From a virus: 33,750 nucleotides of DNA. The stretch's first letter is position 1. Each line of letters starts with the position of its first letter. Below, one piece after another: positions 1 to 33,750 of the stretch. The stretch lies in IMG/VR virus record IMGVR_UViG_3300022187_006262, positions 1 to 33,750 of that record. One strand, 5' to 3'. The position numbers and the translations under genes are program-made. Under the pieces are notes generated by a model. That model saw only the letters and a list, made by a program, of their open reading frames with translations. It did no database searches and had not been told where the DNA came from.

Positions 1-1
1 G

Positions 2-256
2 GGCGGAGAGACTCAAGCAGATCTAACTAAAAAAGGCGCCGATGTTCTGGGTCTTCAGTACACTAATTTAGCTAAAGGTATTACTGATGTAGGCACCAAT
101 GCTGCGAATACTCGTAACGCACAAGTGCTAGCTCAAACCCAGGCCAACTTGGACATTGGTAAAAACCTTGCGTTACTTAGGGGCCAAGGTGAATTGGAAT
201 TTGCCAAGCGTCGCGATGCTCGCGGGGCCGCTCTTGGTGGCGGAGGCTTTGCGTGA
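2..256 (+). CDS. C-terminal end of an unidentified phage protein (5' truncated)
   Basis: An open frame enters from the left edge and ends at TGA 254-256. The visible 84 residues are rich in Ala, Gln, Asn and Leu, look helical, and finish with a glycine-rich tail (ALGGGGFA). The composition resembles internal virion or linker proteins, but I recognise no family. Its stop overlaps the GTG start of the next gene in a GTGA arrangement, so the two are probably translationally coupled and belong to the same rightward structural operon. The start lies outside the window. Confidence 0.7.
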   Translation, partial: GGETQADLTKKGADVLGLQYTNLAKGITDVGTNAANTRNAQVLAQTQANLDIGKNLALLRGQGELEFAKRRDARGAALGGGGFA

Positions 257-783
257 TCAAATCGGCGATAGGTGATTCAACCACGGTTGCCGCGTGGTTA
301 GCTTCGCTTGACGCGTCAAACAAAGATGCGTTCGTCCATTACGCGAAGAATACAACGAGCGACATTGAAGCGTATTTATACGCTAGATTCTTGCGACCGG
401 GGTACACAGGTAGTATCGCCGATCTGACCGCGTGGATCCAGGAGAAGTTCCCTAAAGAAGATCTACGCAAAGTATTACTTCGTGAAATTGATGACTTACA
501 AATTGACATCAGAAATGTACGGGACATGGTTCAAAATCAGATGCTCGACCCCGCATCCGCTGCGACAAAAATTTCAGCGGTTCAAAAAGAACTTCGTAGC
601 CACATTCAGGCTGTTAGATCTATTGCGGACGGTCTAGACCGCCGTGGTTTGATCCTTGCCGGCGCAGATCGCACCATTCGCGAACTGATCAATACCCTCG
701 ACGGGCAGCCTGGTCTTCAGCAATTAGTTGACGAGGCCGCCGTCTTAGTTTGGACTACTATTGAGAACGAAGAACGCGCTTAA
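253..783 (+). CDS. Hypothetical helical phage protein, 176 aa
   Basis: The GTG start at 253 overlaps the upstream stop (GTGA), which supports this start. The 176-residue product appears almost entirely alpha-helical, with a charged, heptad-like stretch around residues 70-130 that could form a coiled coil. There is no signal peptide, membrane segment or catalytic motif. It closes a rightward operon and converges tail to tail with the minus-strand GH130-like gene; the stops overlap by four bases. I do not recognise the family. A virion or assembly role is only a guess from its neighbour. Confidence 0.65.
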   Translation: MIKSAIGDSTTVAAWLASLDASNKDAFVHYAKNTTSDIEAYLYARFLRPGYTGSIADLTAWIQEKFPKEDLRKVLLREIDDLQIDIRNVRDMVQNQMLDPASAATKISAVQKELRSHIQAVRSIADGLDRRGLILAGADRTIRELINTLDGQPGLQQLVDEAAVLVWTTIENEERA

Positions 784-1862
784 TCGGCTTTGCGCATACG
801 GCGCATGATGTTTTGTAGCTTTGTTCTGAAGATGCCCATAAAAGCATCATTGACGCCGAGAGACATCACAAGTTCATCTCCTTCCAGAAATGCACCGAAG
901 GGCAAAATTACTGCAGGTTGATTTGAAACTGGATTGCCGCAAACGTCCGTCCATTCGATAACGCGATCGTTTAAAGAACCTGTAAATAAGGGTTCTTCCG
1001 TGAAGTAAGTTACTTCTTTGAAGTTTTTATCAACCAGATAAGCCCCTACATGGTAAATAAGGTAAGGTTTACCGTCGTCTGTGCATACCATGTGCTTCCA
1101 GTGATAAAAAACAAGGTAGCAATACCCCAAATTAATAGGGGCGGTGGAGTTAAAAGTAGCTGCACCTCCTGTAGCTTTTTCTAAAATTTTTGTGTCGAGT
1201 TCAATAGAAGGTCCGTTCTCTCTTTCGACGATTAAAGGCCGCGTGGAGTACAAACAGTTCAGCTCATCGTTAGCGGTAAAGAAAGCCCAGTTTTTCTCCG
1301 GTACTCCCACGGTGTGATTTTTTCCGATAGGCGGAATAGCTGCACTTACCGCTTCAAATAAATCGTTAACCCAGCAGACAACGACTTTTGGTTGCGAAAA
1401 AAGTTTTTTGGTATTTGAGTCGTATTTACTGGCGTATGTAGAAGCTACAAATTGAACATACAGGTTTGAGTCCGGCCCGGTAAATAGCCTGGGATCTTCA
1501 TAGCTAAGCCTGTGTTTTTTAGATCGAAGTTTTTTAGTGCCGATGACAGAAGCATCATTGCTTCCAAGCATGGCTATATAAATTTCGTTGGGTTGGTTAT
1601 TTAGATAAAAGTACTTATTGTCGTACCTGAAGCCAAATGCTTCGGGTTGAGATCGCCAAGCTATATAAGTTTTTCCCAACCTGTTAATTATTGAAGGACT
1701 AAAGTTAGCGACACTGTTCTTAGGTAAACCTTTTACGATTCGCGTGAATTTACCGCCTAACGCTTCAGCTTGTTCGTAAACAGTCGGCACGCCTTTGTCA
1801 GGACGCTTCGAAGGGAAAATAACGTCGCTGTAAAGGTGAAAGTAGCGATTTTGAGACTGCAT
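780..1862 (-). CDS. GH130-like five-bladed beta-propeller glycosidase/phosphorylase-fold protein
   Basis: The 360-residue product has the blade pattern of GH130/GH43-type propellers: NFSPSI near residue 53, YEDPRLF at 121-127, PEKNWAFF at 188-195, an aromatic GYCYLVFYHWK strand at 246-256 and MSLGVNDAFMGI near 333. GH130 enzymes phosphorolyse or hydrolyse mannosides; EDPR and EKNW are typical landmarks of that fold. The frame stays open upstream to 1952, but that part lies inside the glycosyltransferase gene. I therefore start at ATG 1862, two bases after the upstream stop. It forms a two-gene minus-strand unit with the GT4 gene, suggesting work on the same glycan. The substrate is unknown. 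Confidence 0.68.
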   Translation of the reverse strand: MQSQNRYFHLYSDVIFPSKRPDKGVPTVYEQAEALGGKFTRIVKGLPKNSVANFSPSIINRLGKTYIAWRSQPEAFGFRYDNKYFYLNNQPNEIYIAMLGSNDASVIGTKKLRSKKHRLSYEDPRLFTGPDSNLYVQFVASTYASKYDSNTKKLFSQPKVVVCWVNDLFEAVSAAIPPIGKNHTVGVPEKNWAFFTANDELNCLYSTRPLIVERENGPSIELDTKILEKATGGAATFNSTAPINLGYCYLVFYHWKHMVCTDDGKPYLIYHVGAYLVDKNFKEVTYFTEEPLFTGSLNDRVIEWTDVCGNPVSNQPAVILPFGAFLEGDELVMSLGVNDAFMGIFRTKLQNIMRRMRKAD

Positions 1863-1864
1863 GA

Positions 1865-3037
1865 TCAAACTCCTAGATCTTGGATAGCGGCATTGAATCC
1901 TGCGCTGATTGACTCCCAGCGATACTCGGGTCGTTGAGTCACAGAGTAGCACGCGTTAGCTACTTCATCATAGCTTTGTTTATCGTAGTACAGATCGTCT
2001 AAAATTTTCGCCGCTTTGGTCGTATCGATAAGACCGCGCTCAACCCCTAAGTCCTTATCCACAACCCATGTGGAAATGGGGATAAGTTCAGCGGCATCCT
2101 TCCAGATATCCTGACACACGGTGTGGTGCGGGACGACCTGAGGCTTCATACACCCGGCGTGTTCGAAACTGACAAGACCCCAGCCCTCTCCGTCGGATGT
2201 ATTTATCCCCACGTCGCAAGCGTTGTAGATCGTATTTAAAAGTTCATCCGGCGGCGCATCGATATAGTTGATATTGTTTGCGGTAAGAACAAGTCTATTA
2301 GTTTCGTCTAGATTACGTCGAGTCATTTCGTGTTTAAACAAAGGTAATACGTCCCAACCCAGGTCTTTTGTACCCATATGTAAATACAACATCGCGTCGG
2401 GTTTATCTACTGCAAATTCCGCGAATGTTTTGATTGTCAGATCTATACGTTTTCTGGGTTGATTCCTATTACCGTTAAATACAATAAATTTATCTAATGG
2501 CAATCCTAGGCGACTACGTGCTTCTGCTGTATCCATCGGGTAAAAACGACCGACATCGACACCGTGGGGGAGCACCGCTAACCGGGGCGCATCTGCCCCG
2601 TACTTCATCAGTCTTTCTGCCGAGGGTACGGTAAAAGTAATTCCCAAATCCCAGTGTTTAATATGCCGGAGCATATCTGGGTAATAGCTTTCGCTATCCA
2701 CCGGGAAGTAAGCAATGAATTTAAATTTGAGCTTGTCTTTTAAAAACTGGCAGCGTTCCCAAAATTGGTTAACAATCCAGATATCGTTAAGACAGATTAC
2801 AACGTCTGGTTTTTCTTTATGTAAGATTTCGGGCAGCCTGCCGATCCCAAAACGATCGTTACTGCCGGCTGGACATGCCGGGTAAACTTTGTAAGGCAGG
2901 TTGTGAGGATCTCCTGTGTAGTTGATGCCCATCACCACGATCTCATGGCTTTCTTTTAGGCTATCAAGTACACTGTGAGTGACTCTGGCAAAACCTGTAT
3001 TACTACACGCATCTCCGTACCAAAGAACTTTCGCCAT
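1865..3037 (-). CDS. GT4-type (GT-B fold) glycosyltransferase
   Basis: A 390-residue glycosyltransferase. The N-terminal Rossmann half begins MAKVLWYGDACSNTGFAR. The C-terminal half carries LPHGVD (156-161), the NGNRNQPRKR loop (188-197), where GT4 enzymes contact the donor phosphates, and DGEGWGLVSFEHAGC (282-296), equivalent to the donor-binding E-x7-E region. Donor and acceptor cannot be read from sequence. An in-frame TTG at 3061 would add eight residues; ATG 3037 is preferred because the Rossmann strand begins right there. It diverges from terminase across about 55 bp and is followed at once by the GH130-like gene. Likely cytoplasmic, modifying a virion component or a host glycan. Confidence 0.82.
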   Translation of the reverse strand: MAKVLWYGDACSNTGFARVTHSVLDSLKESHEIVVMGINYTGDPHNLPYKVYPACPAGSNDRFGIGRLPEILHKEKPDVVICLNDIWIVNQFWERCQFLKDKLKFKFIAYFPVDSESYYPDMLRHIKHWDLGITFTVPSAERLMKYGADAPRLAVLPHGVDVGRFYPMDTAEARSRLGLPLDKFIVFNGNRNQPRKRIDLTIKTFAEFAVDKPDAMLYLHMGTKDLGWDVLPLFKHEMTRRNLDETNRLVLTANNINYIDAPPDELLNTIYNACDVGINTSDGEGWGLVSFEHAGCMKPQVVPHHTVCQDIWKDAAELIPISTWVVDKDLGVERGLIDTTKAAKILDDLYYDKQSYDEVANACYSVTQRPEYRWESISAGFNAAIQDLGV

Positions 3038-3091
3038 GAAGAATTTGAAAGTCGAGTACAATCAATATAACAGTGCTATCAGCTTATAGAC

Positions 3092-4615
3092 ATGCCTAGT
3101 CGGGAAACTTTTGCGTATCGCCGTGGGGCACAGCTACGAGCTCTTAAAGCAATAGAAAATAACGACAGTAGCGCTACAGAAACTATTTACACCAAGGCTT
3201 CAAATGACTTCCATACTTTCTGTACTATACTAGATAAACCTCCGGCTCCTCACATGCTTGAATGGCATGAGTATTTGGTGACTAATGAGAGTAATAAGTA
3301 TCTTATAGATATAGCAGGACCTAACTTAGATATTCTGGCGCCCAGGGGTTCTGCTAAGTCCACTGTGCTCAATATGTTTACGGCTTGGTGTATTGGTCGC
3401 CATACAGCCGCTAAAAGACCGCTTCAGATTATTTATGTAAGTTACAACATCGCCACGGCCATACCTAAATCACGGATTATTCGTCAGATTGTCGACTCCT
3501 CTGAGTTTCGTAAGATTTTTCCTACGTGCCGGCTTAAACCGGGTATGCAATCTGACATTGGTTGGTCGATTGACTACGATTATGCCGGAATTCCTCGTCT
3601 TGGTGATGAAGAATTTACGCTAAGGGCAGCTGGTTTGCGAGGTAGTATTACCAGTAAACGTGCTCACTTGGTGTTAATTGATGACCCTATAAAATCTTCA
3701 GCGGACATCAAAAATCCTACGATTCGGGAAGAGATGAATAATAACTGGAGTAGCGTTATCGCTCCCATTGTTTTTGAAGGTGGCCGTTCAATTTGTTTGG
3801 GCACTCGCTTCCATCCTTTAGACATCCATAAAACGATGTTTGTACCCGATAAGGGATGGAAACAAGTTACGCAAGAAGCTCTGACTTATGACGACAAAGG
3901 ACAACCTAAAAGCTATTGGCAGACTCAGTGGTCTGTAGATTATTTGCTTCAACAAAAAGAACTAGATCCTGTAGCTTTTTGTTTTCAGTACCAGCAACAA
4001 CCCGTGGCGACATCTGATTTAGTCGTGTCGCCTGATTTGCTTATCAAAGGAGATGTAGCTACCGAATTTGATAGTTTGGCGCTGGGCATTGATCTTTCAG
4101 CGAGTAAAAACGAGACATCGGACTACACCGCTTTTGTTTTAAGCGGTCGTTTGAAAGATAAATATTACATTGTCGATGCTCACCAATGTCGTTCCATTGG
4201 AAATCTCGAAAAAATAGATCTTTTGTGCGACATGTTGCTTGAGTGGGGCATTTTAACTAAGTACAACGGAGAGTATCAACCGACTTATTCCACTGTGACC
4301 TTGGTGGTTGAGTCTGTCGCTTATCAAGCCAGCCTTGCAGCAGACCTTCGAAGAGTGCTCCTTAACGAAAGAGGTCTTAGCAATTTACATATTCATGAAG
4401 TGAAGGGCTTCCGGGGCGATAAAATTGCTCGTTTTAGAGGTACTTTGGGTTTACTTGAGAATCAAAAAGTCATTTTTAATAAGTACAGAAAGTTCGACGC
4501 TCTTTTTGAACAGCTTATTAACGTCGGCGCTACAGCTCATGACGATTTACTTGACGCCTACACGTGGGTAATTACATTTTTACAGCGCCGAGGTAGTTTT
4601 TCTGTTGAGTACTGA
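3092..4615 (+). CDS. terL: Terminase large subunit (packaging ATPase/nuclease)
   Basis: The 507-residue protein has both motor halves. The ATPase has a Walker A-like APRGSAKST (83-91), Walker B HLVLIDDP ending in two Asp (about 192-199) and a coupling-type LGTRFHP segment (236-242). The RNase H-like nuclease has the acidic triad spacing: Asp334 in LGIDLSASK, Glu407 in VVES and Asp484/485 in TAHDDLLDAY. TerL docks on the portal, translocates DNA into the prohead and cuts the concatemer. Length is normal for the family. ATG 3092 gives a sensible N terminus. I see no small terminase subunit nearby; one of the unidentified small genes could fill that role. Genes encoding glycosyltransferases lie on both sides, which is unusual. 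Confidence 0.95.
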   Translation: MPSRETFAYRRGAQLRALKAIENNDSSATETIYTKASNDFHTFCTILDKPPAPHMLEWHEYLVTNESNKYLIDIAGPNLDILAPRGSAKSTVLNMFTAWCIGRHTAAKRPLQIIYVSYNIATAIPKSRIIRQIVDSSEFRKIFPTCRLKPGMQSDIGWSIDYDYAGIPRLGDEEFTLRAAGLRGSITSKRAHLVLIDDPIKSSADIKNPTIREEMNNNWSSVIAPIVFEGGRSICLGTRFHPLDIHKTMFVPDKGWKQVTQEALTYDDKGQPKSYWQTQWSVDYLLQQKELDPVAFCFQYQQQPVATSDLVVSPDLLIKGDVATEFDSLALGIDLSASKNETSDYTAFVLSGRLKDKYYIVDAHQCRSIGNLEKIDLLCDMLLEWGILTKYNGEYQPTYSTVTLVVESVAYQASLAADLRRVLLNERGLSNLHIHEVKGFRGDKIARFRGTLGLLENQKVIFNKYRKFDALFEQLINVGATAHDDLLDAYTWVITFLQRRGSFSVEY

Positions 4616-4616
4616 T

Positions 4617-5498
4617 ATGGAAACAGACAAAAAGCTCTGGGTGGCCATTACAGCCCACGAGCCAATGGCTCGATTGGACACTCTTTTTAAAGTTTTAAAA
4701 CTTTACACAGAGTACAAGCTGAAAGTCTCGGTTTTTTTGTTTGTTAACTACGAAGCTCAGGAGCAAATCCCTCAGCTATCGGCTCTTTTGCGGCCTTTTT
4801 TAGAGCAAATCGATATAGAAATCGTGGTAGCGAGTCCCGAGCATACCGGCTGGTGGCTTACTTGGGCGCATAAACCAAATTTGACTGTAGCTTGTATGCG
4901 CAAAGAGTACGACTATTTTATATATCAAGAAAATGACATGCTTTTAACTTGGGATCACTTCAAATACTGGATGCGCTGGAAGCCTAGATTGGCTGAGGTA
5001 GGCTTAGAGCCGGGATTTATACGGTATGAACTGTTCGGAGGTAAAAAAGTACCTTTTGATAACCACTATCGATACTCTTTAACCGAAAAAACTCCAAATG
5101 TTTGGAGCGAGCGTGGGTTTACCGTCGCAAAACAGCTCGTAGTAGACCACGAAATACGGTTTTTTGCGAGTTTGGGCAGTCCTTATTACGCCGCTATGAT
5201 TTTGGATGCCGATGATGCGATTAAATACGTAAAAAGTACGAGTATGGACCCGATGCGGAGTATAGAGCTTGTTTCCTTCCGAAATTGGCCTTTAGCTGAC
5301 CGTAGTTCTATGGGTTTAGCGTTTGAAACACCTCCTTCCGGCTATGAACACCGGCGATGTGTCCCAGTAGTCGAAAAAAACGGAATTTACATGCCGCATG
5401 ACTGTTGTTTGTTGCAACATGACGACATTAAGTACTCGACGGAGCTGAGCAATAAGGTTGGCAACCTGATTACTTGCGATACAATGCTTACGCTTTAG
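4617..5498 (+). CDS. Putative glycosyltransferase-like protein (GT-A style)
   Basis: A 293-residue soluble protein starting one base after the terminase stop; an in-frame TTG at 4605 would add four residues and overlap terminase. The N terminus (KKLWVAITAHEPMARLDTLF) reads like a GT-A nucleotide-binding strand and loop. YDYFIYQENDMLLTWDHF near residues 98-115 places an acidic pair where a DxD metal-binding motif would sit. HTGWWLTWAHK (76-86) and a late GYEHRRCVPV segment are aromatic or charged pocket candidates. The family assignment is by pattern only; a related sugar-modifying enzyme is the alternative. The context of GT4, GH130-like and GT17 genes within 8 kb supports a glycan role. Confidence 0.5.
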   Translation: METDKKLWVAITAHEPMARLDTLFKVLKLYTEYKLKVSVFLFVNYEAQEQIPQLSALLRPFLEQIDIEIVVASPEHTGWWLTWAHKPNLTVACMRKEYDYFIYQENDMLLTWDHFKYWMRWKPRLAEVGLEPGFIRYELFGGKKVPFDNHYRYSLTEKTPNVWSERGFTVAKQLVVDHEIRFFASLGSPYYAAMILDADDAIKYVKSTSMDPMRSIELVSFRNWPLADRSSMGLAFETPPSGYEHRRCVPVVEKNGIYMPHDCCLLQHDDIKYSTELSNKVGNLITCDTMLTL

Positions 5499-5505
5499 TA
5501 TTTTT

Positions 5506-5733
5506 ATGGACAACGTCAATCATCCTTCGCATTATACGTCTGGTGCTATTGAGTGCATAGATGCCATTAAAGAACAAGTCGGTAATGAGGGGTTTCAGGG
5601 CTACTGCCACGGCAATATCGCTAAATACCTCTGGAGGTACAAGCACAAAAACGGTGTCGAGGACTTGAAGAAGGCCGCGTGGTACTTACAGTGTTTGATC
5701 GGTGAGTTAGAATTGACTCAAGATAACAACTGA
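5506..5733 (+). CDS. DUF3310 / SaV-like small phage protein
   Basis: The 75-residue product has the family signature: an opening NHPSHY, then GAIECIDAI, HGNIAKYLWRYKHKNG and VEDLKKAAWYLQ. This is the DUF3310 domain common in tailed phages, often annotated as a nucleotide kinase by analogy with T7 gp1.7; that activity cannot be confirmed here. Length is typical for the stand-alone form. It starts seven bases after the upstream gene and is followed after three bases by a GTG-start gene, in a tight rightward operon. Confidence 0.88.
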   Translation: MDNVNHPSHYTSGAIECIDAIKEQVGNEGFQGYCHGNIAKYLWRYKHKNGVEDLKKAAWYLQCLIGELELTQDNN

Positions 5734-5736
5734 CTT

Positions 5737-6018
5737 GTGGACGTAAGAGCATTTGGGTCTGTTTACGGCCAGGTAGCGTCTCTGCCTTATTCAAGTGGAT
5801 TTACTTGGGTACCCGCCGATGGAACTAAATATTTTCCAGCGTGTAGGGGTTTGTTTATTCAAAATGGCGGAGGCAGTAACAAAAGTCTTTTAGTAGAATT
5901 TACAGATGCTCCAGGACAGGTATGTGAAAACAATCACTTGAACGGTGATTTTCTCTGTCCCCTCTCTTGTACAGCTCTTGTAAGTGGTAACGTAACTAAT
6001 GTCGTAGTCTTGTACTGA
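5737..6018 (+). CDS. Small beta-rich protein, possible head decoration
   Basis: The 93-residue product starts at GTG 5737, three bases after the previous stop. The pattern ACRGLFIQNGGG, followed by LLVEFTDAPG and a closing TNVVVLY strand, resembles the small all-beta proteins near head genes of many tailed phages, where an aromatic strand, a glycine turn and a terminal IVALY-like strand recur. Four cysteines occur in the second half, two of them in LCPLSC. The stop overlaps the next start (TGATG), indicating coupling. A decoration role is inferred from pattern and neighbourhood only. Confidence 0.5.
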   Translation: MDVRAFGSVYGQVASLPYSSGFTWVPADGTKYFPACRGLFIQNGGGSNKSLLVEFTDAPGQVCENNHLNGDFLCPLSCTALVSGNVTNVVVLY

Positions 6019-6212
6019 TGGCTAGCGACCTTTCCGGCTTAGTTACGTACCTGCAGGGTGGCAAAAGTCTGCGTGAAAGTGCCGGCATGGATGCCGATCA
6101 AATTATCAATGCTTTACGTAAAGGAGCAGCCGCGCAAAGCGGTCCGTTAGATCTTTTTAAAGACGCCTTGTTAGCTAGAGCAGCTGAAATAAAAGCCCTA
6201 GGCTCTATTTGA
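6018..6212 (+). CDS. Hypothetical small protein, 64 aa
   Basis: Starts at ATG 6018, overlapping the upstream stop by one base. The 64 residues look helical (SLRESAGMDADQIINALRK, then LFKDALLARAAEIKAL), mildly amphipathic, with no cysteines or membrane segment. I do not recognise the family. Its place in the short-gene run between terminase and portal fits a small assembly or packaging accessory; a small terminase subunit is conceivable, but 64 residues is short for one. Confidence 0.6.
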   Translation: MASDLSGLVTYLQGGKSLRESAGMDADQIINALRKGAAAQSGPLDLFKDALLARAAEIKALGSI

Positions 6213-6230
6213 CATCGTTATAATTAAGTC

Positions 6231-6554
6231 ATGGCTGACCCTTTTATCGAAGCTGGTGATTTTTTCACCAAAGCATTTAATGCTCAGGAGTTAGCATCGC
6301 GTCGTCAGCGTACGGCTCAACGTCCTGCGATGCGTAGCGATAGTTATGAAAATCAAGTCAGCGAGCAACCGCTAAATGCACCGATTCCTCCTCAATATGG
6401 TCCCTACGGAACTTACGAGGATGAGTTTACGCCGGAAGAAGATCCCACGGAATCTATGAAAGCTAAGCTTTTGCGAAAGGCAGCCGCCAAGCGTGGGCCT
6501 CGGACCGGTGTTCCTGTATATCCCGGCGATGGCGCCGTGACTCCCAGTGTCTGA
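6231..6554 (+). CDS. Hypothetical Pro/Arg-rich protein, 107 aa
   Basis: ATG 6231 is preceded closely by a TATAAT hexamer (6219-6224), 6 bp away; this is too near for a leadered transcript and may be chance. The product begins with a helical segment (DPFIEAGDFFTKAFNAQELA), followed by a disordered-looking Pro, Tyr, Glu and Arg-rich tail ending PVYPGDGAVTPSV. It overlaps the next gene by eight bases. No family recognised; the polar, low-order composition suits a small virion-associated or scaffold accessory, without proof. Confidence 0.55.
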   Translation: MADPFIEAGDFFTKAFNAQELASRRQRTAQRPAMRSDSYENQVSEQPLNAPIPPQYGPYGTYEDEFTPEEDPTESMKAKLLRKAAAKRGPRTGVPVYPGDGAVTPSV

Positions 6555-6777
6555 AGTCGCGAAAAAGCGGGACCCAAAGAAATGGGCAGCCGCTAAAGCT
6601 AAAGCTCGCAAGCGTCTTGGCGGACATTCGGCCCGCGCCATGCAGTTGGCCGTTAAATACTACAAAGATGCGGGGGGCGGATACGAAGGTAAAAAATCAA
6701 GCAAAAATAAATTAAGTCGTTGGGGAAAAGAAGATTGGCAAACTCGTGAAGAATACGAAAAGAGCAAAAGTTCTTAG
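6547..6777 (+). CDS. DUF5872-like N-terminal half, small basic protein
   Basis: Starts at GTG 6547, overlapping the previous gene. The 76 residues are basic and carry HSARAMQLAVKYYKDAGGGY, followed by KLSRWGKEDWQTREEY. From memory this matches the first half of the DUF5872-type domain of phage and giant-virus proteins (an SARKAQLA-like helix, a GGGYxGKKS turn and a W-x-x-E-x-W strand). In those proteins an ERYLP segment follows in the same chain; here that segment is the next gene in another frame. Function unknown; the basic charge suggests nucleic-acid or capsid contact. Confidence 0.6.
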   Translation: MSEVAKKRDPKKWAAAKAKARKRLGGHSARAMQLAVKYYKDAGGGYEGKKSSKNKLSRWGKEDWQTREEYEKSKSS

Positions 6778-6779
6778 TT

Positions 6780-6998
6780 ATGGCTGATTTAGCGCGAGAA
6801 AAAGGGCGAACTGAGCGTTATCTGCCTAAAGAAGCGTGGGCCTCAATGTCCGACGAGGAGCGTAAAGCTACGGATGAAAAGAAAAAGAGGGCCACGTCGG
6901 GTAACAAACCCGTAAATACTCAGGTGCCGAATACTGAAAAAGCAAAAGAAGCACGTCGTCGCGCCTCCGCTTATATTAAAAGTAAAGGTAAAAAATGA
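6780..6998 (+). CDS. DUF5872-like C-terminal half, small basic protein
   Basis: Starts two bases after the previous stop. The 72 residues contain REKGRTERYLPKEAW, MSDEERKATDEKKKR and a VPNTEKAKEARRRASAYI tail, which correspond to the second half of the DUF5872-type domain as I remember it. With the preceding gene it would make up one complete domain, so the pair looks like a split version of a single protein. The tail is very basic. The stop overlaps the start of the following gene (ATGATGG). Confidence 0.6.
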   Translation: MADLAREKGRTERYLPKEAWASMSDEERKATDEKKKRATSGNKPVNTQVPNTEKAKEARRRASAYIKSKGKK

Positions 6999-7249
6999 TG
7001 GCTAAGATTCGACTCGCCGGAGAAATATTCTCCGGGTACAACCAACCTCGTCGTGATTCTGACGGAGGTAAAAAATTTGCAGTCGCAGCAAAAGAAGGTG
7101 ATCAGGTTCGATTAGTTCGTTTTGGTGATCCAAATATGACGATTAAGAAACACATACCCGAACGTCGTGAAAGCTTTAGAGCTCGTCATAATTGCGATAC
7201 CCCTGGAAGTAAGTTAAAAGCACGCTACTGGAGTTGTAAAAAGTGGTAG
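6995..7249 (+). CDS. Conserved small phage protein with C-terminal RHNCDTPG...YWSC motif
   Basis: 84 residues, starting at ATG 6995 inside the previous stop (a second ATG at 6998 is possible). The body KKFAVAAKEGDQVRLVRFG and the ending RESFRARHNCDTPG ... ARYWSCKKW form a recurring phage signature in which two cysteines and a histidine could bind a metal. I recall this ending in phage proteins near portal and head genes, but no biochemical role. It is the last of the short-gene run and is followed by a 67-bp gap before the GT17 gene. Confidence 0.65.
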   Translation: MMAKIRLAGEIFSGYNQPRRDSDGGKKFAVAAKEGDQVRLVRFGDPNMTIKKHIPERRESFRARHNCDTPGSKLKARYWSCKKW

Positions 7250-7316
7250 CATTTTAAAGTTTTTAGTTGTTATCTTGTAAATCCTGCTAAACTATGCAGG
7301 CCCTCTCAGCATCCTC

Positions 7317-8159
7317 ATGCTGTTCGATTGTTTTTTGTACTTCAATGAACGCGAGCTCCTAGAGCTCCGCGTGGAAATGCTTAAGGATATTGTCGATGGT
7401 TTTATTATTACAGACGCCGATAGGACTTTTAAAGGAGACGAAAAGCCTTTTAGTTGCGTCGACACGATTCGCGAGTTAGGACTTCCGGAAGACAAAATTC
7501 AGGTTCTCCACGTCGAACTGCCGCCTCCGGATATTGCCCCAAATCCTTGGGTAAGAGAGTACTCGCAACGTGATGCGTTGGCGGTCGGTATGCGCATGAC
7601 ACCGCCCGATTCGGCGTTTTTCTTTAGTGATGTAGACGAAATTCCTAAGCCCTCTGCGCTTTTAGAAGCTGTAAAAAAAGCTAAAGAGGATCCTTCTCGT
7701 TGTGTGCGTTTGTCTATGCCCATGATGTACGGCCGGGCGGATCTCCGCGTGATGAGCCCTGATGGAGATAAAACAAAGCCGCCAACTAACTGGACTTGCG
7801 GCACCGTGGTCCTACATGACCACCTGGATAAAACCTTGTCTGAGATACGTCGTAACCCTAATGACCTTGTCGTGGGAGACTGTGACGCAGGGTGGCACTT
7901 TAGCTGGATGGGCGGTCCTGATCGGCTTAAACGCAAACTAACATCCTTCTCGCACTGTTATGACGATATTCCAAATGCCCACGCTCCCGCGTACAGTGAG
8001 GAAATGCTTGATTATTTAGATAACTACAAAGCTCAAGCGGGCGGTACGGATCCACTCGGCCGTAAAGATCATCTGCTTACCTCGTATCCGCACGATCTTT
8101 TACCGCCAGAATTGTTTAAACTGGAACGAGTGAAGGAGTACCTTCTTCCGGACTCCTGA
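7317..8159 (+). CDS. GT17-family glycosyltransferase (beta-1,4-GlcNAc-transferase-like)
   Basis: The 280-residue protein begins LFDCFLYFNERELLELR, the hallmark opening of GT17 (Pfam Glyco_transf_17). It has ITDADRTFKG near 31-40, the metal/donor DVDEIP at 105-110 and AGWHFSWMGG at 191-200, all conserved landmarks. Animal GT17 is MGAT3, which adds bisecting N-acetylglucosamine; bacterial and phage relatives have unknown acceptors. It has no membrane anchor, so it acts in the cytoplasm. Placed directly before the portal gene, it could decorate a virion protein or make a precursor for the GT4 and GT-A-like enzymes upstream. Start ATG 7317 fits the family's N terminus exactly. Confidence 0.88.
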   Translation: MLFDCFLYFNERELLELRVEMLKDIVDGFIITDADRTFKGDEKPFSCVDTIRELGLPEDKIQVLHVELPPPDIAPNPWVREYSQRDALAVGMRMTPPDSAFFFSDVDEIPKPSALLEAVKKAKEDPSRCVRLSMPMMYGRADLRVMSPDGDKTKPPTNWTCGTVVLHDHLDKTLSEIRRNPNDLVVGDCDAGWHFSWMGGPDRLKRKLTSFSHCYDDIPNAHAPAYSEEMLDYLDNYKAQAGGTDPLGRKDHLLTSYPHDLLPPELFKLERVKEYLLPDS

Positions 8160-8177
8160 TAACGTCGTATTCGTAAC

Positions 8178-10418
8178 ATGCCTGCAGATCTTTTAAGTGT
8201 CCGAGGACGATTCAGTGAAATTCTGGAGGCAGCTCGGACTCAGGATCGCTCGAAGCAGTCCGCCACCATGGTGGTGCTTAGCCATCTGCAGCAGATGACC
8301 CTTCTTATGATAAAGAAGGGTCTGTTTTTTTATTGTGAGCAAGATACTTATAAAGCACGCAGTAAATTTCTAGATGATTTAATAAAGTTAAATAAACTAG
8401 ATATTCGATTCCCTTCGATTTTACGAAATTTTCTTATTGACGGTTCGGGGCTTTTTTATTTTCGTCCGGACCCAAAATTAAAGTACCAAATTTATTTCTT
8501 TAACAAAAATCAGTACCGTGTTTATCACGACATTAATGGCGAAATCGAAGAGGTCGTTATTTTATATTCTTACAAAGTTAAGAACGGAAATTTAGGTTTA
8601 CCTTCAAACACTTACGGGCAAAACAAAAGATACGTTCGTATTTCAATTACTGCCGAAACAATCACAGAGTATGAGGCAGACACAGAACTAAGTTTTGACT
8701 TAGAACCTGGTTCTGTTATTACTCCTCGGAATAGCCGGCCAAACACGCTTGGTTTTATTCCCGCCGTGGAGGTTCTAAACAAACCGAACGCCAGTGGGAC
8801 CGAAGGCGAAGGTGAATTTGAACCGTTCATGCAGCAAATTGTTCTGCATGATCAAATGATGCAAAATATCTCCAAAAATATCGAGTTCTTTGGTAATCCC
8901 ACGCTTATCAGTTCTCGGCCTCGGAGTGATCTGGTCGAAGCAAGTGATTCTGATCGTAATTTCCGTCCCACGATTAGTAGTCAAAGCGGTTTCGCAGGTT
9001 TAGATTCGCCTTCCACGCGGGTTTCGGATCCGTTTGGATCTCAGTCAGGTCTCGGGGGACTTCGAGTTCCTCGGATTATCGCCAACGTCGAACCGTCAGA
9101 TCGGGTTGGTTATATGACGCCCGACCCCGTGAACGGGGATATGAACCGATATTCTCTTTTACTTCGTGAAGAAATTCGAACTGCACTCGGCGGCGTTGAT
9201 GAAATATCAATTAGCGCAGGCGCCACTGCGACTGAAATTAAAGGTCTCATGGGCCGCGCTCAAGCAACTGCTCTTCGTAAAAATAAGAGCTTTTTGACTT
9301 ACGGTTTTTGTCGTCTGCTTGAGATGATTATTTACCATCAAGAGCAGGTTTTCCGCGAAAGTTTTATTTCGGTTATGGGTCTTGCTCCGCCTAAGGAGCC
9401 TAAAGAAGAGACTGCCGAAGCAATTGAACGCTATCAAAAACGTCTCGTTAAATACGATAACGACGTAGATGTGGCGATTCAAACTGCACTTTCGGAGAAC
9501 AAAGTTCCTGGAGGTGTTTTCGGGCTACCGCCGGATGGAGAACGAGAGGTTACGTATCGATTCCAGGGCGATGTTTACGAAGACACGGCTTACGACATCA
9601 ACCAAAAGTCAATCGTTGTCAGAAACTTGCAGGAGTTAGGTGTTGACAGCGTGGAAGCTCTACGTTATTTGTTCCCCGACAAAAGCGATTTAGAGCGTTC
9701 TGAAATGCTGAAAGGATTTCCTTTCAGAATGATTCAACAAACGCAAGCCGCACTACAAAATTTCCTGCTAACATTAAATCAGCTGATGCAGTCGCCGCAT
9801 CCTCTTGCGCCGACCCAGCCCCTAGCGGCAGATCCGAGGTTAAATATAACGCCTCTCCTCTACCGCACATTCGATCACCTCGCGCAAGAATTAACTTACT
9901 CGGGCAGCTATGAGCCAAGCGATCCCAGCTTCGACCCCGAGCCCGGTATCCCCGGCAGTAGCGGCGCCCCAGGCGGCCTTCTCCCAGGATATGGGCTCAA
10001 CCGCGTACCCACAATGGGTGGCGCAAACCCCTACCCCGGCGGTAGCTTCGGCAACTACAGCCCAAGCGCCGTCGCCGGCACAACTGGCTACGGCCCCTTC
10101 TATCAACAGCCAGTCCAACCAGTTTCCGTCAGCCTCCTCCCCGAACAACCCGTGGGAAGCAGCGCTGGGCAGCCTGGACCGGATCGTTTCCCGGCTCTCC
10201 CCGTCCCCCAGCCAGACAGCATCGTTAGCGCAGCCCCAGGCGGCAACGCTGGATATTCAACAGAGCAATCTGGCTTCACAGGTCCAACAGCCCTGGGCTT
10301 ACCAACCCCCTACGGTTCAGCCGACCTTATCCAACAACGTTTATACGACCCCAATTTCCTCGCCGACTTCTACGGCGCAGGAGCCGCAGTTAAGTCAAGC
10401 AAGCGCCGCCGTCGTTAA
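8178..10418 (+). CDS. Portal protein with long Pro/Gly-rich C-terminal extension
   Basis: The 746-residue product fits a dodecameric head-to-tail portal: an N-terminal helical part, a wing with alternating aromatic strands (GSGLFYFRPD, IYFFNKNQYRVYHD), then LLREEIRTALGGVDE near 327-341 and ATEIKGLMGRAQATALRKN near 350, the segment where portals recruit the crown and stem helices. It lies between terminase and capsid genes, the standard position. Residues from about 578 on are rich in Gly, Pro, Ser and Tyr and end KSSKRRRR. That tail is encoded in DNA also read by the next ORF in the +1 frame over 509 bp. The tail may be a late addition. Confidence 0.82.
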   Translation: MPADLLSVRGRFSEILEAARTQDRSKQSATMVVLSHLQQMTLLMIKKGLFFYCEQDTYKARSKFLDDLIKLNKLDIRFPSILRNFLIDGSGLFYFRPDPKLKYQIYFFNKNQYRVYHDINGEIEEVVILYSYKVKNGNLGLPSNTYGQNKRYVRISITAETITEYEADTELSFDLEPGSVITPRNSRPNTLGFIPAVEVLNKPNASGTEGEGEFEPFMQQIVLHDQMMQNISKNIEFFGNPTLISSRPRSDLVEASDSDRNFRPTISSQSGFAGLDSPSTRVSDPFGSQSGLGGLRVPRIIANVEPSDRVGYMTPDPVNGDMNRYSLLLREEIRTALGGVDEISISAGATATEIKGLMGRAQATALRKNKSFLTYGFCRLLEMIIYHQEQVFRESFISVMGLAPPKEPKEETAEAIERYQKRLVKYDNDVDVAIQTALSENKVPGGVFGLPPDGEREVTYRFQGDVYEDTAYDINQKSIVVRNLQELGVDSVEALRYLFPDKSDLERSEMLKGFPFRMIQQTQAALQNFLLTLNQLMQSPHPLAPTQPLAADPRLNITPLLYRTFDHLAQELTYSGSYEPSDPSFDPEPGIPGSSGAPGGLLPGYGLNRVPTMGGANPYPGGSFGNYSPSAVAGTTGYGPFYQQPVQPVSVSLLPEQPVGSSAGQPGPDRFPALPVPQPDSIVSAAPGGNAGYSTEQSGFTGPTALGLPTPYGSADLIQQRLYDPNFLADFYGAGAAVKSSKRRRR

Positions 10419-10863
10419 TCACTTCGGCCTCGAAGCCCCTGCAATCCTCAATCAGTACTCCACCACTTTGGAGGATGCACTGATTCAGCAGCATCAGACT
10501 CTGGAGCAAATTGCCTCACGTGGCATGGCTATGGAGCAGATTCTGACCGATCCTGATCATCTGGCTGATTACACTAATCGGTTCTTCACCGAGGTGTACC
10601 CCACTGATCTTCGTACTGACGAGCAGATTGCTGCCGATGAAGCTCGCGCTGCTCTTCAGCAACAGGCTTATCAACCCAACTATGATCAGGTTCCTGCTGT
10701 TCCTGCAGCCGCAACTGGGGGCCAACCTGCACAAGATCCCAACATGCAGTGGGAACAGTTTGGGCAGGTGATGAACCAATCTCCTGATCAAGCCTGGCGT
10801 TACCTTAACAACATGTCTCCCGATGCTCTTCGGGCCAAGCTGTTGTTCCTGGATCAAGCTTGA
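9910..10863 (+). CDS. Putative scaffolding/prohead assembly protein overlapping portal 3' end
   Basis: 317 residues in the +1 frame relative to portal, starting at ATG 9910. The first 170 residues (Pro, Ser, Ala, Gln-rich) share DNA with the portal tail; the rest is unique and helical (LEDALIQQHQTLEQIASRG, then ADEARAALQQQA) and ends DALRAKLLFLDQA. NPWEAALGSLDRIVSRL at 80-95 lies inside the overlap and looks like a genuine amphipathic helix, so the overlapped part is probably translated too. Position between portal and capsid, acidic-helical composition and length suit a scaffold. A shorter start (ATG 9991) is possible. A strong terminator follows. Confidence 0.72.
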   Translation: MSQAIPASTPSPVSPAVAAPQAAFSQDMGSTAYPQWVAQTPTPAVASATTAQAPSPAQLATAPSINSQSNQFPSASSPNNPWEAALGSLDRIVSRLSPSPSQTASLAQPQAATLDIQQSNLASQVQQPWAYQPPTVQPTLSNNVYTTPISSPTSTAQEPQLSQASAAVVNHFGLEAPAILNQYSTTLEDALIQQHQTLEQIASRGMAMEQILTDPDHLADYTNRFFTEVYPTDLRTDEQIAADEARAALQQQAYQPNYDQVPAVPAAATGGQPAQDPNMQWEQFGQVMNQSPDQAWRYLNNMSPDALRAKLLFLDQA

Positions 10864-10877
10864 GTTAAATTTAGTTC

Positions 10878-10906
10878 GACGGCTACCAGCCGTCCGCAAG
10901 GTGGAC
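10878..10906 (+). other. Stem-loop pair in the scaffold 3' untranslated region
   Basis: GACGGCT (10878-10884) pairs with AGCCGTC (10888-10894) around a three-base loop. GTCC (10892-10895) could alternatively pair with GGAC (10903-10906). With the terminator just downstream this makes a compact, structured 3' end, possibly stabilising the portal/scaffold mRNA. Confidence 0.5.
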
Positions 10907-10915
10907 GAATTATTT

Positions 10916-10943
10916 ACCCCCGTCTGGATAACGGGGGTTTTTT
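10916..10943 (+). terminator. Intrinsic terminator after the scaffold-like gene
   Basis: ACCCCCGT (10916-10923) and ACGGGGGT (10931-10938) form an eight-base-pair GC-rich stem with a seven-base loop, followed directly by a run of T to 10943. A textbook rho-independent terminator ending the terminase/portal/scaffold transcript. Confidence 0.9.
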
Positions 10944-10975
10944 ATTGGATAAACTGTTAAAAAGCATTTATCAAG

Positions 10976-11158
10976 ATGCCTTTTAAGTCGCAAGCTCAAA
11001 GACGAAAATTTTACGCTATGCAGGAACGAGGCGAGATTTCGAAAGGCAAAGTTGAGGAGTACGAACGCAAAACGAAAGGCGACTTGCCTGAGCGCGTAAA
11101 TAAACGCAAAGAAGCAAAGAAAAAAGCTGTAAACTACAAAAAGAGTACAGGTAAGTAA
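10976..11158 (+). CDS. Small basic conserved phage protein (PFKSQAQRRKF type)
   Basis: 60 residues, strongly basic. The opening MPFKSQAQRRKFYAM and the central KTKGDLPERV form a pattern I know from many short phage proteins near head genes (PFKSxAQRR then a helix, then LPERV). Its function is unknown; DNA or capsid contact is plausible from the charge (15 Lys). It lies between the scaffold terminator and another 60-residue gene, four bases from it. Confidence 0.65.
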   Translation: MPFKSQAQRRKFYAMQERGEISKGKVEEYERKTKGDLPERVNKRKEAKKKAVNYKKSTGK

Positions 11159-11161
11159 TCG

Positions 11162-11344
11162 ATGCCTAACCCCCTTGGTCGCCGCCGTGGCGGAGAAAAA
11201 ACCGAAGTCGAGCAGCTTAAAAAAGAACTCGAAGAGCTTAAAGCTAATTATGCCCGAGACATTAGTTTGATCGGCAGTGACATCCGTGCTCTTGACAATC
11301 GTATTCCTGCTGCTGGTTCAGCTGACGATATTCCCGCCGTCTAG
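11162..11344 (+). CDS. Small coiled-coil protein, 60 aa
   Basis: The N terminus is basic (PNPLGRRRGGEKTE) and is followed by a clear heptad pattern, VEQLKKELEELKANYARDI, predicted as a coiled coil, then a short acidic and flexible tail. It starts three bases after the previous stop. Such short coiled coils can act as oligomeric adaptors or capsid accessories; I cannot assign a family. Confidence 0.6.
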   Translation: MPNPLGRRRGGEKTEVEQLKKELEELKANYARDISLIGSDIRALDNRIPAAGSADDIPAV

Positions 11345-11370
11345 AATTAAGGCAGCTCTGGCTGCTTTAA

Positions 11371-12084
11371 ATGTATATACCGTTTAGAAACTATAAGTAC
11401 GATTCAGGGCCGCACCGTGTGCAAAGTGGCCCTTCGTACGAAGGCTACGTCGTTGTTAGTTCTGGTATTCAAGACACCGGAGCTGATATAGGCAAAATTG
11501 TAGACGGCTCGCCTAACTACAGCGGAGGGTATTCGACCGCGTGGAGACAAGTTCCCACGGCTGTTTCTGGGTACTGGAACGATTACGAAAACATAAATTA
11601 TGCGCCTAGCGGCGTGCTTAGTTCGTACGAAGGGTATCGCCCGGTCACTGTAGAAACAATTGCCGGACGAAAAGTTCAGACTTTTACAGGACCAGATTAC
11701 GGAGTTCGTGATGCTGGAAAATACACATATTTCAATGGTTCTGCGCCGGATTCTCAGGCATATGACCCATACAACATACCGACAGGTAACACCGGGCAAC
11801 AAGGTCTAACGGGTGGCGGCGTCACTCACGGGCGGTACGAAGGGAGTATCTTGACTAACTCTCTTGGTTCTCTAGGTTCGGCTAATAGATCAGAATGGGT
11901 TTATAATCCTCCGGTATATTGTAAAACTTACACACAGACTATTCGTACAGAAGAACCGGGTTTAATGTCCGTTCCCTTTAGGTTTATGTATCGGGGAGGC
12001 GCAGCTAGATACGTATCTAACTACGGTTCTGTTTACTACCAATTGCCAGAAAGCGTACGTAATATGTATCGGAAATTAGGTTAA
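11371..12084 (+). CDS. Hypothetical Tyr/Gly-rich protein, 237 aa
   Basis: Starts at ATG 11371. The 237 residues are rich in Tyr, Gly and Ser with few Leu or Lys, giving a beta-rich, low-hydrophobicity protein; recurrent short motifs such as SYEGY occur at about residues 22 and 84. The C terminus (MSVPFRFMYRGGAARYV, then YYQLPESVRNMYRKLG) looks more ordered. No signal peptide or enzyme motif. It sits alone between the small basic genes and the capsid gene, closed by a hairpin terminator, so a virion-surface or minor head role is a reasonable guess. Family unknown. Confidence 0.6.
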   Translation: MYIPFRNYKYDSGPHRVQSGPSYEGYVVVSSGIQDTGADIGKIVDGSPNYSGGYSTAWRQVPTAVSGYWNDYENINYAPSGVLSSYEGYRPVTVETIAGRKVQTFTGPDYGVRDAGKYTYFNGSAPDSQAYDPYNIPTGNTGQQGLTGGGVTHGRYEGSILTNSLGSLGSANRSEWVYNPPVYCKTYTQTIRTEEPGLMSVPFRFMYRGGAARYVSNYGSVYYQLPESVRNMYRKLG

Positions 12085-12095
12085 CGCTAAAAACG

Positions 12096-12118
12096 AGACA
12101 CTTTTATGTGTCTTTACC
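12096..12118 (+). terminator. Probable terminator upstream of the capsid gene
   Basis: AGACAC (12096-12101) pairs with GTGTCT (12108-12113) around a TTTTAT loop, followed by TT and then an interrupted T-rich stretch. A six-pair stem is modest, so termination may be partial. It would separate the 11371 gene from the capsid transcript. Confidence 0.5.
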
Positions 12119-12164
12119 CTTTTTATCTATTAAACTTATTTTGTAGTTTCTGGAGCTATCGACA

Positions 12165-13280
12165 GTGTTTGTCGATAATGATTTCCCGAAGCTTCTCGGC
12201 GCCGAGCTTTACCGTCCGCACCCTGCGTACGTTGTAGAGATGGCCGCAGAACCTGTAGTCGTACATGACTTCAGTAAGCAGCCAGGCCAGACTGTACAGT
12301 TAGACCGCTACAGGTTCTGGGGCAATCCGGGAAGCAAAGAGTCACGTGAGCGTACTGCAGAGCAGACCATTGGTACTGCAAACAGCCGCAATATCGTGAA
12401 GGACAAAGTGCTGGTTACTCTTAAGGAGTACACCGGCCCTGCGGATCCGGGCGACCCCACTTCGCCGAGCACTTTTAAGATTGCTCGCGAAACCCTCATC
12501 ACCGCGCAGCGTCTTCTGCTGGACACCGGCAACCTGACTGCCTTCCACCAGTCCATCGGTTCACTGACCCTGCTCGACGACTACCGTCGTTGGCGTGACC
12601 GGGTGTTCATCAACGAACTCCTGAAAGCAGTTTCTAAAGGTCAGTCTTCTGACACCCAAGGTGGTTACTACTACCCTGGCGACCTCGCTGTTGGTTCTTT
12701 GACCTACAGCAACGCCGAACAAGCTAAGTTCGACGTTAAGGACGACCTGCTCCGCGTGGTTAAGTCCATGCGTAAGCGCAACGTCCCCACTTATCAGGAC
12801 GGTTTCTATCGCTGTGTTTGCGATCCTACCTTCCTGATGCACCTGCGTCAGAACAGCGACTTCCGTGAAGTGGCTCGTTATCCTGGCAACGGTCAGATCA
12901 ACCCCCTCATGTCCGGTATGCAGCCCAACGCTGCTATCTACATGGGCCAGGGCTTCGGCCAAGCCAGCTTCGTGGCTGGTGAGCCGATCATGCCCACCGG
13001 TTTCGTATTCGAAGGCGTTCGTTTCTTCGAATCGACCAACATGCCTTCTCAAAGCCAAAGTGCCACCATCGGTGGTACCGCCGCTACTTATGAGAGCGCA
13101 ATCGGTATGTTCTTCGGTCCCCAAAGCGTTGGCGTCGGTATCGGCGGCAATAACGCTCAGGTGCTGTTGAACAACAATGACGATTTCAGCCGTTTTATCA
13201 TGATGATTTGGAGCCTGTACGCAGGTTTCGAACTTCTGAACGCTGACTTCGCCACCGTGGCTTACTCCTTTAACGCTTGA
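12165..13280 (+). CDS. Probable major capsid protein
   Basis: A 371-residue protein starting at GTG 12165 with a GGAG ribosome site at 12152-12155. It follows portal and scaffold in the usual order. Codons shift sharply to C-ending and GC-rich ones compared with neighbours, the sign of a very highly expressed gene. A long N-terminal segment (AAEPVVVHDFSKQPGQTVQL) and a later YPGNGQINPLMSGMQPNA region contain the mix of strands and turns expected of an HK97-type subunit, though no single diagnostic motif is visible. The next gene starts 15 bp on with the same codon bias, and a strong terminator closes the pair. I am fairly sure of the role, less of the fold family. Confidence 0.8.
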   Translation: MFVDNDFPKLLGAELYRPHPAYVVEMAAEPVVVHDFSKQPGQTVQLDRYRFWGNPGSKESRERTAEQTIGTANSRNIVKDKVLVTLKEYTGPADPGDPTSPSTFKIARETLITAQRLLLDTGNLTAFHQSIGSLTLLDDYRRWRDRVFINELLKAVSKGQSSDTQGGYYYPGDLAVGSLTYSNAEQAKFDVKDDLLRVVKSMRKRNVPTYQDGFYRCVCDPTFLMHLRQNSDFREVARYPGNGQINPLMSGMQPNAAIYMGQGFGQASFVAGEPIMPTGFVFEGVRFFESTNMPSQSQSATIGGTAATYESAIGMFFGPQSVGVGIGGNNAQVLLNNNDDFSRFIMMIWSLYAGFELLNADFATVAYSFNA

Positions 13281-13294
13281 GGAGGTAACTAACG

Positions 13295-14173
13295 ATGGCA
13301 ATCAACCCTAACCAGCTCCAAGTTGCCAAGATTTATCCTGGTAACTACACCAATGTTCTTCGTTACTGGCACGAAGAGAAGTCCGTTGTTTATAACAACG
13401 AAAACGGAACCTCCGAAACCCTGACCGGTCAACCGGTTGGCGGTCCTGTCGGTGTGGTGTTCCGTCCCGGCTGGATTGCTCAGCAGGCAATCGGTTACGT
13501 CGACCTGTCTTATCAGGCCAACGGTTCCGTTAACCAGCTTGAGTACTACACTCAGCCTTACGGCTCTGGTCTGAATGGCTCTAACCAAGCCTTCAGTAGC
13601 GCCAATGTGGTTATTCCTTCCCCGGATTACCACAAGGATGTCCGTGCTGACATCGCCGACGGTATCAAAGTACCTGCTGGTGCTTATGTGTATCGTGCTT
13701 CCCTGCGTGTTGATGGCGGCGACGTGATCAGCAGCGGCGTGGGCGGCGGCAGCGCTACCCCCCAGCTCAGCTTGGTTCCTGCAGTGAGCCAAGGTCTGCG
13801 TAGCGACGGCACCGTGGTGTCCGGTCAGTTCGGCGTGTCCGTGATTGGCGCTAGCAGCCGCATTGAGAACGGCAGCAACGCTTCGGTGAACATCATCAAC
13901 TCCAGCAGCTTGTCTGCTCTGGGTTCTGAGACCACCTGGAAGCTGTTCGCTACTACCAATCTTGGTGGTGTTGTTGCTTCCGGCCTGGCTCTGGCCTCGG
14001 GTACTTTTGACCCCCGTGCCGGTGTGGGCAGCCTGAAAGGTAAGGACAAAGCACTCGCCGTGTGCGAAGTGTGCTGGATCGTGCCTGACGCTGCTCCCAA
14101 GCGCGACGACCTGGCTCTTCAGCCTGGCGGCGTGGTGGAATCCACCATTTATACAAGTACCACCCCGCAGTAA
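13295..14173 (+). CDS. Abundant virion protein downstream of capsid (decoration or tail candidate)
   Basis: 292 residues behind a near-perfect ribosome site (GGAGG at 13281-13285), with the same expression-optimised codons as the capsid gene, so it is probably an abundant virion protein. The sequence is beta-rich with Ser, Gly, Val repeats; residues 115-165 contain ADIADGIKVPAGAYVYRASL, like a jelly-roll or Ig-like strand series, and the end holds a C-x-x-C pair (AVCEVCWIVPDA). It could be a capsid decoration or head-fibre protein, or a major tail protein. The unit capsid plus this gene ends at the terminator at 14195. Confidence 0.62.
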   Translation: MAINPNQLQVAKIYPGNYTNVLRYWHEEKSVVYNNENGTSETLTGQPVGGPVGVVFRPGWIAQQAIGYVDLSYQANGSVNQLEYYTQPYGSGLNGSNQAFSSANVVIPSPDYHKDVRADIADGIKVPAGAYVYRASLRVDGGDVISSGVGGGSATPQLSLVPAVSQGLRSDGTVVSGQFGVSVIGASSRIENGSNASVNIINSSSLSALGSETTWKLFATTNLGGVVASGLALASGTFDPRAGVGSLKGKDKALAVCEVCWIVPDAAPKRDDLALQPGGVVESTIYTSTTPQ

Positions 14174-14194
14174 TTTCTCTGCGCATTATTAGAT

Positions 14195-14218
14195 CCCCTC
14201 CACATGGAGGGGTTTTTT
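14195..14218 (+). terminator. Intrinsic terminator after the capsid operon
   Basis: CCCCTCC (14195-14201) and GGAGGGG (14206-14212) form a seven-pair stem with a four-base loop (ACAT), followed by six T. It ends the capsid transcript just before the convergent minus-strand gene. Confidence 0.92.
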
Positions 14219-14224
14219 ATTGTC

Positions 14225-14704
14225 TTAGCGCATTCGCATCATGCCTGACGTAGGCAACGGAACTTCGATACCACGTAAGCGGTCCCGTGCTTCTTGCATA
14301 AGTCGTTGTTTTTCAGCGTCGATTTTACCCTCAACAATCTGCTCAACCATTTGTTCTGTATACATGCTGGGATTAATCGTACGAGCCCGCGCATTTAAAT
14401 TTTGAATTATTTCGTTTTTGCTAAGCCCTTCTTGCCCCAGCGCTTTCAAAATTGACGGATCTGTAGCTAGTTGTGTTAGTTGCGGTATTGTTTCGGCTCC
14501 GCCAAGAACCAAAGATGTAGCAACTTCTGCCGCTGTGTTTAATCCGGCTGTTTTTTCTTTTTTTGGGGATTGTTTTTCCGACATCATGAGCTCTAAAGGT
14601 AGTCCTATTCCCACGTCAGGAGCTACCGCATATATTGCTCTCAGAGCTTTACCTACGCCAGGAGCTTGATTTGCAAATCTAAGTAAGCTAAGAGGGTTAG
14701 GCAT
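14225..14704 (-). CDS. Antisense-oriented hypothetical helical protein, 159 aa
   Basis: The only minus-strand gene inside the head block. It starts at ATG 14704 and diverges from the HhH gene. Residues 1-40 (PNPLSLLRFANQAPGVGKAL ... GIGLPLELMM) are moderately hydrophobic; the rest is polar helix with a KEKT stretch, LVLGGAETIPQLTQLATDPS and a charged helix near 120-145 that could coil. No membrane segment is certain and no family is recognised. Codon use resembles its neighbours, so it is not obviously foreign. Its orientation implies separate regulation, perhaps early or delayed expression, from the surrounding late genes. Confidence 0.65.
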   Translation of the reverse strand: MPNPLSLLRFANQAPGVGKALRAIYAVAPDVGIGLPLELMMSEKQSPKKEKTAGLNTAAEVATSLVLGGAETIPQLTQLATDPSILKALGQEGLSKNEIIQNLNARARTINPSMYTEQMVEQIVEGKIDAEKQRLMQEARDRLRGIEVPLPTSGMMRMR

Positions 14705-14763
14705 GGTCCGTTATCTTTTTTATATTCTAACTTTGTCCTATACTGCGCGAAAGTCGTATCTCT

Positions 14764-15204
14764 ATGATGACTGCCACTGTTCCCCAAGACGTCACTTATA
14801 CCCCTAGCGGCGTCAAAGTAGATATTCTGAGTACTCATGACGAGGGTGAGTACTTTATGGTGAAGTCTAAAACTACAGGAAAAGTCTTTTTTGCGCATAA
14901 AAACCAGATCGAGCAAAAAGAACAAGATACAGTTGCAGAAAACGGAGCAAAACCCGTTAAGTCCCGGCGTGGCCGACAGATTGTTAAACCGCAGGTTCCT
15001 GCGCCGAATCGGTTCAACTTGAATGCAGCAACACCCGAGCTACTGACTCAAATCCTCCCCGGCGTGGGCCTTAAGACCGCCAACGAGATCATTGAGCTCC
15101 GCATGTCCCTGCCCGGCGAGCGTTTTACAAAACTGGAACAGCTTCGTCAGATTAAACACATTAATTGGGATGAAATTCTTAGCGATTCAATCTACGTTGA
15201 ATGA
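14764..15204 (+). CDS. ComEA-type helix-hairpin-helix protein
   Basis: 146 residues starting at ATG 14764 (ATG 14767 is also possible). The first 55 residues form a small beta domain (KVDILSTHDEGEYFMVKSK ... KVFFAHKNQI), followed by a basic linker (KPVKSRRGRQIVKPQ). Residues 84-140 are a tandem helix-hairpin-helix: FNLNAATPELLTQILPGVG, then TANEIIELR and FTKLEQLRQIKHINWDEIL, matching the ComEA/T2SK-type DNA-binding or protein-binding domain. In phages such HhH domains are rare among virion genes. It could bind packaged DNA near the portal or take part in DNA entry. Confidence 0.75.
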   Translation: MMTATVPQDVTYTPSGVKVDILSTHDEGEYFMVKSKTTGKVFFAHKNQIEQKEQDTVAENGAKPVKSRRGRQIVKPQVPAPNRFNLNAATPELLTQILPGVGLKTANEIIELRMSLPGERFTKLEQLRQIKHINWDEILSDSIYVE

Positions 15205-15259
15205 TCTTTGTCCTAGATAAATAAAGAGTACAATAGGTGTACTGTAGGCGTCGGTAGTT

Positions 15260-15880
15260 GTGGCCCAGTTCACACAACAAGAGCTAGAGCAGCTACAAGG
15301 CTATCTGGCTCAACAGGGTGTTGTATTTCAACCTGATACTACTGACGCCACTAAAAGAGAAGTAGTTTACGCTGCTGTTAATCAGTTAACTAGAAATAGC
15401 GCCCAGGTATTTGGTTACAGACTTGATGATTTTAATTTTAGTCGTGTAACTTATCACCTAGGTTATAATATCGCTACAGTGCCAGCTGGCGATTACGCCA
15501 GGTTACTGGAAGCTTGTAACAGTATCCCAAGTGAGTTTTATTACGATAAAATTATTCAGACTATTGAGCGTTGTGAGGAAGCTGAGCGTCTTACCGAATT
15601 AGCGGCTGGTCGAGCTACAAACCGTCAGGAAACCATCCTCGGCGATGTCAACCGCTCTATCAACATTCAAGATAAGACTGAAGTCGCTAAAGTCTGGCGG
15701 CAAAACTACCTATATGAAACAGGTCGTCTTGCTGAAATGCTCTACGTAGCTAACTACAAAGACCCCGTGGCATCGCGCTATCGTTTCGAACGAAGTGGCG
15801 CGGAGTTTGTTCAAGCTATTCCTGGTCCACCTGATGTATCTCGTGCTGACCGTCTGTATTTCTACGCAGATTGGCGCTAA
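15260..15880 (+). CDS. Hypothetical helical protein, possible head-tail connector
   Basis: A GTG start at 15260 gives a 206-residue protein opening with FTQQELEQLQGYLAQQG. It appears helical to about residue 170, with YDKIIQTIERCEEAERLTEL suggesting packing helices, and ends in a beta-like segment (DRLYFYADWR). No signal or membrane segment. Upstream at 15206-15215 lies CTTTGTCCTA, a ten-mer also found before the previous gene. The size and post-capsid position would suit a head-tail connector or neck protein, but no motif proves it. Confidence 0.6.
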   Translation: MAQFTQQELEQLQGYLAQQGVVFQPDTTDATKREVVYAAVNQLTRNSAQVFGYRLDDFNFSRVTYHLGYNIATVPAGDYARLLEACNSIPSEFYYDKIIQTIERCEEAERLTELAAGRATNRQETILGDVNRSINIQDKTEVAKVWRQNYLYETGRLAEMLYVANYKDPVASRYRFERSGAEFVQAIPGPPDVSRADRLYFYADWR

Positions 15881-15905
15881 TATAAACTCAGGCTAGGTCT
15901 CTAGG

Positions 15906-17720
15906 ATGTCGTACTCTTCATATCAGAAGGCTATCCGAGCGCTTGTTGAAGGCGGTCTTCGGATGCTGAATAATGCTATTCCGGAGGCGCCAACTCCCCG
16001 GCAAATTAAACAAACTATTAAGCCCAGCCAACCCTCTACGCCTTCTGCCCCAGCTACTACTGCGGTTCAAGGGAGGTTAAACATACCTCCTAACCCGGAA
16101 ACTGGGCGTTTTCAAAGACAACTTCCTGTTCCTCGTGAAGTTCCCGTCGAACAAATTCCTCGTCGCGCAGGATATCCCCAAGCTGATGTTCCCCGTGAAA
16201 CTCTTCCGGCTCGTGTGCCTGGTGTTGACCCCGGACAACGTTCTCTGCCTGTAGCTCAAGATATACCCGCAAGTACAACTGTTCGCCCTTACGCGATTCC
16301 TAGCTCACCGCAGGCACCCGAGCCTGCGTTTGCCTACGGTAAAGAACTGAGGCGTCGTGATCCCGAGGGTTACGGTCGGATTCGTTCAATTGTTGAGACC
16401 ACCGCCGCTGAGCGTGGCGTCGATGCCGACGCAGTAATGGAGGCTCTTCTGAGCACAGAAGGGTTTGACTCTCCCCTAATTCGTCAGTTAGAAGAAGCGC
16501 CTATGCAATTCATGGGTCGCGGCGGCGAGATGGTTCGTTCCCCCGGCGGCGGCATGACACCTCCTGCCGGCAGAGCTTCTACCGCAGGAGCAACTCCGGA
16601 AGGTGCTTTGACTCGCGGAACTACCGGCGCCGTGCAATCGCCCGTAAACCCTGTCAGTGTTTATGAAGTTTCACAAACTCAACGGGTACTTCCCGAAGGA
16701 GATTCTTTTCGATTGATGTCTGATGCGCTTGGAGGGGTCAATATGGTTGATCTCCGCCAAGCTATGGCGACTCCTGAATTTTTCCGTAATGTTGGTCCGG
16801 CGTTAGAGCGACTTGCAACTGGACCTGCTGCTACCGCTGCGGCTGAAGGCGGTGCCGCTGCTGCACGTCGCATTCCTTTATCCCCCGTAGTAGGCGCTGG
16901 AATGCTTGGCGGTCTGGGCCTCGGTGCTTATTTGGCCGGCCAACAAGGAGGCCAACAACAAGCAGTTGAAGCTATGGGCCAGACAATGTTAGGTGCTCCC
17001 ACAGCGACTATTGAAGCCGGTGCTAATCTTCCCGCCGTAACTGGAACTCCTGAGGCATCCGCTCCGGCTCAACCTATTGCCGGTTCAACCAACGCTATCC
17101 CCGGCACGGTTAACCCAAGCAGCACAACCCCTGCCGCTCCTTCGGCAGCGCCCGTCATGCGTGCTCCGCTCGGAGGTCGGGCTCCAACAACCAGCGTGGC
17201 CAGTGCAATGGGCGGCGGCTCTGTTCCCCAGTTTATGGATTCCGGAGATTCCGATTACAGCCAAGCGGTTCAAAACGCAGCCCAAGGTTTACGTCAAGAT
17301 GCTTCTCAGTACCAAAATATTGGTGATCTTTACCGTGTTCAGGCGGCTTACGCAAATGCTCCTGGACGCCCGGAGCAGATCATCGGCGCTCTTAAAGGAA
17401 TGGGCGCACCTTCTGCTGTCGGTATTGAAAATGAAGGCAGTTTAGAGCAATGGGCAAAAGCGCATCCTGAACTCGCTTATCAGCTGCAACTTCGGATGCA
17501 GCGCCGTGCCCCTAACCAGCAAATGCCTGTAGCCCAAGGAGCTCAGGTCGGCACCACGATCGGAACAAACTTCCAGAACAATGCCATGGGCCAATCGCGT
17601 GCCGCCGCAGAAAATGCGGTGATGGGTACTCAAGGCGCTGCTGACATGGCGGATGCGCTGCGCCCCCAATCCTACGCCACGCTGCAGGCGCCCCGTAGCG
17701 CTATGTACGCAGGGTACTAA
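15906..17720 (+). CDS. Large Pro/Ala/Gly-rich probable virion protein, 604 aa
   Basis: Starts at ATG 15906. Residues 30-140 are a disordered Pro, Arg, Thr-rich region. Residues 145-190 form a small helical domain. Around 320-345 lies a Gly/Ala segment (VVGAGMLGGLGLGAYLAG) long enough to cross a membrane. The remainder alternates Pro, Ala, Gln-rich stretches with helices (YSQAVQNAAQGLRQDASQY). The combination of disorder, helices and one glycine-zipper-like membrane stretch recalls ejected internal virion proteins that form a conduit through the host envelope. That is inference; I recognise no family. The short genes that follow may encode partners. Confidence 0.6.
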   Translation: MSYSSYQKAIRALVEGGLRMLNNAIPEAPTPRQIKQTIKPSQPSTPSAPATTAVQGRLNIPPNPETGRFQRQLPVPREVPVEQIPRRAGYPQADVPRETLPARVPGVDPGQRSLPVAQDIPASTTVRPYAIPSSPQAPEPAFAYGKELRRRDPEGYGRIRSIVETTAAERGVDADAVMEALLSTEGFDSPLIRQLEEAPMQFMGRGGEMVRSPGGGMTPPAGRASTAGATPEGALTRGTTGAVQSPVNPVSVYEVSQTQRVLPEGDSFRLMSDALGGVNMVDLRQAMATPEFFRNVGPALERLATGPAATAAAEGGAAAARRIPLSPVVGAGMLGGLGLGAYLAGQQGGQQQAVEAMGQTMLGAPTATIEAGANLPAVTGTPEASAPAQPIAGSTNAIPGTVNPSSTTPAAPSAAPVMRAPLGGRAPTTSVASAMGGGSVPQFMDSGDSDYSQAVQNAAQGLRQDASQYQNIGDLYRVQAAYANAPGRPEQIIGALKGMGAPSAVGIENEGSLEQWAKAHPELAYQLQLRMQRRAPNQQMPVAQGAQVGTTIGTNFQNNAMGQSRAAAENAVMGTQGAADMADALRPQSYATLQAPRSAMYAGY

Positions 17721-17758
17721 TTCTCCATTGAGTCTCCCCGCACAAGCAACCTTGAGTC

Positions 17759-18202
17759 ATGTCCAACTCCTCTTTTCTTACGGCCGCTAATTTAGGCGGG
17801 CCTTATTTTCAGGAGTACGTCGGGGGATTTACTCCCGATATCGATACTTCGTTTGGTATTGATCAACTAGGGGCAGCTTTCGAAGGACCTTCTTCTGTTG
17901 CTATGGGTACCAGCCCTGCCAAACCCGGTTTTGGTAATTCTTTTGCTGATGCTTTGATTGGCGGGACGGCCCTTATTGAAGGTGTCGGTAATTTAATTCG
18001 CGGTATTCGCGGCATGGATCCTGTTCCTGGCATGGCCGGATCTAGGATGCAACAGTACGCTGCCCAACAACGAGACGAAGATCGTCTTAATAAATTACTG
18101 GCTGCGATTGGCAAACCTAAAGACGATTCGTCTTCGGTACTCGCATCAGCCTTACTTCAGCCGTCTCTTAAAACCGACAACCCTTTAAGGGGTTTAGGTT
18201 GA
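17759..18202 (+). CDS. Hypothetical virion-region protein, 147 aa
   Basis: ATG 17759 opens a 147-residue protein. The first half is Gly, Phe, Pro-rich with little helix; residues 55-90 contain SFADALIGGTALIEGVGNLI, a weakly amphipathic or membrane-active glycine-rich helix; the end is a charged helix (QRDEDRLNKLLAAIGKPK) and a flexible tail. This mirrors, on a smaller scale, the composition of the 604-residue protein before it, so the two may act together as internal or ejected proteins. No family recognised. Confidence 0.55.
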   Translation: MSNSSFLTAANLGGPYFQEYVGGFTPDIDTSFGIDQLGAAFEGPSSVAMGTSPAKPGFGNSFADALIGGTALIEGVGNLIRGIRGMDPVPGMAGSRMQQYAAQQRDEDRLNKLLAAIGKPKDDSSSVLASALLQPSLKTDNPLRGLG

Positions 18203-18224
18203 GTAAATTCGCCCTGCACACACA

Positions 18225-18794
18225 ATGGCTTCTACTAGCACCAACAAGCAGCCTTGCCTTGTAGATCGTCCTTTTTTAAGGGGCGCACGGATTACCGGTT
18301 CGACTACTACTTGTGATCCAACGAATCCTTCGTTGGGTGACTTGATTCAGTTAGTCCGCGTGGGCGATCTTCCTTCTGAAGACGGAGCGTTGGTCGAAGA
18401 TATCACGATTATCAGCAACGAAGATTATCCGGACAACAGCGGCGTACGTACTGCTGATATTGGCATTTACGTTTATATGCCCAATCAATCTGCGCCTTCT
18501 ACTTCCGCAGCTTTGATGGTCGGTCGCTTTGAAGTTGGTCTTAGCGGCTCTACGTTTGGGTACCCCCTAGGTATTCAACTTCCTGCTGTGATGGCTCCTG
18601 TGCCTCGCACCGGTGATACCAACCTTATTGCCCCTGTTCAGTTAGGTAAGAACGAAGGTCTTTATCTAGAAAAGGGCTACATTCTCTGCGCCGGTTATAT
18701 CGGCATTGGCCCTGCGGGTGCTTCCGGCGTGGCCGCTTCTGGTGGTCTTAGCGCCTCCGGTATTACTATTCTTGCTCAAGGCGGATTCTATTGA
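18225..18794 (+). CDS. Hypothetical beta-rich structural protein, 189 aa
   Basis: ATG 18225 gives 189 residues with alternating strands (DLIQLVRVGDLPSEDG, ADIGIYVYMPNQSAP, ALMVGRFEVGLSG) and a Gly/Ala/Ser-rich end. There is no helix-rich core, no membrane segment and only three cysteines. The strand pattern and position suit a neck, tail-completion or baseplate component. No specific family is recognised. It lies 22 bp after one gene and 6 bp before the next, within the same rightward operon. Confidence 0.6.
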   Translation: MASTSTNKQPCLVDRPFLRGARITGSTTTCDPTNPSLGDLIQLVRVGDLPSEDGALVEDITIISNEDYPDNSGVRTADIGIYVYMPNQSAPSTSAALMVGRFEVGLSGSTFGYPLGIQLPAVMAPVPRTGDTNLIAPVQLGKNEGLYLEKGYILCAGYIGIGPAGASGVAASGGLSASGITILAQGGFY

Positions 18795-18800
18795 TCTGTT

Positions 18801-20333
18801 ATGTCTCGCCGGAAAGGATCGGATAATTTTGGGTTTCGTCAATTTAACGCGAACTCGGGAATTCAATCCGTTCCAGATATTTCCGGCGCAGAAAAACCGT
18901 CTGAACTGAATCGTCCGCAGTCTTTCCATCGGCGGTTTCGACCGGCTGTAGGCACTAAAGATTTCAGCGTACTAAGCGACTATAACTACGCTTCTCTTTG
19001 GAGTCGTTGGCGTAGAGGGTATGAGCTTGCGATGTATTCACAACAAGCTTACGACGGTCTTACTTACAGTTTTAAATATTTTGTTTCAGGAGATCCGGGT
19101 TTAGGTATTTACCTTCCCGGCATAGCTTTTATGTATCCGACTACTCGATCGGATATGAAAATGTGGATGGTTGGAGTCCGACCACGTGATTCTTTTAACT
19201 TCAGAGACTTTGGATATTCCGTCAGCTCGGTAAGCGATTATGACGAAGATACATACGCTGTTATTTTGAGCGCTAACTTTGGCGCTCCCATATCGTTTTT
19301 TACTGGAGAAGTTTTATCCAATCGTTTTGATTCTTCTGGGACGGAAAAACAGTTCGGATTTAATAATTACACGGTAACCGCCGTGGGAGTCAACGGAACT
19401 CCTTTAACTCCGTCATATGCACCTATTTTCAATACTTTATTTTTATCAAAAGCTCAGGATAAAAGCTGGAGCGTCGTAGATGCTAATACTCTGGCAGTTC
19501 CTGCGACAGGTCCTCCCAACGTTGGAGAATTTATGACCACGGAAATGCGTGCTCAGTGCACGTGCCCAGACTTTCTAGGTCGTGAAGGGTTCGATCTTTA
19601 CAGCACGTCGCTAAAACGTCGGTATCCTTATACCGGTGTTTTTAACATGGTGCCTGGACAATATGACGCAGGTCCCGATCAAACTCCTCGTGTCTCTCCG
19701 AGCATAGATAATCCGGGTTATGCGCGTGATTTTGGCTTTATTTACCTAAACGAAATTTATAACATACCTAACTACACTCAACAAGTTTATTCTGATCCTA
19801 ATTTGTTTTATTACCAACCTCGTTGGTGTAAACACATATACGCCGCTATGTGGGATCTAGAAAAACGTTTTAATCAAAATGACATGGCGTCGCCCTGGTT
19901 GCCGCAACCTAACGACGAACCCATGAACGAATGGTATAGAGAAAAGTTCGAAGTAGATCTTAAAAAGCAATTTTCTTTCTATAAACGCGAACGCGATCTC
20001 GTGTGGTGGCAGCGTTATTCTCCGACACAGAATGACATGCCTAGGCACATGATGTACCCTGATATGTACAACATGATGTCTAAGACTTTAAACGCAGGAA
20101 GTTTAGATAGTTTTGCGACTTTACAGGCTCAAAATTTTGAGATGTCCACCGTGGCGGAGTTTGATCCTTTTGCTCCGGTCGACTACGCTAATTTAAACTC
20201 TTATGATGGCGGCACTTATGCTAATGGCGATCCCGTAGTTACCCCGACTAATACTCTGGACGGCGGTACTTATGCTAACGGCGATCTAGTGCCCGCGCCG
20301 GCAACACCAATTAACGGAGGAGTTTACAGCTAA
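18801..20333 (+). CDS. SWIM-type zinc-finger virion-region protein, 510 aa
   Basis: ATG 18801. The first 230 residues form an aromatic-rich beta domain (YNYASLWSRWRRGYELAMYS then strands). Cys253 and Cys255 in CTCPDFLG, with Cys343 and His345 in RWCKHIYAAMW, reproduce the C-x-C ... C-x-H pattern and context of SWIM zinc fingers, with an unusually long insert of 87 residues between the halves. SWIM modules bind DNA or proteins in transposases, helicases and kinases; finding one in a late-gene cluster is unexpected. Residues 469-504 hold two 18-residue tandem repeats beginning DGGTYANGD. The stop overlaps the next ATG (TAATG). Confidence 0.7.
   Translation: MSRRKGSDNFGFRQFNANSGIQSVPDISGAEKPSELNRPQSFHRRFRPAVGTKDFSVLSDYNYASLWSRWRRGYELAMYSQQAYDGLTYSFKYFVSGDPGLGIYLPGIAFMYPTTRSDMKMWMVGVRPRDSFNFRDFGYSVSSVSDYDEDTYAVILSANFGAPISFFTGEVLSNRFDSSGTEKQFGFNNYTVTAVGVNGTPLTPSYAPIFNTLFLSKAQDKSWSVVDANTLAVPATGPPNVGEFMTTEMRAQCTCPDFLGREGFDLYSTSLKRRYPYTGVFNMVPGQYDAGPDQTPRVSPSIDNPGYARDFGFIYLNEIYNIPNYTQQVYSDPNLFYYQPRWCKHIYAAMWDLEKRFNQNDMASPWLPQPNDEPMNEWYREKFEVDLKKQFSFYKRERDLVWWQRYSPTQNDMPRHMMYPDMYNMMSKTLNAGSLDSFATLQAQNFEMSTVAEFDPFAPVDYANLNSYDGGTYANGDPVVTPTNTLDGGTYANGDLVPAPATPINGGVYS
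20205..20312 (+). repeat. Two in-frame 54-bp tandem repeats
   Basis: Units start at 20205 and 20259, exactly 54 bases apart, each opening with codons for DGGTYANGD; the second half of each unit is more diverged, and NGGVYS after it may be a third, broken unit. They encode the C-terminal tail of the SWIM-type protein. The silent differences between copies argue for an old duplication under selection. Confidence 0.75.
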
Positions 20334-20893
20334 TGACATCAACACCGGTTAATCTTTTAAGCCTACGTTCTAATTTAAATTCGGATCGTCCGAAGCCAGC
20401 AACACTTCAGTTAGGTCAATCTGCTGTTAATTACGGTGCTTCGGATCCAGGTGTCTATATAGAAGACTCAGGAGGATCGATTCGAAAAATTGGTCCAAAT
20501 CATTACGGTGCCGCAGCTCCAAACTCGACACCGGCTGGTCAAACAGGAAATTCCGTGGGCGAGACGTGGGTAGACAGCAGTGCCGTTACTTATTATTTAA
20601 AAGTTTGGACGGGCTCTACTTGGCAAATTATTGGCTCTGCCTTTGCGGATACAGCTACTACTGCTAATACTGCTAATACCGCAACGTTTGCTTCATCCGC
20701 TGCGTCTGCAGTTATTGCCTCTGGAAGCTTAGTTGCTAATTCTTCATTAATTGCTTCGGGGTGTGTTGAAGCTTCAGGCGTGCCTATAACAACAGGTTTG
20801 CCAGCCAGTTCGCCGGAAGGAACTGTGATGTATCAAGCAGCTGCGCCTTCCGGTTTATATATTTATGTTGGCGGTCAATGGGTGCAGGTTTAA
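20333..20893 (+). CDS. Tail-fibre-like protein with LKVW/YIYV terminal motifs
   Basis: 186 residues. The start overlaps the preceding stop by one base, with a GGAGGAG ribosome site before it. The opening SLRSNLNSDRPKPATLQLGQ and DPGVYIEDSGGSIRKIGP are characteristic of phage fibre or collar proteins, followed by GETWVDSSAVTYYLKVWTGS, an Ala/Thr-rich middle and a final GLYIYVGGQWVQV. The GETWVD and closing YVGGQW elements match the LWY-type units in the 28197 gene. Likely a receptor-facing or adhesin-associated virion protein. It converges with the Dps-like gene; stops overlap by four bases. Confidence 0.65.
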   Translation: MTSTPVNLLSLRSNLNSDRPKPATLQLGQSAVNYGASDPGVYIEDSGGSIRKIGPNHYGAAAPNSTPAGQTGNSVGETWVDSSAVTYYLKVWTGSTWQIIGSAFADTATTANTANTATFASSAASAVIASGSLVANSSLIASGCVEASGVPITTGLPASSPEGTVMYQAAAPSGLYIYVGGQWVQV

Positions 20894-21423
20894 CCCCGAA
20901 GTGTGCTTTTAATGAACCACGCCGATTTAAAAGAATCTCTAACTAAATCCGCTGCGTAGTTTTCGACGTCAGGAGCTTGTACTTTCCGTGCCGTGTCTAC
21001 CAACTCTTTTGATTTCATACCAAAGTCTTCTAAATTAGTTAAATAAGTTATGAGCATTTCACGAGTTTCATAAGATTTGCAAGGTTTAAAACCTTTATAT
21101 GCGCCTAGCAAACCTTTTTGACACATAGGCATAAGTGTGTCCATTGTGCGGACAAACTCAGCCAAACTATCAAAATGATCTATATGCAGTTCATATTCTT
21201 TAGTTAGGAATTTATGAAGGGGGAGAAAAAGAGGCCCCTCTACGTTTAAGTGTATTAGGTGGGCTTGGACGTACAACTGATGAGAATACGAAGCCAGAGC
21301 CACCAAATTCAAAAGTAAATCTTGAAGTTGGGGCTCCGGTTCGACCGAGACTACGCGCTCTTCGATCTCCGTGGGCATGAGCTCGGAAGCCGGAGTCGAA
21401 GCAAAAGTCTCGGTATAGGTCAT
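20890..21423 (-). CDS. Dps/ferritin-like protein
   Basis: The 177-residue product matches the Dps (DNA-binding protein from starved cells) signature. HLNVEGPLFLPLHKFL then IDHFDSLAE aligns without gaps to E. coli Dps HWNMRGANFIAVHEMLD...IDHLDTMAE. His58, His70, Asp85 and Glu89 take the places of ferroxidase residues His51, His63, Asp78 and Glu82; Thr74 replaces Asp67. The C-terminal SAWFIKSTL resembles the Dps end. Family members form 12-mers that oxidise iron with peroxide and may coat DNA. The first 30 residues are a disordered acidic extension. It lies two bases after the HTH gene, so both form one minus-strand unit, diverging from NblA. Confidence 0.72.
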   Translation of the reverse strand: MTYTETFASTPASELMPTEIEERVVSVEPEPQLQDLLLNLVALASYSHQLYVQAHLIHLNVEGPLFLPLHKFLTKEYELHIDHFDSLAEFVRTMDTLMPMCQKGLLGAYKGFKPCKSYETREMLITYLTNLEDFGMKSKELVDTARKVQAPDVENYAADLVRDSFKSAWFIKSTLRG

Positions 21424-21425
21424 GA

Positions 21426-21698
21426 TTAAACGTCAGCGAAGGCTACAGAGCCCTCTTCAGCATCGTTATCTACTGTAGCGGAAGAATCAGCACCGTTCAG
21501 ATACTTCTGAAGAGCGTCCTTGTTGATGCGGTACAGGGATTTAGCACCAGAAGGCTGGAGATTTACATAAATGTCCTTTGGCCAACCGCCGGCGTTATTA
21601 GATTCGGTCAGTGCGATGCGCTTGCGCACGAAGCCGCTAGAGCAGTTTAAAAATTCTGCGGTCTCCGCGATCGTCAGGAGGGTCTTGCCTTCAAACAT
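21426..21698 (-). CDS. Excisionase/MerR-type helix-turn-helix DNA-binding protein
   Basis: 90 residues. IAETAEFLNCSSGFVRKR at about 10-27 is the helix-turn-helix of the HTH_17/excisionase family, and SLYRINKDALQKYL at 54-67 is the paired wing/helix typical of these domains. The tail (SSATVDNDAEEG) is acidic and disordered. Such proteins act as transcription regulators or excisionases; no integrase is seen, so a regulator or DNA-architecture role is likelier. It starts at ATG 21698 and precedes the Dps-like gene by two bases; NblA lies divergently 170 bp away and could be controlled from the shared intergenic region. Confidence 0.75.
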   Translation of the reverse strand: MFEGKTLLTIAETAEFLNCSSGFVRKRIALTESNNAGGWPKDIYVNLQPSGAKSLYRINKDALQKYLNGADSSATVDNDAEEGSVAFADV

Positions 21699-21866
21699 CT
21701 GCCGTGTGAATAAGGATGGCTCAGTAATAATAACGAGGTTCTTGCGCTTTGTAAAGGTCGAAAGACGGCTCTGGCACAGCTTTTATATTGTTTACAGAAA
21801 GCATGTAGTTATTTGATACGTACATTAATTATTTGGTGTAAGATAGGCAGAGAGTGGGTTTTGCCC

Positions 21867-22124
21867 GTGGCAACCTCAAACTTTGACGGAGACATGAGAA
21901 ATCTTCAGTGCGGCTTGACGCTAGAAGATGAATTTGTGCTGACTCGCATCCGAGCTAAAGCTAAATCTATAAATAATAGAACTGACAGAGATCAATATTT
22001 TTGGATGACTATTTTAAAGTTAATGTGTAAAGAGAGAGCGTATAAAACAGTTATGCAACAAATAGGAGTTTCAGTAGAAACAAATGTTCTCATGTTCGAA
22101 GAATCCGAAGATTCGGTAGAATGA
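21867..22124 (+). CDS. nblA: NblA-like phycobilisome degradation adaptor
   Basis: A 52-residue core starting LTLEDEFVLTRIRAKAK and ending CKERAYKTVMQQIGV has the length and pattern of NblA (L-S/T-L-E-x-E-F-x-x-R, a second helix, then M-x-x-E-x-x-Y-K). NblA dimers bind phycobiliproteins and bring the Clp protease, dismantling the light-harvesting antenna; NblA genes are known in several cyanophages. I start at GTG 21867 (85 aa); the frame is open to TTG 21813, and ATG 21894 is the shortest option. The C-terminal tail (MFEESEDSVE) is an acidic extension. It lies just before the endolysin and opposite the HTH/Dps-like pair. This is the clearest host marker in the window. Confidence 0.72.
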   Translation: MATSNFDGDMRNLQCGLTLEDEFVLTRIRAKAKSINNRTDRDQYFWMTILKLMCKERAYKTVMQQIGVSVETNVLMFEESEDSVE

Positions 22125-22142
22125 TGAATAAATAGCAAGCAG

Positions 22143-23456
22143 ATGTCGTTAGACAGCCCACTGACGCGTCAATGGTTGGATCTGATTGCGTACGCTGAGG
22201 GCACAGACAGCTCTCGTCGTGGCGGTGGTTATGACGTCATGTTCGGAGGAGGTCGTTTTCAAGATTTTTCAAAGCACCCTGATCTTGTTGTAAGAACTAA
22301 AGGTTTTCCTAAAGGTAGTGCTGCCGCCGGACGTTATCAATTTATGCCCGGTACGTATGCCGGTGCTCAGAAAGCGCTCGGGTTACAAAGTTTTAGTCCG
22401 CAGGAACAAGATCTTGCAGCTATTTATTTAATGAAGCAGCGTGGAGTAGACCCCGCAAGAGATCCTATTACTCCCCAAACGATCGCTAAGCTCGCGCCAG
22501 AATGGGCTAGTCTTCCCACGTTGCAAGGGAAAAGCTTTTACAACCAACCGGTTAAGTCTTTAAGTGAACTACAAGGGTTTCTTCAAAAACCAAGCGGAGG
22601 CGTTTCTTATGACCCTGGTCAGACGGCAAACGCTCCCTCTATAAATTTACCTAGATATGATTTTCAAGGTGCTTTAAAAAATATTGTCACTCAGTACGCT
22701 TTATCAGGAGCTGCGCAGCCGACTTCGGGAGATACTCAAAAAGCACAAGTTTATTTACAAGCTGCCGAGGCAATTAAGGCAGACCCTGATAAATACGGAG
22801 AAGAGGGGCAGGCTTTAGCTGAACAGTATAAGTACAGAGCTAACGAGGCGATGTTTTTAGGGGGGTCTCCTGGCGGTAACGACCCTTCTAAGTTAATTAT
22901 GGATATTCTGGGAGCTAAAATAAATCAAAAAGCGTTTAATACAAGTCAAGCTAATCAAGAAAACTTAATTAACTCTCAACTCGCTTCTTCTGCGCCTTCT
23001 ACTCCTTCACCTGTTACTTCTTCTGCTTTAGAAGTACCTACTTCAGTTGTTTACGAACAACCTAGTGGACAACCTGGAGTTGACCTTTATTTCCCCAGTA
23101 AACGTTTTCCCGCAGTTTTAGGCGGCGTGGTCAAGGATGTCAGCAGAGAAGGAGGCTATGGAAATTATGTTGTTATAGAATCATTAGATCCATTAACTAA
23201 CAAAAAAGTCGACGTGCTTTATGGGCACTTGGCGGATAATAGTGTTCAAGTTCGACCAGGACAACAGGTTGCGCCTGGTCAAATTATTGGTCAACAAGGC
23301 GGCACAGGAAATGTCCGTTCCGCTGATGGAACTATCGCAAGCGTTGATTTCTTGGCTCCCCGAGGTCCGGGTAGTCGCGACATGACTCCATATAGTAATT
23401 TTGATCGACTACGTCGACAGGTTGTCGCTGATTTTCAAGGTGGGGGTAAACGCTGA
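22143..23456 (+). CDS. Lambda R-type endolysin domain fused to degenerate M23-like domain
   Basis: 437 residues. The N terminus closely follows lambda R endolysin (GH104 lytic transglycosylase): Glu19 in LIAYAEGTD at the catalytic position, GYDVMFGGGRFQDFSKHP, AAGRYQFMPGT (61-71) and EWASLP (120-125). Residues 160-300 are a helical, Gln/Ser-rich linker. Residues 309-407 have the M23/LytM layout (QPGVDLYF, YGHLADN, PGQQVAPGQIIGQQGGTG), but the first zinc His is Gln310 and the HxH pair is SVD (400-402), so peptidase activity is doubtful. It probably cleaves peptidoglycan during lysis or DNA entry. No membrane anchor or holin gene was recognised nearby. Confidence 0.8.
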   Translation: MSLDSPLTRQWLDLIAYAEGTDSSRRGGGYDVMFGGGRFQDFSKHPDLVVRTKGFPKGSAAAGRYQFMPGTYAGAQKALGLQSFSPQEQDLAAIYLMKQRGVDPARDPITPQTIAKLAPEWASLPTLQGKSFYNQPVKSLSELQGFLQKPSGGVSYDPGQTANAPSINLPRYDFQGALKNIVTQYALSGAAQPTSGDTQKAQVYLQAAEAIKADPDKYGEEGQALAEQYKYRANEAMFLGGSPGGNDPSKLIMDILGAKINQKAFNTSQANQENLINSQLASSAPSTPSPVTSSALEVPTSVVYEQPSGQPGVDLYFPSKRFPAVLGGVVKDVSREGGYGNYVVIESLDPLTNKKVDVLYGHLADNSVQVRPGQQVAPGQIIGQQGGTGNVRSADGTIASVDFLAPRGPGSRDMTPYSNFDRLRRQVVADFQGGGKR

Positions 23457-23517
23457 CAAGAAACGTTTCAATCTGCCTTGTTTAATTAGGTATACTTGAG
23501 TAAGGGTTTTTAAGACT

Positions 23518-24048
23518 ATGGGCGCTAATCCTCAACAGGCTCAACTACAGGCTCAACAACAGGCTCAAGAAAATCAGTTAGAAGCGGCTCGGGAGTCGGT
23601 AGCCCAGGCTGTTAAGAAAGGGGAACAACTATCTAAACAGCTTAGACAGCGTGCCGGTAAATATCGTGATCGGGCGGACAAGACTCAAGGACAGATGCTT
23701 GGTTTCTTAGGTGACGATAACGATCCTTCTTCTTACTACAGTCGTATTCAAAACGAATTTGGTCCTTTTATGACCGGCGAACAATCGCGGTGGCAGACCC
23801 AGCTAAACGAAGGCGACTTTCCAGTTTTAGGCAGTCCTTCGCACCAACGTTTTGAAAATACCTTAGTAAATAGTGCGAATATGTACGATCAGTACATCAA
23901 ACGAGGTTTAGATGAAATTCAGCCTCGTTTTGCCGCTATTTCTAAGGATCCCGCTTTTAATCTTCAATACGATCAACGAGCTATGGATTTAGCTCAAGGC
24001 AATATCAACCAAGATCAAGTCAAGCGTCTGACTACTTGGAATGTCTGA
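23518..24048 (+). CDS. Hypothetical Gln-rich helical protein, 176 aa
   Basis: ATG 23518 lies 21 bp after a TATACT hexamer at 23491-23496, a possible -10 element. The first 60 residues are Gln/Ala-rich coiled-coil-like helix (QQAQLQAQQQAQENQLEAA), followed by helical segments with DDNDPSSYYSRIQNEFGPF and YDQYIKRGLDEIQPRF. It overlaps the next gene by eight bases. The composition resembles internal virion proteins and is reminiscent of the partial protein at the left edge. No known family; the position after the endolysin is also compatible with a late lysis or virion accessory. Confidence 0.6.
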   Translation: MGANPQQAQLQAQQQAQENQLEAARESVAQAVKKGEQLSKQLRQRAGKYRDRADKTQGQMLGFLGDDNDPSSYYSRIQNEFGPFMTGEQSRWQTQLNEGDFPVLGSPSHQRFENTLVNSANMYDQYIKRGLDEIQPRFAAISKDPAFNLQYDQRAMDLAQGNINQDQVKRLTTWNV

Positions 24049-24334
24049 ACAAATCCCGGTAGGGAAACATGAGCGAAAAGTAGCTTTTCATACGCAAGCT
24101 CCTTTTGCTAAGCACGATTACCGTTACCGCCAGCGTGCCGACATTAGAATGGCCGGCACTGTTTGGAGTGAAAGTCCTCAAGAAAGAGGGCAACGGTTAT
24201 CGCGAGAGTACTTACGGAAAAAAATGCGTGACAATCCAGTCGGCTTAGGGTTCGGCGAAAACGATAATTTTGGTCCCGATAACTCTTACGATACCAAACA
24301 GCCGATTAAATATACACACGCCCGAGAGTACTAA
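24041..24334 (+). CDS. Hypothetical basic protein, 97 aa
   Basis: Starts at ATG 24041 inside the previous gene. The 97 residues are basic and polar, with EQIPVGKHERKVAFH, YRYRQRADIRMAG and a charged helix (ERGQRLSREYLRKKMRDN), ending in a flexible acidic-aromatic tail. No membrane or enzyme motif is visible. It converges with the Dam-like gene, whose 3' end overlaps this one by 29 bases, so the two transcripts must collide or overlap unless a hidden terminator acts. Function unknown. Confidence 0.58.
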   Translation: MSEQIPVGKHERKVAFHTQAPFAKHDYRYRQRADIRMAGTVWSESPQERGQRLSREYLRKKMRDNPVGLGFGENDNFGPDNSYDTKQPIKYTHAREY

Positions 24335-24884
24335 AAAGAGCACTAAACTCAAGTATTTTTCTGTCTGCTTTATGAGGAGACGGAAAATAATAAATAAAAC
24401 CGTAAATTTTATTAGTGTTTATTTTATTGAATTCCTTATCGTCACTCCTTAGCTTTGGGTGTTCTTTCAAAATGCACATCGGCAAATCTAACCCTATTTT
24501 TTGAGCTGCGATTAGTGCTACATCAGTCGATGTCAGAAATAAAATTCCTTCCTCAAACTCTCCTAGGGTATATTTCCGCAGCATTTCTTCCATCCAAACT
24601 CTTTGAGCAGACTTGACGAATCTTTTCTTTTTTGTCCACAGGCTTCTGTCAGGAGGCTGTTCTATTCCAGTTAAAAGATCCCGTGGCGGGTAAAGATAAA
24701 CACACTTAGCCTTCCAATCTTGTTTTAAACCCTGATTTTCCGGACAAAAATATCGATTGGCTTGGATAAATGTATTCGCGTTGTGACTACTTGCGGGGTC
24801 TAAGTCTATTTCACCATCGAAAAAAGTCGTAACCGTAGCTATGACATTTATCGGCGAAACAAAATCAATGGTGTTAATCGGCAC
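24306..24884 (-). CDS. Phage Dam-family DNA N6-adenine methylase-like protein
   Basis: 192 residues from GTG 24884. IDLDPASSHNAN (26-37), RYFCPENQGLKQDW (44-57) and the later pattern of IGLDLPMCILKEHP and YGFIYYFPS match the phage DNA adenine-methylase family (PF05869). The catalytic motif IV, normally NPPY, reads YPPR at 65-68, so both outer residues are changed and methylation may be lost. The GTG start overlaps the upstream gene by 11 bases. As last gene of the minus-strand operon it may bind DNA or protect it; a substrate-binding role without catalysis is an alternative. Confidence 0.7.
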   Translation of the reverse strand: MPINTIDFVSPINVIATVTTFFDGEIDLDPASSHNANTFIQANRYFCPENQGLKQDWKAKCVYLYPPRDLLTGIEQPPDRSLWTKKKRFVKSAQRVWMEEMLRKYTLGEFEEGILFLTSTDVALIAAQKIGLDLPMCILKEHPKLRSDDKEFNKINTNKIYGFIYYFPSPHKADRKILEFSALFSTLGRVYI

Positions 24885-25284
24885 TTTTTACTTGTTCATC
24901 AAGCACTTCGTCAATTTTATTTTTATTCAACACATGGATGCTCATGCCTTGCACGTCTAACATCACGACGATAGGATCGTCCTTCTCTTTCTCTATTACC
25001 TTAATCAACTTTTTAAAAAATTTAGCTAAGTCGTTATTCAGCATCTCTTCCGCCAAAGCCATATCGGTCTGAATATCCCTGACCGTCAGAAATTGAGATG
25101 CTTCGGCATTACTAGTATTGAAAAATAGCGCTCCCTCCCCTTTGTAAGTTTTAAATTCGTCGTGGAGCGTGACGATATCACCAATAATCATGCGGGCGAC
25201 ACCGGCCGCCATCCGTTTCTTTGTTTCGGATCCCGAAAAAAGGTTATATTTTAGACGTTGTGCGACTTGGCTGAGATTAGGCAT
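24874..25284 (-). CDS. Hypothetical protein of the leftward operon, 136 aa
   Basis: I start at ATG 25284 (MPNLSQVAQRLKYNLF), which overlaps the upstream gene by eight bases; the frame continues to ATG 25320, giving 148 residues but a larger overlap. The protein is mixed helix and strand: ETKKRMAAGVARMIIGDIV, a loop, EGALFFNTSNAEASQFLTV, then a charged helix (LAKFFKKLIKVIEKEKDD) and a strand (IVVMLDVQGMSIHVL). No family recognised. The surrounding genes are DNA-binding or methylase-like, so a role in DNA metabolism or regulation is possible. Confidence 0.6.
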   Translation of the reverse strand: MPNLSQVAQRLKYNLFSGSETKKRMAAGVARMIIGDIVTLHDEFKTYKGEGALFFNTSNAEASQFLTVRDIQTDMALAEEMLNNDLAKFFKKLIKVIEKEKDDPIVVMLDVQGMSIHVLNKNKIDEVLDEQVKSAD

Positions 25285-25609
25285 CGGTATACCCCGTGAA
25301 GTTGTTCCAAGCATCCGCAAGCACTCTAGCGCTGTCGTAGAGATAGTTACTTGGGTTGCTTTCGTCCGGATCTAGCTTACAGTAATGTCTTTTTTCTACC
25401 AGTCCGGATTTCCCTCCCGAAATAATTCCTTGGTAGATAAGTTTGTCGACCTTGATTGCAGGCACTCCAAGTCTTTCGGCCAAAGCACGTTTGGTTACAA
25501 ACGCCGTGGTTACACACCCGGATTTTGAGTTGGCCAAAATTTGAAGAGAAGTATCGATACTGCGCAGGATTTTGTTAAGTTCTGAAATGACGATTTGATT
25601 TTGTGCCAT
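25277..25609 (-). CDS. Probable HTH-containing small protein, 110 aa
   Basis: 110 residues from ATG 25609. After a helical lead (SELNKILRSIDTSLQILAN), TKRALAERLGVPAIKVDKLI at about 39-58 has the spacing of a helix-turn-helix, followed by GLVEKRHYCKLDPDE like a wing, then a helical end (SARVLADAWNNF). A DNA-binding role is likely but the family is uncertain. Its 5' side is a 137-bp intergenic stretch with three perfect stems, the only large gap in this operon, so its expression may be separately controlled. Confidence 0.6.
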   Translation of the reverse strand: MAQNQIVISELNKILRSIDTSLQILANSKSGCVTTAFVTKRALAERLGVPAIKVDKLIYQGIISGGKSGLVEKRHYCKLDPDESNPSNYLYDSARVLADAWNNFTGYTDA

Positions 25610-25746
25610 AGATTAGAAGGGGGCTGGGTCCGCACCGAGCGCTCGGCAGGGACCTTCACTTACCAGCACTCGGAAAGGGTGAAAACGAGCGCTACCCCCG
25701 ACAGTAGCAGAAACGAACCCTTCTTGTCGTTACTGCTCGTTTTATT
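25610..25746 (-). ncRNA. Candidate structured RNA / attenuator between leftward genes
   Basis: This 137-bp gap is densely self-complementary. AAAACGAGC (25682-25690) pairs perfectly with GCTCGTTTT (25735-25743) and encloses two hairpins, GCTAC/GTAGC (25691-25695, 25704-25708) and AACGA/TCGTT (25712-25716, 25727-25731), giving a three-way junction. An alternative fold pairs AGCAG (25706-25710) with CTGCT (25733-25737), extending the second hairpin across one mismatch. Separately, GGTCC...GGACC (25627-25631, 25650-25654) brackets a perfect 12-base palindrome CCGAGCGCTCGG (25635-25646). Two mutually exclusive folds suggest an attenuator, leader or processed RNA; the strand is inferred from the flanking genes. 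Confidence 0.5.
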
Positions 25747-26163
25747 TTACAGAAGTTTCTCTAACTGAGCTATAAAGTCCTTGGGTTCTTCGATTAAGAG
25801 TTTGATAACGGAGTCTAGTTTTGAAAGATTTAAAGTTTCTTGGCGTTGGTTAGTCAGTAACCAGAATGTGTACGCGTTTAATAAGTACATGTGCGTCTGC
25901 TTAGCTCGTAACGCCTGAGTCTTCCATTTATCGTGGTCGAACGCACTCCCGTGGCGGGAGCTTCCTGTTTTAAGCTCTAGATCTCGGATTTCAATCTGAA
26001 GATCAATATCTTTGATTGTGTACTCTAAAGAGCTGATTTTAGCTTTACACTCCGCGTCTGAGCGCGGCTCATTGTTGTCTGTGTAAATCCAACTAGGAAG
26101 ATTTTCAACGATGTACTCAGAGCGCCACAGAAAAGGTTTCTGTTGGGTGTCGGAAAAACTCAT
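25747..26163 (-). CDS. Hypothetical helical protein, 138 aa
   Basis: Starts at ATG 26163, overlapping the upstream stop in an ATGA junction, so it is coupled to the winged-helix gene. After a Trp-rich start (QQKPFLWRSEYIVENLPSWI) residues 38-70 are a charged coiled-coil-like helix (EYTIKDIDLQIEIRDLEL), and the remainder is helical (THMYLLNAYTFWLLTNQ). No transmembrane segment long enough is certain. Family unknown. Co-translation with a DNA-binding gene suggests it modulates or partners that regulator. Confidence 0.6.
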   Translation of the reverse strand: MSFSDTQQKPFLWRSEYIVENLPSWIYTDNNEPRSDAECKAKISSLEYTIKDIDLQIEIRDLELKTGSSRHGSAFDHDKWKTQALRAKQTHMYLLNAYTFWLLTNQRQETLNLSKLDSVIKLLIEEPKDFIAQLEKLL

Positions 26164-26363
26164 TCTAAGAGTGAGGTATCTATGAGGTCAGTAAAATGAC
26201 CGTTTGTACAGTAATAAACATGATGCTCAAACTTTGTTTGACAAATTAAATTTAAATTTATCAAGCGTTTGAGCTGGCTAAGGGCGGCCACTTTGGACAT
26301 ACCTAAAGCTTCAGCTATTTCTGTAGCAGATAACGGCTGTTCGGATTTTAACACCTCAATCAA
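26160..26363 (-). CDS. Winged-helix/MarR-like transcription regulator
   Basis: IEVLKSEQPLSATEIAEALG then MSKVAALSQLKRLINLNLI form a winged helix, followed by a wing (KFEHHVYYCTNG). I start at TTG 26363, which overlaps the upstream stop as TTGA and begins at the domain edge (67 aa). An ATG at 26492 would give 110 residues but a 133-bp overlap with the HNH-like gene, whose own C terminus looks real; the extra residues are polar and unstructured, as expected for out-of-frame reading. The product probably represses or activates phage promoters, perhaps those of the 27044-27764 region. Confidence 0.65.
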   Translation of the reverse strand: MIEVLKSEQPLSATEIAEALGMSKVAALSQLKRLINLNLICQTKFEHHVYYCTNGHFTDLIDTSLLE

Positions 26364-27043
26364 GTCGCGATAGCTTTTGATTGCAGAGGTTTGTTTCTTA
26401 GTGCGGAGATAGTCCTGACTGAAATACTTTGGCCGTGCCTCATCTCGATAAGTTCCTGAATCGCCCTGTTGGTCATTTTGCGCTTGGCCCATCGCAGAAC
26501 GTCTAGGTGCATGTCGAAGCTTACCTTTTTAGCAGGACTGGTCGCAAGGTGCATGTGATAAGGATTCAAACAGTTCGCATCGCCGCATTTCATGAGGACT
26601 TTGTCCTTAGTTTCAAGATCGACACCAAAAAATCTGGCATATATAAAGCGGCGTGGACGCATCAAGGTTCCGTCGGTCGAATCGACAAGTCTTTTCGGCA
26701 ACACAGAGGCGTACAAATGTTCTCCAGGATCGATGACGTATTTATGTTGAAGCATCCAAGCTTGGAATCGGTCTGACGCGGAACTCGACGCGGCGTTCTT
26801 GAGTTCGGCTGTGCAGACGGGGCAAGCAAAAGAGCTGGCTAGTTGGCAGCGGCGCTCGAAGTCTTTGGCCAACAAAGCCACGGGTGGCGTACGACGGCAT
26901 TGACAGGCAGCAACTACCGTCTCACCGTGATGCTCGATGCTGAGGTAGTCAAGCTGTTCCGTGCTATCTGGCGGGTCGTCAGGTATCGACACTTGCTCGG
27001 CGTCCAGAAGGCCGAACATAAGTAGAAGCACCGAATTACACAT
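26360..27043 (-). CDS. HNH-like zinc protein with C-terminal HTH
   Basis: 227 residues from ATG 27043; ATG 27019 is a second option. Residues 47-77 hold CQC ... C ... CPVC (Cys47, 49, 66, 74, 77), a zinc-ribbon-like cluster. Residues 149-166 (VLMKCGDANCLNPYHMHL) match the HNH core C-x4-C-x-N-P-x-H, but the position of the first catalytic His is Met151, so nuclease action is doubtful. The C terminus (TNRAIQELIEMRHGQSISV then RTISALRN) looks like a helix-turn-helix. Either a homing-type nuclease that has lost catalysis or a zinc-dependent regulator. It is the first gene of the leftward operon. Confidence 0.62.
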   Translation of the reverse strand: MCNSVLLLMFGLLDAEQVSIPDDPPDSTEQLDYLSIEHHGETVVAACQCRRTPPVALLAKDFERRCQLASSFACPVCTAELKNAASSSASDRFQAWMLQHKYVIDPGEHLYASVLPKRLVDSTDGTLMRPRRFIYARFFGVDLETKDKVLMKCGDANCLNPYHMHLATSPAKKVSFDMHLDVLRWAKRKMTNRAIQELIEMRHGQSISVRTISALRNKPLQSKAIAT

Positions 27044-27066
27044 GGCTTACAGGGCTCAACAACTTC

Positions 27067-27072
27067 AGTATA
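27067..27072 (-). promoter_or_regulatory. Candidate -10 element of the leftward operon
   Basis: On the minus strand this reads TATACT, 23 bases before ATG 27043. No good -35 hexamer lies 16-18 bases upstream, so an activator or a phage-specific factor would be needed. It is the best leftward signal in the divergent region. Confidence 0.35.
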
Positions 27073-27085
27073 AGGCATAGCGCGT

Positions 27086-27211
27086 ATGGACTGCCTAATA
27101 ACAGATTTTATTCCTGATCGGGAACGTCTTAATTCTTATACGAGACCAATGAGACGAGTGCACAGCAAGGCTCTAGCGCACAGAGTGCTTTGGTTTGAGG
27201 GGTCTGTTTAA
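27086..27211 (+). CDS. Small ORF of 41 aa in the divergent region
   Basis: ATG 27086 to TAA 27209-27211 encodes 41 residues with opening MDCLITDFIPDRERL and closing KALAHRVLWFEGSV. The end resembles the helix before the metal site of HNH nucleases (HR-x-x-W-x-x-G), but the frame stops there, so it could be a stump of such a gene or a genuine micro-protein. No convincing ribosome site precedes it. The stop is immediately followed by AGGAGGTAAG, an orphan Shine-Dalgarno sequence with no start codon at the right distance. A terminator lies 210 bp downstream. Confidence 0.3.
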   Translation: MDCLITDFIPDRERLNSYTRPMRRVHSKALAHRVLWFEGSV

Positions 27212-27418
27212 GGAGGTAAGTAAAAAGGATTTTATATTAAAGATCAACTTAACGGGTTTTGCTAGGCATATACGGCTTTAACTAAGCGTATTTAAGGTGT
27301 ACTTTTAAAACTACCCATTAAAGCGCACTTTAAAGAGTGCCCTAATTGTTATAAAGTACCACTTACTTATTTAAATACATAACTAACTCCGTGTGAGTGC
27401 AATTCACGTTAAGCGGAC
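27212..27418. promoter_or_regulatory. AT-rich intergenic control region with inverted repeats
   Basis: A stretch without a supportable gene. GCACTTTAAAGAGTGC (27325-27340) is a near-perfect 16-base palindrome. It is flanked by AAGGTGTACTT (27294-27304) and AAGTACCACTT (27354-27364), which are inverted copies matching at 9 of 11 positions, so the whole is a nested, roughly symmetric array. Further right, GTGAGTGCAATTCAC (27392-27406) has perfect GTGA/TCAC ends. Such arrays are typical operators for dimeric repressors; several HTH proteins on both sides are candidate binders. An origin is a weaker alternative. Confidence 0.45.
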
Positions 27419-27439
27419 AAAACCCTGAGGGGTTTTTTT
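27419..27439 (+). terminator. Intrinsic terminator in the divergent region
   Basis: AAAACCC (27419-27425) pairs with GGGTTTT (27430-27436) and runs into a seven-T tract. It would stop rightward transcripts from the repeat region and insulate the promoter at 27487. Its presence implies something is transcribed rightward across 27086-27418. Confidence 0.8.
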
Positions 27440-27486
27440 AGGCATTGTTTTGCAGAAGCCCCGTGGCGATAACGTAACTTATAGGG

Positions 27487-27517
27487 TTGACAGATCAGCT
27501 TCTATAGGCTTTATACT
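27487..27517 (+). promoter_or_regulatory. Sigma70-like promoter before the 59-aa ORF
   Basis: Consensus TTGACA (27487-27492) is followed by TATACT (27512-27517) with a 19-base spacer; using TTATAC (27511-27516) the spacer is 18. The start would lie near 27524, about 15 bases before ATG 27539. The host RNA polymerase should recognise it, so it is a likely early promoter. Confidence 0.6.
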
Positions 27518-27538
27518 TGGTGCAACTTAGTTCGGATT

Positions 27539-27718
27539 ATGGACTGCACGCTTTCTGCCCGGAATAAGACTTCGGAATCACCTGATACCGAATTCTGGCA
27601 ATTATGCCGTAAAAAGAGTTCTGAACTCGGTATACCCGCCTGGATGTTGGCTGAAGAAGGTTTCCGCCATGAGCAGCGAACGTTACGGAAGCCAAGTTCT
27701 CAGGATACAGAGACTTGA
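27539..27718 (+). CDS. Small ORF of 59 aa, probable early gene
   Basis: ATG 27539 to TGA 27716-27718 encodes 59 residues starting MDCTLSARNKTSESPDTEFW, followed by QLCRKKSSELGIPAWMLAEE and a basic tail (FRHEQRTLRKPSSQDTET). The middle is an amphipathic helix. It lies directly behind a consensus promoter, and its stop codon overlaps the -35 hexamer of the next promoter. No clear Shine-Dalgarno sequence is visible. Function unknown; size and position resemble early host-takeover proteins of other phages. Confidence 0.5.
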   Translation: MDCTLSARNKTSESPDTEFWQLCRKKSSELGIPAWMLAEEGFRHEQRTLRKPSSQDTET

Positions 27719-27743
27719 CAAAACGCGCCGAGGAGCCTAGGCT
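27715..27743 (+). promoter_or_regulatory. Sigma70-like promoter before the two-HTH regulator
   Basis: TTGACA (27715-27720), a 17-base spacer, then TAGGCT (27738-27743), which keeps the TA....T positions of the -10 box. Start of transcription expected near 27750. The -35 overlaps the preceding stop codon. Perfect -35 and ideal spacing make this one of the best promoters in the window. Confidence 0.65.
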
Positions 27744-27764
27744 TTGAGAGGTTTTTAAACGATC

Positions 27765-28166
27765 ATGAAAATCAAATCAAAAGAAGACGTCAAAACGTAC
27801 TGGGGTCAGTACGCCTCAAAAGAAGCTCGCCGGGAACGTTTTGAGCGTATTTACACCTTATATATACAAGAAGGTTATTCTCTCCAGCAAATTGCAGATC
27901 GATTTGCTATTTCCAAACAACGAGTACATCAAATTCTTTTAAAAGAGTCCAAAGAGCCCGAATTGCTCGCTGTTAAAAAACGGGCTGATATGGTAGAGCG
28001 TAACACTTGGCGCACAAAAGAAATTATTTACCAACTTGAACAAGGTCTTAGCTGCTCTAAGATAGCTAATTTATTAGGTATTTCAGTTAATGTTGTAAAA
28101 AGAGTAAGCTCACGGTACAACAAATCTAAAACAACCTCAAACTGTAACGGAGTTTCTGTGAGTTAG
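27765..28166 (+). CDS. Regulator with two sigma-region-4-like helix-turn-helix motifs
   Basis: 133 residues, ATG 27765 after a GAGAGG ribosome site. SLQQIADRFAISKQRVHQI at 39-57 is a typical sigma70 region 4 or TrfB-like HTH, and SCSKIANLLGISVNVVKRV at 96-114 is a second one. The N terminus (EARRERFERIYTLYIQEGY) is helical; there is no sigma region 2, so it is not a full sigma factor. The protein likely controls promoters of the phage, and the position next to the repeats and two promoters of the divergent region fits autoregulation. It is the first gene of the rightward tail-fibre operon. Confidence 0.72.
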   Translation: MKIKSKEDVKTYWGQYASKEARRERFERIYTLYIQEGYSLQQIADRFAISKQRVHQILLKESKEPELLAVKKRADMVERNTWRTKEIIYQLEQGLSCSKIANLLGISVNVVKRVSSRYNKSKTTSNCNGVSVS

Positions 28167-28196
28167 AATTAGTCGCAGGAGGCGGGTTAATTTTTG

Positions 28197-28985
28197 ATGC
28201 CGGAGATTAATCAGCCGCCTTGTCCTACACACGGTGTACTTCCGCGTGCCCTTCACGAACATAGTTTTCGCGGTATCGTTGAAGTAGTCGAAGAACTCTT
28301 AGGGACGATTAGCGGCGTGGGCACAATCAGTTATTCTCACTGTCCTCAAGGTTACCCTTGGAACTTTGAAGGGGTTGTCCGCGCTCTAGAAGATTTAAAC
28401 GTAAGTATAAGCGGCATTGCTCCTGGTGTTATAGGTGGCTCAGGCATCTACATCACCGAAAGTGGCGGCGTCTCTGTTGTTAATGCCGATTACGGAGTAA
28501 TTACTTCAGGCGGTTTAAGTGCGGGCACTAATGTAGCCTTTACCTACGCACCAGGACAGACTGTAATTAATACGTCAGCAGTTCTCAGTGGTGCTGCCGT
28601 CGCTGTTAATGTTCAAGATACCGCACCTTTGGGTGTTGAAGGTACTCTTTGGTACGACACGAATCAAGGTCGCCTGTTTGTTTACGCTTCTGGGGATTGG
28701 CTACAAACTAACGCGGATGCGTTTGCGCTTAAAGGAGCGTACGCTCCCTCCGGCACCGGCCTTAACGCGCCCACTAGAGACGGCCTTCTTTGGTATAACA
28801 CTCAAATCGGCACCCTGTTTATTTTCGATGCTGTTACCAGTGGCTGGTATGAGGCTGCCCCAGGAGACAAAGGCGCTTCGTACTCGACCGGCGCTCCGAT
28901 TCCAGAGAAAGAAGGCGAGCTTTGGTACTCAGAAGGTGAATCGACTCTCAAGGTTTGGAACGGCAGTCAGTGGGTTTCGGTGTAA
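28197..28985 (+). CDS. Tail-fibre/collar-like protein with three LWY repeats
   Basis: 262 residues; ATG 28197 follows GGAGG at 28179-28183, and an in-frame TTG at 28194 is unneeded. The N terminus (SHCPQGYPWNFEGVVRALED) resembles cyanophage fibre-adaptor openings. After a Gly/Ser/Val-rich shaft (residues 70-135), three similar units follow: GTLWYDTNQGRLFVYASGDW, GLLWYNTQIGTLFIFD with GWY, and GELWYSEGESTLKVWNGSQW. Each ends in an aromatic strand. The same type of unit occurs in the 20333 gene. Probably a virion surface fibre involved in host contact or in joining other fibres. Confidence 0.68.
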   Translation: MPEINQPPCPTHGVLPRALHEHSFRGIVEVVEELLGTISGVGTISYSHCPQGYPWNFEGVVRALEDLNVSISGIAPGVIGGSGIYITESGGVSVVNADYGVITSGGLSAGTNVAFTYAPGQTVINTSAVLSGAAVAVNVQDTAPLGVEGTLWYDTNQGRLFVYASGDWLQTNADAFALKGAYAPSGTGLNAPTRDGLLWYNTQIGTLFIFDAVTSGWYEAAPGDKGASYSTGAPIPEKEGELWYSEGESTLKVWNGSQWVSV

Positions 28986-29011
28986 AATAAACAGGTTTCA
29001 TAGCACTTCAA

Positions 29012-29131
29012 ATGGCTAAGCCCAAAGGACAGTCTCTAATTGTTTCAAAACCTAAAAAAACGGCGCAGGGACAGGGACTTCATTCAAAACCCAATCACGG
29101 ACGCAAAAAAACCAGAGGTCAAGGCAAGTAG
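29012..29131 (+). CDS. Small basic protein of 39 aa (GQGLHSKPNHGRKK type)
   Basis: ATG 29012 to TAG 29129-29131. The 39 residues are extremely basic (12 Lys or Arg) and Gly/Gln-rich: MAKPKGQSLIVSKPKK, then GQGLHSKPNHGRKKTRGQGK. The ending KxRGQG resembles short basic proteins I recall from cyanophage tail-gene regions, so it is likely real despite its length. It lies 26 bp after the fibre gene and 24 bp before the next gene. Role unknown; charge suggests binding to nucleic acid or an acidic virion surface. Confidence 0.65.
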   Translation: MAKPKGQSLIVSKPKKTAQGQGLHSKPNHGRKKTRGQGK

Positions 29132-29155
29132 ACTTAGTTAAAATAGTCTTGGAAA

Positions 29156-29629
29156 GTGGCGTTAACCATCTTTAGGGCTGGGGAAAGTATCGACGTCGGC
29201 GATGTCGTCGCGGTTACTTCGGACAGCGTGGCCCGCAAAGCCGTTGTTGGTGACGCCACCCGTTTCAAAGCCGTTGGTGTTGCCCTGAGTTCTGGTTCGT
29301 TACACGCACCGGTTCAGGTTGTCGTCGACGGTGAAGTTCACACGTTTTCGGGTCTTACTCCCGGTGACTACTTATATCTAAGTAACTCGCCGGGAGGTTA
29401 CTACACCAGCTATTACCCGATGGTTTCGGGCCTTAATGACACTCTTTACGGCTCTGCAAACATCGCTGCGTTTGCTAGAGCTACATCAACTTCAGGTGTT
29501 GTTTTACAACCCTCCACTTCAGTATTAGCTGATGTATCAACTCCCTACATTGTCACGGAAGACAGCCCTGTTGAAGGAATTTACACGATTCTCACTGAAG
29601 ACGGCAGTATAATTGAGCAAGAGGGCTGA
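29156..29629 (+). CDS. Virion-associated beta-rich protein (DUF2190-like opening)
   Basis: 157 residues from GTG 29156. FRAGESIDVGDVVAVTSDSV, followed by FKAVGVALSSGSLHAPVQV and VDGEVHTFSGLTPGDYLYLS, has the rhythm of small beta-sandwich proteins in which an initial G-D-V-V strand is followed by a G-V-A turn and a PGD strand, as in DUF2190-type capsid or fibre-tip proteins. The C terminus repeats acidic strands (YIVTEDSPVEG, YTILTEDGSIIEQEG). Located in the fibre operon, it is probably a fibre or baseplate accessory. The family link is tentative. Confidence 0.58.
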   Translation: MALTIFRAGESIDVGDVVAVTSDSVARKAVVGDATRFKAVGVALSSGSLHAPVQVVVDGEVHTFSGLTPGDYLYLSNSPGGYYTSYYPMVSGLNDTLYGSANIAAFARATSTSGVVLQPSTSVLADVSTPYIVTEDSPVEGIYTILTEDGSIIEQEG

Positions 29630-29634
29630 GCAAC

Positions 29635-30537
29635 GTGGCTTCAGAAAAGATTTCTCAGTTTAATAGTCTTACAACCGTTGCTAGCGGCGACTATTTTCCT
29701 GTTGTAGACATATCAGAAGCGCTAGACGCTAATAAGAATAAGAGTGTACAAATTGGTGTACTTGACGATCGCTTTGTCAACGCTGACGGCGATACGATCA
29801 CCGGCACCCTGATTGCCAGTGGCATTGTCGTTCCGAGCGGTGGTTCCCTCACCATCCTCGACGGCGCGTCTGTTACCGGTCTTCCTGATACCACCCAACT
29901 GATCAACAGGTCTATCCCTGAGATCAACCTCAATCTGATCAAAGGCGATACCTGGGACGGCTTTTACATGTATTTACAGGAGGCTGATGGCTCTCCTGCA
30001 GATCTTTCTAATTCTACTGTAGACTCTTACGCACGTACGTCGACTTACGACGTCATCACCGATCTCAACACCACCGTTGTCACTCCCGGCTCTGGTTATA
30101 TTCGGGTCTGGGCCTCGTCTGCTCAGACTAATCTTCTCCCCACGACTTCTGGTCAGCAAATTTACTGGGATGTTCAGCGTACTCACGATGAACTGGCGGC
30201 TGGTGTCTCCGGATTCGTTAACAGCGCCTCTGGCACTCTGGCTGTTGTAACGACCACTTACCCTGGAGTCTCCCGCTACGACTCCGTGATCGTGAGCGGC
30301 GTGGCCGTCTCCGGCCTTCCCGACAACGTTTACGACGTTCTGTACCCGACGAATGCGAGCGGTCAGAACCAACTGAACTTGATTACGTCTTCGGTTCCCT
30401 ACCAGTTTGCTATTCCGGAACTCTCAACTTCGGGTACAAATGTTGAAGCAACCGGGGTATATGCGACTGGCATCGCTCTTTATTCGCGTAGAATAGACAC
30501 ATTAGTCCGGGGCATCGTCTTCGTTACTCTCCCCTGA
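29635..30537 (+). CDS. Tail fibre/baseplate-like protein with BppU-type domain
   Basis: 300 residues from GTG 29635, five bases after the previous stop. Residues 1-90 (ISQFNSLTTVASGDYFPVVD then DGDTITGTLIASG) match the head of many phage fibre proteins that attach to baseplates. Residues 95-190 (IPEINLNLIKGDTWDGFYM, then RTSTYDVITDL and GYIRVWASS) recall the N-terminal BppU domain, a linker of baseplate to receptor-binding protein. The end (GVYATGIALYSRRIDTLVRG) is beta-rich. It probably links the large tail proteins downstream to the tail. Receptor specificity cannot be inferred. Confidence 0.62.
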   Translation: MASEKISQFNSLTTVASGDYFPVVDISEALDANKNKSVQIGVLDDRFVNADGDTITGTLIASGIVVPSGGSLTILDGASVTGLPDTTQLINRSIPEINLNLIKGDTWDGFYMYLQEADGSPADLSNSTVDSYARTSTYDVITDLNTTVVTPGSGYIRVWASSAQTNLLPTTSGQQIYWDVQRTHDELAAGVSGFVNSASGTLAVVTTTYPGVSRYDSVIVSGVAVSGLPDNVYDVLYPTNASGQNQLNLITSSVPYQFAIPELSTSGTNVEATGVYATGIALYSRRIDTLVRGIVFVTLP

Positions 30538-30552
30538 CGGAAGGTTAAAAAC

Positions 30553-32313
30553 ATGGCTGACGTAAACGCAACGGTTATTACTATTGGTCGGTCGGCCCCG
30601 ATTCCAAAGGGCCAACAGACGATGCAGGAAAGCCTGCCCGTTGTTGTTGCCAGCGACCAATCTGCTGTTCCCGTCAGCATCCAGAACCAGCAGATTTCGG
30701 AAGTCAGCCTGAGCCTGCTTGGTATCCCTCGTACCGAAACTGCTCTCGGTATCTTCTCTGACGTCACCACTTACGACGTCAACCCCAACGAATGGGAGAG
30801 CGAAGGCGGTGGCCTGACGACTCACCTTCCTAGTGAAAGCGCCGCCAAGATTTACCTACCCGCAGCTAGCGGCAGCACCACCCAGACTCTCAGCAGCAAG
30901 CGCTTCTTCCGCTACCAACCCGGTCGCGTCAGCTCAGCTACGTTTGGCGTCCGCTTTTCCGAGTCGACCGATGCGACCGACGTCAAGAAAGCGGGCGCTT
31001 TCGACAGTAAGGACGGTTACTACTGGGAAGTTCAAGGCGGCGCCCAAGATTTCACCGGGGATACTCGCACCAATAAGAACTTCAACTTCTACTGCGTTCG
31101 CCGTAGCAGCGCGTTCGAGACTGACGCAACTGGTATCCGCAACCCGGATGCTGGCGATGGCGATGTCGGTACTGCCGGCAGCGATCTGGTTATCGTTCGT
31201 GGCGGTCTTACTTATGTTCACGCTGCTCTTTACGATCGCAGTCTCCGGGACGCTACTAGCGGTGTCAACATTGGCAGTAATGCTTCGTCTGCCGGCACAA
31301 CGACTGTTTCGTCGAGTTTCTTAACGGTCGCCAGCGGTAACCAGTACACCTACGAGTATCGTGTACCCCGGCGTTACTTCTCGGGGGATCGTCTCGATGC
31401 TCAAACTGCGACCCTCTTCTACTCTGATAGGACGCCTGGAAAGAGCAGCTTTACACTGCACGCTAGCGGTACTGCTAATACTCCTTTAGTTTCTTATATC
31501 GACGGTACTGCTGTTACCGACGACAACGGCAACCTTCAGACCGATACTTCTGTTTGGGACTTTGACTTCACCAAAGTCACCATGCTCAAGGTCGACTACT
31601 CCTGGTACGGGGCAGTCGGCGCTCGTTTCTTTGCCTACATTCCCGATTCCACCACTACAGGCAACGCCGCGTGGGTTCGGATTCATGACATTCGCACTTC
31701 GAACCAGCTCGTCAGCCCGAGTCTGTCGAACCCAACTCTGCCGATTACTTACGTCGCGCAGAAGTACAACAGCGCCAACGAATCTGCCATTTATAAGTAC
31801 GGCGCTTCGTACTACATCGATGGCGGCGACACTGGCACCGTTGTTGCTCGCTCTCAGAGCAATGCCAATGATCGCGGCGTAAGCACAACTGGTGAGGCTC
31901 TGTTGGCCGTTCGCGTGAAGAACGAAGTCAACGGTGTTCGTAACCGGATGCAGGTTTATCCGACCCGCCTGGGTGTTGGTGCCGGCGCTCGCGGCACAAT
32001 CAAGCTGGTCAAAAACCCCGTTTATGTGTCGGGTGTTGCGTCTTACACCAGCGCCGGTACGCTAAGCCCCGTCGAGTACGCCGACGTTCCTTCCGGCACC
32101 GTGCCTATCGTTAGCGGCGGCGTCACCGTGGCAACCTTCTTTGTCGGCCAAGGCGGTACAGATATCGATCTGTCGCCTTACTTCGCTTACAACAAGGATT
32201 ACCTCTCGTATCCGTTAACTGCTGCATCTGGCGACGCTCTTTATGTGGTCGCCAACAGCGCAACGGGTACGATGGATGTGAGCAGCTCCCTCACCTGGGA
32301 GGAGCAAGTTTGA
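30553..32313 (+). CDS. Large tail/virion protein, first of two tandem paralogs
   Basis: 586 residues behind a GGAAGG ribosome site, with C-ending codons like the capsid gene, so it is highly expressed. The start (ADVNATVITIGRSAPIPKGQ, then LPVVVASDQSAVPVSI) is a short arm; the body has SLSLLGIPRTETALGIFSD, RFFRYQPGRVSSATFGVRFS, DFTKVTMLKVDYSWYGAVGA and YGASYYIDGGDTGTV. Four of these blocks reappear in the next gene. The protein is beta-rich with no catalytic motif visible. Likely an abundant receptor-binding, baseplate-wedge or fibre component. Family not identified. Confidence 0.65.
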   Translation: MADVNATVITIGRSAPIPKGQQTMQESLPVVVASDQSAVPVSIQNQQISEVSLSLLGIPRTETALGIFSDVTTYDVNPNEWESEGGGLTTHLPSESAAKIYLPAASGSTTQTLSSKRFFRYQPGRVSSATFGVRFSESTDATDVKKAGAFDSKDGYYWEVQGGAQDFTGDTRTNKNFNFYCVRRSSAFETDATGIRNPDAGDGDVGTAGSDLVIVRGGLTYVHAALYDRSLRDATSGVNIGSNASSAGTTTVSSSFLTVASGNQYTYEYRVPRRYFSGDRLDAQTATLFYSDRTPGKSSFTLHASGTANTPLVSYIDGTAVTDDNGNLQTDTSVWDFDFTKVTMLKVDYSWYGAVGARFFAYIPDSTTTGNAAWVRIHDIRTSNQLVSPSLSNPTLPITYVAQKYNSANESAIYKYGASYYIDGGDTGTVVARSQSNANDRGVSTTGEALLAVRVKNEVNGVRNRMQVYPTRLGVGAGARGTIKLVKNPVYVSGVASYTSAGTLSPVEYADVPSGTVPIVSGGVTVATFFVGQGGTDIDLSPYFAYNKDYLSYPLTAASGDALYVVANSATGTMDVSSSLTWEEQV

Positions 32314-32323
32314 GCGGTAGTCC

Positions 32324-33750
32324 ATGACGACTTTAAGTGGGTTTTATCAGCTTCCTGACGATGCCGCTCCTGCAGGTCTGACTCGCGTCGATTCAGACCT
32401 CATTAACTTTTTGGACGGTCGGCTACTTTATGCGTCCGGTACCGACACACCTGTAACCGCACCGCTTGACGACCTTGTGGTGTCGTCCGGCACTGCGTAT
32501 CCGGTCGTTATTTCTAATACTGTCGATTCGACGATTCCGGCGCTGGATCGCACCGATAGTCAGTCTGAAGTTTCGTTCAGTCTGCTCGGTGTTCCCAAGG
32601 ATGAGCGCCAGTTAGGTCTGTTCTCCGTTGTTAACAGCTACGGCGCCGACCCGCAGAACTGGCGTGGCAACTTCGGAGGCACTGCTGATTACACCTATTA
32701 CTACGACCCGACGTCATACACATTTGACGGCGACTTTGGGTACTACGAGCGCGAAATCAAAAGTGAAAGTGCGCTGCAGGCTTACGTTTACCCCAAAGCC
32801 CGTAGTTTTAAGTATCCCTTTGATGACGGCACTGGTCGTTTCCCTGGTGATGAAACTGATGGTGTGATGACCCAGTATTGGGAAACCAAACGGGCCTTCC
32901 GATACCAACCGGGTCGTATTACGGGCGTCACATTAGGCGTTCGTATGTCGACGAACAGCCAGCACACGGGTGAAGTTATTACCTGGGGTGTTCGCAACTC
33001 TGTTGGCGACGGTTACTACTTCCAGCTTGAGCGCGGCACAGATCTTTACGTTGTCCGGCAGTCGGGTACGCTCGGCACGCTGAAAGTGCCTCGGGATTCC
33101 TGGAACGGCGACCCGATCACGATCGACAGTAACGCCGCGTGGAGTTTCGACCTACGTAAGGTCACCATGTTCGCCGTCCAATTTGGGTGGTACGGCGCTA
33201 TCGGTGCTGAGTTTTACGCGTACGTCCCTAGCAACTACCGGGATGCTCGATGGGTGCGTTTGCACAGTATCACCGCTTCCAATGAGTATTCGCTCCCCAG
33301 CTTACGTTCACCTTTTATGAAGGTGTTTACACAAGCACGTACAACTGCAGGCACAACACAGCCAGCTTTCATCAATTTGTACGGCAGTAGCGTTTATATC
33401 GATGGCGGTGATGATGGCACGCTCGTTACCGGTAGTGCTTCGATGCCTGAAGCCAAGCTGATCGATTCGACTGACCGGACGATCATGGGTCTTCAGCTCA
33501 AACCTTCGATCAACGGCGTTCCGAACCAGCAAAACATCTTTCCGGTCAGTCTCGGTCTACGATCTGACGTCGACGCCAAGGTCACGATGGCGTTCGAGAC
33601 TTTGCCGTACAACATCAACTACACGCCTGGTTTCGGTACGTCGCTCAGTCGAGGTTCGAGCACTCCGATTACCGTCGCGCGTCTCAGCGATACGACTCTG
33701 AGCGGCAACTTCCCGAACATCTCGGGGGAGCTAGTCGGAAACCTCAATTA
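32324..33750 (+). CDS. Second tandem paralog of the large tail/virion protein (3' truncated)
   Basis: ATG 32324, ten bases after the previous stop, opens 475 codons that continue past the window end. Collinear matches to the preceding gene include SFSLLGVPKDERQLGLFS, RAFRYQPGRITGVTLGVRMS, DLRKVTMFAVQFGWYGAIGA, WVRLHSI and YGSSVYIDGGDDGTLV, with lower similarity between blocks. The N-terminal arm differs (TTLSGFYQLPDDAAPAGL), and an extra Tyr-rich insert (YTYYYDPTSYTFDGDFGYYE) is present. This is a tandem duplication followed by divergence, often seen for fibre and receptor-binding components. Same codon style and probably same transcript. Confidence 0.72.
   Translation, partial: MTTLSGFYQLPDDAAPAGLTRVDSDLINFLDGRLLYASGTDTPVTAPLDDLVVSSGTAYPVVISNTVDSTIPALDRTDSQSEVSFSLLGVPKDERQLGLFSVVNSYGADPQNWRGNFGGTADYTYYYDPTSYTFDGDFGYYEREIKSESALQAYVYPKARSFKYPFDDGTGRFPGDETDGVMTQYWETKRAFRYQPGRITGVTLGVRMSTNSQHTGEVITWGVRNSVGDGYYFQLERGTDLYVVRQSGTLGTLKVPRDSWNGDPITIDSNAAWSFDLRKVTMFAVQFGWYGAIGAEFYAYVPSNYRDARWVRLHSITASNEYSLPSLRSPFMKVFTQARTTAGTTQPAFINLYGSSVYIDGGDDGTLVTGSASMPEAKLIDSTDRTIMGLQLKPSINGVPNQQNIFPVSLGLRSDVDAKVTMAFETLPYNINYTPGFGTSLSRGSSTPITVARLSDTTLSGNFPNISGELVGNLN

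Follow-up and report, generated by a model that had tools for sequence, protein, structure and literature searches.

The gene at positions 21867 to 22124 of the window (the whole stretch of DNA analysed here, a 33,750-base record from an uncultured virus) encodes a remote, divergent phage homologue of NblA, carried by phages of the S-EIV1 kind, that probably acts as an antenna-degradation adaptor. We call its product type I, and use types II and III for two other NblA-like families found in related phages. The function is assigned on the grounds that type I keeps both the N-terminal motif LTLEDEF and a second helix of the NblA pattern. This was also the reading of the initial annotation; homology tests and a fold prediction speak for it, and against it speak the failure of the window protein, when scanned alone, to match the NblA profile PF04485, the variable positions near the end of helix 2, and the failure of a type I profile to recover cyanobacterial NblA.

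The type I gene and its surroundings

Besides the gene itself the window carries genes for terminase, capsid and a portal-like protein. A comparison with 50,697 phage records gave a single relative of the portal-like protein, in Synechococcus phage S-EIV1 (47.7% identity), and S-EIV1, which infects Synechococcus, is the nearest cultured phage of the window; the hosts of phages with type I are probably picocyanobacteria. The features around the gene are as follows.

20890..21423, minus strand: ferritin-like (Dps-type) protein (PF00210, E 3.4e-14; 52 of 52 loci)
21426..21698, minus strand: HTH (excisionase-like) protein, divergent neighbour (HTH_17, E 2.8e-5, below cut-off; phrog_2907, E 0.0018; 52 of 52 loci)
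21867..22124, plus strand: NblA-like protein, type I (85 aa; GTG start, TGA stop; alternative start ATG 21894)
21915..21935, plus strand: N-terminal motif LTLEDEF, residues 17-23 (7 of 7 positions invariant in 29 distinct relatives)
22068..22121, plus strand: C-terminal extension VSVETNVLMFEESEDSVE (net charge -6; low AlphaFold2 confidence)
22143..23456, plus strand: endolysin with a lysozyme-like N-terminal part and an M23 peptidase C-terminal part (phrog_90 endolysin, E 7.8e-32; Peptidase_M23, E 1.2e-10)

Type I is a conserved protein gene and no chance open reading frame, since it has 52 relatives in IMG/VR viral contigs (50-84% identity), 22 columns are invariant in an alignment of 29 distinct type I sequences (the window's own included), and its dN/dS is low. 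Purifying selection is strong: those close pairs with the window that lend themselves to measurement give a dN/dS of about 0.04-0.11; synonymous versus non-synonymous change is 0.72 versus 0.078 in one such pair and 1.29 versus 0.051 in another. Translation may start at GTG 21867, which is retained among the nearest relatives of the window protein, or at ATG 21894, also a possible start since Met is conserved at this position (residue 10) within the protein's clade; the choice of start codon leaves the NblA-like core unaffected. The strings LTLEDEF, KERAYK and QQIGV, to which the initial annotation had drawn attention, all occur letter for letter in the 85-residue translation. The acidic C-terminal extension that it described is likewise real and conserved in type I relatives, and is probably disordered, to judge from the model. 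Its placing of the gene beside the endolysin was also correct: 18 bases lie between the type I stop and the endolysin reading frame, and this position is conserved in relatives.

The endolysin is the next gene 3' of type I and on the same strand, an adjacency found by BLAST in 50 of 52 loci, and the order ferritin-like (minus), HTH (minus), NblA-like (plus), endolysin (plus) recurs in 52, 52, 52 and 50 of the 52 loci, respectively. Type I is the first gene of a rightward lysis stretch, a position which suggests late expression. A promoter and terminator scan gave no more signals than shuffles did, and so is no guide to timing; neither an Rfam nor a tRNA scan had any hit in the window.

Several other features of the window and its relatives deserve mention in their own right. 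S-EIV1 likewise has a DNA-binding ferritin-like gene (AHV82153.1). The window reading frame 6995-7249 (plus strand, 84 aa) has a homologue directly upstream of type I in 42 related loci (BLAST) and in the window stands before the portal-like gene: a small gene of changed place. Genes at 780-1952 (minus), 1865-3061 (minus) and 7317-8159 (plus) look glycosyltransferase-like or sugar-related from a reading of their translations, and are scattered among the virion genes; 24306-24884 (minus) weakly matches a phage Dam-type DNA N-6-adenine methyltransferase (E 7.4e-4, below cut-off).

Relationship of type I to NblA

The initial annotation proposed a search against PF04485 as a check. Scanned alone, the window protein gave no PF04485 match at E <= 1, one half of what the initial annotation had named as grounds for refutation, and no other Pfam match and no PHROG match; its family does match, as 23 of the 29 type I relatives hit PF04485 NblA (best E 0.0012, 24,736 models), and the other Pfam families each match a single type I member and none recurs. 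All type I members fall under the curated PF04485 cut-off of 25 bits, the genes in contigs scoring 14-19 bits. The sole NCBIfam match of the window protein is also NblA, weakly (E 0.11), with residues 16-63 aligned to positions 9-55 of the 56-position profile.

More sensitive comparisons uphold the claim of NblA homology by several independent routes. An HMM of cyanobacterial NblA, built from cyanobacterial NblA loci taken from a separate scan, scores the window protein at 17.2 bits, against 13.4 for the best of 20,000 of its own shuffles and 5.1 for the best of 1,639 decoy short reading frames from the same contigs. Profile-profile alignment of type I with cyanobacterial NblA by hhalign covers 49 columns without gaps (probability 74%, E 2.8e-5); none of 400 column permutations attains this score, and a reversed profile scores 7.9 versus 27.7. 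Homology to NblA is thus statistically supported across the whole domain and, judged by sequence, type I is an NblA homologue lying outside PF04485 as that family is drawn today.

In a column-by-column alignment LTLEDEF, which lies in the most conserved part of type I, falls on L-S-L-E-Q-Q-F of cyanobacterial NblA; the L-x-L-E-Q-x-F motif of the ClpC side is represented by an invariant LTLEDEF, but with Asp in place of Gln. Work by Bienert and colleagues in 2006 is said to give Leu-51 and Lys-53 of Anabaena NblA as the C-terminal phycobiliprotein-binding residues. At the Leu-51 position type I has Val or another hydrophobic residue, and near the C-terminal end of helix 2, at the Lys position, it varies among Q, N, K, S, A and D.

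The two-helix fold, another suggested check, is predicted by AlphaFold2 for the monomer as a helix-loop-helix with a short first and a long second helix:

21921..21968, plus strand: predicted helix 1, residues 19-34 (AlphaFold2 model; start matches the control NblA relative to the invariant Leu)
21978..22064, plus strand: predicted helix 2, residues 38-66, with KERAYKTVM (AlphaFold2 model; 29 residues, as in the control NblA)

Block confidence in this monomer prediction is 82-93 over most of the type I core. A true NblA run as a control gave helices at 14-28 and 32-60, in the same register: in both models helix 1 starts two residues past the invariant Leu, the loop has 3 residues and the second helix 29. 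With the type I model as query, Foldseek returned nothing significant, and no NblA, from PDB or from viral models; since the true NblA control model searched against PDB returned nothing significant either, this silence is uninformative.

Type I looks phage-specific, since a genome-contig scan found no cellular copies and its profile gave only short, weak matches in 194 cyanobacterial genomes, without recovering cyanobacterial NblA; the NblA structure 1OJH was found by that profile only at E 1.1. In a tblastn search of the phage collection, type I had no cultured relative. An apparent match in phage S-SCSM1 was rejected as chance, as it lies inside a virion lectin gene and has stops in frame.

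Further NblA-like genes and the proposed function

A PF04485 search across the whole contigs of relatives brought out type II; type III is the NblA-like family of S-EIV1 and its relatives.

Type II (A3), a second NblA-like gene unlike type I; examples L192 (G005 contig, 1-8000), L191 (G006 contig, 60000-67428) and L193 (G022 contig, 58000-66000)
Type III (A4), KJ410740.1, 73902-74222 (L123): S-EIV1 'hypothetical protein' AHV82245.1 (PF04485, 17.4 bits; poly-Asp tail)

One form of type II, in two near-identical contigs, scores 25.4 bits and so passes the Pfam cut-off. Types I and II occur together in 12 contigs, by our reading about eight lineages, and in 11 of these a distance of 21-34 kb separates type I from the type II gene downstream of it; in the twelfth, the 79.7-kb contig L030, the two are 25.6 kb apart on the assumption that the contig is circular. 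Of the contigs that extend 26.3 kb or more downstream of type I, a single one, L052 (30.1 kb), is without type II, whose place there could be farther out, as at 34 kb in L016 and L017. We place type II in the replication module, since it sits among genes for an SSB-like protein (E 2.9e-5, below cut-off), a D5-type primase/helicase (D5_N, E 3.7e-9) and others; it is coded on the strand opposite to the SSB and primase genes. As the window ends 11.6 kb 3' of type I, type II should fall outside it; the window's own phage presumably has the gene about 25 kb downstream of 21867, past the contig end. Type III, which is acidic-tailed, occurs in S-EIV1 and its relatives, and in S-EIV1 directly follows the lysozyme gene; type I is absent from S-EIV1 and from the four type III contigs searched.

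In the accepted view, NblA binds ClpC through a conserved N-terminal motif and phycobiliproteins through a C-terminal motif (PMC4103541), and delivers antenna to the Clp protease (PMC7966870). By homology, type I would be a small helix-loop-helix adaptor whose C-terminal half binds phycobilisome proteins and whose conserved N-terminal motif binds the ClpC chaperone; the host Clp protease would then degrade the antenna, freeing amino acids and reducing the light input. Expression of type I late in infection would complement that of the replication-module type II. We put forward more tentatively the idea that S-EIV1-like phages degrade the antenna in two stages, or against two sets of targets, by means of two unlike NblA adaptors whose genes sit in the replication module and at the start of the lysis module, respectively, with type I a late, retargeted Clp adaptor.

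The main rival to antenna degradation, though an unlikely one, is that type I is an NblA-fold ClpC adaptor in which LTLEDEF docking is kept and the altered helix 2 and acidic tail select a host or phage target other than phycobiliproteins. The N-terminal motif is indeed the most conserved part of the protein while helix 2 departs from NblA, the conserved tail is absent from NblA, and another NblA-like gene is already present in related genomes; however, R/K-E-x-x-Y-x-x-[VL]-[ML], the pattern of helix 2, remains compatible with NblA and no other target is indicated. Less probable still is that types I and II cooperate as a heterodimer and not at different times, for which Synechocystis NblA1/NblA2, an essential heterodimer (Baier et al. 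2014, as cited in PMC7966870), is a precedent; the two genes do co-occur in all contigs that reach far enough downstream, except L052, but they lie 21-34 kb apart in modules that usually differ in their time of expression, and there is barely any similarity between the families (hhalign E 0.08). Finally, we disfavour as highly improbable the idea of a lysis-module protein (holin, antiholin or endolysin regulator) with a chance likeness to NblA, since, although nearly all related loci have type I immediately ahead of the endolysin and the S-EIV1 NblA-type gene follows a lysozyme, the NblA similarity is far above shuffles and decoys and the window protein has no transmembrane stretch (maximum 19-residue KD 0.52), on which ground we reject a holin.

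Antenna degradation by type I would add a further cyanophage lineage to those known to control the light-harvesting antenna. That lineage is widespread and recorded without nblA (PMC5332604, where Table 2 lists hli and ptoX for S-EIV1 gOTU G238, and not nblA), yet carries NblA-type genes, often two per genome, that escape standard profile annotation. Phage nblA is already known, divergent marine forms included; we found in the open literature no description of the type I family and its occurrence in the S-EIV1 lineage, and no paper on two unlike NblA-type genes in one phage genome. The two-stage or two-target scheme is directly testable with two small genes.

Comparison with known NblA proteins

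Cyanobacterial NblA (PF04485; 1OJH, 2QDO, 2Q8V, 3CS5) shares with type I a 49-column ungapped alignment, the opening L-[ST]-L-E-x-x-F and a helix-loop-helix of equal lengths, predicted in the case of type I. It differs in that type I is only about 14% identical, has E-D in the motif where NblA has E-Q, carries N-terminal and acidic C-terminal extensions, and falls under the Pfam cut-off. Phage NblA is expressed during infection and is active when heterologously expressed (PMC9602691; PMC5780444). The freshwater phages Ma-LMM01 and PaV-LD resemble the window in having a phage-borne NblA, whose activity is reported in work cited in PMC9602691 and PMC5780444; unlike type I, their proteins are near-standard (45-52 bits; hhalign E 1e-10 to 1e-14), with one copy per record by profile. 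Marine cyanomyoviruses of the S-SCSM1/S-TIM5 kind (QFG06501.1; PMC9602691) also have a divergent NblA, and the S-SCSM1 copy likewise lies beside virion genes, but this type has no detectable sequence relation to type I and is much farther from cyanobacterial NblA (hhalign E 0.042 versus 2.8e-5). Type III of S-EIV1, AHV82245.1, is a separate sequence family and never shares a contig with type I in the records searched, but it belongs to the same phage lineage, has an NblA-type core and an acidic tail, and adjoins a lysozyme gene.
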